Assembly (NCBI RefSeq): GCF_029607905.1
Contig: NZ_JAPHEH010000001.1
Span: 2,199,530 to 2,263,529, forward strand
From: Thiovibrio frasassiensis
Lineage (GTDB): Bacteria > Desulfobacterota > Desulfobulbia > Desulfobulbales > Desulfurivibrionaceae
Length of the DNA stretch: 64,000 bases
Reading direction: 5' to 3'
Shown: positions 1-64,000 of the stretch, in pieces
How positions within the stretch are numbered: position 1 is the first letter of the stretch
Layout of the letters: each line of letters opens with the position of its first letter
Program-made: the position numbers and the translations under genes
Notes under the pieces: model-generated
The model's input: only the letters and a program-made list of their open reading frames with translations
Databases searched by the model: none
Told to the model about the DNA's origin: nothing

Positions 1-1
1 G

Positions 2-859
2 CTGCGTTACGAGGAGATTCTCCGGGTTGTGCGTCTGGCCGTTTCCCTTGGCATTGAAAAGGTTCGCTTGACCGGCGGCGAACCCTTGGTCCGGCGGGAG
101 GTGCTCCCCTTTATCAAGGCGTTGGCCGAGATTCCGGGGCTTACGGATATCCGCCTTACCACCAACGGCGTTTTATTGGCCGACCATGCCGAGGCCTTGC
201 AAGCCGCCGGGATCAGCAAGCTGAATATCAGTCTTGATACCCTGCGCCCGGAGCGTTTTCATCAGATTACCGGGGTTGATGCCTTTGCTCGGGTTTGGGC
301 CGGGATCACTAAGGCCAGAGAGCTTGGCTTTTCGCCGATCAAATTGAATATCGTTGCCCTGAAGGGGGTAAACGATGACGAGTTCATTGACTTTGCCAGG
401 ATGACCCTCACGGAGCCGCTACAGATTCGTTTTATCGAGTTCATGCCCATTGGCGGGTCGTCTCTCTGGGATAAAGAGAAATACATCAGCTCCCAGGGAA
501 TCATGGAACTCCTCAAGCCCTTGGGGGTGCTTGCGCCGGTGGAGGCGAAGCGTATGGACGGCCCTGCCCGTATTTTCCGGTTACCAGGGGCTGTCGGCAG
601 TGTCGGTTTTATCAGTCCCATCAGCCATCATTTCTGCGACCGGTGCAACCGCTTGCGGCTCACCTCGGAAGGCAGGCTGCGTTCCTGTCTCTTGTCCGAC
701 CAGGAGACCGATCTTCGGGAAAGCCTGCGCAGCGCGGCAAGCGATGCAGAGATCAGGGAGCTTATTGTCGCGGCTATTCTGAATAAGCCGAAGGGGCATA
801 CCATTTCGCCGGACGGCGGGGGGAGCTGCCACGGGCAGATGTCGCGGATCGGGGGATAA
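2..859 (+). CDS. moaA: GTP 3',8-cyclase MoaA, 5'-truncated by the window edge
   Basis: Radical SAM enzyme of molybdenum cofactor synthesis that rearranges GTP to 3',8-cyclo-7,8-dihydro-GTP. The frame is open from base 2, so the true start and the N-terminal radical-SAM CxxxCxxC motif lie outside the window; 285 residues remain of a family length near 330. Visible landmarks are LTGGEPLVRR (the SAM-binding GGEP motif), the C-terminal second-cluster motif FCDRCNRLRLTSEGRLRSC (Cx2Cx13C) and the conserved Gly-Gly C-terminus after MSRI. An in-frame GTG at 29 is internal, not a start. The gene converges on pheA with a 47-bp gap holding an 8-bp inverted repeat (887-894/906-913) that has no T-tract. 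Identity is firm. Confidence 0.96.
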   Translation: MRYEEILRVVRLAVSLGIEKVRLTGGEPLVRREVLPFIKALAEIPGLTDIRLTTNGVLLADHAEALQAAGISKLNISLDTLRPERFHQITGVDAFARVWAGITKARELGFSPIKLNIVALKGVNDDEFIDFARMTLTEPLQIRFIEFMPIGGSSLWDKEKYISSQGIMELLKPLGVLAPVEAKRMDGPARIFRLPGAVGSVGFISPISHHFCDRCNRLRLTSEGRLRSCLLSDQETDLRESLRSAASDAEIRELIVAAILNKPKGHTISPDGGGSCHGQMSRIGG

Positions 860-906
860 AGACGAGGCTTAAAGAAAATGGTGCGCAGAGTAAGGCGTTG
901 CCCGGC

Positions 907-1992
907 TTACTCTCCCACCCGGGGGTAGGACCCCAGCCATTCGAAATACGAGCAGATTTCCTTCAGTTTTTCACAGCCATCCCGGACAATCTTCTCCTCG
1001 ATATGCCCCAGCAGGTCGATGAAGAATAGATAGCGCCCGGGTTCATCCTTGACCGGACGGGACTCGATCCGGGTCAGGTTGATGGAGCGTTGGGCCAGGA
1101 TGCTCAAGGCATCATTCAGGGCGCCCGGTCGGTCCAGGAGACTGACCAGCAGAGAGGTCTTGTCCTTGCCGCTTCTTGAGGGCGACTCCTTGCCGATGAG
1201 CAGAAAACGGGTGGTGTTCCCCCGGTAATCCTCGATTCCTTTCACCACACTCTGTAACTGGTAGGTGGTAATGGCCAGTGAGCTGGCGATCGCTGCCACC
1301 GTTGGGTCTTCCGCCGCCATTTTTGCCGCGACGCTTGTGCTGAAAACATCCTTGATCGTGACGTTGGGCAGATGTTTTTTCAGCCATTGCCGACACTGGG
1401 CAATGGGTTGCGGGTGGGAAACCACCAGCTTGATGTCCTCCAGATTTCCGGACTTGTTGACCAGATTGTGGATGATGCCGAGGTTCAATTCCCCGCAGAT
1501 CTTGACATTGTACTTGATAAAGGAGTCCAGGGTCGAGGTGACTGCGCCTTCGATGGAGTTTTCCACCGGGACAATGCCGTATTGGGTTCTGCCCCGTTCT
1601 ACCTCGTCAAAGATATCCTCAATGGTTTCCATGGGGAGATACTTGGCGGCGTGTCCGAAGTATTTCACTCCAGCCAGATGGGAAAAGGTCGCTTCCGGGC
1701 CAAGATACGCGACTTCTGCCTTTTTTTGCGAGAGCCGGCAGGTGGTGATGATTTCGTGAAAGATGCTCAGCAGGGGCTGCTCGGGAAAGATCCCGTTGTT
1801 TTCCGCCAGCAACCGTTCAAAGATCTGACGTTCCCGCAAGGGATCCCATTTGGCCTTGTTGTTCTGGTCCTTGAGTTCGCCGATTTTTTTGGCGCAGAGC
1901 AGCCGGTTTTTGAGAAGCTCCAAAAACTGGCTGTCGATGGCATCGATCTGCTGGCGGACATCGGCCAGGGTGAGGTCTTTCTTGTTTTTCAT
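907..1992 (-). CDS. pheA: Bifunctional chorismate mutase / prephenate dehydratase (P-protein)
   Basis: Converts chorismate to prephenate and then to phenylpyruvate for phenylalanine synthesis. From the chosen ATG (361 aa) the order is chorismate mutase (about residues 6-90, LADVRQQIDAIDSQFLELL), prephenate dehydratase (about 95-275, YLGPEATFSH, VPVENSIEGAV and the catalytic NTTRF motif) and an ACT domain (about 285-355) carrying ESRP, the phenylalanine-sensing motif, so feedback inhibition is expected. The frame stays open upstream: an ATG at 2067 has a weak GAAAG before it and a TTG lies at 2085. The 1992 start is preferred because the mutase domain begins right after it, but no Shine-Dalgarno site is seen there, so 2067 remains possible. 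Confidence 0.95.
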   Translation of the reverse strand: MKNKKDLTLADVRQQIDAIDSQFLELLKNRLLCAKKIGELKDQNNKAKWDPLRERQIFERLLAENNGIFPEQPLLSIFHEIITTCRLSQKKAEVAYLGPEATFSHLAGVKYFGHAAKYLPMETIEDIFDEVERGRTQYGIVPVENSIEGAVTSTLDSFIKYNVKICGELNLGIIHNLVNKSGNLEDIKLVVSHPQPIAQCRQWLKKHLPNVTIKDVFSTSVAAKMAAEDPTVAAIASSLAITTYQLQSVVKGIEDYRGNTTRFLLIGKESPSRSGKDKTSLLVSLLDRPGALNDALSILAQRSINLTRIESRPVKDEPGRYLFFIDLLGHIEEKIVRDGCEKLKEICSYFEWLGSYPRVGE

Positions 1993-2333
1993 AATGAGCG
2001 TGCTGGTTTTTGCGAGCCGTGTTTGTCTAAGAAGTTTGGTTAATGTTTCATACCGGAGCAAGGCCATGGTGCTTTCATCAGTCAATAGCCCTGGGTACAG
2101 TGACTTTCTTAATCGTATCCAGTGAAAAATAAAAGGGAAAAGTTCTCCCCCCTCGCCAGGGGCCGGTTTGCTTTCTGGAAAGTCGCCAGGGATGGGGATT
2201 ATCTGTTTGCTTCTCTTGGTGGATCATGTATAAACTTGTTAGTATTATTTTCTTGTCTTTGCAGGAACCGCAACCCATATCGCCTCAGTTTGAGTGAGAA
2301 ATACGAACAATTGCTTCCCGGGCCGGATGGATC
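1993..2333. other. Divergent intergenic region between pheA and the CBS-ACT gene
   Basis: About 340 bases, of which up to 90 may be extra pheA N-terminus depending on its start. It must carry the promoters for both divergent genes. A sigma70-like pair for the plus strand lies at 2207-2234. No RNA gene or convincing small ORF was seen. Confidence 0.5.
2207..2234 (+). promoter_or_regulatory. Possible sigma70 promoter for the CBS-ACT / DUF39 / LarE-like operon
   Basis: TTGCTT at 2207-2212 and TATAAA at 2229-2234 are separated by 16 bases, about 100 bases before the CBS-ACT start. The call rests on hexamer resemblance only. Confidence 0.35.
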
Positions 2334-2933
2334 ATGAAAGTTAAAAATTGCATGCAAAAAGACCTGATCACCATCGGCAAAAAAACCTTGCTGCAAGAGG
2401 CGGGGGCGTTGATGAAAAAACATTCCATCCGCCATCTGCCGGTGGTGGAGGATGATCAGCTGCTCGGCTTTATAACGGAAAGCGATTTGCGCCAGTATTC
2501 TTTTCCCTCGCAGGAAAAGGACATCTATGTCCACGAGGTGATGGTGCTGAATCCCATTACCGTCAACCTCAATGCCAGCATTGAAAAGGCTGCCCGCCTC
2601 ATTCACGATTACAAGATCGGCGGCTTGCCGGTTCTTGACAAGAAAAAACTGGTGGGGATCATCACCGCCATTGATTTGCTCTCGGCCTTCATCAACATGA
2701 TGGGTTTGTTACGGGATTCCTCGCGGCTGGATGTTCTGGTCGGCAAGGTTGGCGGGGTCGAGGATGTAACGAGAATCATTAAAGCACACGGGTGTGAGAT
2801 AATCAGCGTGGCAACTGAAAGTCATTCTTCCCGGCGGAAATTATATTGCTTCAGGCTGGAGAAGGGTGAGTTGGACAAGGCGATTGACGCCCTGGAAGAA
2901 GCCGGTCACAAAGTTGTTTCGGTGGTGGATTAA
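2334..2933 (+). CDS. CBS-pair protein with C-terminal ACT-like domain (AcuB-like)
   Basis: A 199-aa soluble protein with two CBS modules (about 1-58, MKVKNCMQKDLITIGKK; about 68-125, VHEVMVLNPITVNLN) and an ACT-like tail (about 130-199). CBS pairs usually bind adenine nucleotides or S-adenosyl compounds and ACT domains bind amino acids, so this is probably a ligand-sensing regulatory subunit. It lies 44 bases before a DUF39 protein. In methanogens the DUF39 homocysteine enzyme carries CBS domains on the same chain, so this separate CBS protein may play that part in trans; that is inference. AcuB naming reflects architecture, and no acetoin genes are nearby. Confidence 0.8.
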   Translation: MKVKNCMQKDLITIGKKTLLQEAGALMKKHSIRHLPVVEDDQLLGFITESDLRQYSFPSQEKDIYVHEVMVLNPITVNLNASIEKAARLIHDYKIGGLPVLDKKKLVGIITAIDLLSAFINMMGLLRDSSRLDVLVGKVGGVEDVTRIIKAHGCEIISVATESHSSRRKLYCFRLEKGELDKAIDALEEAGHKVVSVVD

Positions 2934-2977
2934 CTTTTTGCCATCGTCTGATTGTTTCCCATGAAGGAGCGGGTTGT

Positions 2978-4147
2978 ATGAGCGAGTTTAAGGTCCAGAA
3001 AACATACGAAGAAATTAATGCCAAAATCAAGGCGGGGCAGGCTGTGGTGGTCACCGCCGAAGAGATGGTCGGCATTGTCAAAAAGCATGGTCCGGTTGAG
3101 GCGGCCAGAAAGGTGGATGTGGTCACCACCGGCACCTTCTCTCCCATGTGTTCTTCCGGCGCCTTTATTAATTTCGGCCACTCCAATCCAACCACCAAGG
3201 CGCTCAAGGTTTGGCTGAACAATGTTCCCGCCTATGCCGGGATTGCCGCAGTTGATGTTTATATCGGGGCGACCGAACCCACTGAGGATGATCCCTTGAA
3301 CAAGGTTTTCCCCGGTGAATTCCTCTATGGCGGCGGACATGTGCTTGAAGATCTGGTGGCTGGGAAAAAGGTGTTGCTGAAGGCTGTTGGCTACGGGACC
3401 GACTGTTATCCCAATAAAAATATAGAGAAAGAGGTGACGCTTGCCGATTTGCCCTATGCCCTTTTGGTGAATCCCCGCAACTGTTACCAGAATTATAACT
3501 GTGCGATCAATCTTTCCGACCGGACCGTCTATTGTTACATGGGCACCCTGAAACCCCAGGTGAAAAATGCGACGTATTGCAGCGCCGGCGAGTTGAGCCC
3601 GTTGCTGAACGATCCATATTATAAGACCATTGGGTTGGGGACGAGGATCTTTCTCGGTGGCGGCGTCGGTTATGTGACCTGGCATGGCAGTCAGCATAAC
3701 CCGAAAGCCCTTCGTTCGGAAAATGGCACCACCCGAAGAGCGGCCGGTACCTTGATGGTGCAGGGCGACCTGAAGCAGATGTCTGCTCGCTGGCTCAAGG
3801 GCGTGAGCATGCAGGGCTACGGAAGCACCATGGCCGTGGGGATCGGGATACCGATCCCGATCCTCAACGAGGAGATGGCCGCTTACACCGGGGTCTCCGA
3901 TGCCGAGATCTTTACCCAGATTGTTGATTACTCCTACGACTATTCCCATGGCGTGGCGCGCAACTATGGCGAGGTCAGCTATGCGCAGCTCAAAAGCGGC
4001 CAGATTGAGGTGAACGGCAAGATGGTTCCCACGGCCCCCCTTTCCAGCATGGTCCGGGCTCGGGAAATTGCCGAGACCCTTAAGGGCTGGATTACAAGCG
4101 GAAAGTTTTTACTCGAAAAACCCATCCAGACCTTGCCTTCAGAGTAA
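2978..4147 (+). CDS. DUF39 homocysteine biosynthesis protein (aspartate semialdehyde sulfurtransferase family)
   Basis: A 389-aa member of the DUF39 family, whose methanogen member MA1821 helps make homocysteine from aspartate semialdehyde and sulfide via a cysteine persulfide. Cysteines sit in plausible active-site settings at C58 (SPMCSSGAF) and C143 (GTDCYPNK), probably equal to the paired cysteines of the archaeal protein. Other family features are the GGG runs (FLYGGGHVLE, FLGGGVGYVTWHGSQHNP). Unlike MA1821 it has no CBS domains of its own; a CBS-ACT protein is encoded immediately upstream and a LarE-like sulfur transferase 11 bases downstream. Its likely substrate is supplied by asd at 16725. 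The ATG follows AGGAG with good spacing. Confidence 0.88.
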   Translation: MSEFKVQKTYEEINAKIKAGQAVVVTAEEMVGIVKKHGPVEAARKVDVVTTGTFSPMCSSGAFINFGHSNPTTKALKVWLNNVPAYAGIAAVDVYIGATEPTEDDPLNKVFPGEFLYGGGHVLEDLVAGKKVLLKAVGYGTDCYPNKNIEKEVTLADLPYALLVNPRNCYQNYNCAINLSDRTVYCYMGTLKPQVKNATYCSAGELSPLLNDPYYKTIGLGTRIFLGGGVGYVTWHGSQHNPKALRSENGTTRRAAGTLMVQGDLKQMSARWLKGVSMQGYGSTMAVGIGIPIPILNEEMAAYTGVSDAEIFTQIVDYSYDYSHGVARNYGEVSYAQLKSGQIEVNGKMVPTAPLSSMVRAREIAETLKGWITSGKFLLEKPIQTLPSE

Positions 4148-4158
4148 TTGCAGGCAGG

Positions 4159-4950
4159 GTGGAAAGTTCTCTTCCCGGCAAGTACCGGGAGCTGCAAAAG
4201 CTGTTTTCGCAACACAAGAAGGTCGCGATCGCCTTTTCCGGTGGGGTTGACAGTACTTTTCTCCTGCATGCGGCCTGTGCAACCTTAGGACCCTCGTTGG
4301 TTCATGCCTTCCATGCTACTTCTGAGCTGTTGCCTTACCTGGAGACAGAGCGGGTTGAACGCGTTATTCAGGAGCAAGGGTGCGTTTTTCACCCCATCCC
4401 GATCAAGCCCCTGACTTGGCCGGATTTTGTGGCCAATGGAGACGACCGCTGTTATCACTGCAAGAAAAAAATCTATCAAACCTTCTTGGTCGATCCGTCC
4501 TTTCCTGTGGCTAGCGCTCTGTTTGATGGTACCAATCATGACGATCTCGACCAAGACCGTCCTGGTTTACAGGCAGTTGTTGAATTGAGCGTGCAGACTC
4601 CTTTGGCTGATCTTGGTTTTAGCAAAAAAGAAATTCGGTTGCTCAGTCGAGAATTGTCTCTCTCAACCTGGGATGCCCCTGCCTCTTCATGCCTGGCAAC
4701 CAGAATATCGCAAGGGGAGCCCCTGAGCAGGGAAAAAATTTTATTGGTGGCCCAGTGTGAGGCGGTGTTGCAAAGAAAAGGGTTTATGGGTGTGCGGGTG
4801 CGCCTTTCAGGGGATACTGCGACTATTTTTGTTTTAAAAAAAGACTTGCCTGGAATTGAAGATAAGTGCGTATATTCAGGAATTAAAAGAGATTTTTTGT
4901 CGCTGGGACTGCATAAGGTTTCGATTAATCAACAAGGGCGGCCGGATTGA
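4159..4950 (+). CDS. larE: LarE-like ATP-dependent sulfur transferase (PP-loop)
   Basis: A 263-aa PP-loop pyrophosphatase of the LarE family, which adenylates a carboxylate and delivers sulfur, in characterised cases to the nickel-pincer cofactor of lactate racemase. The PP-loop is SGGVDST (27-33). Three cysteines, C98 and C101 in RCYHCKK and C178 in SSCLATR, match the three-cysteine LarE variant thought to bind a [4Fe-4S] cluster rather than sacrifice a single cysteine. The start is GTG with only a weak purine tract. It lies 11 bases after the DUF39 gene and no larA, larB or larC is in the window, so sulfur delivery to homocysteine synthesis is an alternative role. Confidence 0.82.
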   Translation: MESSLPGKYRELQKLFSQHKKVAIAFSGGVDSTFLLHAACATLGPSLVHAFHATSELLPYLETERVERVIQEQGCVFHPIPIKPLTWPDFVANGDDRCYHCKKKIYQTFLVDPSFPVASALFDGTNHDDLDQDRPGLQAVVELSVQTPLADLGFSKKEIRLLSRELSLSTWDAPASSCLATRISQGEPLSREKILLVAQCEAVLQRKGFMGVRVRLSGDTATIFVLKKDLPGIEDKCVYSGIKRDFLSLGLHKVSINQQGRPD

Positions 4951-4959
4951 ATGGGCCGA

Positions 4960-4985
4960 TTTTCCTGCTGAGATCAGCAGGAAAA
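4960..4985. repeat. Perfect 11-bp inverted repeat after the larE-like gene
   Basis: TTTTCCTGCTG (4960-4970), loop AGAT, CAGCAGGAAAA (4975-4985). The hairpin is followed by A residues on the plus strand and a T-tract appears only at about 5003, so it is at best an imperfect terminator or a processing hairpin for the sulfur operon. Confidence 0.55.
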
Positions 4986-5052
4986 AATGTCTCGATAGCC
5001 CGTTTTTTTCTTTGTTCATCGCATTTTTTGTTTGACAGACGCTTTTTTTTGT

Positions 5053-5080
5053 TTGACAATCAGCACACGTAAGTTTAAAT
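5053..5080 (+). promoter_or_regulatory. Probable sigma70 promoter of the HU gene
   Basis: A consensus TTGACA (5053-5058) precedes TTAAAT (5075-5080) with a 16-base spacer, 75 bases before the HU start. A second TTGACA lies 21 bases upstream (5032-5037) inside a duplicated T-rich block. Confidence 0.5.
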
Positions 5081-5154
5081 CGCCCCTAAGGCAACTGAAT
5101 ACGGTGCTTGTAGAAGGCAGAGAATCTCTAAATTCACGAGGAGGAAGGAGAGGA

Positions 5155-5427
5155 ATGAACAAAAGTGAATTAGTCGAGAACATGGCAAAGGCTGGCGGTA
5201 TCAGCAAAGCTGCAGCTGAGAAAACCCTTGGTGGCATGCTGGCAGCAGTTACCACCGCTTTGAAAAAGGGCGACAAGGTAACCTTGGTCGGCTTTGGCAC
5301 ATTTTCTGTGACCAAGAGGGCTGCCCGTCAGGGCCGCAATCCTCAGACCGGAAAGGCCATCACCATTAAGGCTAGGAAGGTTGCTCGTTTTAAGCCCGGC
5401 AGCAAGCTTGCTGAATCAGTAAAGTAA
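5155..5427 (+). CDS. hup: DNA-binding protein HU
   Basis: A 90-aa histone-like nucleoid protein that bends and compacts DNA as a dimer. The start is fixed by the purine-rich GAGGAAGGAGAGGA directly before ATG. The protein opens MNKSELVENMAKAGGIS and carries GFGTFSVTKRAARQGRNP, the conserved body and arm of HU, followed by FKPGSKL. The arm keeps the RNPQTG proline turn that intercalates DNA. It is monocistronic, with its own promoter and a strong terminator downstream. HU rather than IHF is preferred from the arm sequence and the lack of an IHF partner. Confidence 0.95.
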   Translation: MNKSELVENMAKAGGISKAAAEKTLGGMLAAVTTALKKGDKVTLVGFGTFSVTKRAARQGRNPQTGKAITIKARKVARFKPGSKLAESVK

Positions 5428-5463
5428 ACTGAATTCATCAATCGTTGTATCTGTGTAACAGAC

Positions 5464-5506
5464 AAGGCAGGGACTCCTTGAGAAAGGAGACCCTGCCTTC
5501 TTTTTT
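5464..5506 (+). terminator. Rho-independent terminator of HU
   Basis: AAGGCAGGG (5464-5472) pairs with CCCTGCCTT (5491-5499), with further inner pairing (CTCC/GGAG), followed by CTTTTTT. It is placed 37 bases after the HU stop. Confidence 0.9.
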
Positions 5507-5507
5507 G

Positions 5508-5536
5508 TTGACGCCTCAACAAACTCTGGGTACATA
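5508..5536 (+). promoter_or_regulatory. Possible promoter of the tRNA-Pro gene
   Basis: TTGACG (5508-5513) and TACATA (5531-5536) with a 17-base spacer would start transcription about 50 bases before the tRNA. A TATAAT at 5588-5593 is too close to the mature 5' end to serve. Confidence 0.35.
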
Positions 5537-5595
5537 TGGTCCACAATTTTTCCGTCGGCACCACCGGCGAGAAACTGGTGAGATACTTATAATGT

Positions 5596-5672
5596 CGGGA
5601 TGTGGCTCAGCCTGGTAGAGCACGTGCTTCGGGAGCACGGGGTCGGAGGTTCGAATCCTCTCATCCCGACCA
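5596..5672 (+). tRNA. tRNA-Pro (anticodon CGG)
   Basis: A complete cloverleaf of 77 nt: acceptor CGGGATG/CATCCCG, D-arm GCTC/GAGC, anticodon stem CGTGC/GCACG with loop TTCGGGA (anticodon CGG, reading CCG), T-arm GGAGG-TTCGAAT-CCTCT, discriminator A and an encoded CCA. No integrase gene or att-like repeat was seen beside it. Confidence 0.96.
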
Positions 5673-5683
5673 GTAATAGCGCA

Positions 5684-5719
5684 ACGGTTTGCAGAATTAT
5701 CTGTAAGCCGTTTTTTTTT
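5684..5719 (+). terminator. Terminator of the tRNA-Pro transcript
   Basis: ACGGTTTGCAG (5684-5694) pairs with CTGTAAGCCGT (5701-5711) using two G-U pairs, followed by a run of T to 5719. It also separates the tRNA from the convergent xseA. Confidence 0.85.
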
Positions 5720-5750
5720 GTCTGGGTTTGTCGCTCTGTTACGGGCAGAA

Positions 5751-7091
5751 TCATTCGGGCAATATTTTTGTTACTTCGCAGTCAATCCCGCCCCGGGCAA
5801 GGGTAATATTGATAGTTTCCCCCAGATGCACCTCCGCGCCGCTTCGAATGACCTCTCCGTTTTTCCGCTGAACAATACTGTATCCTCTGCCCAGAACCGC
5901 TAGCGGACTTATGGCGTGCAGGAGGCCCGCGTTTTTGCCGAAGGCAGCGCGTTTGCGCTCCAGTTGGCGAACCATGGCCAAAATCAAGCGTCGGTGCAGT
6001 TCATGGACCCATTGGTGCTGATATGCCAACCGTTGTTGCGGGTTATGGCGGGCAAGGATTTGGCTGACTCTGGCAAGAGCCAGCTGGCGTCGATGGATGG
6101 TGCTGGAAAAGGCGAATTGCAGTGAGGTCAGGGCGTGGTCCGTTGTCAGGCGGAACTGGTCAAGGAGGGTGGTGGGGTCGCCCAGGATTTTTTTCTGGTC
6201 CTCAATGGTGCGGCGGAAGAAAGCAAGCCTGTCCATGACCGTTTTTGCCAGCCGGATGCGGAGTTGATGCAGATGGGCGGACAACTGGATGCGGCTGGGG
6301 AGAACTGCTTCTGCGGCGGCCGTCGGGGTGGGGGCCCGGAAATCGGCAACCAGGTCGGCAATGGTGAAATCAACCTCATGGCCGATTGCCGAGACAATCG
6401 GAATGCGTGAATCACCAATGGCTCGGGCCAGTTTTTCCTCGTTAAAGGTCCACAGGTCTTCCAGGGAGCCGCCGCCTCGGCAGAGCACGATTACATCGTT
6501 TTCCCCCCGTTGGTTGCATAAGGTGATGGCCTCGATGATATCGTCCATGGCCCCGGCGCCCTGGACCCGGACCGGGAAGATCTCAATGGGGATCGCCCCG
6601 CATCTTTTTTGGGCCATGGTGAGAAAATCATGCACCGCGGCCCCGCTTGGCGAGGTGATAAGGGCAATTTTTTCCGGCAGCAGGGGGAGGGTCCGTTTCC
6701 GCTCCGCAGCAAAAAGACCTTCCTCCGCCAACTTGCGCTTGAGCAGATCGAAGGCAAGCTGTAATGCTCCCGCGCCTTTTGTCGCCAGAACATCCACAAT
6801 AAGCTGGTATTCGCCGCGGGCTTCATAGAGCGAGATGCGACCCCGGCAGACCACCTCCATGCCGTCGGTCGGGGTGCAGGCGAGATAGCGCTGCTGGGGT
6901 TTGAAGAGGACTGCTTTTATCTGGGCCGTTTCATCCTTGAGGGTGAAATAGAGGTGCCCTGAGTAAGGACAGCGCAGGTTGGAGATCTCGCCGGCCACGG
7001 TGACAAAGGGGAAAGAAACCTCAAGCACCCCACGGATCGATTGGGTGAGTTCGCTGACGGTTTGGATCTGATCTCTGGGCATGGAGTGCAT
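5751..7091 (-). CDS. xseA: Exodeoxyribonuclease VII large subunit
   Basis: Large subunit of exonuclease VII, which degrades single-stranded DNA to oligonucleotides. The 446-aa protein has an N-terminal OB fold (about 5-100, VAGEISNLRCPYSGHLYFTL) and the catalytic domain with ITSPSGAAVHDFL, CRGGGSLEDLWTFNEE, AIGHEVDFTIADLVADFRAP and TPTAAAE. The ATG at 7091 is chosen because AGGAA sits six bases upstream; a GTG at 7097 would abut the same site. The small subunit xseB is at 54209-54454, not adjacent. The gene stands alone, convergent with the tRNA and divergent from the TPR gene. Confidence 0.96.
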   Translation of the reverse strand: MHSMPRDQIQTVSELTQSIRGVLEVSFPFVTVAGEISNLRCPYSGHLYFTLKDETAQIKAVLFKPQQRYLACTPTDGMEVVCRGRISLYEARGEYQLIVDVLATKGAGALQLAFDLLKRKLAEEGLFAAERKRTLPLLPEKIALITSPSGAAVHDFLTMAQKRCGAIPIEIFPVRVQGAGAMDDIIEAITLCNQRGENDVIVLCRGGGSLEDLWTFNEEKLARAIGDSRIPIVSAIGHEVDFTIADLVADFRAPTPTAAAEAVLPSRIQLSAHLHQLRIRLAKTVMDRLAFFRRTIEDQKKILGDPTTLLDQFRLTTDHALTSLQFAFSSTIHRRQLALARVSQILARHNPQQRLAYQHQWVHELHRRLILAMVRQLERKRAAFGKNAGLLHAISPLAVLGRGYSIVQRKNGEVIRSGAEVHLGETINITLARGGIDCEVTKILPE

Positions 7092-7287
7092 GTTCACTTC
7101 CTAGCATGGTCGATATGCCAGGGACAAGTATTTTGTTTGTTGCCCGTCGCCTGCACATCTGAAGAGAAGGAGCGAGAAGCTCCATAAAATGACGGATGCT
7201 TTTTTTGGGCGGAAAAGGTATATTGGCAAGAATTTTTGTAGTTTCCAGAAAAAAAGCGTGAGCAACGTAACGGCGAGGGGTTGAGGC

Positions 7288-7962
7288 ATGTCTGAAGAGA
7301 ATACTTATTTGCAACAAGAGATATTGAACAAGCCCTTACAGAAACATGGCTTGCTCGAAGAACTCAACCTGCCCCACAAGGCGATCGTGTTTATTCGCAA
7401 CAACAAGCGGAACCTGATCATCGCTCTGGTGTGTTGCGCGCTGGCAATTATCGGTTGGTCCTCTTTGGGTTACTACCTTGCCAAGCAAAATGATCGCGCT
7501 GCCGTTTTGTTGTCTGAGGCCATTAGCCAAGGGGAGCCTGCACAGCGCAAAGTGCTTTTGCAAAAGGTGCTCGACGAGTACGGGCGGACCGGTGCCGCTC
7601 TGTGGGCAAAGGTTGAGATGGGGCATATGGCCTTTGATGCGCAGCAGTATGATGAGGCAATCAAGGTGTATCTCGGGGTTCGTGATGACCTTGGTAAGTC
7701 AAGTCCGTTGTATCCCTTGGTGCAGCTGAATCTGGCCCAGGCCTATGAAAATAAAAATGTTTTGCCCGAGGCGCTTGCCGCCTATCAACGGTTGGCAGAA
7801 AGCAAGGGTTTTGCCGGAGAGGCCGATCTGGCCATGGGGAGGATCTATGAGCTGCAAAAAGATCTGCCCAGGGCAAAAGAGATGTATGGCAAGGTGGTTG
7901 CCGAGGAAGGGGTATCTCCTGCGGTCAAGGAAAAGGTGCAGGCCAAGCTGGACCGCCTGTAG
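7288..7962 (+). CDS. Membrane-anchored TPR protein (YfgM-like)
   Basis: A 224-aa protein with a basic cytoplasmic N-terminus (about 1-44), one membrane helix (about 45-67, NLIIALVCCALAIIGWSS) and a tetratricopeptide-like periplasmic part (about 70-224; WAKVEMGHMAFDAQQYDEAI, LNLAQAYENK, ADLAMGRIYELQKD). This matches the YfgM/TPR_21 class, which associates with the Sec translocon or outer-membrane assembly factors; the specific role here is unknown. A GAGGGG ribosome site precedes the ATG. It is the first gene of a co-directional run through panC, panD, mqnB and mqnD, although 55 bases separate it from panC. Confidence 0.75.
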   Translation: MSEENTYLQQEILNKPLQKHGLLEELNLPHKAIVFIRNNKRNLIIALVCCALAIIGWSSLGYYLAKQNDRAAVLLSEAISQGEPAQRKVLLQKVLDEYGRTGAALWAKVEMGHMAFDAQQYDEAIKVYLGVRDDLGKSSPLYPLVQLNLAQAYENKNVLPEALAAYQRLAESKGFAGEADLAMGRIYELQKDLPRAKEMYGKVVAEEGVSPAVKEKVQAKLDRL

Positions 7963-8017
7963 CTTTTGGCCCCGTGTAGGATAAGCCGGGAAAGGTTGAG
8001 ACGGTAGAGATCGAGTC

Positions 8018-8866
8018 ATGGAGATTATCCGCACCCCTGCCGAGATGACGGCCTGGGCCAATCAGGTTCTTGCTGGAGGTCAGACCATCGGCCTGGTGCC
8101 CACCATGGGGTTTTTCCATGAGGGGCATTTGTCTCTGATGCGCAAGGCCAAAGAGAACGCCGGCCGCACGGTGGTGAGCCTGTTTGTCAACCCGATTCAG
8201 TTTGGGGCCAACGAAGATCTGTCCAGATATCCCCGTGATTTTTCGCGGGATTGCCAGCTTGCGGCGGGTGAAGGGGTGGATGTGCTTTTTGCCCCTGAGC
8301 CCCGGGAGATGTATCCGGAGGAGGCCAGTACCCGCGTGATTGTCTCCGGCTTAACGGACGGGTTGTGTGGGGCGAGTCGTCCGGGGCATTTTGCCGGGGT
8401 GACCACCGTGGTCGCCAAGCTTTTTCACCTCATCAAGCCGCATTGCGCTGTGTTTGGCAGAAAGGATTTTCAGCAGCTTGCGGTGATTGCGAGGATGGTG
8501 GCGGATCTCAACTGGGATGTGGAGATCATCGGGCATCCCATTGTCCGGGAACCCGACGGCCTTGCCATGAGCTCTCGGAACACCTATCTTTCCGGCCCGG
8601 AGCGACAGGCGGCCTTATGCCTTTCACGGGCCATAGCACATGCGCGCAGACGGGTGCGGGACGGGCTTGTTGAGGCAGAGGTCCTCCTGCGGGAGGTTGA
8701 GTGGGTGTTGCAGCAGGAACCCGTGACCATAGAGTATGTGAGCCTTGTTGACCAGGCGACTTTGCGGCCGCAAGCCGTATTGCAGAATGGGGCGGTGTTG
8801 GCCATGGCCATAACGGTCGGCGCGACCCGCTTGATCGACAACGATAACCTTTTTGAAGAATACTGA
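8018..8866 (+). CDS. panC: Pantothenate synthetase
   Basis: Condenses pantoate with beta-alanine, using ATP, to form pantothenate, the precursor of coenzyme A. At 282 aa it has the usual family length. Nucleotidyltransferase motifs are PTMGFFHEGHLSLM (HIGH-like) and AMSSRNTYL (KMSKS-like); FVNPIQFGANED and FGRKDFQQL form the pantoate and ATP site. It lies 10 bases before panD, which makes the beta-alanine, so the pair supplies both the substrate and its use. coaD later in the window acts further down the same pathway. Confidence 0.97.
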   Translation: MEIIRTPAEMTAWANQVLAGGQTIGLVPTMGFFHEGHLSLMRKAKENAGRTVVSLFVNPIQFGANEDLSRYPRDFSRDCQLAAGEGVDVLFAPEPREMYPEEASTRVIVSGLTDGLCGASRPGHFAGVTTVVAKLFHLIKPHCAVFGRKDFQQLAVIARMVADLNWDVEIIGHPIVREPDGLAMSSRNTYLSGPERQAALCLSRAIAHARRRVRDGLVEAEVLLREVEWVLQQEPVTIEYVSLVDQATLRPQAVLQNGAVLAMAITVGATRLIDNDNLFEEY

Positions 8867-8876
8867 GAGAACGACA

Positions 8877-9266
8877 ATGCTGCAATACATGTTAAAATCC
8901 AAGATTCACCGCGCCACGGTGATTGAGGCCGATCTCAACTACGAGGGCAGCCTTTCCATTGACCGGAATCTGATGGATGCCGTTGGCCTGTCCCCTTTTG
9001 AGCGGGTGAATATCTATAATATCAACAACGGCGAGCGATTTGATACCTATGTGATTGAGGGCAAGGCCGGCAGCGGGATGATTGGCTTAAACGGTGCGGC
9101 GGCCCGCAAGGGGCTGGCCGGCGATCTGATTATCATTGTCAGTTATGCCTTATATGCGCCGGAGGAGTTGGCCGGATACAAGCCGAGGATTGTGGTGCTC
9201 GACAAGGGCAACCAGATCAAGACGGTGATGCATGTTGAAGAGGCGCAACATCCGTATCGTGGGTAG
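8877..9266 (+). CDS. panD: Aspartate 1-decarboxylase precursor
   Basis: A pyruvoyl enzyme that decarboxylates aspartate to beta-alanine for pantothenate. From the ATG at 8877 the self-cleavage site YEGS falls exactly at Gly24-Ser25, the canonical position, which supports this start over an in-frame ATG at 8853 inside the panC tail. Conserved features are MLKSKIHRATV (with the catalytic lysine), GSGMIGLNGAAAR and DLIIIVSYA. The mature enzyme is a small beta chain plus a pyruvoyl-capped alpha chain. GAGAG precedes the start. Confidence 0.97.
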   Translation: MLQYMLKSKIHRATVIEADLNYEGSLSIDRNLMDAVGLSPFERVNIYNINNGERFDTYVIEGKAGSGMIGLNGAAARKGLAGDLIIIVSYALYAPEELAGYKPRIVVLDKGNQIKTVMHVEEAQHPYRG

Positions 9267-9335
9267 TCTTCCCCTTGACTGCTGTTTCGCTGTGCCTTCC
9301 CGTGTTGCCGGTCTGGGTAATTTCTTTTCCGCTAG

Positions 9336-9989
9336 ATGTCCATGATTCTTCTTGTTGCCGCCACAGAGATGGAAGCCTTGCCCCTGGTCGGGAAAACGAC
9401 CGGCCAGCCCCATGCCCTTTTTGTTACGGGGGTGGGGCCGCTGGAAACAGCGGTCCGGCTCACCCGGCGGCTGTGCGAGGCTGAGGAGAAGGTCTCCCTG
9501 GTGCTTAATTTCGGCGTGGCTGGAGCCTATGAAGGTTCCGGTGCAGGGTTGCTTGATCTCTGTCTGGCCGAGAGCGAGGTTCTGGGGGATTTCGGGATCT
9601 GTTATGAAGAAAGCATTGCCTTCTTTGAGGGGCAATTGGCACCGAGGGCCGTGTTTCCGTTGGTTCCGGAGTATCTTGCCCAGGCCGGGGAAATTCTCGA
9701 CAACCACAACTACGACTGTAAGCAGGGCGCCTTCGTTACGGTAAACGGGGCAACCGCAACGGCCAGGCGTGGCGCCATGTTGCACGCTGCCCATAACGGT
9801 CTTTGCGAGAACATGGAAGGGGGGGCAGTGGCCAGGGTATGTGCGGAGTTTGCTATCCCCTGTCTTGAGGTGCGCTGCATCAGCAATATGGTGGAAGCGC
9901 GCAATCCTGCTAACTGGCAGCTTGGTGAAGCGATGCAAAAATGTGGGCAGGCCGTTTCTCTGCTTGTCGATCATCTCGTCCCCATTTGA
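9336..9989 (+). CDS. mqnB: Futalosine hydrolase
   Basis: A nucleoside-phosphorylase-fold enzyme that removes hypoxanthine from futalosine to give dehypoxanthine futalosine in the futalosine route to menaquinone. The 217-aa protein shows TGVGPLETAV, LNFGVAGAY, ENMEGGAVARVC and VRCISNMVEARN, the phosphorylase-like purine and ribose site. The alternative annotation, a generic MTA/SAH nucleosidase, is less likely because mqnD follows after 16 bases. The pathway here seems to run through futalosine because an MqnX-type deaminase is encoded at 39571. Confidence 0.9.
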   Translation: MSMILLVAATEMEALPLVGKTTGQPHALFVTGVGPLETAVRLTRRLCEAEEKVSLVLNFGVAGAYEGSGAGLLDLCLAESEVLGDFGICYEESIAFFEGQLAPRAVFPLVPEYLAQAGEILDNHNYDCKQGAFVTVNGATATARRGAMLHAAHNGLCENMEGGAVARVCAEFAIPCLEVRCISNMVEARNPANWQLGEAMQKCGQAVSLLVDHLVPI

Positions 9990-10005
9990 ACCAGGCGGAA
10001 AATCC

Positions 10006-10872
10006 GTGTCATTTCTTGCAGATACAATCCCGCTCAGCCTGGGCTTTTCTCCCTGCCCCAACGATACCTTTATCTTCAATGCCCTGGTGCATGGCCAGGT
10101 GTGCGGCGACTCCCTGCACTTTGCCGACCCGATCCTTGCCGATGTCGAAACCTTGAATGGGTGGGCACTTGCCGGCCGGCTTGATGTAACCAAGCTTTCC
10201 TTTCAAGCCTTGGGGCATGTCCTGGCCCAATATGTCCTGCTCATGGCCGGCAGTGCTCTTGGCCGAGGCTGCGGGCCATTGTTGGTGGCGGGGAAAAATT
10301 TTTCTCCAGGCGAGTTGGCCCGTCTGACCATTGCCATTCCGGGGGCATACACCACGGCGGCCATGTTGCTGCAGATGTATTCCCCTGTTCCTCTGCAGAC
10401 CAAAGTGATGCGCTTTGACGAGATCATGCCCGCCATTGTTGCCGGCGAGGTCGATGCCGGCGTGATTATCCACGAGAGCCGTTTCACCTTTCAGGCACAT
10501 GGGTTGCTCTTGCTCCAGGATCTTGGTGCCTGGTGGGAACGGGCGACCGGTTTTCCGATCCCGTTGGGCGGCATCGTGGCAAAGCGCTCCTTGGGGAAGG
10601 AGAAAATCCAGGCCATTGATCGGTGTATCCGCGCCAGTGTTTCTTCCGCCTTTGCCAGCCCGGAGGCGTCCATGGGCTATATCCGGAAACACGCCCAAGA
10701 GCTTGACGACAAGGTCATCAAGAATCATATCGGGCTCTATGTGAATCCTTTTTCTCTTGATCTGGGAGGAGAGGGGGTTGGTGCGGTGCGGGAGTTTCTG
10801 GAGCGCGGGAGACAACTCGGGGTTTTTCCGCGAGATTTTCCCGGATTGTCCTTAACCAGTAAAGAATTATAA
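10006..10872 (+). CDS. mqnD: 1,4-dihydroxy-6-naphthoate synthase
   Basis: Converts cyclic dehypoxanthinyl futalosine to 1,4-dihydroxy-6-naphthoate in menaquinone synthesis. The 288-aa protein has a periplasmic-binding-protein-like fold and family motifs LGFSPCPNDTFIF, DVTKLSFQA, AIPGAYTTAAML and VIIHESRFTF. The start is taken as GTG at 10006, preceded by AGGCGGAA; the open frame continues upstream only as antiphase overlap with mqnB. It is the last gene of the pan-mqn run, and the rest of the pathway lies at 37-44 kb. Confidence 0.93.
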   Translation: MSFLADTIPLSLGFSPCPNDTFIFNALVHGQVCGDSLHFADPILADVETLNGWALAGRLDVTKLSFQALGHVLAQYVLLMAGSALGRGCGPLLVAGKNFSPGELARLTIAIPGAYTTAAMLLQMYSPVPLQTKVMRFDEIMPAIVAGEVDAGVIIHESRFTFQAHGLLLLQDLGAWWERATGFPIPLGGIVAKRSLGKEKIQAIDRCIRASVSSAFASPEASMGYIRKHAQELDDKVIKNHIGLYVNPFSLDLGGEGVGAVREFLERGRQLGVFPRDFPGLSLTSKEL

Positions 10873-10949
10873 CGCCGGTATCTTGCCGGGAAATTGTCTG
10901 GAGAATTTTCTTTTTGTTGCGCTCTTTCGGTCTTATGCCAGAAACGTGC

Positions 10950-10977
10950 TTGACAAGAATGATATTCAGAATATATT
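10950..10977 (+). promoter_or_regulatory. Sigma70-type promoter of ilvB
   Basis: A consensus TTGACA (10950-10955) and TATATT (10972-10977, five of six matches) are separated by 16 bases, leaving a leader of about 110 bases before ilvB. No T-box or obvious leader peptide was recognised in that leader. Confidence 0.6.
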
Positions 10978-11094
10978 TCAAAATTCCCTGTTTTATAAGG
11001 TCTTGGCCTATGCATGGCTAGGCATGGTATATTTCTGGTTTAGAAACCGATCTTCATCGGTGGATGCGTTGAATTTAAAGGTAAGGAATACAGC

Positions 11095-12795
11095 ATGAAA
11101 CTCACAGGAGCACAGGCATTCCTCAAGTGTCTGGAAGAACATGGAGTCGATCTTATCTTCGGCTATCCCGGCGGGGCACTCATTGATGTCTACGACGAGT
11201 TGATGAAAAATGATAACATTCATCATGTTTTGACCCGGCACGAGCAGGCCGCGGTCCATGCCGCCGATGCCTACGGGCGGATTAAGGGAAGCGTGGGGGT
11301 TGCCCTGGTGACCTCCGGTCCCGGTGCCACCAATGCGGTTACCGGCATTGCCTCGGCCTATCTGGACTCCATCCCCCTCGTTGTTTTTACCGGGCAGGTG
11401 CCGACCAAGCTGATTGGCAACGATGCCTTCCAGGAGGTGGATATTGTCGGGATTACCCGTCCGATCACCAAGCATAACTATCTGGTCAAAGACGCCGAGG
11501 AGTTGATTCCGATTATTCGGGAGGCTTTCCATCTTGCCAATACCGGTCGTCCGGGTCCCGTGCTGGTTGATCTGCCCAAGGATGTCCTGGCCACCCGGAT
11601 CACCTATCCCGAGCTGAAACCCATCAGTATGCGGACCTATAAGCCCACCTACGAGCCGCATCCCGGTCAGATTGAGAAGGCCTGCCAGGCAATGCTCAAG
11701 GCCAAAAAACCGGTGATCTACGCAGGTGGCGGGGTTATTCTCTCCGACTCCAATGAGGAGCTGACCGAGCTTGCCAGAAAGTTGAACATCCCGGTCACCA
11801 TGACCCTCATGGGGCTGGGCGGTTTTCCGGGAACGGATCCGTTGTCCATGGGTATGCTGGGCATGCATGGAACCTACTTTGCCAACATGGCCGTGGCCAA
11901 CTGTGATTTGTTGATTGCGGTGGGTGCGCGTTTTGATGACCGGGTGACCGGTCGGGTTGACGCCTTTGCCCCCCACGCCCAGATCATTCATATTGATATC
12001 GATCCTTCCTCCATCAGCAAGAATGTCCGGGTGGATATTCCCATCGTGGCCGATTGCAAACATGCACTTGACGCGATCAATGCCTGGTTTGGCCGGAGCA
12101 AGGAGTTTAACGTCGAGGAATGCGTGGAAAAGAACCGTCCATGGCATGAGCAGATTCGGGAGTGGAAAAACAAGCATCCTCTGGGCTATATTGAAGAAAC
12201 CGATATCATCAAGCCCCAGTTTGTTATTCAGAAGCTCCATGAATTGACCGGTGGCGATGCAATCATCACCACCGAGGTCGGCCAGCACCAGATGTGGACC
12301 GCCCAGTTCTATCATTTCAACAAGCCCCGCCAGTGGGCCACCTCAGGTGGCCTTGGGGTCATGGGCTATGGCTTCCCTGCGGCAATCGGCGCCCAGATGG
12401 CCGCACCGGACAAGGTTGTTATCGACATTGCCGGCGATGGCTCTATCCAGATGAACATCCAGGAGCTGGCCACCTGCAGGCAGGAAAAATTGCCGGTCAA
12501 GGTCGCCATCTTGAATAATGGTTACCTGGGTATGGTTCGCCAGTGGCAGGAGCTGTTTTATAACAAGCAGTATTCCTCCACGGTTATGGAAGTTGCCCCG
12601 GATTTTGTCAAGGTGGCTGAGGCCTATGGTGCGGTGGGCTTGCGGGCGTTGAAGCCCAGTGATGTCGAGCCGGTTATCAAGGAGGCCTTGAAGACTAAGA
12701 ATACTGTGTTCATGGATTTCGTTATTGCCAGGGAAGAAGGTGTCTACCCCATGGTTCCTGCCGGTAAGGCCACAACAGAGATGCTGTTGGTTTAG
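11095..12795 (+). CDS. ilvB: Acetolactate synthase, large (catalytic) subunit
   Basis: A thiamine-diphosphate enzyme that condenses pyruvate with pyruvate or 2-ketobutyrate, the first common step to valine, leucine and isoleucine. The 566-aa protein has the N-terminal TPP domain ([15 protein letters not shown], with [15 protein letters not shown]), a central FAD-binding domain and the C-terminal TPP motif starting [12 protein letters not shown] and ending [13 protein letters not shown]. The regulatory subunit ilvN follows after 128 bases that hold a hairpin and a leucine-rich mini-ORF. leuA, further on, continues the leucine branch. Confidence 0.97.
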
Positions 12796-12841
12796 GAGCC
12801 GTTACGAACACATGATTATTATGGCCATTTCGTTACGGCTC
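12796..12841 (+). repeat. Hairpin in the ilvB-ilvN gap
   Basis: GAGCCGTTACGAA (12796-12808) and TTCGTTACGGCTC (12829-12841) pair over 13 positions with one mismatch and a 20-base loop, immediately after the ilvB stop. There is no clean T-tract, so an mRNA processing, stability or attenuation element is as likely as a terminator. Confidence 0.5.
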
Positions 12842-12923
12842 TTTACGCCGTTGACACTGCTGCCGTTTCGGTTATGCAACTGGCCATCTTATTTGCTTAC
12901 AACGGCTTAATAAGGATAGCGCG

Positions 12924-13406
12924 ATGAAACATACCATTTCCGTACTCTTGCAAAATAAACCCGGAGTTTTGTCCCGAGTGACTGGTCTTTTCAGTGGCCG
13001 GGGCTTCAATATCGAAAGCCTCTCCGTGGCCCAGACCCTTGAGCCGGATGTCTCATGTCTGACCCTGGTGACCTCCGGTGAGGATACCATCATTGAGCAG
13101 ATCACCAAGCAGCTGCACAAGCTCATCGATATTATCAAGGTCACCGATATGTGTGAGCATGATAATGTGGAGCGCGAGATGGCCCTGATCCGGGTAAAGG
13201 CCGAGGCGCACACCAGGGCCGAGGTTCTTCGGATAGTCGATATCTTCCGCGGTAAGGTTATTGATGTCGGACCCAAGAGCTACGTGGTGGAAATTACCGG
13301 CAAGGCAAGCAAGCTCCAGGCGGTGATTGATATCCTGCGGCCCATTGGCATCCAGGAGATTGTCCGTTCCGGGACCATTGCCATGACTCGGGCGCATAAG
13401 TCGTAA
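12924..13406 (+). CDS. ilvN: Acetolactate synthase, small (regulatory) subunit
   Basis: The regulatory subunit that activates IlvB and confers valine feedback inhibition. The 160-aa protein has an N-terminal ACT domain (about 1-75, ISVLLQNKPGVLSRVTGLFS, RGFNIESLSV) and the C-terminal AHAS small-subunit domain (about 80-158, EMALIRVKA, IVDIFRGKVIDV, RSGTIAMTR). The length is typical of the IlvH type. It is followed by a strong terminator, so ilvB-ilvN forms a two-gene operon. Confidence 0.96.
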   Translation: MKHTISVLLQNKPGVLSRVTGLFSGRGFNIESLSVAQTLEPDVSCLTLVTSGEDTIIEQITKQLHKLIDIIKVTDMCEHDNVEREMALIRVKAEAHTRAEVLRIVDIFRGKVIDVGPKSYVVEITGKASKLQAVIDILRPIGIQEIVRSGTIAMTRAHKS

Positions 13407-13434
13407 TCGTTTTCTGGCAGAACAGGGTTCGCAG

Positions 13435-13478
13435 ATGAACTGGCAGACTGTTACTACGGTCTGTCAGTTCATTTTTAT
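13435..13478 (+). terminator. Terminator of the ilvBN operon
   Basis: ATGAACTGGCAGAC (13435-13448) pairs with GTCTGTCAGTTCAT (13459-13472), 14 bp with one G-U pair, followed by TTTTAT. Confidence 0.88.
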
Positions 13479-13535
13479 ATGGGCCGAAACAATTCGGTCC
13501 TCAAGAAAATCATTTTGCAATGAGACCGGAAACGC

Positions 13536-14180
13536 ATGAAAAAACCACAAGTTCCTGTGGCCCTGGAAGGATACCCGTTTATCGGTTTTGCGGCCTTGAC
13601 GACCTTGGTCCTTGCCATTCTGGATTATGACTGCAGTGCGCTCTTTGCCCTGTTCGTTACAGCTTTTGTGCTCTACTTTTTTCGGGATCCGGAACGGATA
13701 ACCCCGGAGGATGAGGATGTACTGGTTTCGCCGGCAGACGGCAAGGTCATCCTCATCGAGAAGGTCTTTGACGATAAATTCGTCAAAGAGCATGTGTACA
13801 AGGTGAGCATCTTCATGAATGTTTTCAATGTGCATGTCAACAGGTCCCCTTGTCCGGGCACCGTGACGCAGGTGCAGTATTTCCCGGGGATGTTTTTTTC
13901 GGCCAATACCGAACGTGGAGCCTTGGAAAACGAGGCCTGCGCCCTAACCATTGAAACAAGAAGCAATCGGAAGATCGCGGTGGTGCAGGTGGCTGGTCTT
14001 ATTGCCCGGCGTATTGTCTGTTGGGCCGGGAAGGGGGACAGATTGATGCGCGGAGAGCGTTTTGGCCTGATTCGTTTCGGTTCCAGGGTTGATCTTTATC
14101 TTCCCCAACAGATTCAACTGGAAGTCTCGCTCGGCCAGAAAGTAAGGGCCGGGGAGACGGTTCTCGGCTATCTTCCTTGA
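13536..14180 (+). CDS. psd: Phosphatidylserine decarboxylase, short (type II-like) proenzyme
   Basis: A pyruvoyl enzyme that converts phosphatidylserine to phosphatidylethanolamine at the inner membrane. The 214-aa form is the short class. A membrane segment lies at about 14-48, followed by YFFRDPER, VSPADGKV and FMNVFNVHVNRSP. Self-cleavage is expected at Gly182-Ser183 in RFGSRVDLYLP, which replaces the LGST motif of longer enzymes. pssA, which makes its substrate, follows after 94 bases, so the two form the phosphatidylethanolamine branch. Confidence 0.94.
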   Translation: MKKPQVPVALEGYPFIGFAALTTLVLAILDYDCSALFALFVTAFVLYFFRDPERITPEDEDVLVSPADGKVILIEKVFDDKFVKEHVYKVSIFMNVFNVHVNRSPCPGTVTQVQYFPGMFFSANTERGALENEACALTIETRSNRKIAVVQVAGLIARRIVCWAGKGDRLMRGERFGLIRFGSRVDLYLPQQIQLEVSLGQKVRAGETVLGYLP

Positions 14181-14274
14181 TACTCCTATGCAGAAAAGTA
14201 TTTTTTCAATATACTAGCCGGGATAAGAGTATGAACATTGCGCTGTTTGCAAACACGAGAGGAAGGAGCAGCAC

Positions 14275-15048
14275 ATGAACACGCACCGTAAGGCCGAAGA
14301 TGGAATCTCCGCAAAGGGCAAAATCTGCCTGTTGCCGAGCGTCATTACCACGGCCAGTCTTTTTAGCGGATTCTATGCCATAGTTGCGGCAATCAACGGG
14401 CAGTTTTTCCATGCCGCCGTTGCAATTATTATTTCCGCGGTTTTTGATGGCCTGGACGGCAGGGTGGCTCGACTTACCGGTACGACCAGTAAGTTCGGCA
14501 TGGAGTATGACTCCCTTTGCGATCTGGTTGCCTTTGGCGTTGCTCCGGCTTTGTTGGCCTATGAATGGGTGTTACGTCCCTATGGGCGTTATGGCTGGTT
14601 GGCCGCCTTTCTTTACGTGGCGACCACCGCTTTGCGTCTCGCCCGGTTCAATTCCCAGGACACCTCTTCGACCAAAAACGAATTCACCGGTCTGCCGTGT
14701 CCTGCCGCAGGCGGGATGATTGCCGCCGCCGTTATGTTTTGTACTTTTTTTGAGATCAGCGGCACCTTGCGGAATTTTATTGTCCTGGGAACCGTCTACG
14801 GTCTTTCCTATCTCATGGTCAGTTCCGTGAAATATCAGAGCTTCAAGCATGCGGAAACCGATCGGGCCAAAAAATTTCAGGTTCTGGTTGGGCTGGTGGT
14901 TCTTATCATGGTGCTGGCTACCGAACCGCAGGTTACCCTTTTTGTTCTCGGGGCGTCCTATGTACTATCCGGACCGCTGGCGGCGGGGTACCGTTTGGTG
15001 GTGAAGGGCAGGAAGCCTGCGGTGGAAGAGCAGGAAAATTCGCGATAA
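14275..15048 (+). CDS. pssA: CDP-diacylglycerol--serine O-phosphatidyltransferase
   Basis: An integral membrane enzyme that transfers a phosphatidyl group from CDP-diacylglycerol to serine. The CDP-alcohol phosphatidyltransferase signature DGx2ARx8Gx3Dx3D is complete, beginning DGRVARLTG and ending GMEYDSLCD. The 257-aa protein has several hydrophobic segments from about residue 22 onward. GAGAGGAAGGAGC precedes the ATG. It is paired with psd upstream and lies 57 bases before leuA. Confidence 0.95.
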   Translation: MNTHRKAEDGISAKGKICLLPSVITTASLFSGFYAIVAAINGQFFHAAVAIIISAVFDGLDGRVARLTGTTSKFGMEYDSLCDLVAFGVAPALLAYEWVLRPYGRYGWLAAFLYVATTALRLARFNSQDTSSTKNEFTGLPCPAAGGMIAAAVMFCTFFEISGTLRNFIVLGTVYGLSYLMVSSVKYQSFKHAETDRAKKFQVLVGLVVLIMVLATEPQVTLFVLGASYVLSGPLAAGYRLVVKGRKPAVEEQENSR

Positions 15049-15105
15049 GCTTGGCCGGGGTGGCATTCTTCTTGTGCTGCCTAGGCAGAGAGGAGTGAAG
15101 ATACG

Positions 15106-16638
15106 ATGTCGGAAAAAATAATTATTTTTGATACCACCTTGCGTGATGGCGAGCAGTCGCCCGGCGCAAGCATGAATATGCAGGAGAAATTCCGCTTGGC
15201 CCAGCAGTTGGTCAAGCTGAAGGTCGACGTGATTGAAGCGGGTTTTCCCGTGGCCTCGCCCGGAGACTTCGAGTGTGTGCGCAACATCGCCGAGCATGTC
15301 CGCGGTGCGCAGATTGCGGCTCTTGCCCGATGCAACGTCAAGGATATTGATCGGGCCTGGGAGGCACTTAAAGCTGGTGAAAATCCTCGGATCCACACCT
15401 TTTTGGCTACCTCGGACATCCATCTGCAGCACAAGCTGAAGATGAACCGGGATCAGGTGCTTGAATTGGCTGTGGCTTCGGTTCGGCATGCCGCAAAATA
15501 TACGAGCAATGTGGAATTTTCCGCCGAGGATGCCTCGCGTAGTGACCTTGATTTTGTCTGCAAGGTTTTTGCTGCGGTGATCGATGCCGGCGCTACCACC
15601 CTGAACTTTCCGGATACGACCGGCTATGCCTTGCCCGATGAATTTGGCCGCAAGATCGCGTATCTTATCGAGAACATCCCCAATATTCACAAGGCTGTCC
15701 TCAGCGTCCATTGCCATAATGATCTTGGCCTGGCCGTGGCCAATTCCCTGGCTGCTATCAACCATGGGGCCAGGCAGGTTGAGTCGACCATCAATGGTCT
15801 TGGGGAACGGGCCGGTAATACGGCGATGGAAGAGCTGGTCATGGTTGTCCGTACCCGGGCCGACCAGATGCTGGTGCATACCGACATCGTCACCGAGCAC
15901 ATCTACCCCACGAGCCGTTTGGTCAGCACCATCACCGGGATGTCGGTACAGGCCAACAAGGCCATTGTCGGAGCCAACGCCTTTGCCCATGAATCCGGGA
16001 TCCATCAGGACGGGGTGCTCAAGGAGCGGACCACCTACGAGATCATGAATCCGGCCGATGTCGGTATTTCCACCGGCAACATTGTCTTGGGGAAACATTC
16101 CGGCCGGCATGCCTTGAAGGATCGGATTGCGGCCATGGGATACACCCTCAAGGACGATGAATTGGATCGGGTCTTTGCCCGCTTCAAGGAGGTGGCCGAC
16201 GTCAAGAAGGAGATGTTTGACGAGGATCTGGAAGCCATCCTCATGGACGAGGTGCTGCGGATCACCGAAACCTTCTCTCTGGTGCATCTCGGGGCGATGA
16301 GCGGCAACAAGAGCCTGCCCACTGCGGCGGTGCGTTTGCTTATCGACGGGAAGGAGCAAGAGAAGGCCTGTATCGGGATCGGTCCCATCGATGCCTGTTT
16401 TCGGGCCATTGCCGAGCTGACCCAGACCAAGAGCAAGCTCCTCTATTTTTCGGTCAGTTCAATCACCGGCGGGACCGATGCCCAGGGCGAGGTCCTTGTC
16501 CGGATCGAAGACGAAGGCAAGGTTGTCGTAGGGCAGGGAGCGGATCCGGATATCATCACCGCCGCAGCCAAGGCATATCTCAATGGCTTGAACCGGTTGG
16601 TCTTTTTGAAACGCGAAACCATGCGGCAGGGCTGCTAA
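15106..16638 (+). CDS. leuA: 2-isopropylmalate synthase
   Basis: Condenses 2-ketoisovalerate with acetyl-CoA to commit carbon to leucine. The 510-aa protein has the HMGL-like TIM barrel (about 4-270; [17 protein letters not shown] with the metal-binding Asp, and [15 protein letters not shown]) and the C-terminal LeuA regulatory domain (about 365-500) that binds leucine. [14 protein letters not shown] is characteristic of LeuA rather than homocitrate or citramalate synthase. AGAGAGGAG precedes the ATG. It probably belongs to the psd-pssA-leuA-asd run. Confidence 0.95.
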
Positions 16639-16724
16639 CGCGACAGTGTTGTGTTGCCAGCCTGCTGATATTTTATACAATTGCCGGGTAATGCTCGGCT
16701 GCTGTCTGTAAGGAATTTTCGACA

Positions 16725-17753
16725 ATGACTGCTACGAAAAAGAAATTCAATGTTGCTATTGCCGGCGCTACTGGGGCTGTTGGTGGGGCCATGCTCGATG
16801 TCCTGGCACGGAGGGATTTTCCCTTGGACGAACTGCGGTTGCTTGCCTCGGAGCGCTCCGTGGGGAAAATTATCAACTTCAAGGGCAAGGAGATCCCTGT
16901 TCAGCTCCTGAGCAAGGACGCTTTTGTCGGGATCGATATCGCACTTTTTTCAGCGGGCGCAACCCGTTCCTTCGATTTTGCCCCAGCTGCCGCAGCGGCA
17001 GGGGCGGTAGTTGTCGACAACTCCAGCGCCTACCGCATGGACCCGGAAATCCCCTTGGTGGTTCCCGAGGTCAATTCCCATGCCATTGCCCAGTATAAAA
17101 GGCGGGGGATCATTGCCAACCCGAACTGTTCCACCATCCAGATGCTGGTGGCGTTGAAGCCCATCCACGACAAGGTGCGGATCAAGCGCATCGTGGTTTC
17201 CACCTATCAGGCGGTATCCGGGACCGGTGCCAAGGCCATTGACGAGCTCAATCAGCAGATTCTCGACTATGCGGCGGGCAAGCCCATGACCCATGCCGTC
17301 TACCCCCACCAGATCGCCTTCAACTGCCTGCCGCAGATCGACAGCTTCCTTGATAACGGATACACCAAGGAAGAGATGAAGATGGTCAACGAAACCCGCA
17401 AGATGTTTGAAGACCCGACCATCGGGGTCACCGCCACCACGGTGCGGGTCCCGGTTTTTTACGGTCATTCCGAATCGGTCAACATTGAGACCGAGAAGAA
17501 GATCACCGCCGCTGAGGTTAAAGCTCTGCTGAAGAATGCTCCAGGTGTGCAGTTGGTTGATGAACCGACCCTGGGCCAGTATCCCATGGCCATTGATTGT
17601 GCAGGGAAATTCGAGACCATGGTTGGCCGGATTCGCGAGGATGAATCCATCGCCAACGGGATCAACCTCTGGGTGGTGTCCGACAATATCCTCAAGGGAG
17701 CTGCGCTCAACGCGGTGCAGATCGCCGAGGTTCTTATTCGGGATTACCTGTAA
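16725..17753 (+). CDS. asd: Aspartate-semialdehyde dehydrogenase
   Basis: Reduces aspartyl phosphate to aspartate semialdehyde, the branch point to lysine, threonine, methionine and diaminopimelate. The 342-aa protein has the NADP site AIAGATGAVGGAML (11-24), the catalytic cysteine C135 in NPNCSTIQML, the Q-V-SGTG segment and the histidine-bearing RVPVFYGHSESVN. It probably also feeds the DUF39 homocysteine enzyme at 2978. It is followed after 2 bases by rsmD, indicating translational coupling. Confidence 0.97.
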   Translation: MTATKKKFNVAIAGATGAVGGAMLDVLARRDFPLDELRLLASERSVGKIINFKGKEIPVQLLSKDAFVGIDIALFSAGATRSFDFAPAAAAAGAVVVDNSSAYRMDPEIPLVVPEVNSHAIAQYKRRGIIANPNCSTIQMLVALKPIHDKVRIKRIVVSTYQAVSGTGAKAIDELNQQILDYAAGKPMTHAVYPHQIAFNCLPQIDSFLDNGYTKEEMKMVNETRKMFEDPTIGVTATTVRVPVFYGHSESVNIETEKKITAAEVKALLKNAPGVQLVDEPTLGQYPMAIDCAGKFETMVGRIREDESIANGINLWVVSDNILKGAALNAVQIAEVLIRDYL

Positions 17754-17755
17754 TT

Positions 17756-18340
17756 GTGCGGATCATCAGCGGCAGCGCCCGTGGGCGCAAGCTGCTTGCG
17801 CCGGGCCCGCGATTTGGCGCTTTGATTCGGCCCACCTCCGACAGGGCAAGGGAAGCGATTTTTAGTATTTTGGCGGCCAAGGTTGTCGGTGCCCGGGTTT
17901 TGGATCTTTTTGCCGGCACCGGAGCCCTCGGCCTGGAAGCCTTGAGCCGGGGGGCTCTGCTGGCTCTTTTTGTCGATGGTCAGCGCTCGGTGACCGAGCT
18001 TATTGAGCGCAATGTAGCGCTCTGCGCTTTTACTGACCGTGCTACGGTTTTGCAGCGAGATCTGGGCAGGGGGCTTGATTTTTTGGCCGCAAAGCAGCCG
18101 GTCAATGGCTTTGATCTGGTTTTTCTTGACCCTCCCTATGGGAGTATCCTGGCTCTGCGCGTCCTTGAGTGTCTGGCGGCCGGATCTTTTCTTGGCGCCA
18201 AGGCGATTGTTGTGCTCGAAGACGCGGCGGAAGCGCAATACCCTCAAACCTTGGGGGTTCTTACTTGTTTCGACCGCCGCCGTTACGGAGAGGCGGGTTT
18301 TTGGCTTTACCACCACACGGAGGCAGGGAGCAATGACTGA
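17756..18340 (+). CDS. rsmD: 16S rRNA (guanine(966)-N2)-methyltransferase
   Basis: An SAM-dependent methyltransferase acting on G966 of 16S rRNA. The 194-aa protein has MRIISGSARGRKL, RPTSDRAREAIFSIL, the SAM motif LDLFAGTGALGLEAL and the catalytic DPPYGS, all as in RsmD. The start is GTG, 2 bases after the asd stop. The 3' end overlaps coaD by 8 bases; the rsmD-coaD pair is a common bacterial arrangement. Confidence 0.95.
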   Translation: MRIISGSARGRKLLAPGPRFGALIRPTSDRAREAIFSILAAKVVGARVLDLFAGTGALGLEALSRGALLALFVDGQRSVTELIERNVALCAFTDRATVLQRDLGRGLDFLAAKQPVNGFDLVFLDPPYGSILALRVLECLAAGSFLGAKAIVVLEDAAEAQYPQTLGVLTCFDRRRYGEAGFWLYHHTEAGSND

Positions 18341-18857
18341 CTATGAGCCGTTTGTCTCTGAAGCCACATCCGAATCCGTCGCCGTGTATCCCGGCACCTT
18401 TGATCCCATAACCAATGGCCATCTCGATATTATTCACCGGGGGCTGACTCTGTTTGATCGGGTTATCATTGCTGTCGCGAGCAATCCGGGCAAGCAGCCG
18501 CTTTTCTCCCTGGCCGAAAGAAAAAAGATGATTGAGGATTGTTTTTCCGGCAAAGAAACCCGGGTCGAGGTGGTGGATGTCTCTGGGCTCCTCGTGGATT
18601 TTGCTTACAAACGCGGAGCCAAAGCAATCATTCGCGGTTTGCGGGCTGTGTCTGATTTTGATTATGAGTTCCAGTTGGCCTTGATGAACCGGAGGATTGA
18701 GCGGGAGGTGGAAACGGTTTTTTTGATGACCGGCTTCCGCTGGATCTTTATCAGCTCCAGCATCATCAAGGACGCGGCACGACATGGCGGGGATGTAAGC
18801 GGCCTGGTGCCGGACCATGTCTGCGAGAAACTGCGGGCGCGGTACCTCCAGCCATGA
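18333..18857 (+). CDS. coaD: Phosphopantetheine adenylyltransferase
   Basis: Transfers AMP to 4'-phosphopantetheine to form dephospho-CoA. From the ATG overlapping the rsmD stop, the 174-aa protein has a nonconserved 16-residue lead before VAVYPGTFDPITNGHLDI (the T/HxGH nucleotide motif), then AIIRGLRAVSDFDYE and FISSSIIKDAA. The longer frame upstream is only overlap with rsmD. AGGCAGGGAG supports the start, although an internal GTG just before AVYPGTFDP would give the core length. Confidence 0.95.
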   Translation: MTDYEPFVSEATSESVAVYPGTFDPITNGHLDIIHRGLTLFDRVIIAVASNPGKQPLFSLAERKKMIEDCFSGKETRVEVVDVSGLLVDFAYKRGAKAIIRGLRAVSDFDYEFQLALMNRRIEREVETVFLMTGFRWIFISSSIIKDAARHGGDVSGLVPDHVCEKLRARYLQP

Positions 18858-18938
18858 TTGCCGGAGGGGGTATTGGCCGGGAGGGGAGATCCGTTTGTAA
18901 GGCACAAACGCTGCTTCAGCTCAGGGTGGTTTTGTCGC

Positions 18939-19376
18939 ATGGCTGATGCGCCGCAAGAAAATGAGCCCTTCTCCCGACGGATGTTTCTTGCCGGTTCCTG
19001 GTCATGGTTGCGTTGGGCCGCAGGGGGGATGCTTGTGTATCCCTTGTTTCGCTTTCTTGGCTACCGGACTCCCAAGCAGCCGCGAATCGTGAAAGTGCAT
19101 AAGATCGTGCCGGTGGGCGGGTTTGTGCTGGAGCATGACTTTGTCCTGTTTGTCGGGGAAAGCGGGCCGTGGGCTGTGTCGAGAAAATGCACCCATTTGG
19201 GTTGTCGGCTCAATTTTCAGGAAAAGGAAGGACTTCTCGTCTGTCCCTGTCATCATAGCCGCTTCAGCAAGGATGGGGTTCGGATCAGCGGACCTGCCAA
19301 AAAAGATCTTCCCCGTTTTCAGGTCGCTACGGTACGGGAGGACAAGGACGGGAAAGGGTACCTTGTTACCTATTAA
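18939..19376 (+). CDS. Rieske [2Fe-2S] protein of a cytochrome bc-type complex
   Basis: A 145-aa electron carrier. The N-terminus has a Tat-like twin-arginine segment (FSRRMFLAGS) and one hydrophobic helix (about 31-48) that would anchor it with the cluster domain in the periplasm. Both cluster motifs are intact: CTHLGC and CPCHHSRF, with a Cys-His pair in each. AGGGTGG precedes the ATG; a longer frame back to 18858 lacks support. Cytochrome b starts 4 bases downstream, so the two form one complex, probably oxidising menaquinol. Confidence 0.92.
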   Translation: MADAPQENEPFSRRMFLAGSWSWLRWAAGGMLVYPLFRFLGYRTPKQPRIVKVHKIVPVGGFVLEHDFVLFVGESGPWAVSRKCTHLGCRLNFQEKEGLLVCPCHHSRFSKDGVRISGPAKKDLPRFQVATVREDKDGKGYLVTY

Positions 19377-19380
19377 GGGT

Positions 19381-20220
19381 ATGCGCATCCGCACCTTTAT
19401 CATTGAGACGAAATGGGGGGCGAAAAGCCTTGTTTCCCTCTATCTCTCGGTCTTATCCGGGATGGTGGTAGCCCTGCAGTACGACCCCGCAACGCCATTT
19501 TTTTCCGCCAGTGCCCTTGATCTCTTGGCGCCTTTTGGCCAATTCTTCCGGGCCTGTCATTTTTATTCCAGTCAGTTGTTTTTTCTTTTTTCCCTCTGCC
19601 ATCTGGCTGCGGTTATCCTGGCAAGGAGCGATCAGCAGCTGCGTTTTAGTAAATGGCTTCTCCTGATCGGTTCCGTCCCTGCCTCGCTGTTGCTGCTCTT
19701 TACCGGCTATGTCCTAAGGGCGGATGCAACCGGTGAGGCTGCGGGCGTCATTGCTGAAAATATTACCCTCTCGATTCCCCTTCTGGGTACGACGCTGAAC
19801 TCGTTACTTTTTTCCATTGAGGCTGAAGGAATGAAGCGTGTTTACGCCAATCATCTCATCGGCCTGGGCCTTGTCTGGGGCGTCTGTTGCTGGGATCATC
19901 TGCGCCGCTACCGGGTTGGTCTTGGCCAGCACCCTCTCTTGCTGTTCGGTACCCTGTTGCTGAGCCTCTTTCTGGCTGCACCCATGGAGCCAGCCCGACT
20001 CGGACTGTTTCATATCCAGGGGCCATGGTTTCTTCTCGGCCTGCAAGAGCTGCTGCGATATGTCCAGCCCTTTTGGGCCGGGGTTATCATCCCGAGTACC
20101 GTGGTTGTTGCCCTGGTCTGCGTCGGCACCGAGAATCCAGGCCGACGGCGAGCGTTGCTCTTCATGGCGGCTTGGTTCTTCCTCTATCTTCTTCTGTCCA
20201 TAATCGCGGCGTTGCGATAG
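19381..20220 (+). CDS. Cytochrome b (b6-like with short C-terminal extension)
   Basis: A 279-aa integral membrane diheme cytochrome. Ligand pairs are visible: HFYSSQLFFLFSLCH (His-x13-His) in helix B and HLIGLGLVWGVCCWDH (His-x14-His, the b6-type spacing) in helix D. After four helices come about three more, including IQGPWFLLGLQELLRY, which aligns with the subunit IV Qo-site stretch where PEWY is usual; here it reads GPWF. No cytochrome c1 or c-type heme motif is encoded nearby, so the electron acceptor is unknown. It is coupled to the Rieske gene and converges on a sensor kinase. Confidence 0.88.
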   Translation: MRIRTFIIETKWGAKSLVSLYLSVLSGMVVALQYDPATPFFSASALDLLAPFGQFFRACHFYSSQLFFLFSLCHLAAVILARSDQQLRFSKWLLLIGSVPASLLLLFTGYVLRADATGEAAGVIAENITLSIPLLGTTLNSLLFSIEAEGMKRVYANHLIGLGLVWGVCCWDHLRRYRVGLGQHPLLLFGTLLLSLFLAAPMEPARLGLFHIQGPWFLLGLQELLRYVQPFWAGVIIPSTVVVALVCVGTENPGRRRALLFMAAWFFLYLLLSIIAALR

Positions 20221-20270
20221 CGAAAATGCAAAATAAGTTGAGATGGAAGATGGATAATTTTTTCGATTTT

Positions 20271-21950
20271 TTAGGGGAGGGGGAGGCGGACGGAAAAAAC
20301 CGTGCCCTGCGGTAGGCAATCGCGCACAGAGATTTCGCCGCCATGACTGTGCACGATCTGATGGACAATGGCTAACCCCAGCCCTGTCCCTGTTTCCCGG
20401 GTTGTAAAAAAAGGTTCGAATATTCTTTCCCGGATACTTTGCGGGATGCCGTGGCCGTTGTCGGAGATCTCGAAGACAATAGCCCCTTCTTGTGCTTCCT
20501 CTTGCTCCCCGGCGCTGGTTTCTTCTGCCCGGAGGACAATCCTGCCTTGCTCAATATTCCGGCAGGCATTGGCGCCATTTGTGATCAGATTGAGAAGCAC
20601 CTGTCTGACCAGCTGTGGGTCACCCCAGCATTCAAGTTCCGGTGTGATCTGCAGCTCAATGGTCAGGGCCGGGTTCCAGTCTGAGTCTTGTCCCAGGGTC
20701 TCCACAGCCTCCAGTGCCAGAGCCCGGAGAGAAAACCATTCTTTTTCCGGGTTCACCGGCTTGGAGAAGAGGAGAAATTCATTAATTGTTGCATCGAGTC
20801 TGTCTGATTCCCGCATGATGATGCTGAACAGCCGCTTGTTGATGGAGGTCTCTCGGGCTTCCCTGTCCAAAAGCTGTACCGCCCCTGAGATTGCGGCCAA
20901 GGGGTTTCTGAGTTCATGGGCAATACCAGCGGCCATTTCCCCGATGGTTGCCATCTTTTCGGCCTGTTGTACCTGGGCCTCCATCTTTTTTATCTGACTC
21001 AAATCCTGCAGAGTATATACGTTTCCGTTTTCTTTGTCGTCATGGGCGGTAAGCCGGGAGCAGGAATATCCCACCGGGATCGATTCTCCGCTTTTGCGTG
21101 GAATGGTGGCCATGTGGCGTCGTTCATCCTGAAGCAGGTTCGTTTTCATCCCCGGAAACGCTTGGGCTAATTCCCGGGCGATGATTTCGTCGGCTCTGTA
21201 ACCGGTTATGAGTTCTGCCGCACGGTTGAAGGATGTCACCCTGTTTTCGGCATCGACGGTAATAATGCCGGTATTGATGTCATCAAAGATCTGCTTGTAG
21301 AGAAAAGAAAGGCGGTCATAGTCGCTTGCGGTCTGAAACAGTTCCGCTTCTGTTTTTTGCAGTCTGGTTGAGAGCATGGAGCTTAAGATGGCAACCAGAA
21401 AAAAGGTGAGGCTGTAAATGGTGAAATAGTGGAGGAGCATCTGGAAATTGGCCAGTTGCCCAGAGTAGGAGGGGACAAAGCGTGAGGCATATCCGCCATA
21501 CTCTACCAAAAGAAGAGTCCCGAAAAGCAAAGTGCTGAGGGAGGCAAAGAGAAGACTGCCTCGCCGAAAAAGCATAAAGGCCCCCATGACAATGGGGAAA
21601 AAATACACCACGGTGAAAACAGACTGACTGCCGCCGGTGGAAAAAACGAGAAGTGTCACCAGGAGGGTGTCAAGGGTGATCTGCAGATAACCGAAGCGGG
21701 AATAGCAGTGGATTATCCGGACAACCAGCGCGGAAAGAATGGTGAAGAGGTACAGCCCGGCAATGAAATAGGCAATATAATGTAAGGGCGGAAGAAAGAT
21801 GGACGGCGCTTTTGTTTGCAGCAGGATGCTGATCCCCAGCATCAGGGAAAGAAAAAGCACCCTGAAAAACAGCAGCCACTGGATCTGTTTCTTGAGATGA
21901 TCATTGGCGGCAGGGGAGCCGGTATGCGGGCAGAAGCTGGAAAGTCTCAT
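20271..21950 (-). CDS. Membrane PAS sensor histidine kinase (PilS/NtrB-like)
   Basis: A 559-aa kinase. About six membrane helices (about 25-205) precede a PAS domain (about 225-330, IFDDINTGIITVDAENRVTS), the HisKA box with the phosphorylated histidine in AGIAHELRNPLAAIS, and the HATPase domain (NLITNGANAC, DNGHGIP, GTGLGLAIVHQIV). The ATG at 21950 has AAAGG just upstream; the frame extends to a TTG at 22028 without support. It lies directly downstream of an NtrC-type regulator, giving a two-gene operon. The polytopic sensor and single PAS resemble PilS, but no pilus gene is in the window, so the signal is unknown. Confidence 0.9.
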   Translation of the reverse strand: MRLSSFCPHTGSPAANDHLKKQIQWLLFFRVLFLSLMLGISILLQTKAPSIFLPPLHYIAYFIAGLYLFTILSALVVRIIHCYSRFGYLQITLDTLLVTLLVFSTGGSQSVFTVVYFFPIVMGAFMLFRRGSLLFASLSTLLFGTLLLVEYGGYASRFVPSYSGQLANFQMLLHYFTIYSLTFFLVAILSSMLSTRLQKTEAELFQTASDYDRLSFLYKQIFDDINTGIITVDAENRVTSFNRAAELITGYRADEIIARELAQAFPGMKTNLLQDERRHMATIPRKSGESIPVGYSCSRLTAHDDKENGNVYTLQDLSQIKKMEAQVQQAEKMATIGEMAAGIAHELRNPLAAISGAVQLLDREARETSINKRLFSIIMRESDRLDATINEFLLFSKPVNPEKEWFSLRALALEAVETLGQDSDWNPALTIELQITPELECWGDPQLVRQVLLNLITNGANACRNIEQGRIVLRAEETSAGEQEEAQEGAIVFEISDNGHGIPQSIRERIFEPFFTTRETGTGLGLAIVHQIVHSHGGEISVRDCLPQGTVFSVRLPLP

Positions 21951-22031
21951 ATGGCCTTTTGAAGCAGGGGCGCAAGGAAAGATCCCTGTCTTTTTTGTAT
22001 CTTTCTGGACCTGGGCGACATGGGGCAAGCC

Positions 22032-23408
22032 TCAGATGTTATATTTCTTCGCTTTGTAACGGAAGGAACGGAAGCTCATTTTGAGGAGATCGGCCGCTTT
22101 CATTCTGGAATTATTTGTTCTGGACAGCGCTTTTCTGATCAGATTTTTTTCAATATCGGTGACATACTGCTCAAGCCCAAGGTCAAAGGCTACGTGATCC
22201 GTTGTTTCGGTGGCACCTTCTTCGGTTCGATCGGGGCCAAGGGTGCGGCCAAGCCGGTGTCCCGACAGGGTAAGGCTTTCCGGCAGAATGATATTGGAAG
22301 ATTCGAGGGCGACCCCACGCTCGACGATATTCTCAAGCTCGCGGACATTGCCCGGAAAATCATAGTCCATAAGAACCTTCAGGGCATAGGACGAGACCTG
22401 TTGCACCTCCTTGCCGAAAAGAGCGGAATATTTCTTCAGGAAATGGTCGACCAAAAGCGGCACATCCCCCTTCCTTTCGCGTAGCGGCGGCATGCGGATG
22501 GGGACAACGGCCAGACGGTAAAAGAGGTCCTCCCGGAAGCGACCGGCCATGACCTCCTCTTCCAGATTTTTGTTGGTGGCAGAAATGATCCGGACATTGA
22601 CCTTGATGGTTTCGGTGCCGCCGACTTTTTTAAATTCCCGTTCCTGCAGGACCCTGAGAAGTTTGGTCTGGATAAGCGGAGCGAGTTCGCCGATTTCATC
22701 AAGAAAGGCGCTGCCATTGTTGGCCAGCTCGAACAGCCCAATTTTATTGGCAATTGCTCCGGTAAAGGAGCCCTTGGCATGGCCGAACAACTCGGACTCG
22801 ATAAGGTTTTCCGGAATGGCGCTGCAGGTGATGGGAACAAAGGCGTTCGCCGCAACCTTGCTGTGTTGGTGAATGGCCTGCGCCACCAGTTCTTTGCCGG
22901 TTCCGGATTCGCCATAGATGAGGACGTTGGCCTGGGTTGGGCCAATGCGTTGGACAAGGTCATAAATTTTGAGCATCTCCGGGCTGTTGCCGATGATGCC
23001 CGCGAAAGAATCTCGGTCCTTGACCGGAGGTTTCTCCTGCCGGCTCCCAAGGGCTGCCTTGATAACCGAGAGGATGTCATCCACCTTAAACGGCTTGGTA
23101 ATGTAGTCGTAGGCCCCGTTTTTCATGGCCAGCACCGCATCTTCCGGTGAGGCGTAGGCGGTGATCAGCACCACCGGAATGGAGAGGTCCTGTTGCTTGA
23201 CGTTTTCCAGGAGGGCGAGACCGCTCAAATCCGGCATGCGGATGTCTGAGATGATCAGGTCGAAAGAGTGTTGTTGAAGGAGTCCCAGGGCCTCGGCCCC
23301 GCTGGCGGCAACACGGGTTGCATAGCCGCTTTTGTTCAGGAGGATGGTGAGAAACTCCCGCATACTGGGTTCATCGTCAACAACAAGTATCTTGGCTATT
23401 TCGGCCAT
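22032..23408 (-). CDS. Sigma54-dependent response regulator (NtrC/PilR family)
   Basis: A 458-aa activator with a receiver (about 1-120, phosphoacceptor D55 in IISDIRMPD), a AAA+ domain (about 140-380; Walker A GESGTGKE, sigma54-contact loop GSFTGA, Walker B FLDEIGEL) and a Fis-like helix-turn-helix (about 420-458, NNSRMKAADLLKMSFRSFRY). The kinase gene follows 81 bases after its stop. GSFTGA instead of GAFTGA is a known tolerated variant. Its targets are not identified; no -24/-12 site was found by eye next to it. Confidence 0.93.
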   Translation of the reverse strand: MAEIAKILVVDDEPSMREFLTILLNKSGYATRVAASGAEALGLLQQHSFDLIISDIRMPDLSGLALLENVKQQDLSIPVVLITAYASPEDAVLAMKNGAYDYITKPFKVDDILSVIKAALGSRQEKPPVKDRDSFAGIIGNSPEMLKIYDLVQRIGPTQANVLIYGESGTGKELVAQAIHQHSKVAANAFVPITCSAIPENLIESELFGHAKGSFTGAIANKIGLFELANNGSAFLDEIGELAPLIQTKLLRVLQEREFKKVGGTETIKVNVRIISATNKNLEEEVMAGRFREDLFYRLAVVPIRMPPLRERKGDVPLLVDHFLKKYSALFGKEVQQVSSYALKVLMDYDFPGNVRELENIVERGVALESSNIILPESLTLSGHRLGRTLGPDRTEEGATETTDHVAFDLGLEQYVTDIEKNLIRKALSRTNNSRMKAADLLKMSFRSFRYKAKKYNI

Positions 23409-23583
23409 GGTGAGTGCTCAAGGCTGGAGGTCGTTTTCAGAAGGTGTTCAATTGATGTTATCTTAACAGAAAATCTGCCCCCTGAAATAACAAAAACGCC
23501 GAAAGCGTTTAAGCCATGCCTGTGAGCCGCGAATCAGGACGGGGAGGCCGATGGGTTGCCAGTGGTTTTGGTTTTTTAAACGT

Positions 23584-23615
23584 AAAAAAAGGCATCCGTA
23601 CCAAGTACGGATGCC
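23584..23615 (-). terminator. Terminator of the symporter operon
   Basis: A perfect 11-bp hairpin, GGCATCCGTAC (23591-23601) with GTACGGATGCC (23605-23615) and loop CAA. Read on the minus strand it ends in a run of seven T (23584-23590), 40 bases after the symporter stop. Confidence 0.92.
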
Positions 23616-23654
23616 TTTCCCCTGCCGGAAGCAGGAACTGACTAGTTTACAGGC

Positions 23655-25529
23655 TTAGTGATTCTGGGCAGCGCCCGAACCCATAGGTACCCGAATATCT
23701 TCGACCAGATGCTGAATATGTTCTGGCGGCGGCTTTGTGAAGCTCGAAACCGCAAAGGCGACGATAAAGTTGATCAGCGCGCCCACTGCCCCAAAAGAGC
23801 CAGGGGAGATGCCAAACATCCAGTTTGCTGCATTATCCGGGGCCATGGCGGTTGAAGCGATAAACATGAACCCTTTATACCAGAAGATATAGAGCAGGGT
23901 GGAACCAAGACCGGCAAGCATGCCGCAGATGGCGCCGGCACTGTTCATCCGCTTGACAAAGATTCCCATCATAATGGCGGGGAAGATTGACGAGGCGGCA
24001 AGGCCAAAGGCCAGGGCGACAACCTGGGCGGCAAATCCCGGAGGATTGAGGCCCAGATAACCGGCAACGAGGATGGCGCCGGCCATGGCGATACGTCCTG
24101 CTTTTAACTCAGTCTTGTCATCGATGTTTTTGGCGAGCATGCCCTTCAAGAGGTCATGGGAGATGGAGGAAGAGATGGCAAGAAGCAGGCCGGCCGCAGT
24201 GGAAAGGGCCGCCGCGATACCACCAGCCGCCACCAGGGCGATGACCCAGTTGGGCAACTTGGCGATCTCGGGGTTGGCGAGCACCATGATGTCGTTGTCC
24301 ACCTTGGTCAGTTCGTTTCCTTTCCAACCAAAGCCTGCGAATTTACTTTCGGCGTGTTTTGTTGCGGCTTCGTCCACCTTGGTCTGAGCAGCGGTCACAT
24401 CGCCGCCTTCCTTCTGAGCCTTGGCAAGATCAGCTTCCGCAGCACTCAGGCCGTTGTCGCTGTAATACTGGATCTTGCCGTCACCGTTTTTGTCTTCAAA
24501 GCCAAGGAGACCGGTTTTTTCCCAGTTGTGCATCCACTGCGGCCGGGAATCCATCGCCAGGTTTCCCTCCGGTGAACCAACCTCCCCGGGCTGAATGGTA
24601 TTCATCAGGTTTAAACGGGCCATCGCACCAACTGCAGGGGCCGTGGTGTAAAGGATAGCAATAAAGACCAGCGCCCAACCTGCGGAAGAACGAGCATCCT
24701 TAACCTTGGGCACCGTGAAGAACCGAGTGATTACGTGGGGCAGACCAGCGGTGCCGATCATCAGGGACATGGTCAGCAGAAAGATATTCAGCGTACTCCC
24801 TTTTTGTGCCGTATAGGCGTTAAACCCAAGTTCAACCACCATTTTGTCAAGCTTGTCAAGAAGGTAGATACTTTCGCTGCCGCTCATGGTCGATCCCAGT
24901 CCAAGCTGGGGAAAGGGATTGCCGGTGAGCTGAATGGAGATGAAAACGGCGGGGACGGTGTAGGCAAAGATCAGGACCACGTACTGAGCGATCTGGGTGT
25001 AGGTGACGCCCTTCATCCCACCAAGAACGGCATACACAAAGACGATGGCCATGCCAATGAAAAGACCCATCTCAAATGGGATTTCAAGGAAACGGGAGAA
25101 GGCCACACCGATGCCCTTCATCTGGCCGATAACATAGGTCAATGAGGCGACGATCAAGCAAACGATGGCCACCAGACGGGCAGTCTGGGAATAGAAGCGG
25201 TCGCCGATAAACTCCGGGACCGTGAACTTGCCGTATTTGCGCAAATACGGGGCAAGAAGCATGGCCAACAGGCAGTAGCCGCCGGTCCAGCCCATCAGGT
25301 ATGCGGAGGCGTCATAGCCGCCCATGGCAAGCATTCCGGCCATGGAAATGAAGGAGGCAGCGGACATCCAGTCGGCGCCGGTGGCCATGCCGTTCAGGAC
25401 CGGGTGGATACCCTTGCCGGCCACATAGAACTCGCCGGTGTTTTTGGCGCGGCTCTTTAAAGCAATATAGAGGTAGAGAGCGAAGGTAGCCCCAACCACG
25501 ATGTAGGTGGTAATCATCAGATCAGACAT
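23655..25529 (-). CDS. Sodium:solute symporter, acetate-type (ActP/SSS family)
   Basis: A 624-aa SSS-family carrier with about 13 membrane helices, opening with TYIVVGATFALYLYIAL and FYVAGKGIHPVLNGMATGAD, characteristic of the acetate/short-carboxylate branch that pairs with a DUF4212 subunit. Between two helices (about residues 315-410) is a long hydrophilic insert with a calcium-loop-like DKNGDGKI and an alanine-rich helical stretch, uncommon in E. coli ActP. GAGAAC precedes the ATG. It is 12 bases downstream of the DUF4212 gene. Acetate or propionate is the likely substrate, unproven. Confidence 0.88.
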   Translation of the reverse strand: MSDLMITTYIVVGATFALYLYIALKSRAKNTGEFYVAGKGIHPVLNGMATGADWMSAASFISMAGMLAMGGYDASAYLMGWTGGYCLLAMLLAPYLRKYGKFTVPEFIGDRFYSQTARLVAIVCLIVASLTYVIGQMKGIGVAFSRFLEIPFEMGLFIGMAIVFVYAVLGGMKGVTYTQIAQYVVLIFAYTVPAVFISIQLTGNPFPQLGLGSTMSGSESIYLLDKLDKMVVELGFNAYTAQKGSTLNIFLLTMSLMIGTAGLPHVITRFFTVPKVKDARSSAGWALVFIAILYTTAPAVGAMARLNLMNTIQPGEVGSPEGNLAMDSRPQWMHNWEKTGLLGFEDKNGDGKIQYYSDNGLSAAEADLAKAQKEGGDVTAAQTKVDEAATKHAESKFAGFGWKGNELTKVDNDIMVLANPEIAKLPNWVIALVAAGGIAAALSTAAGLLLAISSSISHDLLKGMLAKNIDDKTELKAGRIAMAGAILVAGYLGLNPPGFAAQVVALAFGLAASSIFPAIMMGIFVKRMNSAGAICGMLAGLGSTLLYIFWYKGFMFIASTAMAPDNAANWMFGISPGSFGAVGALINFIVAFAVSSFTKPPPEHIQHLVEDIRVPMGSGAAQNH

Positions 25530-25541
25530 ATTCAGTTCTCC

Positions 25542-25793
25542 TTACGCTTCTTCGACGTTGAATTTACGGTCAAGCTGATTCATACGCCAGGCGTAGAAAA
25601 AGATCAGTGCCACGAAGATATAGATCGATCCCTGCTGGGCAAACCAGAAGCCAAGTTGATAACCGCCCAGTCGGATAGCATTCAACTGATTGACAAACAA
25701 GATACCGCAGCCGAACGAGACAAAGAACCAGACAATTAGGCAACCGATTACAAGCCGGATATTTGCCTGCCAGTACTTCTGTGCATTATTCAT
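25542..25793 (-). CDS. DUF4212 small membrane subunit of the symporter
   Basis: An 83-aa protein with two membrane helices (about 13-36 and 48-70; LVIGCLIVWFFVSFGCGILF and GSIYIFVALIFFYAWRMNQL). The family co-occurs with SSS symporters of the acetate type and is thought to be an accessory subunit. GAGGAG is placed eight bases before the ATG. It is co-transcribed with the symporter, and a promoter with near-consensus hexamers lies upstream. Confidence 0.88.
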   Translation of the reverse strand: MNNAQKYWQANIRLVIGCLIVWFFVSFGCGILFVNQLNAIRLGGYQLGFWFAQQGSIYIFVALIFFYAWRMNQLDRKFNVEEA

Positions 25794-25866
25794 GCGTTTC
25801 TCCTCATAGTTAAAAAGTTCTCTTTTATCTACGCATCAATTTTACTCACGGGGATGATCGAATGAG

Positions 25867-25895
25867 TATATATACGCACATGGTAATGATGTCAA
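25867..25895 (-). promoter_or_regulatory. Probable promoter of the DUF4212-symporter operon
   Basis: On the minus strand TTGACA (25895-25890) precedes TATATA (25872-25867) with a 17-base spacer, about 75 bases before the DUF4212 start. The -10 lies in a GTATATATAC palindrome. No further element was recognised in the rest of the 282-base gap. Confidence 0.5.
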
Positions 25896-26075
25896 CGGGA
25901 TTTTCCACCGTGATCAAGGCGACTTGAGGCGTTATTGCGCACAACCGGCGAGTATCGGCGGGAAAATCCCCGCAGAGTGTTTTTTGGCGCACTTAAGTTG
26001 GCGGAAAACTCTCTGCAAGGCACGATCGTCATCGCCTGCGGATTTCCGGTTAATGGCTGATCCATATACAAAATT

Positions 26076-26774
26076 TTAAATCCTGCCGGCCTGATAGATC
26101 TCCTTCAGGGTCAGCAACCCGCCTTTTCTGAATTTTTTGAGGAGAAAGAGGAAAAGATAGGCCGTTTGCATTGCATCTTCAAAGGCATCATGGGACTTGA
26201 ACGTGGGGAGGTGATATTCTTTGGCCAGGGCCTCCAGGGCATAGCTGCGTGACCAATCTTCTTCTCCATGAAAATGTCCGGACAGCACCCGCCTATAGCC
26301 ACGAGCCATGCGAATGGTGTCAATTCCCGGATTGGAGAGGGTGCCACCCAGAACCTTGCGGGCGGCACGATTCAAAAAAGCCATGTCGAGCGAGACACAA
26401 TGCCCCACCACGAGGCTGCTTCCTGCAAATTCGACAAAGGCCGGGAGAACCTCCTCCAAAGGGGGAGATTCCGCCAACTGTTGCGGGGTAATGCGGTGGA
26501 TCAGGGTGGCCGGAGTATGCTGGGTATTTTTTGGCTTGATATAGCGATGGAAGGTGGCGCCAAGATCGATTTGCAGGTCCCGGATCAGGACAGCACCGAT
26601 GGAGATGATTTCATCGTGTTTCAGATCAAAACCGGTAAGCTCGGTGTCGCAGACCACAAAGGTATACTCGGTAAGGGGCCGGGATTGATCAAAACGGGAA
26701 AAGATCTCTCGGTTCTGGATAATGAGCGGATCGGGTGAGGCAAACCAAGAGCTTGGCTTCAGCAGATTAACCAT
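26076..26774 (-). CDS. DEDDh 3'-5' exonuclease (DnaQ-like)
   Basis: A 232-aa member of the DNA polymerase III epsilon-like exonuclease family. All catalytic residues are present: DTELTGF (Asp, Glu), HCVSLDMAFL (Asp) and SHDAFEDA (His, Asp), giving the DEDDh set. About 50 N-terminal residues precede the fold, and no polymerase-binding motif was recognised, so it is probably not the replicative proofreader. Its ATG overlaps the stop codon of the cNMP/CBS/DUF294 gene by one base (TAATG), implying tight coupling. This pairing beside acetate-type symporters recurs in proteobacteria; the function is unknown. Confidence 0.87.
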   Translation of the reverse strand: MVNLLKPSSWFASPDPLIIQNREIFSRFDQSRPLTEYTFVVCDTELTGFDLKHDEIISIGAVLIRDLQIDLGATFHRYIKPKNTQHTPATLIHRITPQQLAESPPLEEVLPAFVEFAGSSLVVGHCVSLDMAFLNRAARKVLGGTLSNPGIDTIRMARGYRRVLSGHFHGEEDWSRSYALEALAKEYHLPTFKSHDAFEDAMQTAYLFLFLLKKFRKGGLLTLKEIYQAGRI

Positions 26775-28708
26775 TATGTCACCGGATACATCTGATCCAG
26801 CACACCATAGAGCCTTTCAATGACCGTGAAGGCTTCCTTGAGCATCCTGCGTTCCAGATCGGAAAGATCCGCCGGGTCGATATAATTGTCTGGATTGATC
26901 CCGGCCTCAATCTGCCGCAATTGATGCACCAAGCGTTGCTGCATCTGGAGTTCGTAAGCCTCACTGGCTGCGGACCATAACTCACCCAGAATCAATTCTC
27001 CTTCCATCAGGGCCTTCAAGCGGGCCAGGGTATTGGTCTCTTTTATCCCGAATTTCAAGGCCAGCACCCGGGCAAAATTAACAAAAGGAGTCAATCCCTG
27101 CCGTTTAATATCCAGGCGGTTCTTATGTTCCCCATCTTTTTCCACAATGAAATTCTTGAAAAAGGAGAGGGGAACACGGATTTCAGTACACTGACGGGAG
27201 AGATGGAACAAAAACAGTTCGCGGCCCGCTATCTGCTTGTTGAGGTGGTTTCGCAGCTCCTCGGCAAGCAGAGCCTCACCGAAACCGGCCCGGAAATCAA
27301 AAAAAATCGTGGCATAGCGCAGCTCTTGCGGGTCAGGATCGGCAACCCAGCGTTCAAAATAGTGTTTCCAGGCCGAAAGAGGTTGGCACCAGCGCGGATT
27401 AATGGCCATAACCTCACCGGGACAGAGCGGATAGCCGCAGTTGACCAGATGTTCAATAGCCTTGGCGGCAAAGGCTTTGAAATACGTCTCTGCCGCCTCT
27501 CTTTGCGCCTCATCTGCCGGATCAGCATAGAGGATGGCATTATCCTGGTCGGTTTTGAAGGTTTGCTCCCGGCGACCTTCACTGCCCATGAGCAACCAGC
27601 AGTAAGGAACCGGCGGTATGCCCAATTCTTTTTCCAGCAAGGTCAACATCCGTTCCAGGATATGATCGTTGAGGATGGCGATCATCTGGGTGATATTTCC
27701 GGCCTTTGCCCCTTCTCCGATTAGCCCCCGAATCACCTCCGGGATCTTTTTTGCCAAGGGATACAGGTCGGTAATCTGCTGCTGGCCCCGGATCTCCTTG
27801 AGCAGATAATAGGGCGAGTGGCCCTGCAGGAGCATGATGTCGTGGGAGGTGATCACCCCGATGATCCGCCCGGTGCGCTCCACCGCCAGATGATGGACCC
27901 CGGTGGCCATCATCTTCAAGAGAACGTCAAAACAGAGTGCTTGGGACAAGACGGTCTGTACCGGACCGCTCATGATGCTCTGAACCGGTTGCTGAAAATC
28001 CAGCCCGGCAGCAACCACTTTTTTTCGGAGATCCCGGTCGGTGATAATGCCGATAATCTTTTCCGGATCATCCACCGCATGGACCAGCAGGCAGCCCACG
28101 TGATGTTCGGACATCAAGGCGGCGGCCTCTTGAATGGTGGCGCTGGAGACAACCTTGCGGATGGTCTTCACCAAATCGCCAACCTTGATGGAAAAAAGGT
28201 AGAGATCCTCGTTGCTCCGCCGCGCTATCTTATGGTGGCGCAGTTCATTATAGGCGGTGGAGACAATCTTTTCTGAAAAACTCTTCAGGTAAAAGTGGGC
28301 AAAGGATGCTTGATTTTCAATGAGGTCAAGAAATATTTCCCGGGGCAGGAGGAAACAGAAGGTGTCCTCCACGGTCTCGATGTTGAGATTGGCAGGGGTG
28401 TTGCGGATTATGGCCAGGGCTCCGATATAGGCCCCTTCCCCCCGAAAGTCCTTGAGGGTGACCTCGCCGTTGTCATCTTCCAGAAAGGCTTTGACCCCGC
28501 CGCGCTGGATCAGATAAAGATGGGTCAGTTCGGTGGTGTCCGCAGTAAGAATCCTGGTTCCCTTGGGGAAAAAATCAATTCGACAATGGTGGGCAAGGGA
28601 GCGCAGGGTTTTCTCTTCAAGGGTGCTAAAGGGCATTATCCCCTTGAAAAAAGAGATCGCCACTTCAGGGGCGACCACATGGACATCGTTTTCCTTGAAG
28701 GTTGTCAT
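26774..28708 (-). CDS. cNMP-binding / CBS-pair / DUF294 nucleotidyltransferase-like protein
   Basis: A 644-aa signalling protein. In order: a cyclic-nucleotide-binding fold (about 15-140, FFPKGTRIL, DFRGEGAYIGALAI), two CBS modules (about 170-295, with HHVGCLLVHA and GVHHLAVERTGRIIGVIT), a GlnD-like nucleotidyltransferase domain (about 325-470, LMGSEGRREQTFKTDQDNA, which keeps the GSxxRxEQ and DxD metal motifs) and a C-terminal DUF294 helical domain. The metal-binding motif suggests it can nucleotidylate a partner. It is the first gene of a run through the exonuclease, DUF4212 and the symporter, and is a candidate regulator of that transporter. Confidence 0.88.
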   Translation of the reverse strand: MTTFKENDVHVVAPEVAISFFKGIMPFSTLEEKTLRSLAHHCRIDFFPKGTRILTADTTELTHLYLIQRGGVKAFLEDDNGEVTLKDFRGEGAYIGALAIIRNTPANLNIETVEDTFCFLLPREIFLDLIENQASFAHFYLKSFSEKIVSTAYNELRHHKIARRSNEDLYLFSIKVGDLVKTIRKVVSSATIQEAAALMSEHHVGCLLVHAVDDPEKIIGIITDRDLRKKVVAAGLDFQQPVQSIMSGPVQTVLSQALCFDVLLKMMATGVHHLAVERTGRIIGVITSHDIMLLQGHSPYYLLKEIRGQQQITDLYPLAKKIPEVIRGLIGEGAKAGNITQMIAILNDHILERMLTLLEKELGIPPVPYCWLLMGSEGRREQTFKTDQDNAILYADPADEAQREAAETYFKAFAAKAIEHLVNCGYPLCPGEVMAINPRWCQPLSAWKHYFERWVADPDPQELRYATIFFDFRAGFGEALLAEELRNHLNKQIAGRELFLFHLSRQCTEIRVPLSFFKNFIVEKDGEHKNRLDIKRQGLTPFVNFARVLALKFGIKETNTLARLKALMEGELILGELWSAASEAYELQMQQRLVHQLRQIEAGINPDNYIDPADLSDLERRMLKEAFTVIERLYGVLDQMYPVT

Positions 28709-29074
28709 TGTCGTTTTACGCTGCTCAAGTTGCAGGGTAGAGATCCCCTGGATTTTTCTCTCTTCTCGCGGGGAGATCTTTCAGGTCTCACCGTATCTGG
28801 TCTTGTTGTGGCGATGGTGGCTCAGCTTTTCTGGTGAATGTTTCTGCCCCGTATCCCGGGATACCAATAAAATGACAAGACGTTTCATTGTCGGTGCATT
28901 CAAAGCTTATCTCATAATCCCGTCGTTGAAAAGATCCTTCTGCCCAGCACCTGATCAATGATCGGGCGAAATGCTTATCTTCTGGCGCTCTTGACATTGA
29001 AGACTGTAACAGAGTAAAAAATCTTGAGAAATTCTTTACGCTTATAAACAGGATTTGAAGGGGAAACCAATTTC
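28709..29074. other. Divergent intergenic region between the DUF294 gene and manC
   Basis: 366 bases without a convincing gene. It contains a perfect 14-base palindrome GTATCCCGGGATAC (28851-28864) and a possible manC promoter (28991-29020). A 69-codon minus-strand frame (28997-28788) has no ribosome site or recognisable motif and is not called. Confidence 0.6.
28991..29020 (+). promoter_or_regulatory. Possible promoter of manC
   Basis: TTGACA (28991-28996) and TAAAAA (29015-29020) with an 18-base spacer, 55 bases before manC. The -10 match is modest. Confidence 0.35.
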
Positions 29075-30502
29075 ATGCAGAAAGATCACCCGGTTATTAT
29101 TCCGGTTATTCTTGCCGGAGGCTCCGGCACCCGATTGTGGCCGTTATCCCGGGAATGTCATCCCAAACAGCTTCTTCCCTTGGTCAATGACAAGACCATG
29201 CTTCAGAATACCTTGCTCCGGGTCCAGGGGTTGAAAGGGGTTTCCTTGCCTATCGTTGTCTGCACGGAAGAACATCGGTTCTTGGTGGCCGAGCAGGTCC
29301 GTGCCATCGGTTGTGCTGCGACGATTATCATCGAGCCTGTGGGGCGGGATACGGCCCCGGCTGTTGCCGTGGCCGCCCTTGAGGCAGTCGGGCAAAACGA
29401 AGAGGCGATTATTCTTGTCCTTCCCGCAGACCATGTAATCGATAACGAGATGAATTTTGCCGAAGCTGTGGCCCGGGGCGTTTCTTTCGCCTCGCACGGG
29501 CAACCGGTCACCTTTGGTATTGTCCCGCAGAGTCCACATACCGGTTATGGCTACATTAAAAAAGGAAGCGAGATTAGCGGGGCGGAGCCGCCTGTTTTTG
29601 CGGTGGACGGCTTTGTGGAAAAGCCTTCTTTGGAAAAAGCCCGGGAGTATTTGGCAGAAGGGTATCTCTGGAACAGCGGGATGTTTCTTTTTCCGGCGGC
29701 AGGATTTCTCGCCACCCTCAAGGAGTTTGAGCCGACAATGGCCGATTGCGTGGCGCGGGCCTATGTTGCCCGCACCCATGACCTGGATTTCACCCGGCTT
29801 GATTCGCTGGCTTTTTCCGAAAGCCCCGCCAACTCGGTTGACTATGCGGTGATGGAGCGGGTTCGGGATACGGTGGTCGTGCCCTTGGATTGTTCCTGGA
29901 GTGATGTGGGTTCCTGGGAAGCACTTTGGGAGATCGGCGAACAGGATGCTCAGGGCAATGTCTTTATCGGCAATGTTCTGGCCGAAGGGGTGAGTGGGTG
30001 TTATATCCACGCCGGAGACAAACTTGTCGCGGCAATCGGGCTCAGCAATCATATTATCGTCGAGACCAAAGATGCGCTGCTGGTCGCAGCAAAGGATCGG
30101 ACCCAGGAGGTGAAGGCCATTGTCAAGCGCCTTACGTTGGAGAAGCGCGATGAGGTCCGGCTGCATAAAAAGGTCTTCCGTCCTTGGGGGTCTTATGAAT
30201 GCGTTGATTCCGGGGATCGATTTCAGGTGAAACGGATCATGGTGAATCCCGGCGCCACCCTGTCGCTGCAGCGGCATTTTCACAGGGCTGAGCACTGGGT
30301 GGTGGTAAAAGGCACGGCCCATATCACCAATAGCGAGCAGACTATTATTTTAACGGAAAATCAATCCACCTATATCCCGCTAGGAGCAAAACACCGGCTG
30401 AAAAATCCCGGCACGATCCCCCTTGAAATTGTCGAGATCCAGACCGGCAGCTATCTCGGGGAGGACGACATTGAGAGACTTGAGGATTTGTATGGCCGTT
30501 AA
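29075..30502 (+). CDS. manC: Mannose-1-phosphate guanylyltransferase / mannose-6-phosphate isomerase
   Basis: A bifunctional enzyme providing GDP-mannose for surface polysaccharide. The 475-aa protein has the nucleotidyltransferase domain (about 6-290; ILAGGSGTRLWPLSRECHPK, VLPADHVI, FVEKPSLEKA, WNSGMFLFPA) and a C-terminal cupin isomerase (about 320-470; RPWGSYECVD, LSLQRHFHRAEHWVVVKGTA). The type II ManC/AlgA/CpsB layout is complete. AAGGGG lies upstream of the ATG. No other sugar-nucleotide gene is adjacent, so the polymer it serves cannot be named. Confidence 0.95.
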   Translation: MQKDHPVIIPVILAGGSGTRLWPLSRECHPKQLLPLVNDKTMLQNTLLRVQGLKGVSLPIVVCTEEHRFLVAEQVRAIGCAATIIIEPVGRDTAPAVAVAALEAVGQNEEAIILVLPADHVIDNEMNFAEAVARGVSFASHGQPVTFGIVPQSPHTGYGYIKKGSEISGAEPPVFAVDGFVEKPSLEKAREYLAEGYLWNSGMFLFPAAGFLATLKEFEPTMADCVARAYVARTHDLDFTRLDSLAFSESPANSVDYAVMERVRDTVVVPLDCSWSDVGSWEALWEIGEQDAQGNVFIGNVLAEGVSGCYIHAGDKLVAAIGLSNHIIVETKDALLVAAKDRTQEVKAIVKRLTLEKRDEVRLHKKVFRPWGSYECVDSGDRFQVKRIMVNPGATLSLQRHFHRAEHWVVVKGTAHITNSEQTIILTENQSTYIPLGAKHRLKNPGTIPLEIVEIQTGSYLGEDDIERLEDLYGR

Positions 30503-30705
30503 TTTGAGTCTTTTGGGTTGTCTCCTGGCGATCTTCCTTGGAAAAAGAATTTAAAAAACAGCTGGTTGCCATGCCTTTCTAATACAATCTGCCGAATTTT
30601 ATTTGCACTTTATATTTAATGGGTATATCAACAAATGTGTTGCATGAGGGGTGGTTGGGGAACCGTGTAGGGGGAGTATTCATCTCTGCGAAAAGGTGAG
30701 AGCGG

Positions 30706-31704
30706 ATGCAGCGTGTTTTGGTGCTTGGCGGGAGTGGCTTTGTTGGCAGGGCGCTGGTGCAACGCCTTGTGGCTGATGGTGTTGAGACAGCTGTTCTCGC
30801 GCGGCGGGCTTTTCCCGAAGCAGAGGTGTTGGGCGTACGGGTCTTTTCCGGTGATATTTGCGATCTGGATTTCCTGACAAATTCACTGGCCGGGTATGAT
30901 ACCGTAATCCATCTTGCCTCGAAAGCCGGAATCTGGGGGGATAAAAATGAATATTACCAAACCAATGTCTCCGGCACCCAAAATGTTATAGATGCCTGTC
31001 GGGCAAATGCGATTTCTGTACTCGTTTATGCCAGTACGCCCGGGGTTGTCTATCAGAAAGACGATCTGTGCGGCGTGAATGAACGCACCCCGTATGCCAG
31101 GAATTTTCTCAGTGACTACGCGCGAAGCAAGGCGATTGCCGAGAAAATGGTTCTTGATGCCAATGCAGAGGGCCTGAAAACCATCGCCTTGCGACCGCAT
31201 CTTATCTGGGGGCCGGGAGACACCGATCTTATTCCCCGTCTTTTGGGTCAGGCCAGATGCCGGCAGTTGAAGCGGGTGGGGGATGGGCATAATCTTGTTG
31301 ATGTCACCTATATCGATAATGCCGTGGATGCCTTTGTGTTGGCAGCAAAAAACTTGCATGGGCAGGCAACCGGTGCCGGGAAGCCCTACTTCATCTCCCA
31401 GGGGGAACCGGTAAATCTCTGGAACTGGCTCAACAAATTTTTCCGCCGACTTGATATCCCCATTGTCGAGGAGAGCATTTCCTTCCACAAGGCCTATTTG
31501 GCCGGGGTGGTCATGGAAGCTTTTTGTACCCTTTCCAAGAGAAAAAAAGAGCCATGCATGACGCGGTTCCTTGCCGTGCAACTGGCGAAATCCCATTGGT
31601 TCTCCATCGAAAACGCCAACCGTGATCTGGGGTATTTCCCCAAGGTTTCGACAGGTGAGGGAATCAACACCATTCTGCAGTGGGTGAATAAGAGCCAGCT
31701 GTAG
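30706..31704 (+). CDS. NAD(P)-dependent epimerase/dehydratase family reductase (OleD-like)
   Basis: A 332-aa short-chain (extended SDR) enzyme. The Rossmann motif is VLGGSGFVGRAL (6-17); the segment HLASKAGIWGDKNEYYQTN, then YASTPGVVYQ and the active-site tyrosine in SDYARSKAIAEKMV, resembles OleD, the 2-alkyl-3-oxoalkanoate reductase of olefin synthesis, and 3-beta-HSD relatives. OleA, OleB and OleC are not encoded here, so a role in olefin synthesis is unproven; it may reduce another acyl or sterol-like substrate. It converges on the ACP-FAAL-acyltransferase gene 94 bases away. The start is ATG with AAAAGGTGAGAG upstream. Confidence 0.75.
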   Translation: MQRVLVLGGSGFVGRALVQRLVADGVETAVLARRAFPEAEVLGVRVFSGDICDLDFLTNSLAGYDTVIHLASKAGIWGDKNEYYQTNVSGTQNVIDACRANAISVLVYASTPGVVYQKDDLCGVNERTPYARNFLSDYARSKAIAEKMVLDANAEGLKTIALRPHLIWGPGDTDLIPRLLGQARCRQLKRVGDGHNLVDVTYIDNAVDAFVLAAKNLHGQATGAGKPYFISQGEPVNLWNWLNKFFRRLDIPIVEESISFHKAYLAGVVMEAFCTLSKRKKEPCMTRFLAVQLAKSHWFSIENANRDLGYFPKVSTGEGINTILQWVNKSQL

Positions 31705-31798
31705 GATTCTGATTGGTTTGTTTTTAGCACCCTCGTGTCTCTGATTGTTTTCTTGTTACAACTGTACTGTAGTCCATAACCCGAGTTCTTTCTTCCCC

Positions 31799-34621
31799 TC
31801 AGGTGGCAGTATCGGGCTCCCCCAGTCGCGCCAGAATCCGAGTGCGTGCCGTGTCCCGAAGTTTCAGCGCCACTTGCCACTCATCATCCCCTTTTCCGTA
31901 TAACGGTTCACCGATCAGTACTTGGAGCACGCTGTAATGTGGCCGACGCCTTTCGCCGCGAAGCAGTGTCCGGGTGCCGATCAGGGCAATCGGCACCACA
32001 GGGATGCCACAGCGTGCGGCAATGACAAATGCCCCCAAACGAAAGGGCAGCAGGCCCGACTCGCTTTGGAAGGTCCCTTCTGGAAAGAACACCAGGGAAG
32101 CGCCTGCCCGAGTCAGGTCAGCCATGCCGTTGGTGTCCTCCGCGCCGCGCGTGCTGTCGAAACGTTCAACGAATGCGCTGTCCAGCCGGCGTAAGGGGAG
32201 AGCGGCAAGCGTTTTGTTGAGTAACTCCTGCTTGGCGACGTAGGTGAACCGTGGCGGCAACACCGCCGTAAGGATGAGTGCGTCCAGATAGCTGGCGTGA
32301 TTGGCGACGACAATTGTCGGGGTGCTCTCGGTAAGGTGTTGCAATCCCTCCACCCGCGGTGTCAGTCCGGTCAGCGACAAAACAAGGCGTGCGCTTGTCC
32401 TGGCAATGTTTCGGCGCAAGGTGAGCGCGGGGGCAAGGACGATCAGGCACCAGGCGAAGGGGACGATGGCGGCAAAGACCGTCCAGGCCCAGGCGCTCCA
32501 CGCGCACCCGACGCATCGGTGTTGCCAACGCTTTGTCTGCGTCTTTATGCCGGAGTAAACCAGGTGTAGTATTTGCCGCCAAGGTTTGTGGTGCGCATTG
32601 ATGAGCACGCCGCGTTCGTAACGTTCGCGGCAGGCGGAGCGGCGAATTTTGCCGCTGGAGGTTTTCAGTACAGTGCGCGGGGGGACAAGGACGATGTCGT
32701 CGACGGGGAGTCCCAGCAAATCTATGGCGAGTCGATTGATTTCGCTCTGGATGCGGCTGCGCTCTTTATTCCTGGCGAATTCCTTTATTTCGGCGAGGAC
32801 CACCAGCCGTTCCGTGCCGGTCTGGGGGGCAGTCGCGGGAAACACCGCCACCCCGCCTTTGTGAACGCCGCGCACCTGATTCACTGCTTCTTCCAACTCC
32901 TGGGGATGAATATTGTGCCCGCCGCGGATGATGATATCCTTCTCGCGCCCGGTGAGGTAGAGATCCTCTGTCGCGAGATATCCCAGATCACCGGTATTGA
33001 GCCAGGGCCCATCGAACAGGAGCTTGGTGGCTTCGGGGTTGCGGAAATAGCCGCGGGTCGCGGATGGGCCCTGAAACTGCACCATTCCTTGCCTGCGTTC
33101 CGGCAATACTTGGCCAGTGGCGTCAACAATGCGGATAGCGTGCTCCGGCAATGGCCTCCCGCATGAGACGATATGCCGTGGGTTGGGATCTTCCATTGAC
33201 GCGACAAGGGCGATTCCCGTTCCGGAAAGCGCCTCGCGATCCACGCGGTCAATGAGCGGCCCGCGTCCAAGGGGCGGAAAGGCAAGGCCGACAGAAGATT
33301 CCGCCAGGCCATAAACCGGAGTCATGGCCTTTGGACCGAAACCATAGGGAGCGAGTCGGGCGGCAAAATGACTCAGGGTGTCTGAACTGACCGGTTCGGC
33401 GCCGTTGTAGGCCAGCCGCCAGCAGCTCAGATCCAGGCCGTCGAGATCGCGGTCATCGAGCTTGTTGGCACAGAGTTCATAAGCGAAATTGGGGGCCGCC
33501 GATACGGTGGCACGATGTCGGTGGATGGTCCACAGCCAACGACTGGGCCGGGCGAGGAAGGCAAGCGGCGACATCAGCACCAGCAGGAAGCCGACGCTGA
33601 GGCTGCCCATGCAGGCGCCGATGAGTCCCATGTCGTGGTAGAGCGGTAGCCAGGAGACAAAAATGTCTGCCGAGGTGATGCCCGAAGCTTGCTCCATTGC
33701 GCGCAGGTTGGCGAGTAGGTTGGTGTGGGTCAGCACGACGCCCTTTGGGTTGCCGGTGCTGCCGGAGGTGTATTGCAATAAAGCGATGTCCTGCGCGTTA
33801 GGTCGTGGCAAGGGTTGCGGGATGATGGGACCGGACAGTTCCGAAACTGTCACAACGCTGCGTAGCGAGGAGCATTGTGCGCGCAACAGGTGGCCGAGCG
33901 CCTTGGCTCGTTCGTCGGTGACGAGGATGCTGGCCTCGGCATTGGTGATAATTCCAGCGATGCGCCGCATGTGATCTTCGATTTGCGATGGGCGTGTTGG
34001 TGGGTAAAGGGGCACCGGCACGCAGCCAGAATAGAGCGCGCCGTAAAAAGCGGTGAAAAATTCGCGCCCGGTGGGCAGCATGATGGCGATTCTGTCACCA
34101 TTGCCTAAACCCTGGGTGCGTAAGCCGGCTGCCAGTTCCCGGGACTCTGTCTGCAGCATGCGATAGGTAATTTCTTCTGTCCGCTCCTCATCGACATAGA
34201 ACGTGATATGCGTCCGTTCTCCGTGTTGCGCAACATGCCAGTCAAGCATTTCGTTCAGCGTGGCTATGGTTTCCGGGGGATGTCCGATTTCGCATAGCGT
34301 CTGCGTGGCAAAGTGGGGCGAGGCGGGTATGGTGGCCAGGGGCTGGCTCTCCATCAGTGCCAGCAGATCGCGTGGGGTGTCTGCCTCGGCCAATGCCGTC
34401 TCGCTCAGCCTCACCCCCGTCTCGCGCTGGATGCGGACAAGCAGTTCCATGCGTGCCAGGCTGTCCAATCCGAAATCGCTGTCCAGCGCATGATCCAGCC
34501 CAAGGTGCGCCATGGCTTTAGAAGTTGGGCGCAGTTCGCCGGAGAGCCTGCGCACGATGCCGAGCAAAAGATCGGCGGCAGGAATCTCTTGATGGGAGGA
34601 GGGGGATGTTTTTATAGGCAT
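31799..34621 (-). CDS. Acyl carrier protein - fatty acyl-AMP ligase - PlsC acyltransferase fusion
   Basis: A 940-aa multidomain enzyme. An ACP-like domain (about 10-95) has the phosphopantetheine serine in GLDSLARMEL. A fatty acyl-AMP ligase follows (about 115-690; YTSGSTGNPKGVVLTH, WLPLYHDMGLIG, GLAESSVGL, TGREKDIIIRGGHN). A hydrophobic segment (about 715-745) precedes an acyltransferase (about 750-935) with NHASYLD (the HX4D motif) and FFPEGTF. This suggests that free fatty acid is activated, loaded on the attached ACP and passed to a lipid acceptor. The order is the reverse of E. coli Aas. The start ATG at 34621 is uncertain: AGGAGG is 20 bases away and a TTG lies at 34639. A broken fadD is upstream on the same strand. 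Confidence 0.87.
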   Translation of the reverse strand: MPIKTSPSSHQEIPAADLLLGIVRRLSGELRPTSKAMAHLGLDHALDSDFGLDSLARMELLVRIQRETGVRLSETALAEADTPRDLLALMESQPLATIPASPHFATQTLCEIGHPPETIATLNEMLDWHVAQHGERTHITFYVDEERTEEITYRMLQTESRELAAGLRTQGLGNGDRIAIMLPTGREFFTAFYGALYSGCVPVPLYPPTRPSQIEDHMRRIAGIITNAEASILVTDERAKALGHLLRAQCSSLRSVVTVSELSGPIIPQPLPRPNAQDIALLQYTSGSTGNPKGVVLTHTNLLANLRAMEQASGITSADIFVSWLPLYHDMGLIGACMGSLSVGFLLVLMSPLAFLARPSRWLWTIHRHRATVSAAPNFAYELCANKLDDRDLDGLDLSCWRLAYNGAEPVSSDTLSHFAARLAPYGFGPKAMTPVYGLAESSVGLAFPPLGRGPLIDRVDREALSGTGIALVASMEDPNPRHIVSCGRPLPEHAIRIVDATGQVLPERRQGMVQFQGPSATRGYFRNPEATKLLFDGPWLNTGDLGYLATEDLYLTGREKDIIIRGGHNIHPQELEEAVNQVRGVHKGGVAVFPATAPQTGTERLVVLAEIKEFARNKERSRIQSEINRLAIDLLGLPVDDIVLVPPRTVLKTSSGKIRRSACRERYERGVLINAHHKPWRQILHLVYSGIKTQTKRWQHRCVGCAWSAWAWTVFAAIVPFAWCLIVLAPALTLRRNIARTSARLVLSLTGLTPRVEGLQHLTESTPTIVVANHASYLDALILTAVLPPRFTYVAKQELLNKTLAALPLRRLDSAFVERFDSTRGAEDTNGMADLTRAGASLVFFPEGTFQSESGLLPFRLGAFVIAARCGIPVVPIALIGTRTLLRGERRRPHYSVLQVLIGEPLYGKGDDEWQVALKLRDTARTRILARLGEPDTAT

Positions 34622-34682
34622 GCTCGCATGTCCCGGCAAAACCTCCTGCGAAACCCGATGTGCAGGGCGTGGTGTCTCTTTT

Positions 34683-36364
34683 TTATCTCGGTTGCTGCTC
34701 TTCTTTTAATTTCCGGCGTAGAATCTTGCCTATGGCGGATTTGGGAAGCGTTTTGCGGAATTCGACATGCTTTGGGATCTTGTATGCGCTCAGATAAACC
34801 CTGCAGTGTGCAATCACCGCTTCGGCCGTGAGAGAGGTATCTTTTTTCACCAGATACACCTTGACCGCCTCGCCGCTTTTTTCATCAGGGATTCCCACAA
34901 CGCACACCTCCTTGACCCCCGGGAGCATCATCACCACGTCCTCAATCTCGGTGGGGTAGGCCTTGAAGCCGGAGACCACGATCATGTCCTTGTGGCGGTC
35001 GATGAATTGGATGTAGCCGCGCTCGTCCATCACGCCAATGTCTCCGGTGCGTAACCAGCCATCGGCGCTGAGGACGCGGTCGGTTTCTTCAGGCATGTTC
35101 CAGTAACCCCGCATTACTTGGGGCCCTTGCACGCAGATCTCACCCTGTTCGTTCAGGGGCAGCTCGCAGCCATTTTCGTCCCGGATTGCTACCCGGGTGG
35201 AGGGAATCGGGACGCCGATTTTGCCGCTGAATGTCTTGGCGTTCAGCGGATTGACGCAGACGATGGGTGAGGCCTCGGTCAGTCCATAGCCCTCGATGAG
35301 CGGCATTCCCATCATTTGTTGCCATCCTTCCGCCACTGCGCGCTGCACTGCCATGCCGCCGGCCACCGAAACCTTGAGTGCCCCGGCGTTGGCTTTTTTT
35401 ACGGCCTCAAAGCTGGGTTCATGCAGGAGAAGATTGAACAGGGTGTTGACGCCGGTTATGGCGGTGAAGCGGGTCTTTTTTAATTCTTGCACGAAGCTAT
35501 GGATGTCGCGGGGATTGGTGATCAGGATATTGTTTGCCCCCCACTTTACGAAGGTGAGCAGATTGGCGGTGAGGGCGAAGATATGGTAGAGGGGCAGCGG
35601 GGTGACGATCAGCTCTTCGCCTTCCTTGAGGGTGGAGCCGATCCAGGCCGAGGTTTGCTCCACGTTGGCCACCATGTTGCCGTGGCTCAGGATCGCGCCC
35701 TTGGCCAGACCGGTTGTTCCGCCGGTATATTGAAGGAAGGCGATGTCCGTATGATCGATCGGCACCTCGGTGCGTGTGTGGTGTGCGCCAAGTTTCAGCG
35801 CGGAGTTAAAATCGATTGCGTCCGGCAGATCCCAGCGCGGCACCATGCCTTTGATCCATTTGATGACGAAATTCACCATATATGCCTGCAGGGGTGGGAA
35901 GAGGTCTCCTATTTCGGTGGTGATCACATGACGCACCGCAGTTGTGGCGATGACCTCCTGCAGCGTGTGGGCGAAATTCTCCAGCACCACGACGGCCAAA
36001 GCCCCGGAGTCGGCCAATTGGTGTTGCAGTTCGCGGGGGGTGGAAAGCGGATTGACATTGACCAGCACTATGCCTGCGCGGAGCGCACCGAAGAGCGCAC
36101 CGGATATTGCAGCAGGTTGGGCAGCATGATGGCCAAGCGATCGCCTTTGTTCAGCCCGACAACGTGTTGCAGGTAAGCAGCAAAATTACCGGATAGGCGG
36201 TCGAGTTCGCCATAGGTCATGGCAACGTCCATGTTGGTGAAGGCGGGATGATGGTGAAATCGTGCGCAACTCTGTTCGAACAGGTCCCTCAGTGAGCTGA
36301 AGCGGAAAATATCGACCTCGGCCGGAATACCTTGTGGGTAGTGCTTCAGCCAGACTGGTTCCAT
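34683..36364 (-). pseudogene. fadD: Long-chain fatty acid--CoA ligase, broken by a single frameshift
   Basis: A gene very close in sequence to gammaproteobacterial FadD, split into two frames. The N-terminal part (36364-36068, 98 codons) reads to NLLQYPV and then goes out of frame to a TAG. Shifting by one base at about 36099 restores ALFGALRAGIVLVNVNPL, exactly the FadD continuation, and the rest (461 codons) is intact: YTGGTTGLAKGA, EGYGLTEASP, GWLRTGDIGVMD, SGFKAYPTEIEDV and GKILRRKL. One base is missing between GT and GCG. No slippery run is present, so a recent mutation or a sequencing error is likelier than programmed shifting. If intact the product would be about 560 aa. Confidence 0.88.
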
Positions 36365-36692
36365 GGGGTTCCCCCTTTTCAGACGGCTTCTGCTGCTGCC
36401 TATGGACGCTAATTAAACAGGAGGCTGTTTTGTCCAGGCCTTTTGGCAAGGGATGGAGGATGAAACGAAATCACCTTTGCAGGTGGAGAGAAACGATTGG
36501 GGAAAAACCATGAGGCTTATGAATTGGAACGCTTACCTTCTTTTTATCGGGAGATGACAATCACTGTCAAGCAGATAAAAGAGCGAAGTTCCGCAAGATA
36601 TTATGGTGGGGGCGTTATTCCAGAGAACCTTTTTTTGCATTTCGTTTCTGTGATTTTTCCCGGGATGAATCTGGAAAACAACAAAAAATATC

Positions 36693-36719
36693 TTGCAGAT
36701 AATTTATTATTTTCATAAT
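36693..36719 (+). promoter_or_regulatory. Possible promoter of the TetR-menaquinone operon
   Basis: TTGCAG (36693-36698) and CATAAT (36714-36719) with a short 15-base spacer. The start of transcription would fall inside the inverted repeat that follows, as expected for a repressed promoter. Confidence 0.35.
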
Positions 36720-36737
36720 GTGACCGCCTGGTCATAT
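36718..36737. promoter_or_regulatory. Likely TetR operator
   Basis: ATGTGACC-GCCT-GGTCATAT is an inverted repeat with one mismatch, ending one base before the TetR start codon at 36739 and overlapping the predicted transcription start. The position suits autorepression by the adjacent TetR protein. Confidence 0.55.
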
Positions 36738-36738
36738 T

Positions 36739-37410
36739 ATGGATACCCAACTTGCGCAGCCAAAACAAACCTTCGTGAATCTGCCGCCGGAAAAGCGCGA
36801 AAATATCCTGCGTGCGGCGGTTGTCGAGTTTGCCGAGCACGGGTACCAGCGGGCAAGTCTCAATAATATCGTCAAGCAGTTGGGGATATCCAAGGGCTCG
36901 CTCTACCAGTATTTTGACAACAAGGAAGCCCTGTTCCTGCATGTGTTTGACCACTTCACCCAGCAGGTGAAGCGGTATGTCAAGGTGTCGGTCATGGGCA
37001 ATGGCCAGGATGATTTTTTTGTTGTGGCCCGACAGGTATTACTGGCAGGCATAGCCTTCATCGATAGCCACCCGGAGTATTTTCAGGTCTACCTCAAGGT
37101 GTTGTTCGAGCGGGATGTCCCCCGGCGGGAGGAACTGGTGGCCAGGGTTCGCCTTTTTTCCTTGGAATATTTTGGTCCCCTGGCGGAGCGGGCCATGGCC
37201 CAGGGCGTGTTGCGCAGTGACATCCCGGCCCAGAAGGTGGTATTTATTTTGGACGCCATGCTCGACCGCTTCCTGCAAGGATACGCCCAGCCCTACCTCG
37301 ACGGGGGGCTGGCGCTTGCCGGGATGTCTGCCGATCGATTGCATGATGAGATTGACAGTATGGTTGCGGTCCTGCGTACCGGCTTGCAGCCTTTTGTTAC
37401 GGGAGATTGA
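36739..37410 (+). CDS. TetR/AcrR family transcriptional regulator
   Basis: A 223-aa regulator. The N-terminal helix-turn-helix (about 18-65; ILRAAVVEFAEHGYQRASLN, LGISKGSLYQYFDNKEALF) is typical TetR; the C-terminal ligand domain (about 80-215) is variable and gives no clear ligand. The stop is 3 bases before mqnE, so the regulator heads the menaquinone operon; it is also divergent from a fatty acyl-CoA ligase gene, and FadR-like sensing of acyl-CoA is an alternative. No good Shine-Dalgarno site precedes the ATG because the operator occupies that space. Confidence 0.9.
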   Translation: MDTQLAQPKQTFVNLPPEKRENILRAAVVEFAEHGYQRASLNNIVKQLGISKGSLYQYFDNKEALFLHVFDHFTQQVKRYVKVSVMGNGQDDFFVVARQVLLAGIAFIDSHPEYFQVYLKVLFERDVPRREELVARVRLFSLEYFGPLAERAMAQGVLRSDIPAQKVVFILDAMLDRFLQGYAQPYLDGGLALAGMSADRLHDEIDSMVAVLRTGLQPFVTGD

Positions 37411-37413
37411 ACA

Positions 37414-38508
37414 ATGGAACAGATGGTGGTTGCGGCAGGGCTTGGAGATATCCTGGACAAGGTCAAGGCAGGGGAGCGTCTCAGCAACGAAGACGGGGTC
37501 CGGCTCTATAAAACGAACGATATCCTGGCGCTTGGCTACCTGGCCAATCTGGTGCGGGAGCGGCTCAACGGCGATCGCGCCTATTTCATCTACAACCAGC
37601 ACGTCAACTATTCCAACATCTGCACCAATCTCTGCAAGTTTTGCGCCTTTGGCAAGGACAAGGAGTCGCCGCAGGCCTATGAGATGACGGTGGATCAGGT
37701 CAAGGCCAAGGTGCGCGAGCGTCTGGCCGAGCCCATTACCGAGGTGCATGTGGTGGGCGGCATTCACCCCGATCTTCCCTATCAGTACTATCTGGACATG
37801 TTGCGCGGCATCAAAGAGGTGCGGCCGGAGATCCATATCCAGGCCTTTACCTGTGTGGAGATCGCCCATCTGGCAGAGCTTGCCGGAAAGTCCGTGACCG
37901 AGACCCTCAAGGAATTGGTTGCCGCGGGGCTTGGCTCGATCCCTGGCGGTGGGGCGGAGGTTTTCAGCCCCCGGATCCGGCAGCGGACCTGTGAGAAGAA
38001 ACTCTCCGGCGAGGGGTGGCTCGAGGTCGCCAAGGCTGCGCATCGGCTCGGGCTGAAAAGCAACGCCACCATGCTCTACGGGCATATCGAGACCATGGAG
38101 GAGCGGGTCGAGCATCTTGCGGCGCTGCGCGAGGCGCAGGATGAAACCGGCGGCTTTCTTACCTTCATTCCCTTGGCTTTCCATCCCAAGAATACCGAGA
38201 TGCACGATTTGGCCAAGACCAGCGGCCTTGACGATCTGAAAAACATCGCGGTGGCCCGCTGTTTTCTTGACAACTTTGCCCACATCAAGGCCTACTGGGT
38301 GATGATCGGCCCCAAGCTGGCCCAGGTTGCCCTTTCCTTTGGCGCGGACGATGTGGACGGGACGGTCAAAGAGGAACTGATTACCCATATGGCCGGCGGG
38401 GAAACCGGCGGGACTATGGCCGACACCGAGTTGATCCGCTTGATCCTGGATGCGGGCAGAAAACCGGTGGAACGGGACACCCTCTACAACGTGATCAGGG
38501 AGTACTGA
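37414..38508 (+). CDS. mqnE: Aminodeoxyfutalosine synthase
   Basis: A radical SAM enzyme that joins 3-enolpyruvylbenzoate to the adenosyl group of SAM, forming aminodeoxyfutalosine. The 364-aa protein carries the cluster motif CTNLCKFCAF (CxxxCxxC) after YFIYNQHVNYSN, then VVGGIHPDLPYQYY, GLGSIPGGGAEVFS and LTFIPLAFHPKNT. It is paired with the paralogous mqnC 5 bases downstream. MqnE rather than MqnC is inferred from the CTNLC form and FHPKNT. GGGAGA at the end of the TetR gene supplies its ribosome site. Confidence 0.94.
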   Translation: MEQMVVAAGLGDILDKVKAGERLSNEDGVRLYKTNDILALGYLANLVRERLNGDRAYFIYNQHVNYSNICTNLCKFCAFGKDKESPQAYEMTVDQVKAKVRERLAEPITEVHVVGGIHPDLPYQYYLDMLRGIKEVRPEIHIQAFTCVEIAHLAELAGKSVTETLKELVAAGLGSIPGGGAEVFSPRIRQRTCEKKLSGEGWLEVAKAAHRLGLKSNATMLYGHIETMEERVEHLAALREAQDETGGFLTFIPLAFHPKNTEMHDLAKTSGLDDLKNIAVARCFLDNFAHIKAYWVMIGPKLAQVALSFGADDVDGTVKEELITHMAGGETGGTMADTELIRLILDAGRKPVERDTLYNVIREY

Positions 38509-38513
38509 GTCCC

Positions 38514-39569
38514 ATGGATATGCAGCGGATCACGGAAAAGGTTTTGGCCGGTAAGCGGCTTACGATTGACGAGGGGTTGAGCCTTGCTGAACACGCCGAT
38601 CTTTACCAACTGGGGTTTCTGGCCGACGCCATCCGCCGGCGAAAGCACCCCGAGCCCATGGTCACTTATGTGATCGACCGCAACATCAACTATACCGACA
38701 TCTGTGTCTCCGCCTGCAAGTTCTGTGCGTTTTTCAAATCGCCGGAAGACCCGGATGGGTCGGTGTTGTCCTTTGCCGAGCTCGGCGAGAAGATCGAAGA
38801 AACCAAGCGTCTTGGCGGGACCCAGATCCTCCTGCAGGGCGGACTCCATCCGGACAAGCCTTTAGAGTTCTACGAGGAAATGCTCCGCTTCATCAAGGGG
38901 CACGGTATTCATATCCACGGTTTTTCCCCGCCCGAGGTCTGTCATTTTGCCACCTTGTCCGGTCTGCCGGTGCGGGAGGTCTTGATCCGTCTTCAGCAGG
39001 CGGGGCTTGATTCCATTCCCGGCGGCGGCGCGGAGATTCTCTGCGATCGGGTGCGGCAGGAAACCGCGCCGCGGAAATGTTCCACCGATGCCTGGCTCGG
39101 GGTCATGGAAGAGGCGCACCGTCTCGGGATGCGCACCACCGCGACAATGATGTTCGGGCATCTGGAAACCACGGCGGAGCGGATCGAACATCTGGCCCGA
39201 GTGCGTGAGCTGCAGGATAAAACCGGCGGTTTCACCGCTTTCATCCCCTGGCCGTTTCAGCCGGACAACACCGTGCTTTCCCATCTTCCCAAGACTACCG
39301 CCTGCGGCTACTTGAAGATGCTGGCGCTTTCCCGGATCTTTCTGGACAATATCGACAATATTCAGGCCTCCTGGGTGACCCAGGGGCCGAAGATTGCCCA
39401 GCTCTCGCTTTTTTTCGGGGCCAATGATTTCGGCAGTACCATGATTGAGGAGAATGTGGTGGCCGCGGCCGGGGTGGGCTTCCGTCTCTCCGAACAGGAG
39501 ATCCGCACCTTAGTGCAAGGCGCTGGCCGTGTCCCCAGGCAGCGCACAATGGATTACACCTTGGTGTGA
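38514..39569 (+). CDS. mqnC: Cyclic dehypoxanthinyl futalosine synthase
   Basis: A radical SAM enzyme that cyclises dehypoxanthine futalosine. The 351-aa protein has DRNINYTDICVSACKFCAFF with the CxxxCxxC cluster site, QILLQGGLHPDKPLEFYEE, GLDSIPGGGAEILCDRVR and FIPWPFQPDNT, the MqnC pattern. It works after MqnB and before MqnD, both encoded at about 10 kb. The mqnX gene begins one base after its stop codon. The two radical SAM genes probably arose by duplication. Confidence 0.95.
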   Translation: MDMQRITEKVLAGKRLTIDEGLSLAEHADLYQLGFLADAIRRRKHPEPMVTYVIDRNINYTDICVSACKFCAFFKSPEDPDGSVLSFAELGEKIEETKRLGGTQILLQGGLHPDKPLEFYEEMLRFIKGHGIHIHGFSPPEVCHFATLSGLPVREVLIRLQQAGLDSIPGGGAEILCDRVRQETAPRKCSTDAWLGVMEEAHRLGMRTTATMMFGHLETTAERIEHLARVRELQDKTGGFTAFIPWPFQPDNTVLSHLPKTTACGYLKMLALSRIFLDNIDNIQASWVTQGPKIAQLSLFFGANDFGSTMIEENVVAAAGVGFRLSEQEIRTLVQGAGRVPRQRTMDYTLV

Positions 39570-39570
39570 C

Positions 39571-40788
39571 ATGCAGGAATACCCCCGTTATCTCTACCGT
39601 GCACCCTTTGTAGTCCAGGGCAATGGCCCGATTATTGCCGATGGTGCGGTACTCACCGAAGACGGCCTGGTTGTGGCGGTGGGGCGGTATGCTGAGCTGA
39701 AAGACCTCGATGCGCAACTGGAAGACTATGAGGGGCACGTCATTACTCCACCCTTGGTCAACTGCCATGCCCATCTTGAACTCTCGTATCTCTCCGGGCT
39801 GGCTACTGCCGGGAGCGATTCTCCCTCGCCCGGCGACATGACCGGTTGGATCCGTTCCCTGCTCGCCGCCCGGGCGGAGAATATAGAGCAGGACACCGTG
39901 CATGATGCCGCGCTGATGGCGCTGGCCACATTGTATGCCGGGGGATGCCGGGGGGTGGCCGATATCGGTAATCGTCCGGAAAGTTCTTTTTTGGCGGAGG
40001 GGTTCAAGACCGAGGTGCTCTTTTTTCTCGAAATGTTTGGACTGTGCGGCGAATCCGAGGAATCGGCGCTGGCCGCCTTGTCTGGATTTGCTGCTGATGT
40101 CCGCTGTACGGCGCATGCCCCCTATTCCACCGGAGCAAGGTTGATCCAGGCATTAAAAAAGAGGGCAGGCAGAGAGAGGAGTCTCTTTCCCATGCATGTG
40201 GCCGAATCGGCGCAAGAGATTGAATTTTTGCGTACCGGCTCCGGACCGTTTCGGGATTTTCTGCTCGAGCGGGGGGTGGCGGTTGACTCCTTCACCCCGC
40301 CCGGCATGGGGGCGGTCCGGTATCTGGATTCCCTGGGCGTGCTGGATGCGCAGACCCTCTGTGTTCATGCTGTGCATGTCGATGAGGAAGAGATCTCGCT
40401 TTTGGCCGCACGCGGGGGTGCAGTCTGTCTCTGTCCTGCCAGTAATCGTTACATGGGGGTAGGCACAGCGCCGGTGGAAAAAATGCTCGCCCAGGGCATT
40501 CCCCTGGTTTTGGGTACCGATAGTCTGGCCAGCAACCCGCAGCTGAATCTCTGGCAAGAGATGCAGGTATTACGGCAAGACCATCCTGCTCTCGCCCCCG
40601 AGGCGGTCTTTGCCATGGCCTCGGTCAATGGCTCCCGCCTACTCGGCCTTGGCGGACGCCTGGGCACCGTGGCCCCCGGGGTTTCCTCCTCTCTGTTGGC
40701 GGTGCGCTGCCAGGCGAAGAACGAGGGTGATGTTTTGGAGTATCTTACCTCCACCGGCACGGATATTAAGCTTGAGTGGCTCGAATAA
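39571..40788 (+). CDS. mqnX: Aminodeoxyfutalosine deaminase (amidohydrolase)
   Basis: A 405-aa metal-dependent amidohydrolase. Motifs are VNCHAHLELSYLSG (HxH), TAHAPYSTGARL, MHVAES and GTDSLASNPQLNLW, the adenosine/cytosine deaminase-like pattern. In this operon it almost certainly deaminates aminodeoxyfutalosine to futalosine, which MqnB then cleaves. The start ATG at 39571 comes one base after the mqnC stop; the longer frame is only overlap. Substrate assignment rests on context, since related proteins act on S-adenosylhomocysteine or guanine. Confidence 0.86.
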   Translation: MQEYPRYLYRAPFVVQGNGPIIADGAVLTEDGLVVAVGRYAELKDLDAQLEDYEGHVITPPLVNCHAHLELSYLSGLATAGSDSPSPGDMTGWIRSLLAARAENIEQDTVHDAALMALATLYAGGCRGVADIGNRPESSFLAEGFKTEVLFFLEMFGLCGESEESALAALSGFAADVRCTAHAPYSTGARLIQALKKRAGRERSLFPMHVAESAQEIEFLRTGSGPFRDFLLERGVAVDSFTPPGMGAVRYLDSLGVLDAQTLCVHAVHVDEEEISLLAARGGAVCLCPASNRYMGVGTAPVEKMLAQGIPLVLGTDSLASNPQLNLWQEMQVLRQDHPALAPEAVFAMASVNGSRLLGLGGRLGTVAPGVSSSLLAVRCQAKNEGDVLEYLTSTGTDIKLEWLE

Positions 40789-40792
40789 CAGG

Positions 40793-41632
40793 ATGAAGAT
40801 CACGGCCAGAATCGGGATGGTGAATTATATCAACACCGCTCCTCTCTATGAGGTGTGGCAGCAAACCGTTCACCGTCCAGACTGGCTGGTTACCGAGGCG
40901 CCGCCCTCTCAGCTTAACCGGATGCTCCACGAAAAGGAACTGGACCTGGGTTTTGTCTCCTCCCAGGAATATGCGCTGCACCCCGGGGAGTATAGGATTC
41001 TGAGCGATCTCTCCATTTCTGCCACCGGGCAGGTGGGCAGTGTTTTTCTCTTTTCGGAAGTGCCTTTTACCCAGTTAGAAGAACAACTTGTCCTGCTCAG
41101 CTCCCAGTCCCAAACCTCGGTGAGCCTGGTCAAGATTATCCTTGAGGATTTCTATCAGGTTCGGCCCAGATATTGCGCTGGGATGGCCACTGATCTTGCC
41201 GTTTCACGGGAAAGGCCCATGGCGGTATTGGCTATAGGCGACGAGGCTTTGCGTCTGGCGGCCGGAGAAAGGTATCCCCACCGACTCGATCTTGGCGAAG
41301 CATGGCAGGCCCGCACCGGTCTGCCCTTTGTTTTTGCGGTTTGGGCGGTGCGGGAGGACTTTTGTCGTTCCGCTCCGGACACGGTCCTGGCTATCCATCA
41401 GGAGCTGCTCCGTTGCCTGCGGGAGGGCAAGAAACGGCTGCGGGAGATCAGTGCCGCTGTGGCCGGGCGGGTTCCCATGGACGAAAATGCCTGCTACCGC
41501 TATCTTCAGGGGATTGAATATGATCTGGGCAGTGAAAAGCAGGAGGCGTTGACGCTATTTTTCGAGTATCTTGTCTCGCGTGGGGAGGTTCCGGCCACGG
41601 CGCTTCCCATAAAGGTTTGCGGAAATCATTGA
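40793..41632 (+). CDS. mqnA: Chorismate dehydratase
   Basis: Dehydrates chorismate to 3-enolpyruvylbenzoate, the first step of the futalosine pathway. The 279-aa protein has the bilobed fold shared with MqnD; motifs are ARIGMVNYINTAPLY, LGFVSSQEYA, SVSLVKIILE and AIGDEALRLA. The ATG at 40793 is 4 bases after the mqnX stop. It competes with pheA for chorismate. Gene order here is mqnE-C-X-A followed by menG. Confidence 0.93.
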   Translation: MKITARIGMVNYINTAPLYEVWQQTVHRPDWLVTEAPPSQLNRMLHEKELDLGFVSSQEYALHPGEYRILSDLSISATGQVGSVFLFSEVPFTQLEEQLVLLSSQSQTSVSLVKIILEDFYQVRPRYCAGMATDLAVSRERPMAVLAIGDEALRLAAGERYPHRLDLGEAWQARTGLPFVFAVWAVREDFCRSAPDTVLAIHQELLRCLREGKKRLREISAAVAGRVPMDENACYRYLQGIEYDLGSEKQEALTLFFEYLVSRGEVPATALPIKVCGNH

Positions 41633-41636
41633 GCAT

Positions 41637-42344
41637 ATGAAGAATCCAGACGAAAAGAAGAAATTTGTTCAGGAAAAGTTCTCCTCGATCAGCGGGAAAT
41701 ATGATTTCCTCAATTCGGTGTTGAGTTTTCAGATCGACCGTTATTGGCGCTGGGTCACCACCCGGGAGTTGAAGGAGTTCCCCGAGGGCGCGGTTCTCGA
41801 CCTTTGTGCCGGCACCCTGCCTCTTTCCCTGGAGTTGACCCGGCAGGCCAAGCACCGTCAGGTTCTGTCCGTGGATTTTTGTGAAGACATGCTGCGGGCC
41901 GGGATGCAGCACCTTCCCGCCGATGAGCGGAAAGGGAGGATAGGGCCGGTGTGCGGGGATGGAGAGCAGATCCCCGTGAAAAGCGGGACGGTCTGGGGAG
42001 TTACCGTGGCCTTCGGGGTTAGGAATCTGGCGAGAACCCAACAGGGATTGAATGAAATGTATCGGGTGTTGAAGCCGGGGGGCAAGCTGTTGATCCTCGA
42101 ATTTTCCCGGCCGCAGAATCCTGTGGTCAAGCCCCTCTATAATTTCTATCTCAACCGGGTATTGCCGAAGATTGCCGGACTTGTATCCGGCGACACCGAG
42201 GCCTACGAGTATCTTGCCAGCTCCATTGCCGAATTTTATACGCCGGAACAATTGCTGGGCATGATGCAACAGGCAGGATTTGCCACAACCTACCATCGAC
42301 CGTTGACCTTTGGGGTGGTGACGGTCTATGTGGGGGTAAAATGA
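41637..42344 (+). CDS. menG: Demethylmenaquinone methyltransferase (UbiE/MenG family)
   Basis: SAM-dependent C-methylation of demethylmenaquinone, the last step of the pathway. The 235-aa protein has FSSISGKYDFLNSVLSF, the SAM site VLDLCAGTLPLSLEL, VAFGVRNLA and YRVLKPGGKLLILEFS, all typical of UbiE. Because the organism appears to make menaquinone, the menG name is chosen over ubiE. It starts 4 bases after mqnA and its 3' end overlaps ubiX by ATGA. Confidence 0.94.
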   Translation: MKNPDEKKKFVQEKFSSISGKYDFLNSVLSFQIDRYWRWVTTRELKEFPEGAVLDLCAGTLPLSLELTRQAKHRQVLSVDFCEDMLRAGMQHLPADERKGRIGPVCGDGEQIPVKSGTVWGVTVAFGVRNLARTQQGLNEMYRVLKPGGKLLILEFSRPQNPVVKPLYNFYLNRVLPKIAGLVSGDTEAYEYLASSIAEFYTPEQLLGMMQQAGFATTYHRPLTFGVVTVYVGVK

Positions 42345-42919
42345 AAAAAGTTGTCCTGGCCATAACCGGAGCAACCGGCGCGGTTTACGCCCTGGAGTTT
42401 CTCAAGCTCTGCCAGCCCCTTGGGGTTGAGGTGCATGGGCTGCTGTCCGAGGCGGGAGAACAGGTGCTCGGGCTTGAGCTTGGCATGTCCCGCCGGGATC
42501 TCGACCCTTTTGTTGCCCGCTGGCATGATGTGCACGATTTTGCCGCGCCCATGTCCAGCGGCTCCAGCGATTTCAGCGGCATGGCGGTCCTGCCCTGCAC
42601 CATGGGGAGTCTTGCCGCCATTGCCAACGGTATTTGCGGCAATCTCATCCATCGGGCCGCGGATGTCATGCTCAAGGAGCGTCGCCCACTGGTTCTGGCG
42701 GTCCGGGAAACACCCTTGAATAAGACCCACCTCACGAATATGTTAAAGGCGCACGAGGCTGGGGGGATCATCTGTCCGCCTATGCCCGCCTTGTACCACC
42801 GGCCCCGGAGTATCGAAGAGATGGCCCGTCTGTTTGCGGGGAGGGTTGCGGGACTGCTCGGCATCGAGGTTGCGGACCTGCCCAGATGGCAGGGCATACC
42901 CCCGGAGGAAGAGGCATGA
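42341..42919 (+). CDS. ubiX: Flavin prenyltransferase UbiX
   Basis: Makes prenylated FMN, the cofactor of UbiD-type decarboxylases such as MqnL in the futalosine route. The 192-aa protein has VVLAITGATGAVYALEFL, SSGSSDFSGMAVLPCTMGSL and RPLVLAVRETPLNKTHLTNM, the standard FMN and dimethylallyl-phosphate sites. It is translationally coupled to menG through a 4-base overlap. The UbiD partner is not in the window and is presumably elsewhere. Confidence 0.95.
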   Translation: MKKVVLAITGATGAVYALEFLKLCQPLGVEVHGLLSEAGEQVLGLELGMSRRDLDPFVARWHDVHDFAAPMSSGSSDFSGMAVLPCTMGSLAAIANGICGNLIHRAADVMLKERRPLVLAVRETPLNKTHLTNMLKAHEAGGIICPPMPALYHRPRSIEEMARLFAGRVAGLLGIEVADLPRWQGIPPEEEA

Positions 42920-42956
42920 TGGCGGGTCGCAACCAATCTGTTGCCAGAGAGGGCCG

Positions 42957-43811
42957 ATGATGTTGCGCAAGGTGAAGGACCTGCTTGAGATGATCAAGTT
43001 CGGGCATACCATTTTTGCCCTGCCCTTTGCTCTGATCGGGGCGTTTCTGGCAAAACGCGGAGTTCCTGAAGCCGCCACCTTTGTCTGGATCATTTTGGCC
43101 ATGGTCGGTGCCCGGACTGCGGCCATGGGCTTCAACCGCATTGCCGACCGGAAGTTTGACGCCGCCAACCCCCGCACTGCGGATCGGGCTATCCCCAGTG
43201 GTGCCGTACGGCTGGCGGAAGCCTGGGGAATGGTTGTACTCTTTGCCCTGCTCTATTTTGTTGCCTGCTCTCAACTCAATCCGCTCACCTTGCTGCTTTC
43301 CCCTTTTGCCCTGGGTCTTACCTTCCTCTATTCCCTGACCAAACGTTTCACCTGGCTCTGCCATGTGGTTCTCGGTATCGCCCTGGCTTTTTCTCCCTTG
43401 GGCGGTTGGGTTGCAGTTAAAGGGAACCTTTTTGATTTCCCCTTTGTCCTCTCTCTTGGAGTGCTCTTCTGGGTTGCTGGTTTTGATACGGTGTACGCCT
43501 GCCTTGATGCTGATTTTGACCGCCAAGCAGGGCTCTATTCCCTGCCTTCACGGTTCGGTCGGGAAAAAGCCTTCAAACTAGCGGTTTTTTTTCATGGGTT
43601 GGCCTTTCTTTTGTTTATTTGCACAGGTATAGTATCTCGCTTGAATATTTATTATTATATGGGAATCGCTCTTACGGCCGGGGCTCTTTTTTATCAGCAT
43701 ATCGCTGTGAATCCGAGGGACCTGTCCCGTATCCAGCTTTCATTTTTTACCATGAACGGTCTTATCAGTCTTACCCTGTTTGTCGCAACCTGGCTTTCGT
43801 TGGTAGTTTGA
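42957..43811 (+). CDS. mqnP: Polyprenyltransferase of menaquinone synthesis (UbiA family, MqnP-like)
   Basis: An integral membrane prenyltransferase that attaches the isoprenoid chain to 1,4-dihydroxy-6-naphthoate. The 284-aa protein has about eight membrane helices and two aspartate motifs: NRIADRKFDAANPRTADRAI (NxxxDxxxD) and LDADFDRQAG. UbiA of ubiquinone synthesis would look the same; the operon makes MqnP the better name. Tandem ATG codons begin at 42957 after GAGAGGG. An open frame back to 42834 lies within ubiX and is not supported. The prenyl chain comes from dxs and ispA products. Confidence 0.9.
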   Translation: MMLRKVKDLLEMIKFGHTIFALPFALIGAFLAKRGVPEAATFVWIILAMVGARTAAMGFNRIADRKFDAANPRTADRAIPSGAVRLAEAWGMVVLFALLYFVACSQLNPLTLLLSPFALGLTFLYSLTKRFTWLCHVVLGIALAFSPLGGWVAVKGNLFDFPFVLSLGVLFWVAGFDTVYACLDADFDRQAGLYSLPSRFGREKAFKLAVFFHGLAFLLFICTGIVSRLNIYYYMGIALTAGALFYQHIAVNPRDLSRIQLSFFTMNGLISLTLFVATWLSLVV

Positions 43812-43842
43812 GCAGAAAAATCTCATTATAAAAGGAACTGTC

Positions 43843-44844
43843 ATGCAATTTGGAAAAATTCATAAAGCCGTTCTCGTTTCGTTCGCTCTTGGGGCCACCG
43901 TTGTTTTTGCAACCACCCTTTGGGCCAAGCCGGAAAAGAAGGCGCAGGAAGTCGCGGCTCTTGTAAACGGTGAACCCATTGTTGCCGCTGCGGTGCAGGG
44001 GGAGATCAATGGGATTTTGGGTCGCTTCCAGGCACAGGGCCGTAAACCCAGCGAAACCGAGATGGCCACGCTGCGGGAGTCGGTTCTCGACAAGATGATC
44101 AAGCTCGAGTTGTTGAGTCAGGAGAGCAAAAAGGCCGGAGTAACGGTCGGCAGCACCGAGATTGACACTGAGATGAAAGGATACAAAAAGGGTTTCGCCG
44201 ATGATAAAGCCTTTGCCAAGGCTTTGAGCGAAGCAGGGCTTACCGAGGTGGAGTTGCGCAAGCAGGTGGGTAAAAATCTGACCATCCAGAAATTTATCGA
44301 CACCAAGTTTAAGGGCAAGGCTCAGGTTACAGAGGCTGAAGCCAAGGATTTCTATAACAACAATCAGGATAAGTTTGTCCAGCCGGAAATGGCGCATGCC
44401 CGTCATATCCTTATTAACGCAAAAGAAACAGAGTCCAAGGCAGATAAGGACCGTAAGCGCGCAAAACTGGTGCAGATCCAAAAACAGTTGAAGGGCGGCG
44501 CTGATTTTGCTGAATTGGCCAAGCAGTATTCCGATTGTCCGAGTAAAGAGCGGGGCGGGGATCTTGGCTTTTTCCCTAGAGGCCAGATGGTGAAACCGTT
44601 TGATCAGGCTGTGTTTAAAATGATGCCCGGCGACACCAGCGACATTGTGGAAACGGAATTCGGCTACCACCTGATCAAGCTTGAAGAGAAAAAACCGGCG
44701 AAGACGGTGAGCTTTGATGAGGCAAAGGCCAAGATTACCGCTTATCTTACGCAGGAAAAGGTCACCAGCAATATAGAGACCTTTCTTGCCCAAGTGAAAA
44801 GCAAGGCGACGATCAAGATCCTGACACCCACAGCGAAAAAATAG
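43843..44844 (+). CDS. Periplasmic parvulin-type peptidyl-prolyl isomerase (SurA/PrsA-like)
   Basis: A 333-aa secreted chaperone. A signal peptide (about 1-28, ending FATTLWA) precedes a SurA-type N-terminal domain (about 35-165, VAALVNGEPI) and a parvulin domain (about 180-285; MAHARHILINAKE, FAELAKQYSDCPS, GGDLGFFPRGQMVKPFDQA, TEFGYHLIKLEE). One parvulin domain instead of two separates it from E. coli SurA. It lies 31 bases after the prenyltransferase gene and ends in a strong terminator, so it is the last gene of the menaquinone run despite its different role in outer-membrane protein folding. Confidence 0.92.
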   Translation: MQFGKIHKAVLVSFALGATVVFATTLWAKPEKKAQEVAALVNGEPIVAAAVQGEINGILGRFQAQGRKPSETEMATLRESVLDKMIKLELLSQESKKAGVTVGSTEIDTEMKGYKKGFADDKAFAKALSEAGLTEVELRKQVGKNLTIQKFIDTKFKGKAQVTEAEAKDFYNNNQDKFVQPEMAHARHILINAKETESKADKDRKRAKLVQIQKQLKGGADFAELAKQYSDCPSKERGGDLGFFPRGQMVKPFDQAVFKMMPGDTSDIVETEFGYHLIKLEEKKPAKTVSFDEAKAKITAYLTQEKVTSNIETFLAQVKSKATIKILTPTAKK

Positions 44845-44863
44845 TATTACTGCGAAGTTCCTT

Positions 44864-44907
44864 TAAAAAAATGGACATGGTTTATACAAACCATGTCCAT
44901 TTTTTTG
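44864..44907. terminator. Bidirectional terminator between the parvulin gene and glgP
   Basis: ATGGACATGGTTT (44871-44883) pairs perfectly with AAACCATGTCCAT (44888-44900), loop ATAC, flanked by seven A before and seven T after, so it can stop transcription from either side. The convergent phosphorylase gene ends at 44989. Confidence 0.93.
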
Positions 44908-44988
44908 TGCTTTTTAACTGAGCATAAAGGAGGAGATTGTACCTGCTGGTGATGCTCAGTCGGCGTTGTCCATAATAGGGCAAACCGT

Positions 44989-47250
44989 TTAGAAAGATGG
45001 GTCGCTGCAGTAAAGCTTGCGGAATTTTACCATTTCCCGCTGGACTGCTGGCGTAAGATTGAGGTCGTAGCGGGCCACATATTCCGCCGCCATGCGATGG
45101 GTGTTAAAAATGGGGCAGTTGAGGGTGAGATTGGCGATGGATTTATCAATATATTGATCATGGAGGGCTGGGTCATAAAACAGCCGCAGCATTTCCGGGA
45201 AAACAGTATAGAAAGAGGCAGAGTCTTCATTGTAGAGGAGGGCTGAAGGCTGCTCGCTGAAATGTTCGGAGGAAACGGATTCTTCGTAGCCGAATTTCCA
45301 GCCTGTCCGGCCATCGTGATACCCTTCAACCCACCAGCCATCCATGATGCTGACGTTGGGTACCCCGTTCATGGCGGCTTTCATCCCGCTGGTGCCGCTG
45401 GCCTCCAAGGGTCTTTTTGGGCTGTTCAGCCAGGCATGGGAGCCTGCAACCATCATTTTGGCCAGATGCATGTCATAGCCAGGGATAAAGACCAGCTTGG
45501 CCAGGCCATTACTTTTCACATACAGTTCTTCCTGAACAGCCAGGACGTTTCTGATTAAGTCTTGTCCCGGTTCATCCGAGGGGTGGGCCTTGCCAGCGTA
45601 AATAAAATTTACCGGCCAGTTGTTTTCCGTGATCATTGCCGCCAAACGGTCCAGATCTTCAAAAATCAGATCTGCCCGCTTGTAAGTGGAAAAACGCCGG
45701 GCAAAACCCAGAGTGAAGGTCGTGTGCTTGAGGGGGGCTTCTCCCCCGCTTCGATAGGAAAGGTAGTTGGGCGGATCAATCCAGGTCGCAAGGCGCTGGT
45801 TGCGATGGGTGATGAGCATCCGGTTCACATAATCCACCAGTGTTTTTGTGTCCGTGCGCCAGGCTTGTTCAAAATACGTGCGGAACTTTTTGTTCCGGTG
45901 CAGGGCCTCGGCCCCGGCAAAAACGCTGGGATCTCTTCTCCAGTTGTGTAACTCGGGAAAGGTGTCGTACAGTTCAGCCTTGGCATCGCTTGTCCAGGTG
46001 AGATGATGCACCCCGTTGGTGATTGCCGTAATTTTGTCAGCATACTGCGGAAACTGTTTCTGGGTTACCTCTTTATGGAGACGGCTTACGCTGTTGGTGG
46101 CCCGGTTGAGCTTCATGGCCATGGAGGTGAAATTGTAGACGGAGTGGTTGTGCTCGTCCAGGGCCAGGAGGTTCAGAACGCGCTTGCAGAACGGGTTGAT
46201 CAAATCCTCATACACGGAGGTGTGGAAGCGGTCATGCCCGGCTATAACCGGGGTGTGGATGGTAAAGACCAGGCGTTTGGCGACTTCTGCCGCAGCAGTG
46301 AGGATATGGTGATCGGTCGCCTTATTTTCGTATTTGGAGCCATGCTTTTTCTCTAGGAGCTGGGTGATGAGAGAGAGAACGACCCCCACGCCGTGCTGTT
46401 CGTTTAAGTGGATGGTCCGGGAGGTAATACCCAACGCCTCCATGGCAGGAATAACGCCGAGGCCAAGAAGCCTTCGCTGGGTTGCTTTAACCTTTTCCGA
46501 GCTGCTGTCGTACAGGTGCTGTGCGGCATCCTGAATCCAGAGAGGGGATTCAGGGGTCTGGTAATCAAGAAGGATTTCCGGGACGAAAAAGTCGAGGGTT
46601 TCGTTGATCTCCATTTTGAGCCAGAGATGGGCACAGGCAACGGATTGTGTCCCCTTGAGATCATAAAAAGGAATCTTAATGGTAAGAGGCTGGGTGGGGG
46701 ATTCCGGGTCTTGGAGAAGGTAAAGCCCGGGCGTTTTTTCTGGTTCCCATTCGGAGGCCCAGGCTATCTGGCCGATTTTTGAATCGACCATCTGGGAAAA
46801 ATAACCCTTCCGGTACAGCAGAGAAACTCCGACCACCGGAATTTTGCAGTCTGCAAAACTTTTCAAGGTGTCTCCGGCAAGGATACCGAGGCCACCGCTG
46901 TAGTTGGGGATCTTGACCGGACCCTGCAAAAAAAGCTGGAGAAAACGGTTGATGGTTTCGTCCGGATGCTCTGTTATTGCAAGTTGCTGGAGTTTGTTGC
47001 GTACCGGATGAAAAACATCCAGATCAGCCCCTATCTCCATGGAGATGTAGGTGACGGATTCCCCGGTCGGTGCGCTGAGAGCCTGCCAGACCGAATCAAG
47101 AACTTTTTGGGAAACACCGAAAAAAGTGCCGAACCTGTTTGTGGCGAGCATGTCACGGACAATCTGTTTGTCCTCTGGTGAAATCGGGACCTTGGCTGCG
47201 GCAGTTTTTTTGGTGCTGGTTTTACTGAGAGATTGAGGAGGCGGTTTCAT
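44989..47250 (-). CDS. glgP: Alpha-glucan (glycogen) phosphorylase
   Basis: A PLP-dependent enzyme releasing glucose-1-phosphate from glycogen or maltodextrins. The 753-aa protein is of the short class with a Thr/Lys/Pro-rich N-terminus (about 3-25). Motifs include PNYSGGLGILAGDTLKS, LNEQHGVGVV, ITNGVHHLTW, FARRFSTYKRADLI and the PLP site EASGTSGMKAAMNGV. The ATG at 47250 is chosen; the open frame runs to a TTG at 47325 that lacks support. The gene stands alone; no other glycogen gene is in the window. Confidence 0.92.
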   Translation of the reverse strand: MKPPPQSLSKTSTKKTAAAKVPISPEDKQIVRDMLATNRFGTFFGVSQKVLDSVWQALSAPTGESVTYISMEIGADLDVFHPVRNKLQQLAITEHPDETINRFLQLFLQGPVKIPNYSGGLGILAGDTLKSFADCKIPVVGVSLLYRKGYFSQMVDSKIGQIAWASEWEPEKTPGLYLLQDPESPTQPLTIKIPFYDLKGTQSVACAHLWLKMEINETLDFFVPEILLDYQTPESPLWIQDAAQHLYDSSSEKVKATQRRLLGLGVIPAMEALGITSRTIHLNEQHGVGVVLSLITQLLEKKHGSKYENKATDHHILTAAAEVAKRLVFTIHTPVIAGHDRFHTSVYEDLINPFCKRVLNLLALDEHNHSVYNFTSMAMKLNRATNSVSRLHKEVTQKQFPQYADKITAITNGVHHLTWTSDAKAELYDTFPELHNWRRDPSVFAGAEALHRNKKFRTYFEQAWRTDTKTLVDYVNRMLITHRNQRLATWIDPPNYLSYRSGGEAPLKHTTFTLGFARRFSTYKRADLIFEDLDRLAAMITENNWPVNFIYAGKAHPSDEPGQDLIRNVLAVQEELYVKSNGLAKLVFIPGYDMHLAKMMVAGSHAWLNSPKRPLEASGTSGMKAAMNGVPNVSIMDGWWVEGYHDGRTGWKFGYEESVSSEHFSEQPSALLYNEDSASFYTVFPEMLRLFYDPALHDQYIDKSIANLTLNCPIFNTHRMAAEYVARYDLNLTPAVQREMVKFRKLYCSDPSF

Positions 47251-47606
47251 AGGTTCGCAAGGGCTCGCCAGTATAAATGGCTCAAATTTATGGTCTGGAA
47301 CGCACGGAAAACAGAAGTAAAACAATCATTCTTAGGTGTTTAGTCATCTCATTAATTATCACGTGTTCTCTGAACCATGCAAGTGAATTATGTGTGCGGC
47401 TAGGCGTATGATTTTTTCGTAACTCAAAAAAATGTATGCTATTGGTGAGTTATGCTTTTTTGCAATGAGGAAAGGTTCCAAAAAACAGATTGAAAATTGA
47501 TAAAGAATTCTGTATGCTTTTTATGTTGAGTGAATTATATAGGGTTCTATAAGGAGTTGTTTTCATATAAAAATCAGTCACAAGATGTATCTGGAGGAAG
47601 GAAAAA
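47251..47606. other. AT-rich divergent intergenic region between glgP and pal
   Basis: 356 bases, markedly AT-rich in 47330-47580. A possible plus-strand promoter is TTGAAA (47490-47495) with TATGCT (47513-47518), 17-base spacer, about 90 bases before pal. No small gene or RNA was recognised. Confidence 0.5.
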
Positions 47607-48140
47607 ATGAAAAGAGGAATTATGCAGTATCTGGCAATGGCATGTGTTGTTGCTTCGCTTTCCCTTTTGGCTGGCGGTTGCGCCAAGCAAAAGGTGCAGA
47701 GCGATAAGGACATGGCTGGCGGTAAGGCTGGCATGGGACAGGAAGAGTCTCTTGCGTCAAAATGGGTTGGTGGCGATAGCGGTGCGGTTTTGGAAGGACG
47801 GACCACCGCCCCCATGTTGCCCATCTATTTTGACTTTGACAAATCCGATATCCGTGCTGACCAGAATGACCGGATCAAGAAAAATGGCGAGCTTTTGATC
47901 GGTTCTGCCCAGGCACGTGTTCGCGTTGAAGGCAACACCGATGAGCGTGGCACCAACGAGTACAATATGGCTCTCGGTGAAAGACGTGCCGTGACCGCAG
48001 TGAAGTATCTCGTCAATATGGGCGTTGCGGAAAGCCGGATTGACACCCTCAGCTTTGGTGAGGAGAAGCCCCTCAACCTTGGTCATGATGAGATGGCTTG
48101 GTCGCAGAATCGCCGTGATGACTTTGTTATTGTTAAGTAA
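47607..48140 (+). CDS. pal: Peptidoglycan-associated lipoprotein (Pal/OmpA family)
   Basis: An outer-membrane lipoprotein that binds peptidoglycan and works with the Tol system. The 177-aa precursor has a lipobox LAGGC with lipidated C25. An OmpA-like domain occupies about 70-177: IYFDFDKSDIR, VEGNTDERGTNEYNMALGER and SFGEEKPL, including the peptidoglycan-binding Asp and Arg. GGAGGAAGG precedes the ATG. tolB and tolQRA are not in the window; the gene has its own terminator. Confidence 0.94.
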   Translation: MKRGIMQYLAMACVVASLSLLAGGCAKQKVQSDKDMAGGKAGMGQEESLASKWVGGDSGAVLEGRTTAPMLPIYFDFDKSDIRADQNDRIKKNGELLIGSAQARVRVEGNTDERGTNEYNMALGERRAVTAVKYLVNMGVAESRIDTLSFGEEKPLNLGHDEMAWSQNRRDDFVIVK

Positions 48141-48170
48141 GCTTCTTTTCTAAGAAGATTGTTGTGATCT

Positions 48171-48209
48171 GAGATGGGAGCATTTTTATGTTCCCATCTC
48201 TTTTTTTTT
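48171..48209 (+). terminator. Terminator of pal
   Basis: GAGATGGGA (48171-48179) pairs with TCCCATCTC (48192-48200), followed by nine T. Confidence 0.9.
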
Positions 48210-48273
48210 GTCGTCGTGCGGGGTATAATGCAACACGTGAAGTTTTTCTGCTGATAACAAACCGGAGATATGT

Positions 48274-48828
48274 ATGAAGATTAAAGTCCTTGGCGGGGTG
48301 TTGTGTGTCTGTGTGGCGTTGTGCGTCTCTTCGGTGGTTGCCTTAGCGGCTCCAGAGCGTGGGAAGATTGCCACCATCAGTATCCAGCAAATTCTTGGCA
48401 AGTCCAAAGCAGCCCTGGATGCGCAAAAGATTTTGCAGGCAGAGGTTGATAAGTTTCAGTCAAAGTTCAAGGCTGATGAAGATGCTTTGACCGCTATGAA
48501 AAACGAGATTGAAAAGAAAGGTTCTGCCTGGAGCGATGAGGTCCGTGCGGAAAAAGAACGTGAGTATCAGAAGAGACTTCGTGACTATGGCATGAAAACC
48601 GAGGATGCGAAACAAGAGATGCAGCAGCTGGAGAAAAGGTATATGGAGCCGATCTTGAAACAGCTGCACGATGTTATCGCCGATATCGGCAAGAAAAATG
48701 GCTATTCCCTGATTCTTGAAAATACCATGAAAGGGTTGCGGAACCGCACAGGGTTACTCTATGCCGACGACACCCTCGATATCAGTGATCAGGTTCAAAA
48801 GGAGCTTGATAGCCGCCTGAAAAAATAA
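48274..48828 (+). CDS. ompH: OmpH/Skp family periplasmic chaperone
   Basis: A 184-aa secreted protein. The signal peptide (about 1-25, VALAAPERG at the cleavage region) is followed by the short beta segment IATISIQQILGKSKAALDA, then a long charged coiled coil (about 50-135) and the C-terminal KKNGYSLILENT typical of Skp. The family holds unfolded outer-membrane proteins in the periplasm. Its neighbour pal and the parvulin gene fit an envelope-biogenesis theme. It converges on the AmpG-like gene with a shared terminator. Confidence 0.9.
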   Translation: MKIKVLGGVLCVCVALCVSSVVALAAPERGKIATISIQQILGKSKAALDAQKILQAEVDKFQSKFKADEDALTAMKNEIEKKGSAWSDEVRAEKEREYQKRLRDYGMKTEDAKQEMQQLEKRYMEPILKQLHDVIADIGKKNGYSLILENTMKGLRNRTGLLYADDTLDISDQVQKELDSRLKK

Positions 48829-48844
48829 TTTCTTTTTAAAAAAG

Positions 48845-48896
48845 ACCAACAAAAAGAGGCGTTGCGGGAGTTACCGCAACGCCTCTTTTTGTTGGT
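48845..48896. terminator. Shared bidirectional terminator of ompH and the AmpG-like gene
   Basis: A 23-bp perfect stem: ACCAACAAAAAGAGGC GTTGCGG (48845-48867) with its complement (48874-48896), loop GAGTTA. The T-rich strands inside the stem serve both directions. The stop codon of the convergent transporter (48871-48873) lies in the loop. Confidence 0.85.
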
Positions 48897-50391
48897 GCTC
48901 TGCTAAGGGAATGAAGAAGATCAAGCCCATGCCCGGCAGAGAGAGGAGGAAGCTGATGCCGAAGAAATACCCATATCCTGCCCAGGAAGCGAGAAAGCCG
49001 CTCAACACTCCGGCATACATGCCACTGAAACTCATAAGTCCGGTGCCGATGGCGTAATGCGCTGCCTTGAATCTCGGTTGGCATAACTGCATGAGAAAGA
49101 CCATGAGCACTGCGGTGCCAAGGCCACCGGCAAGTTGATCAAAGGCATGGACACAGACAACCGCCAGGAGATTGTTTGTGCCGAGGACAGCAGGGATGGG
49201 ATTGCCGGTGTTGAGCAGGATAAAACCATTGAGTTTCAGTGCCAGAAACATATAGGCCAGATTGGTGAAATTCTGGGCAAGTAATAAGGGCCAGATCATT
49301 TTTTTAAGCGAATATTTCGAAATAAGCCAGCCGCCGAGCATCGCGCCGATTATGGAGAAGGGCAGCCCGACCCCGCCTGAGATCCAGCCGTAATGTTTTT
49401 TTATGCCCAGATCGACCATGAACGGCGCCACCATGCTGGAGAGCATGTATTCACCTGTCCTGATCAGGACGATAAATGCCAGGATGGGCCCGATTTTTTC
49501 CCGCGCCATAAAGGTGAAAAAGGCTTCGCTGAAGAAGGCGTTGCCCTTGTTGCGCAGCCATTGTTCAATCTTCCTACGCTTTAAGCCGACAATTATAAGC
49601 CCGCCGGCCAGAATCATGCTGGTCATGGCGGCCAGGTTGATCTTGGATAATAATTCTGCAAGCAGCAGCAAGCCATGTCTGGTGATTGATTGGTCGTGCA
49701 GCCGTATCGCAACTATGGCAAGGGCGGCAATAAGGGCAAGCCTGAGCAGGCGACCGGTTTTTGGCCTCGGGATTAATAAGGTCAGGGGTAGGCGGACCGT
49801 TTCGCTCTCGGGCAAATAGCGGTGATGGTATGCGAAAAAAAGTGTCAGGATGAGTGCCGATCCGCCAAAGGCCACGGACCATCCCATGGTTGTTCCGATG
49901 GTTGCGATGATCCCGGCGCCGGCCATCATGGCGATGCGATACGCCATGACCCGATAGCCGATAAAACGTGACTGTCCAGCTGCGTCCAGGGTTTCCAGAT
50001 AGTAGCCGTCAATGGCGATGTCATGGGTGGCGGCCAGGAAACTTCCGACCCCAAAGGCTAGACCTATCAGGGGCGTTGCCTGAGGCAGGGGCGCAAGGGC
50101 AGCCGCAATCAGCAGTAAGCCCGCCAATAAAATCTGCATTATGAGAAGCCACTGACGTTTGCTGCCATACCGATCAAGATGCGGTGCCCAAAAAAATTTC
50201 AAAGCCCAGGGTAAGCCAAAAAGTGAGGTGAGCCCTATACCTTCAAGACCCACACCGTTGTCACGAAAGAAGACCGCGGAAACGGTGCGGATGATGGAGT
50301 AGGGCAATCCCTCGCAAAAATAAGTGGTAAAGGCCCATACTCTGGGACTGGCAGGTTGTGGCCCCGGGTTTTTGTTTTCGGTGGTTGTCAT
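48871..50391 (-). CDS. MFS transporter, AmpG-like muropeptide permease
   Basis: A 506-aa major facilitator with about 12-14 membrane helices. The N-terminus FTTYFCEGLPYSIIRTVSAV, FLAATHDIAIDGYYLETLD and YRVMAYRIAMMAGAGI match the AmpG/SLC33 family, which imports anhydro-muropeptides for wall recycling. A large central insert (about 205-290) with two extra hydrophobic stretches makes it longer than the E. coli permease core. The last codons and the stop lie in a terminator hairpin. A NamZ-like muramidase at 59777 would fit the same recycling role. Substrate is inferred. Confidence 0.8.
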   Translation of the reverse strand: MTTTENKNPGPQPASPRVWAFTTYFCEGLPYSIIRTVSAVFFRDNGVGLEGIGLTSLFGLPWALKFFWAPHLDRYGSKRQWLLIMQILLAGLLLIAAALAPLPQATPLIGLAFGVGSFLAATHDIAIDGYYLETLDAAGQSRFIGYRVMAYRIAMMAGAGIIATIGTTMGWSVAFGGSALILTLFFAYHHRYLPESETVRLPLTLLIPRPKTGRLLRLALIAALAIVAIRLHDQSITRHGLLLLAELLSKINLAAMTSMILAGGLIIVGLKRRKIEQWLRNKGNAFFSEAFFTFMAREKIGPILAFIVLIRTGEYMLSSMVAPFMVDLGIKKHYGWISGGVGLPFSIIGAMLGGWLISKYSLKKMIWPLLLAQNFTNLAYMFLALKLNGFILLNTGNPIPAVLGTNNLLAVVCVHAFDQLAGGLGTAVLMVFLMQLCQPRFKAAHYAIGTGLMSFSGMYAGVLSGFLASWAGYGYFFGISFLLSLPGMGLIFFIPLAEHQQKEALR

Positions 50392-50593
50392 GGATGAGCA
50401 ATTAATTGAATGGGAAATATTTTCTGTTATGGAGATTGATTTCAGTATATAATTTTTTAAGGGCTAATGTGCCCATATGCGCAATTGCTTCGGATCCTTT
50501 TTGCATTGTTGGTAACGCCGGAAAGAGATGCGCAAAAAGTTGGCTGATTCTTCCGGTCTTTATTTGGATTTTAAGTTTCCCAAAGGGTGAATT

Positions 50594-51349
50594 ATGGCGA
50601 GAAATATTATTATTATGGACAGCTCGGCCAGTATGCGCCGCATAATCAGAACCATGATTCAGGCCACGGTAAACGATGCCGTTGTCTCCGAGGCCGTCGA
50701 TGTCGAGGAGGCAGAAGGCCTCCTCGCAGATGCCCATTACCATCTGGTAATTTTTTCCAAGGAATCCTCTGATAAAAACTGGTTGGAATTTGCTCAAAAA
50801 CAACTTGCCCTGCCTGAAGGACAGAGAACAAATTTTATCCCTTTTTCCTCCACGAGAAAGCAGGATTATATTGAAGAGCTGAAGCGGCATGGGCTCAAGG
50901 AATATCTTACTATTCCCTGCGCTCCCAACACTCTCGGAGAGCTGATTACCAGGCTCTGTACCCCGTTTTCCATGCGTAAAACCAGGCGTTACAGTTTTCC
51001 CGATGCTATCGCCAGTCTGGAGCAAGGGAGCAACAGTTTTCCTGCCGAGGTCGTCAATTTCAGTGAGGGGGGGGTATTGTGCGAGCTTGATGCTCCGGCC
51101 TTATTTAACTGGTCTATGCCAGTAATGATCAATATGGAGTTTTGTCTCGATGGCGTCACCCTGGAAATACCAGGGTTGTATTCCGTGGCCAGGCGTTTGA
51201 TGGTGGTTGACGCAAATCCTGATTACTCGCCAAGAACCATTCGTCTTGCCTGCAGATTTATCAGTATCCCGGAAGAGAGCAAAAATCAACTGGGTGTAGT
51301 TTTTCAAGTGATAGAGAAGCAGGAAAATCAGCTCGGGCACGAGGCCTAG
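50594..51349 (+). CDS. Degenerate receiver - PilZ domain protein
   Basis: A 251-aa cytoplasmic protein. The first 120 residues have the receiver fold ([18 protein letters not shown]) but the phosphoacceptor position is Ser55 (HLVIFSKES) and the conserved lysine is absent (YLTIPCAP), so it should not be phosphorylated. A PilZ domain follows (about 125-235) with RKTRRYSF (RxxxR) and NFSEGGV (N/DxSxxG), the c-di-GMP-binding motifs. A c-di-GMP effector controlling motility or surface behaviour is likely; the target is unknown. Its 3' end overlaps the convergent dxs gene by 4 bases. Confidence 0.85.
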
Positions 51350-53238
51350 TGTTGTTTCCCGCAGAGGGCAAGGGCCTCGACGATGATCGCCGGGGTATCG
51401 ATATTTGCCTTATGCCGGAGCTGGGCCTGGGTGCCATGTTCCATGAATTTATCCGGTAACCCCAAGACTTTTGTCTGAATCCCCCAGAGATTCCTCTGGG
51501 CAAAAAGCTCAAGAATGGCGCTGCCAAAGCCGCCTTTTTTCACGTTGTCCTCAATGGTTATCACCTTGCCGGTCCGACTGGCCCACTCACAGATCAGCGC
51601 ATCATCCAGAGGTCTGACAAAGCGCGGGTTGATTACCGCCGCCTCCAGCCCGAGTTTTTTTAGTCCGTTTGCCGCCTCCAAGGCAGCAGGGACCCGATTG
51701 CCGATGGGGAGCAAAAGGAGATCCTTCCCTTCCCGCAGAAGTTCGCCAGTCCCCAGGGGGATACGTTGCAGCCCCTTGTCCATGGCAACGCCTTCCCCGT
51801 TGCCGCGCGGATAGCGTACCGCTGCCGGGCCTGGGTGGAGAATGGCCGTGTGCAGCATGTGCCGCAGCTCGTTCTCATCCTTGGGGGCCATGATTACCAG
51901 GTTGGGGATGAAGCGCAGGAAGGAGAGGTCAAACACCCCATGGTGGGTCGGCCCATCGTCGCCGACCAGACCGCCGCGGTCAATGGCCAGGGTAACGGGA
52001 AGATTGGGCAGGCAGACATCGTGGATGATCTGGTCAAGGGCGCGTTGGAAGAAGGTGGAGTAGATGGCCACCACCGGCAGCAATCCTTCCGTGGCCATGC
52101 CAGCCGCGTAGGTAACGGCATGTTGTTCGGCAATCCCCACATCAAAGAAACGTTCGGGAAAGCGTTGGGAGAAATCGGTTAAGCCTGTGCCTGCCGGCAT
52201 GGCGGCGGTGATGGCGACCACGCGGGGGTCCTGTTCCGCGATCTGCACCAAGGTTTCGCCAAAAATCTTGGTGTAGCTGGGCGGGGCAGGAGGAGAGGGG
52301 AGGGGCAGGCCGGTCTCGATGCAGAATGGGCCAACCCCGTGAAAATCGCCCGGGTTTTTCTCCGCCGGTTCGTAGCCCTTGCCCTTGGTGGTCAGGACAT
52401 GGATGAGCGTGGGGCCGGTGCTGAAATCGCGGACATTGCGCAGGGCCTCGATGAGGTTTTCCAGCTTGTGGCCGGGCAGGGGGCCGATGTACTCGAACTT
52501 GAGCGCCTCGAAGAGCATCCCCGGGGTAAAGAAGCCCTTGAGGCTCTCCTCGCTTTTCTTGAGCACCGAGAGGATATTCTCCCCCACGTTGGAGAAGGAT
52601 TTGAGGAAGTGCTCCATTTCCTTTTTGAGCCGCACCGCTGTTTTGCTGGTCAGTTTTCGGCTTAAGAAGCTGGAGAGCGCGCCCACATTGGGGGAAATGG
52701 ACATTTCGTTGTCATTGAGGATGACAATGAGATTTTTATGGAGGTGTCCTGCCTGATTGAGCGCCTCAAAGGCCATCCCTCCGGTCATGGAGCCGTCGCC
52801 GATCACGGCGATGCTTTTGTGGGGGTCGCCTTTCAGATCCTTGCCCGTGGCAATGCCCAGGCTGGCCGAGATCGAGGTGCTGCTGTGTCCGGTATCAAAG
52901 GCGTCATAGGGGCTTTCCGCTCTTTTCGGAAAACCGCTCATTCCCTGGTACTGGCGCAGGGTATGGAACTGCTCTCTGCGGCCGGTGATCAGCTTGTGGG
53001 CATAGGCCTGGTGGCCCACGTCCCAGACCAGTTTGTCTTCCGGGGTATCGAAGACATAATGGATGGCCAGGGTGAGTTCGACCACCCCCAGGCAGGGCGC
53101 AAGGTGCCCACCGGTCCGGGAAACGGTCTGGATGATTGTCTCTCTTATTTCCGCAGCCAGGGTCTCAAGTTGCTCCACCGAGAGCTTCCTGAGGTCGGTT
53201 GGGGAATTGATGGTGTCTAAAATTGGGGTATGGCTCAT
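51346..53238 (-). CDS. dxs: 1-deoxy-D-xylulose-5-phosphate synthase
   Basis: A thiamine-diphosphate enzyme that condenses pyruvate with glyceraldehyde-3-phosphate, the first step of the MEP isoprenoid pathway. The 630-aa protein has [17 protein letters not shown], the TPP motif [37 protein letters not shown] and [15 protein letters not shown]. It is downstream of ispA and xseB on the same strand, the common xseB-ispA-dxs order. Isoprenoid output serves the menaquinone genes in the window. Confidence 0.97.
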
Positions 53239-53279
53239 CGTGGCCTTTTCCTCCGGGTGTTCCCCTGACGGGGTTCCGG

Positions 53280-54170
53280 TTATTTGTTCCGTTCGTAAAT
53301 ATACCGGGCAAGGTCTCGAAGCGGCTCGGCTTTGGCGTCAAAATTTTCCAGGGCAGCGATTGCTTTATCAACAGCCTCACGGGCCATGACCTTTGTTTTG
53401 GCAACGCCGAAAAAGGCTGGGTAAGTCGCCTTGTTCCGTTGTGCATCGGCTCCGGCGGTCTTACCGAGATCTTCCGTGGTTCCTTCAACATCCAAGAGGT
53501 CGTCCACTATCTGGAAGGCAAGGCCAATCTGCACACCGTAGCGGCTGAGGGCGGCAAATTGCTCCTCGTCACCCTGGCCGAAAATCGCCCCGGCCTGCAC
53601 GGAGGCGGTAATAAGCGCTCCTGTTTTATAGCCATGGATCAACCGGAGATGCTCAAAGGAGATTGCCTGCCCTTCCGCGGCAAGGTCCAGGGACTGACCG
53701 CCGACCATGCCCACGGGGCCGATGGCCTTGGCGATGAGGTTGATCAACCGGAGCTGGGCCTCCGGGGAGATCCCCTGGAGGGCATCGGGATGGCTCAAGA
53801 GCTCAAAGGCGAAACTGAGCAGCCCGTCCCCGGCCAGGATGGCCTCCGCTTCCCCGAAGACCACATGACAGGTGGGTTTGCCGCGCCGGAGATCATCATC
53901 ATCCATGGCCGGCAGATCGTCATGGATCAGGGAATAGGTGTGGATGCATTCCAGGGCGCAGGCCACGGGGAAAAGGTGTTGGGTGTCGGCATGCAAGGCC
54001 TCTGCCGCGGCCAGGGCCAGGATGGGGCGGATCCTTTTGCCGCCTGCGAAAAGGCTGTAGCGCATGGCTTTGATGTGGGTGGCCAGAGGCCCTTCTTCGG
54101 GAAGCATATAACGCGTCAGGGCCTGTTCGACAACCGCGCATTGTTGGCTCAGATATTGTTTGAATTCCAT
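53280..54170 (-). CDS. ispA: Farnesyl / geranyl diphosphate synthase
   Basis: A short-chain trans-prenyl diphosphate synthase of 296 aa. Both aspartate motifs are present: [18 protein letters not shown] (DDx4D, the usual bacterial FPP synthase form) and [19 protein letters not shown] and [11 protein letters not shown] also match. The ATG at 54170 is chosen over a TTG at 54200. Chain length is probably C15, with a longer-chain synthase for menaquinone encoded elsewhere. It is 38 bases after xseB and 41 bases before dxs. Confidence 0.95.
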
Positions 54171-54208
54171 GGCAGAGAAATTCCCGCTGCTCTCAAGCAA
54201 GGTAGAGA

Positions 54209-54454
54209 CTAGGCTTCGTCATCTGAAACCGAGTCGGAATTGTTAAAGGGAACACTGATCAGCTTGCCGTCTTTTTTCAAGAGAAGGTCCACTTTTTGCT
54301 GCGCTTCCTCAAGTTTGTGGTTGCACAACTCTGCAAGCTTGATCCCCTCGTCAAATTTCTTCAGGGATTTCTCAAGGCTCAGGTCGCCGTCTTCCAGCTC
54401 CTGTGTGATCTGCTCAAGGGCCTCCAGGGCTTCTTCGAACGATTTTTTGGACAT
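54209..54454 (-). CDS. xseB: Exodeoxyribonuclease VII small subunit
   Basis: An 81-aa helical protein that assembles with XseA. It opens [20 protein letters not shown] and continues [20 protein letters not shown], the two-helix XseB core, with an acidic tail. It heads the xseB-ispA-dxs run, which is conserved in many proteobacteria. GAGGAG precedes the ATG. The large subunit is about 47 kb away in the window. Confidence 0.95.
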
Positions 54455-54646
54455 GTCTCCTCCCGAGGGTTTTCAAAAAAAGAATGGTCCTCGTCTGACG
54501 GCAAGAATGCGTAGAATCTTCTAAAATAAATGAAGTTGCGGTTATGGGCAATGTCTTTCCAAAAAAACATGAGTATGGTAGGTTGTTCGGATTCTGAAAT
54601 CACTCTATGTGCGTGGCTTAAACGATTCATTTTAAGAAAAATCTTC

Positions 54647-55561
54647 ATGCCATATTCCCTGCAGGATCTGCTCCCCCAATTCAGTCGCTGGCTTTCCGTG
54701 GAAAAGGGGTATTCCCCCAAAACCGTTGAGAGCTATGGCCGTGATCTTGCCGAATTTGCCCTGTTTGTCGACCCTGCTCAGGATGTCCGCCAGATCGAAC
54801 CCCGTACACTCCGCGCCTATGTGTACAGCCTCAACGGGAAAAACAAGGGCAGCTCCGTGGCCAGGAAGCTTTCCGCCCTGCGTACCTTCTTCCGCCATCT
54901 TCTCCGCGAAGGGGTGGTAACCCATGACCCTGTCGCCCCCATTGCCACGCCGAAACAGGAAAAGCATATGCCTGTTTTTCTCACGGTGGACGAGGTCTTT
55001 ACCCTGCTGGAGATGCCGGGCAGCGGGGATGCCTTTGCCTTCCGTGACCGGGCGATTCTTGAGATGCTGTATTCCACCGGGGTGCGGGTTGCCGAACTGG
55101 CGGCCCTGGATCTTGAGCGGCTTGATGCGGAGGAGGGTATGCTGCGGGTTACCGGCAAGGGCAACCGGGAACGGTTGGTGCCGGTGGGCAGTCCGGCTCT
55201 GGAAGCCCTGGGGCAATACCTTCCCCAGCGGACCCTGTTGATCCGTGAACGCATCGCCCGTGGGGATGCACCGGAAAACAAGGCGGTCTTTTTGAACCAC
55301 CGCGGCTTACGGCTCACCACCCGCAGTATCGAACGGCTGGTGAAACTCTATGCCATGCGGGCCGGAATCGCCGCCCGGGTAACGCCCCATGCCCTGCGCC
55401 ATTCCTTTGCCACCCATCTTTTGGAAATGGGGGCGGATCTGCGGGTGGTGCAGGAACTGCTGGGGCATGTCAGCCTCTCAACCACCCAACGCTACACCCA
55501 CTTGAACATGGATCATCTGAACGAGGTCTATGACCGGGCCCATCCAAAGGCGAGAAGATAA
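54647..55561 (+). CDS. xerC: Tyrosine recombinase XerC/XerD
   Basis: A 304-aa site-specific recombinase for chromosome dimer resolution. The N-terminal SAM-like domain (about 5-95; FSRWLSVEKGYSPKTVESYG) is followed by the catalytic domain with Arg in STGVRVAEL, GKGNRER, HALRHSFATHL and GHVSLSTTQRYTH holding the nucleophilic tyrosine. The open frame continues upstream to 54530 without a ribosome site, so the ATG at 54647 is preferred. hslV begins 36 bases downstream. This xer-hslV-hslU order, like codV-clpQ-clpY in Bacillus, argues for a housekeeping recombinase, not a phage integrase. Confidence 0.93.
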   Translation: MPYSLQDLLPQFSRWLSVEKGYSPKTVESYGRDLAEFALFVDPAQDVRQIEPRTLRAYVYSLNGKNKGSSVARKLSALRTFFRHLLREGVVTHDPVAPIATPKQEKHMPVFLTVDEVFTLLEMPGSGDAFAFRDRAILEMLYSTGVRVAELAALDLERLDAEEGMLRVTGKGNRERLVPVGSPALEALGQYLPQRTLLIRERIARGDAPENKAVFLNHRGLRLTTRSIERLVKLYAMRAGIAARVTPHALRHSFATHLLEMGADLRVVQELLGHVSLSTTQRYTHLNMDHLNEVYDRAHPKARR

Positions 55562-55597
55562 ACCGTTAGATGACAATCTCCATCGGGAGGAGTAACT

Positions 55598-56137
55598 GTG
55601 AAAATCAGATCGACCACAATCATTGCCGTCCGGCACAGGGGTGAAGTGGCCCTGGCCGGGGATGGCCAGGTATCGCTGGGCAATACCATCATGAAGCATG
55701 AGGCGCGCAAGGTCCGCCGCCTCTACGAAGGCAAGGTCATCACCGGTTTTGCCGGGGCCACGGCCGATGCCTTTACCCTGTTCGACCGGCTGGAGCAGAA
55801 GCTTGAGCAGTATGACGGCAACCTGATGCGCTCGGCGGTGGAATTGGCCAAGGATTGGCGCACGGACAAGATGCTCAGGAAACTGGAGGCTTTCCTGGTC
55901 GCGGTGGATAAGCACCATTCCCTGCTCCTTTCCGGCACCGGTGACGTGATCGAGCCGGACGACGGCATCCTGGCCATCGGCTCGGGCGGGCCTTATGCTC
56001 AGGCCGCAGCCAAGGCGTTGGTGGCGCACAGTGAGCTTTCCGCCGAGGAGATCTGTCGGGAGGCGATGCGGATTGCCGCTTCCATCTGCATCTATACCAA
56101 TGACCATATTACTGTTGAGAAAATGGCGGCAGAGTAA
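55598..56137 (+). CDS. hslV: ATP-dependent protease peptidase subunit HslV
   Basis: Proteasome-like threonine peptidase that assembles as a double hexamer with HslU. The 179-aa protein begins [13 protein letters not shown]; removal of a five-residue propeptide would expose the catalytic Thr6. Other marks are [32 protein letters not shown] and [14 protein letters not shown]. The start is GTG after an excellent GGGAGGAG site. hslU follows after 17 bases. Confidence 0.97.
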
Positions 56138-56154
56138 AGAAAGGACATTTTAAG

Positions 56155-57546
56155 ATGGAACCCATGAACACCCTGACTCCCAAGCAAACCGTGGCCGAAC
56201 TCGACCGCTATATCATCGGCCAGGACGCAGCCAAGAAATCCGTGGCCATTGCCCTGCGCAACCGCTGGCGGCGCCAGCAGGTGCCCATGCCCCTGCGCGA
56301 GGAGATCGCGCCCAAAAATATCATCATGATCGGTCCCACCGGGGTCGGGAAAACCGAGATCGCCCGTCGCTTGGCCAGTCTGGCCCAGTCGCCCTTTCTC
56401 AAGGTGGAGGCCTCGAAGTTCACCGAAGTCGGCTACGTGGGAAGGGATGTGGAGTCCATGATTCGCGATCTCCTTGATCTGGCCATCAATATGGTGCGTG
56501 AGGAAGCGCGGGAGGAGGTGACGCAGAAGGCTGCGGAGCAGGCGGAAGAGCGGATGCTCGACCTGCTGGTGCCGCCGCGTCCGGCCCCCTTGGGGCAGGT
56601 AACGCCAATGGCGGAAAGAAGCGAAGATGGCAGCAGGGCAGGGGATTTGTCGGATTCCACCCGGGAAAAATTCCGGCAGATGCTCCGGGATGGCAAGCTT
56701 GATGCAAAACAGGTGGAGATGGAACTTGATCAGTCCCAGTCGATGCCCATGCTCGAGATCCTTTCCCACGGCAATAGCGGCCTGGACGATATGGAATCCG
56801 GGCTCAAGGATGTGTTCGGCAAGATGTTTCCCAAGAAAACCCAGCGGCAGCAGATGCTGGTAAAGGACGCCATGGAGGTGCTCAAAAAACGGGAGGCCGA
56901 AAGGCTGATCGACATGGAGAGCGTTACCCGGCTTGCCATCCAGCGCACCGAGCAGTCCGGGATCATCTTTCTCGATGAGATCGACAAGATCGCCTCGCGC
57001 CAGGGCGGCTCAGGCCACGGGCCCGAGGTTTCCCGCGAGGGGGTGCAGCGCGACCTGTTGCCCATTGTCGAGGGCTCCACCGTGACCACCAAGCACGGCA
57101 TGGTCAAGACCGACCATATCCTCTTTATCGCCAGCGGTGCCTTCCATCTCTGTAAGCCCTCGGATCTGGTGCCGGAGCTGCAGGGGCGCTTCCCCATCCG
57201 GGTTGAACTCAACCCTCTGGGGGAGGAGGAATTCTACCGGATTCTCACCGAGCCGCAGAACGCCCTGATCAAACAGTACATCGCCCTCATGGCCACCGAA
57301 GGGATCGCCCTGGAATTTGCCGAGGACGCCATCCGGGGTATGGCCAGAATCGCCGCCACGGTGAACCGGAAAACCGAAAATATCGGGGCCAGGCGGCTGC
57401 ATACCATAATGGAGCGGCTGCTGGAGGAGCTTTCCTTTGACGCCACCGACCGCGAGGAAAAAAAGTTTCTTGTTACCGCCGAATATGTGAAAAAACAGCT
57501 GCAGGATATCTCGGAAGACGAGGATTTGAGCCGGTTTATTTTGTAA
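56155..57546 (+). CDS. hslU: ATP-dependent protease ATPase subunit HslU
   Basis: AAA+ unfoldase that feeds HslV. The 463-aa protein has [20 protein letters not shown], Walker [14 protein letters not shown], the pore motif in [16 protein letters not shown], the insertion domain (about 110-245), Walker [10 protein letters not shown], sensor region [12 protein letters not shown], and the C-terminal DLSRFIL that inserts into HslV. All expected features are present. It completes the xerC-hslV-hslU set. Confidence 0.97.
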
Positions 57547-57593
57547 GCTGTCAGCGGACAGCGTATGGTTTACAGCTTTGAGAGGGAACTAAA

Positions 57594-58112
57594 ATGATAG
57601 AACGCGATTTGAAATACTGTCCCAAGTGCCGGGACGAGTACCGGGCGGAAGCGGAAACCTGCGCGACCTGCGCCATTGCCCTTATCTGGGGGGCGGAGCT
57701 GGTTGTCATGGAAAGTAATAATGGCGCTTCCCGGCGGAACCGGAAAGGACCGTTGACCCCCGACGACCAATTGGTCGTTGTTTTTCAGGGAGCGCTTGGC
57801 GACCTCAAACACCTCAAGGACCTGCTTGAGGCGGAACAGATCGGCGCCATGATCAGCAAGGAAGCCGGGGGGTGCGCCAGTGGCGGCTGTGCCCCCAAGT
57901 TTCAGCTCCAGGTCCGGCAGGAAGAGGTGCGGGATGGGTTGGAGGTACTTGCCCAAGAGCATCGCCGGGCAACCGCCCTGGCCGAGCACGACGCCACCCA
58001 TGCCGGAGCGGTTTTCAACCCGGAGGCCGGGGAGGCGGTATGTCCGGCCTGCGGCTTTGCCTTTGCCACCACCACCACGACCTGCCCGGACTGCGGGCTC
58101 TGTTTCGGCTGA
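57594..58112 (+). CDS. Double zinc-ribbon protein with DUF2007-like centre
   Basis: A 172-aa small soluble protein. An N-terminal ribbon (YCPKCRDEY, CATCAI; residues 9-26), a central ferredoxin-like region resembling the DUF2007 family (about 58-125; LVVVFQGALGDLKHLKDLLE) and a C-terminal ribbon (VCPACGFAF, CPDCGLCFG) follow each other. A cysteine pair also occurs at GGCASGGCAPK in the centre. The function is unknown; zinc binding is likely. It follows hslU by 47 bases and converges on the methyltransferase gene. Confidence 0.7.
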   Translation: MIERDLKYCPKCRDEYRAEAETCATCAIALIWGAELVVMESNNGASRRNRKGPLTPDDQLVVVFQGALGDLKHLKDLLEAEQIGAMISKEAGGCASGGCAPKFQLQVRQEEVRDGLEVLAQEHRRATALAEHDATHAGAVFNPEAGEAVCPACGFAFATTTTTCPDCGLCFG

Positions 58113-58116
58113 GGAA

Positions 58117-58824
58117 TTATGTGGGCAGATTTGTGCAGCCCTTGCCCTTTTGCCCGGAAAAGACAGCAAAACGGAACTGTTGGTACCAGCAATGCACCGA
58201 ACTGAAACCTGCCTGCCGTAACCATTCCAACTGAGAGCTTAGGGGGGCCATCCGGTCCGCCTGCATCCGTTCCAGGGCCGCATTGAGGTCGACCTCGGAG
58301 ACCCCGAGATCCCGCGCCTGCCGGAGCCAGGTTTCCTGGTACACCTGTTCGATGTCCGGTGTCGGGCCGAGGATCTGATCGGCGTTGATGAAAATGCCTC
58401 CCTCGGGCAAGGCATTATGGATATTCTTGAACAGCTTGATCTTCTGTGTGTCTGTGAGGTGGTGGATGGAGAGGGCGGAGAGAATCACGTCGAATTGTCC
58501 CTCAAGACCGTTTGCATAATCTCCTGCGATAAACTCCAGACGCTCCTCCATCCCGGCGAACCGTTCTTTGGCTTTGTCCAGCATCTCTTGGGAGATGTCC
58601 AGCAGGGTGATTCTAGTTTGGGCAAACTTCTTGGCGACAAGGGACGAGAGCATTCCCGTGCCTGCGCCGAGGTCCAGGACCCGGAAGGTGGCCTGGGGTT
58701 GGTGCGGAATCAGCGCCAGCGCCGTCCCGTAAAAGTCATCGAAGCAGGGAATCAGCTGCCTGCGGGCTCGGTCGTAGGTCTGGGCTCCCTCGTCGAAAGC
58801 GGTTTTGACCGCAGTCATGCTCAT
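58117..58824 (-). CDS. Class I SAM-dependent methyltransferase
   Basis: A 235-aa methyltransferase with the SAM-binding motif RVLDLGAGTGMLSSLVA (48-64), the second motif ITLLDISQEML, and DVILSALSIHHLTD. It resembles the UbiE-like/tRNA-cmo5U class, but the substrate cannot be read from sequence. Its ATG overlaps the stop codon of the CooC-like gene by ATGA, so the two are made together; a metallocofactor-related role is possible from that pairing. Confidence 0.85.
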   Translation of the reverse strand: MSMTAVKTAFDEGAQTYDRARRQLIPCFDDFYGTALALIPHQPQATFRVLDLGAGTGMLSSLVAKKFAQTRITLLDISQEMLDKAKERFAGMEERLEFIAGDYANGLEGQFDVILSALSIHHLTDTQKIKLFKNIHNALPEGGIFINADQILGPTPDIEQVYQETWLRQARDLGVSEVDLNAALERMQADRMAPLSSQLEWLRQAGFSSVHCWYQQFRFAVFSGQKGKGCTNLPT

Positions 58825-59585
58825 TGTTTCGCTTGGGCGAGGATACTGTTGATGAGTTGCCCGGCCGCCTCTTCCACCTCTCCCAACGCCCCGGTAATCG
58901 CCAACCCCGCCCGTTCCGTTTTTCGGATCGCGGCTGAGTCTGGGAAGCAGGCCAGGGGCGGCTCGCCGAGGGCTTCGGCCAGAAAGGCCCGGTCGTCGTC
59001 ATCCGCCACCAGATTGCCCACATAGGAGATGCGGGGGATGCCCGATTCCTCGGCGAGCTTCTTGATCTTGAGTGCGGTGCGCACCCCGGATTTTGAGGGA
59101 ATCACCACGATCAGCAGTTGGTCCACCCCGGCGATGGTGCCCCTCCCCAGGTGTTCCACCCCTGCCTCCATGTCGAGCAGCACCACCTGGGAGGGGGCGA
59201 GCAGCAGCTTGGTGAGCATCCTTTTCAGCACGTTGCTTTCCGGGCAGGCGCAGCCGCCCTTGGCGGTCTGGATGGCGCCCAAGACCATGAGCTTGATCCC
59301 GTCTTTTTCCACGATGAAGCGGGAAAGCAGGTCGTCCACCTGGGGGTTGATGTTGTAAAAGGGCGAGCCATCCACCTTGCCGGAGCGCTCCACCAGCAGA
59401 TCCTTCATCTCGGCGATGGGGGTGATTTTTTCGTCCTCGGCCAGGCCGAGGCTCTGGGCCATGTGCGGGCTGGGGTCCGCGTCGATGACCAGCACCTCTT
59501 TCCCTTGCTTTTGCAGATATTTGGCCAGCATGGCCATGATCGTGGTTTTGCCGACCCCGCCCTTGCCGCTGATGGCAATTTTCAT
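58821..59585 (-). CDS. CooC-like nickel-insertion P-loop ATPase
   Basis: A 254-aa MinD/CooC-type ATPase. The deviant Walker A is GKGGVGKTT (7-15), switch I DADPSP, and the Cys-x-Cys pair falls at C112 and C114 in GCACPESN, the same positions used by CooC1 of Carboxydothermus to bind nickel at the dimer interface. CooC proteins mature carbon monoxide dehydrogenase, but no CODH or acetyl-CoA synthase gene is in the window. It is coupled to the downstream methyltransferase. A related role in another nickel or corrinoid enzyme is possible. Confidence 0.88.
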   Translation of the reverse strand: MKIAISGKGGVGKTTIMAMLAKYLQKQGKEVLVIDADPSPHMAQSLGLAEDEKITPIAEMKDLLVERSGKVDGSPFYNINPQVDDLLSRFIVEKDGIKLMVLGAIQTAKGGCACPESNVLKRMLTKLLLAPSQVVLLDMEAGVEHLGRGTIAGVDQLLIVVIPSKSGVRTALKIKKLAEESGIPRISYVGNLVADDDDRAFLAEALGEPPLACFPDSAAIRKTERAGLAITGALGEVEEAAGQLINSILAQAKQ

Positions 59586-59776
59586 AGAGATTCCTTTGTG
59601 CTTCCGATCATGTTGTGCGCCGGTCTTTTTTTATGCAAGAAGGCGGCTGGTTCGATTATATTCCACTGGCTTCCATGATTGCTAAATTAATCAGCCGGAG
59701 GCAAAGTGCAAAGAAAAAAAATACCGTCCGCTGCGGCTGCCGGTCATTCCATCCTAAGTCTTATACTGGTGAATTA

Positions 59777-60946
59777 ATGGTTACCCTCGGAATTGAGCAC
59801 CTTTTAGCTTCCCCTCCTGCCTCTCTTGCCGGCAAACGGCTGGCTCTGCTCTGCAATCAGGCCTCAACCGACCGGCATCTGCGTCACAGCCGGGATTTGA
59901 TCATGGCAGCTTTTCCGGGCCAACTCACCTGTCTCTTTACCCCCCAGCACGGTTTTTTTGCGGAGAAGCAAGACAATATGATCGAATCGGACCACATGAC
60001 CGATCCGGTCAGCGGTCTGCCGGTGTTCAGCCTCTACGGCGAGGTGCGTCGGCCCACCGCTGCCATGTACGAGCATTTCGATGTGTTGCTTGTTGATATC
60101 GTCGATGTGGGCACCAGGGTCTACACCTTTCTCTACACCTTGGCCTACTGCATGGAGGAGGCGGCCCGTCACGGCAAAAAGGTGGTGGTCCTGGACCGGC
60201 CCAACCCCGTGGGCGGCGAGGCGGTGGAAGGCAATCTGCTGCAGGATGATTGCCGTTCCTTTGTCGGGCTCTATCCTTTGCCCATGCGCCACGGCCTTAC
60301 TTTTGGCGAGCTGGCCCGGCTGCTCAACGGTGAGTATGGAATAGGTGCGGATCTCGAGGTGGTGACCATGCCAGGCTGGCAGCGGAGGATGCTCTTTGCC
60401 GATACCGGATTGCCGTGGGTCTTCCCCTCGCCCAATATGCCCAATCCCACTACGGCCCTGGTCTATCCCGGGCAGGTGATCTTTGAGGGCACCAATATCT
60501 CCGAGGGGAGAGGGACCTCCCTGCCTTTTGAACTCTTTGGCGCTCCGTTTCTTGAGTGGCAGCAGGTGCTGACCAGCATGCAGGGGGTGGATTTGCCCGG
60601 TTGCTCTCTGCGGCCCCTGGCCTTTGAGCCCACGGCCAATAAATGGGCCGGCCAGCCCTGCAAGGGGTTTCAGCTCCATGTCACGGACCCGCAGACCTTT
60701 AAACCCTATCGTACCTCGTTGGCCCTGCTTCAAGCATTTATGCGCTGTTATCCCGAGCAGTTCGCCCTCAAAGCGCCGCCCTATGAGTACGAGTTCGAGC
60801 GTACCCCCCTTGATCTGATCCTGGGCGACAGCACTCTCAGGCATCAGTTGGCTGCGGGCGCGGATATCCGGGAGCTTGAGTCGGCTTGGCAACCGGAGAT
60901 TGACGGGTTCAGCGAGATCCGGCAAAAATATTTTCTCTATCAGTAA
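59777..60946 (+). CDS. DUF1343 protein, NamZ-like exo-beta-N-acetylmuramidase
   Basis: A 389-aa member of the DUF1343/GH171 family, whose Bacillus member NamZ releases N-acetylmuramic acid from wall fragments. Marks are CNQASTDRHLR, LFTPQHGFFAEKQDNM, VDIVDVGTRVYTFLYTL, VLDRPNPVGG, PNMPNPTTALVYPG and FEGTNISEGRGTSLPFELFG. From the ATG at 59777 (GGTGA upstream) no signal peptide is seen, nor in the longer frame from 59615, so it may act in the cytoplasm. It stands alone, divergent from the CooC-like gene. Confidence 0.86.
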   Translation: MVTLGIEHLLASPPASLAGKRLALLCNQASTDRHLRHSRDLIMAAFPGQLTCLFTPQHGFFAEKQDNMIESDHMTDPVSGLPVFSLYGEVRRPTAAMYEHFDVLLVDIVDVGTRVYTFLYTLAYCMEEAARHGKKVVVLDRPNPVGGEAVEGNLLQDDCRSFVGLYPLPMRHGLTFGELARLLNGEYGIGADLEVVTMPGWQRRMLFADTGLPWVFPSPNMPNPTTALVYPGQVIFEGTNISEGRGTSLPFELFGAPFLEWQQVLTSMQGVDLPGCSLRPLAFEPTANKWAGQPCKGFQLHVTDPQTFKPYRTSLALLQAFMRCYPEQFALKAPPYEYEFERTPLDLILGDSTLRHQLAAGADIRELESAWQPEIDGFSEIRQKYFLYQ

Positions 60947-60964
60947 GGATTGCCTTATAACAGC

Positions 60965-61047
60965 GGTGCTTCGACAGGCTCAGCACGAACGGCTGTTATT
61001 GATGTAATGTCTTGATCTTCCGTTCGTGCTGAGCCTGTCGAAGCACC
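60965..61047. repeat. Perfect 28-bp inverted repeat element (REP-like)
   Basis: Left arm 60965-60992 (starting GGTGCTTCGACAGGCTCAGC) and right arm 61020-61047 are perfect reverse complements around a 27-base centre. The core TTCGACAGGCTCAGCACGAA is a sequence found dispersed in intergenic regions of many bacterial genomes, so this is probably a mobile palindromic element and not a simple terminator. Confidence 0.85.
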
Positions 61048-61111
61048 TGTTTGCAACAAGTTCTAAGTTGTTACGAGTCCAACAATACGAAGCGACCTGC
61101 CAGCGTGAGAC

Positions 61112-61840
61112 ATGACCTCCGTGGATGTAAGTGATACCAGCCGGTTCATCGCCAAGCTCTCCCCATATTTTGTGGACACCCCTGCGGAGTGCCCGTACAC
61201 CCTCGACCGCACTGCGGTCTACCACCAGGCGGGTTTCAGTTTTTTGCCCCCGGCTGTGCTGGAGGAGTTTCTCGCCGCCGGATACCGGCGCAACGGCAAC
61301 ACTATCTATGGTATGCGCTGTCCGGATTGTACGGCCTGCGTGCCCATTCGGCTTGAGACGGCCGCCTTTCGCCCATCCCGGAACATGCGCCGCGTCTGGC
61401 AGCGGAATCAGGACATCGAGATCAGCGTGGGCCCGCTTGAGGTAACCCCGGAAAAACTGCAGTTGCTGGACCGTTTTTTTAACAGTCGCTATCCTGGGAG
61501 GGCGAGTACGGCCTCGGATTATTATTCGGGGTTCTTTTTTAATTCCCTGGCCCCGACCATGGAAATTTCTTTCCGGCTTTCCGGGCAGCTGCTCGGGGTC
61601 TCCATTGTCGATCTGGCTGAGCGCAGTCTGAGCGCGGTGTATTTCTATTTTGATCCGGATTGTGAGAAAAGAAGTCTGGGGACTTTTAATATTTTGTACC
61701 TCAACGAACTTGCCAAGCGGGAACACTGTGACTATCTCTATCTTGGCTATTGGATAGAGGAGGTTGCGGCCATGACCTATAAGGCCCGATTTCGGCCCCA
61801 CTCCGTGCTGCGCAACAACGAGTGGCGGCAGGTCGATTGA
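61112..61840 (+). CDS. bpt: Aspartate/glutamate leucyltransferase (arginyltransferase family)
   Basis: Transfers an amino acid from aminoacyl-tRNA to N-terminal acidic residues in the N-end rule. The 242-aa protein has GFSFLPPAVLEEFLAAGYRR, the cysteine motif MRCPDCTACVPIRLE, FRPSRNMRRVWQRN, AVYFYFDPD, and YLYLGYWIEE, conserved in Bpt and ATE1. Bacterial Bpt usually moves leucine; the ATE name is a synonym of the fold. The inverted repeat lies just upstream, and the Fur-FeoA gene follows. Confidence 0.92.
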   Translation: MTSVDVSDTSRFIAKLSPYFVDTPAECPYTLDRTAVYHQAGFSFLPPAVLEEFLAAGYRRNGNTIYGMRCPDCTACVPIRLETAAFRPSRNMRRVWQRNQDIEISVGPLEVTPEKLQLLDRFFNSRYPGRASTASDYYSGFFFNSLAPTMEISFRLSGQLLGVSIVDLAERSLSAVYFYFDPDCEKRSLGTFNILYLNELAKREHCDYLYLGYWIEEVAAMTYKARFRPHSVLRNNEWRQVD

Positions 61841-61865
61841 GACAGATTACAAGGAGCAGGTGAGC

Positions 61866-62633
61866 ATGTTCGGGTTTCCGTTTTGGTCCACAAAAAGCAA
61901 GGGTGGGCTAGGGACAGGCCGGGAAGAGGTCGATCCCCAGACCCAGCACCAGCAGGAGCGGGAACAGTTCCAGGAGGTGCTCGCATCCTTCAACGCTTCG
62001 CGGATCGAAGAGCGTTTGCAGGTGCTGGATATTTTCCTCTCGGTGGAAGAGCATCTTACTCTGACCGGGCTGGAGGGGATCATCAAGGGGACAAGACCGG
62101 AGCTGCTGGACCGGGAGTTTCTCAAGGAAACCATGGAGATGTTCTGCCAGTTCGGCTTTGCCCAGAAACAGCTGTTCGAAACCCAGGAACCGGTCTACGA
62201 ACATCACCACCTCGGCATGCACCACGACCATTTTATCTGCACCCGCTGCGGCAAGATCCAGGAGTTTGCCAACCAGAATCTGGAAAGGCTGCAGCACGAA
62301 ATCGCCCGCCAATTCCAGTTTCACCCCCTGCAGCACAAGATGGAGATCTACGGCCTCTGCGCTGCCTGCATGGCGCAGCGGGAACCGGCCCTTTCTTTGC
62401 AATATGCCGCCAATGGCGAACGGGTGCGGATCGTCACCATCCTGGGCGGCCGGGAAGTGCAGGCCAGATTGCACGATATGGGCCTTACGGTGGGGGCATG
62501 TCTCGAGATTGTCAGCAACCATTCCTCCGGTCCTTTGATCGTGGCAAGCAAGGGCACGCGCTTGGCCATCAATGCCGGTTTGGCCAAAAAGATCATGGTC
62601 GCCCATGCCTGCCGCCATGGCGAGGAATCGTAA
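61866..62633 (+). CDS. Fur family regulator fused to a FeoA domain
   Basis: A 255-aa two-domain protein. The Fur part (about 30-175) has a winged helix followed by a metal and dimer region: EPVYEHHHLGMHHDHFICTR, RCGKIQEF with CxxC, and YGLCAACMA with the second CxxC. The C-terminal FeoA-like SH3 domain (about 180-255) has VTILGGREVQARLHDMGLTV and GPLIVASKGTRLAINAGLA. The ATG at 61866 is nine bases from AAGGAG; a GTG at 61860 is too close. It probably senses iron or zinc. feoB is not in the window. Confidence 0.9.
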   Translation: MFGFPFWSTKSKGGLGTGREEVDPQTQHQQEREQFQEVLASFNASRIEERLQVLDIFLSVEEHLTLTGLEGIIKGTRPELLDREFLKETMEMFCQFGFAQKQLFETQEPVYEHHHLGMHHDHFICTRCGKIQEFANQNLERLQHEIARQFQFHPLQHKMEIYGLCAACMAQREPALSLQYAANGERVRIVTILGGREVQARLHDMGLTVGACLEIVSNHSSGPLIVASKGTRLAINAGLAKKIMVAHACRHGEES

Positions 62634-62660
62634 GGATTTCCCGGCCGGTTTTCTCCATCC

Positions 62661-62690
62661 CTTGACATCCACCCGAACCTGTCCCATACT
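62661..62690 (+). promoter_or_regulatory. Candidate heat-shock (sigma32-type) promoter
   Basis: CTTGACA (62661-62667) followed 14 bases later by TCCCATACT (62682-62690) resembles the sigma32 pattern CTTGAA/CCCCATnT. It can also be read as a sigma70 pair TTGACA/CATACT with a 17-base spacer. The genes that follow include hsp20 and lon, which supports heat-shock control. Confidence 0.5.
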
Positions 62691-62762
62691 TTTAATGGAG
62701 TGTGAAGAAGCATGGGCCGGGGAGCCTGGCCGGCAGTCTCTCATTTGACAACAGGGAGGGGG

Positions 62763-62948
62763 ATGATGAGCAATTCGGATAAAAAGGTGTGCCCGGAATG
62801 CAACGGCGAGAAGGTGATTCAGGGAACCTGCGAATGCAACAGCGAGTGGCGTGGGTCCAAAACCGGCGATGATTGGAATGATTGCCAGTGTGTGCCGCAA
62901 GTGACCTGCCCCATGTGCAAGGGGACCGGGTTTGTTGAAAATCTTTAG
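62763..62948 (+). CDS. Small DnaJ-zinc-finger-like protein
   Basis: A 61-aa protein (60 aa if the second of two adjacent ATG codons is used, which suits AGGGAGGGG better). It has CPECNGEKVI, TCECNS, CQC and CPMCKGTGFV, giving two CxxCxG-type knuckles like one repeat of the DnaJ cysteine-rich domain. No J domain is present. The function is unknown; zinc binding is likely. It lies 41 bases before hsp20 and behind a heat-shock-like promoter. Confidence 0.72.
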   Translation: MMSNSDKKVCPECNGEKVIQGTCECNSEWRGSKTGDDWNDCQCVPQVTCPMCKGTGFVENL

Positions 62949-62989
62949 CCGGATTGCTTTTCGCGAAAGCGCGTGCAGGAATAAACGCC

Positions 62990-63412
62990 ATGGATCACTC
63001 CAAAAAGAAAACCGTTCCAAGCCAGTCTGTCGCCGCAATACCACGAAACATTCTCCGGCACCGGATGTTTTCCGTGGGGCAGGGCGGAAACTGGTTTCCC
63101 GCCGCCGATGTGTATGAAACCGCTTCGGCGATCATTGTCCAGATCGACATTTCCGGAATGAACCCGCAGGCACTTTCCGTGTTGGCAGACGGGACAAAGA
63201 TCACCGTTTCCGGAGAGCGGGGATATTCTCCTCAGGAGATGGTGTCGGCTATTCATCAGCTGGAGATCGAGCACGGTTTTTTTGAACGCTCAATCTCTTT
63301 GCCCAAAGCAGTTGATGTTGCCAAGGCGGTTTCGGAGACCAAAAACGGTTTTCTCCAGATTACCCTGCCGCTACGGCGCAATCCCGGCAAGATCAAGATT
63401 CCCGTGAGATAA
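62990..63412 (+). CDS. Small heat shock protein (Hsp20 / alpha-crystallin family)
   Basis: An ATP-independent holdase of 140 aa. The alpha-crystallin domain covers about 35-135: WFPAADVYETASAIIVQIDI, GMNPQALSV, KITVSGERGY, HGFFERSISLPKAVD, NGFLQITLPL, and it ends near KIKIPVR. The ATG at 62990 follows CAGGAA; the frame continues back to a TTG at 62954 without support. It is followed 56 bases later by lon. Confidence 0.93.
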   Translation: MDHSKKKTVPSQSVAAIPRNILRHRMFSVGQGGNWFPAADVYETASAIIVQIDISGMNPQALSVLADGTKITVSGERGYSPQEMVSAIHQLEIEHGFFERSISLPKAVDVAKAVSETKNGFLQITLPLRRNPGKIKIPVR

Positions 63413-63468
63413 GGGTGAAATCGACGGATTTCTGTATTCTGAAAATATAACGATGCGGGTAGATACCT

Positions 63469-64000
63469 ATGAGTGAGGACGACAGGCTACAAGACACGGA
63501 AGGTGCGGCAAAAAAGGCGGAACATCATAGTGACCCTGCCACATTGCCGGTGCCTGAGATCCTGCCGGTGCTGCCCCTGCACGGATTCGTTTTTTTCCCT
63601 GGCATGGGCTTTCCGATGAATATTTTGCATCCCGCCTCCCAGCAGCTCATTGATGATGCAATTCTTAAAGATCGGCTGCTTGCCATTGTCAGCCATAAGA
63701 AAGCCGGGGAAGAGAAACAGGAGCGGGTTGAGCCTCAGCATCTGTACCGGGTCGGGGTGCTGGGCTATATCCACAAGCTGGTCAAGGTCAGGGAGGGCGG
63801 CTACCATGTTTTGATCAGCGCCATCAAGAAATTGGAACTGGTCGAATATGTTCAAGAAGAGCCCTATCTGAAAGCGCGGGTCGCCATTGTCCCCATGGCG
63901 ATCGAAGAGGATAAAGAGGTTGAGGCACTGGAGCTCAATCTGCGGACCCAGTTTAAAAAACTGGCCGATTTGGTTTTGCTTCCCTCTGAATTGGTCACCA
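63469..64000 (+). CDS. lon: Lon protease, N-terminal part (cut by the window end)
   Basis: The open frame from the ATG at 63469 runs past the window edge. The 177 visible residues hold an acidic lead (about 1-28) and the Lon substrate-binding N domain: ILPVLPLHGFVFFPGMGFPM, LLAIVSHKK, YRVGVLGYIHKLVKVREGGY and LISAIKKLELVEY. The AAA+ and protease domains are outside. The gene sits directly behind hsp20, in keeping with heat-shock co-regulation. Confidence 0.9.
   Translation, partial: MSEDDRLQDTEGAAKKAEHHSDPATLPVPEILPVLPLHGFVFFPGMGFPMNILHPASQQLIDDAILKDRLLAIVSHKKAGEEKQERVEPQHLYRVGVLGYIHKLVKVREGGYHVLISAIKKLELVEYVQEEPYLKARVAIVPMAIEEDKEVEALELNLRTQFKKLADLVLLPSELVT

Follow-up and report, generated by a model that had tools for sequence, protein, structure and literature searches.

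The locus described here raises the question of whether a single polypeptide can activate a fatty acid, hold it and transfer it to a membrane lipid and, if so, which acceptor it would serve. It lies in a 64,000-nucleotide stretch of the Thiovibrio frasassiensis genome, hereafter the window, in which the interval 31799-34621 is coding on the minus strand, with plus-strand frame 1 full of stops. This interval holds a complete open reading frame of 940 amino acids that runs from an ATG at 34621 to a stop codon at 31801-31799. The start is likely but not certain, since the spacing between a GGAGGT and the ATG, 19 bases, is rather long. Pfam analysis places three domains above cut-off on this chain, namely an acyl carrier protein (ACP) domain (PF00550, residues 40-89, positions 34355-34504, 39.2 bits against a cut-off of 20.8), an AMP-binding region (residues 127-526, 239.2 bits against 29.9) and a PlsC/LPLAT-type acyltransferase domain (PF01553, residues 756-880, positions 31982-32356, 92 bits against 23). 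The phosphopantetheine serine of the ACP is Ser54 (34462-34460), the fatty acyl-AMP ligase (FAAL) domain as a whole spans residues 115-672 (32606-34279) with its A10 lysine, Lys658, at 32650-32648, and the acyltransferase carries an HX4D motif from His775 to Asp780 (32299-32282) and an FPEGT motif at residues 846-850, all on the minus strand. A first-pass annotation of this DNA had claimed one polypeptide bearing these three activities in an order opposite to that of Aas, with the ACP serine, the AMP-ligase core and the HX4D motif intact, and these claims are borne out. GLDSL of the ACP, the core motifs of the AMP ligase and NHASYLD, the HX4D motif, can be read directly in the protein and are conserved in the alignment described below. 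The order ACP-FAAL-PlsC reverses that of E. coli Aas, in which the transferase (1-203) is followed by the synthetase (204-719) (PMC11416262; published accounts are cited here from their available excerpts).

Both sequence and fold identify the ligase as a FAAL and not a CoA ligase. We take FAALs to be marked by a specific insertion between motifs A5 and A7, and in the fusion this insertion region corresponds to residues ~450-482 (33176-33274, minus strand). The span from A5 to A7 measures 112 amino acids in all seven fusions compared versus 83-90 in six CoA ligases or Aas proteins, namely three FadD sequences, the ligase of E. coli Aas and two other ligases from the genome. Among solved chains the E. 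coli FAAL 3PBK is closest by sequence (E 1.9e-94), and it is also the best structural match of the full-length model (Z 51.4, rmsd 2.6, 550 aligned residues), and the top six structural matches to that model are all FAALs. In NCBIfam the fusion matches best to PRK09192, a fatty acyl-AMP ligase subfamily, over residues 120-671 and at 449 bits, under the curated cut-off of 600. Its domain order sets it apart from the Aas families PRK08043, PRK06814 and PRK08633, in which PlsC is N-terminal, the acyl-ACP synthetase is C-terminal and an ACP is lacking, and against the PRK08633 model it scores 143.5 bits versus a cut-off of 1221. FAALs are reported to charge holo-ACP with fatty acids and to reject CoA in a study that also uses the term FAAL-specific insertion (PMC8460268).

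The FAAL domain is joined to the acyltransferase by a hydrophobic linker (residues 680-735, positions 32417-32584, minus strand) that is probably embedded in the membrane for part of its length. An AlphaFold model of the fusion (mean pLDDT 87.2, pTM 0.75) gives both the linker helix and the acyltransferase part high confidence; its helix 680-729 bears the most hydrophobic stretch of the protein and is followed by the acyltransferase domain. A linker hydropathy peak above 1.4 is present in 83 of the 85 homologues measured. When the PlsC domain alone was searched against the PDB, the sole sequence match up to E 1 was the 1-acyl-glycerol-3-phosphate acyltransferase PlsC 5KYM (E 8.3e-14). The two are PF01553 relatives that share the HX4D and FPEGT motifs, but the PlsC domain of the fusion, unlike the stand-alone enzyme, is joined to and preceded by its own generator of acyl-ACP. 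A profile of the PlsC domain built from the fusion family gives 124 bits for the one further PF01553 protein of the window genome, 75 bits for E. coli PlsC, 63 bits for E. coli Aas and 68-77 bits for three Aas-like proteins from the class. Because Aas proteins score no better than E. coli PlsC, the PlsC domain appears, as judged by sequence, to have no particular likeness to Aas.

The fusion represents a real and conserved enzyme family. A scan of genome contigs with the fusion as query found relatives encoded in at least 590 stretches; the 80 best were retained, and 72 of these loci yielded full-length proteins. Together with 13 further proteins and the window protein they form an alignment of 86 sequences that includes one duplicate pair (L017 and L061) and, being drawn from the best-scoring loci, favors intact proteins. 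Left out were 17 partial match rows from 14 loci, mostly cut by contig ends, with some broken frames (L028, L021/L023) and a FAAL-type match inside a 2520-amino-acid open frame (L022); loci L002-L004 correspond to further genes within the window genome. Ser54 of the ACP, Lys658 of the FAAL, His775 and Asp780 of HX4D and Glu848 and Gly849 of FPEGT are each retained in 86 of 86 aligned proteins, and all three Pfam domains (PP-binding, AMP-binding and PF01553) occur together in 50 of 50 fusions scanned. The window copy thus keeps every catalytic residue examined. The first-pass annotation had warned of two outcomes, loss of the ACP serine or HX4D motif in close homologues and the joining of separate proteins by an assembly error. 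Neither is what we found, as both motifs are kept throughout the alignment and the recurrence of the fusion at full length in many genomes, well above what chance would give, rules out an assembly artefact. Additionally, the fusion is under purifying selection, with dN/dS ~0.2 relative to three congeners. Overall values against five relatives are 0.17-0.25 for dN and 0.7-1.3 for dS (Nei-Gojobori), and in each of these five comparisons the FAAL domain has the smallest dN and the linker the largest.

By record labels the fusion occurs, among others, in Aromatoleum, Polaromonas, Massilia, Variovorax, Sulfuritalea, Methylocystis, Hahella, Thiocapsa, Mycobacterium innocens and Rhodococcus aetherivorans. 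Within the class to which the window genome belongs it is present in 69 of 257 genomes, spread over 29 of 69 genera. The window protein is 68% identical to its Aromatoleum counterpart versus 51% to that of a member of its own family (G021), and this pattern of sequence identity suggests horizontal transfer. The fusion is not essential in the genus, since two congeners that are 97-99% complete (G007, G010) lack it at the threshold used. We also asked how often it coexists with a conventional Aas, where absence is judged from a single family (PRK08633) at a single threshold, with two candidates scored in each genome. A full PlsC-ligase protein of this type is found in five of the 257 genomes, and these overlap with the 69 fusion carriers in a single genome (G038); the other 68 carriers, the window genome included, have no such match at E<=1e-150. 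The window genome likewise yielded no match to LplT. A PldA-type phospholipase also had no match there, an observation that weighs against the lysolipid re-acylation proposed below.

Clustering of the genes that surround the homologues reveals one recurrent partner, a major facilitator superfamily (MFS) protein of 420-480 amino acids that matches ATG22 (PF11700) and occurs at 14 loci; the only other neighbor cluster to reach at least six loci is the antisense frame of the fusion itself. By placement, the MFS gene is seen at 15 of the 85 loci with a placed fusion gene, once on the opposite strand, with several flanks extending only ~1.5 kb, and seven of 49 chosen neighbors scanned match ATG22. 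In the window's class the MFS family is present in 115 of 257 genomes at E<=1e-15 and is found together with the fusion in 51, versus ~31 expected (69 x 115 / 257; Fisher p 1.7e-8). In 24 of these 51 genomes, distributed across nine families, the two genes lie within 2.1 kb of each other, versus ~0.15 close pairs expected by chance under a crude independence model that takes related genomes as independent and a genome size of ~3 Mb. This comparison used all 71 fusion rows and 79 MFS rows, with the omitted MFS rows coming from genomes that have no fusion. The close pairs share a strand in 23 cases, with the MFS gene upstream in 19 and downstream in four, and are on opposite strands in one. Since gene order changes while proximity is kept, the pattern argues for a functional association as opposed to mere common descent. 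The two genes are not adjacent in the remaining 27 genomes, although draft contig ends may hide some pairs, and a stop falls inside the MFS match in five of the 24 adjacent cases (G008, G032, G102, G228, G236). Beyond the class, an MFS match lies next to the fusion and on its strand in records named Massilia, Sulfuritalea and Pseudomaricurvus and in an alphaproteobacterial metagenome-assembled genome, and in Polaromonas the match beside the fusion is a piece of only 92 amino acids.

The identity of this transporter was examined against LplT, the MFS flippase that serves Aas. Three MFS neighbors scanned with the LplT model PRK11195 gave no match at 1e-5, versus 578.9 bits for the E. coli LplT control, and BLASTP of one of them against E. 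coli LplT gave an E value of 1.2. A PDB sequence search with the MFS protein returned NorA only, at E ~0.2 to 0.4. We know of no function for the ATG22 family in bacteria, and a search of the open-access literature found no paper on a lysolipid transporter of the ATG22 type.

Comparison of the window locus with the same site in its congeners gives a fuller view of the operon. In two congeners (G011, G001) this site contains a row of four genes in the order fadD, ceramidase-like, MFS and fusion, with the fusion last, flanked by menaquinone genes with a TetR gene on one side and SDR-ManC-DUF294 genes on the other. The same four genes are also found in three further congeners (G015, G004, G016), while genome G008 shows no ceramidase-like gene and has a fusion with a broken frame. 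At the window locus the ceramidase-like and MFS genes are absent. The fadD gene persists there in two minus-strand pieces in different frames, an N-terminal piece of 98 amino acids with a broken frame (36068-36364) and a C-terminal piece of 461 amino acids (34683-36068) that lies 61 bp upstream of the fusion. This fadD is 84-85% identical to the uninterrupted genes of the first two congeners, and its break is possibly a sequencing error. The exosortase-linked ligase family TIGR03098 was met as a weak match of the N-terminal fadD piece and was set aside; for the fusion the matches listed were the best 25 of 111 families. The only member of the MFS family found in the window genome is a paralogue with 33% identity at C1:523307, ~1.7 Mb away on the contig. 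The lack of an MFS gene beside the window copy and the 27 of 51 class genomes in which the pair is not adjacent both run counter to the function that we favor. The ceramidase-like gene exceeds the PF05875 cut-off of 32.5 in one of three members scanned, and nine of nine members have an invariant S-H-D-HxxxH pattern, which we take to be that of the Ceramidase/CREST residues. Its assignment rests on Pfam and this pattern because the VIA fold comparison, in which GPCRs lead with tied Z values, could not separate CREST from GPCR folds. The top Foldseek match, ACER3, is weak (E 2e-3), and a PDB sequence search with the profile returned nothing up to E 1. One record (KA05) has an additional hydrolase-like open reading frame without a Pfam match. 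On the other side of the window fusion lies a convergent OleD/3-beta-HSD-like SDR gene (30706-31704). A CerR role for it was considered and dropped, as the gene is convergent, its family was seen to adjoin the fusion only in two congeners, and no serine palmitoyltransferase was found above cut-off among the eight PF00155 proteins scanned. No PKS or NRPS was present among the window genes scanned.

These observations lead us to consider it probable that the fusion is a membrane-associated, self-contained enzyme that re-acylates lysolipids, similar to Aas but supplied with its own ACP, and the most likely and best explanation of its role is the recycling of fatty acids into phospholipid, as the first-pass annotation had also suggested. 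From the architecture and the gene neighborhood we infer the order of reactions, loading in cis, the acceptor and the part played by the flippase. A free long-chain fatty acid would be adenylated by the FAAL domain and, instead of being passed to CoA, would be loaded onto the phosphopantetheine arm that Ser54 carries in the ACP at the N terminus of the same chain. The acyl-ACP would then move to the PlsC domain at the C terminus, on the surface of the membrane, where a lysolipid would be esterified. The acceptor is most likely a lysophospholipid that an MFS flippase would deliver to the cytoplasmic side, presumably the adjacent ATG22-like protein where the neighborhood is conserved. As the MFS gene is absent from the window locus, the enzyme in this genome may act alone, may borrow the distant paralogue, or may belong to an operon in decay.

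The proposed route has partial parallels in several known systems. E. coli Aas makes acyl-ACP and hands the acyl group to lysophospholipids delivered by LplT (PMC11416262), and P. aeruginosa has LplT joined in one polypeptide to the part of Aas that performs acylation, with Aas regenerating PE from lyso-PE (PMC8926400). Like Aas/LplT, including its fused forms PRK08633 and PRK06814, the fusion combines an acyl-ACP synthetase and a PlsC-type transferase on one chain and is adjoined by an MFS gene in a sizeable share of the examined genomes. However, it has a reversed domain order, an ACP of its own and a FAAL insertion that E. coli Aas does not have, and its ATG22-like partner has no similarity to LplT detectable by NCBIfam in the three proteins scanned or by BLAST in the one so compared. 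The AasR-AcpR pair of Rhodobacteria, in which a specialized synthetase acylates only its own ACP and neither CoA nor the housekeeping ACP, loads a free fatty acid on a dedicated carrier as is predicted by analogy for the fusion, but these are separate proteins that feed serine palmitoyltransferase, and the available excerpt describes no PlsC (PMC9386255). Didomain FAAL-ACP proteins of natural product pathways also unite a FAAL with its cognate ACP (PMC11837247), but in the fusion the ACP is N-terminal and the chain ends in PlsC instead of feeding PKS/NRPS. Fusions of bacterial FAAL-like domains with lysophospholipid acyltransferases, very likely the present family, were noted in eLife in 2021 as recruitment to PKS/NRPS-independent functions, none of which was named (PMC8460268). 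In the open-access literature that we searched, this single phrase is the only mention, and in its available text the paper gives no ACP, partners, distribution or function for such fusions. As far as these searches tell, the fusion itself is thus already in print and what is new is its ACP, distribution, MFS partner and operon.

If the proposal holds, many bacteria would be able to bring a free fatty acid into a membrane lipid with a single polypeptide and independently of CoA, the recurrent neighbor of the fusion provides a concrete and testable prediction for a transporter family, and the fusion could serve as a compact tool with which fatty acids of choice are placed on lipids. More tentatively, and with less confidence than we place in the enzyme itself, the fusion may be the core of an unrecognized, horizontally mobile system for acyl-chain editing of bacterial membranes. 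In such a system the ceramidase-like (CREST-type) membrane hydrolase and FadD would handle the released fatty acid, the ATG22-type MFS protein would flip the lysolipid, and the fusion would re-acylate it without CoA or the housekeeping ACP. Such a system would parallel LplT-Aas without being orthologous to it and would assign a function to the ATG22-like transporters of bacteria.

Other readings of the locus differ in the acceptor or in whether the window copy functions at all. The fusion might make phosphatidic acid from 1-acyl-glycerol-3-phosphate and exogenous or recycled fatty acids, as a PlsC with its own acyl-ACP supply that serves assimilation and not repair. The single PDB match of its PlsC domain, the slightly higher profile score of E. 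coli PlsC relative to E. coli Aas, and the adjoining fadD of the window and its congeners, which suggests a setting of fatty-acid uptake, are all consistent with this role. We nevertheless regard it as unlikely, as the genome has a second PF01553 protein and the recurrent MFS gene and the ceramidase-like gene of the congeners suit a lysolipid better than a soluble precursor. It is also rather improbable that the window copy is a relic of a decaying operon without present function. The frameshifted fadD, together with the ceramidase-like and MFS genes missing relative to the same site in congeners, would fit such decay, but the open reading frame of the fusion is intact with every catalytic residue examined in place, its dN/dS ratio indicates constraint (an average that is blind to recent loss), and the fadD frameshift may itself be a sequencing error.

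An equally doubtful alternative is that the acceptor of the fusion lies outside the phospholipids, for instance among aminolipids, sphingolipid-like bases or other special lipids. Enzymes of the LPLAT family are reported to O-acylate aminolipids (PMC11631085), pairs of synthetase and ACP supply sphingolipid synthesis in Rhodobacteria (PMC9386255), and a ceramidase-like gene lies beside the fusion in congeners. The first-pass annotation had offered an unusual lipid as its alternative product, but we found no support for this in the genome. The aminolipid idea was set aside, as the genome has no match to the OlsB-type family PF13444. Moreover, the downstream SDR gene is convergent and so not co-transcribed with the fusion. 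No serine palmitoyltransferase was found above cut-off among eight of the ten PF00155 proteins of the genome, the remaining two being weak matches to that family (34.9 and 30.2 bits). Of the eight scanned proteins, one is BioF and a second, BioF/Kbl-like protein scores under every cut-off shown; the gene of the latter overlaps an epimerase-family gene, an arrangement that would presumably fit a threonine dehydrogenase-Kbl pair.

At the congener loci L110, L111, L112, L113 and L115 the fusion of ACP, FAAL and PlsC domains stands in a gene row that consists of fadD, a ceramidase-like membrane protein, an ATG22-like MFS transporter and the fusion. The last three genes also form a row at L025, L026 and L028, with fadD present in L025 and L026 and not seen in the L028 row. 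These latter three loci carry an additional hydrolase-like ORF, which in L025 is without a Pfam match. The ceramidase-like protein retains an S-H-D-HxxxH pattern in all nine aligned sequences.

In the window, a frame change divides fadD (34683-36364, minus strand) between two ORFs; fadD at the matching site is unbroken in two congeners. The change may be either a real mutation or a sequencing error. In the draft genome of congener G008 (L114, L021 and L023) the fusion gene is broken across several frames and no ceramidase-like gene was seen, which could represent decay or draft errors. Full-length fusion homologues on contigs labelled Mycobacterium innocens (L066) and Rhodococcus aetherivorans (L091) may stem from inter-phylum transfer or from contamination.

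Convergent to the window's fusion is an extended SDR (30706-31704, plus strand) that is closest, under the cut-off, to the 2-alkyl-3-oxoalkanoate reductase OleD; among the scanned ORFs of the window no further Ole genes were recognised. The window also contains a futalosine-route menaquinone gene set (MqnE, MqnC, an amidohydrolase, UbiE, UbiX and an MqnP-like protein; 37414-43811, plus strand) and a menaquinone-biosynthesis PF02621 protein (9769-10872).
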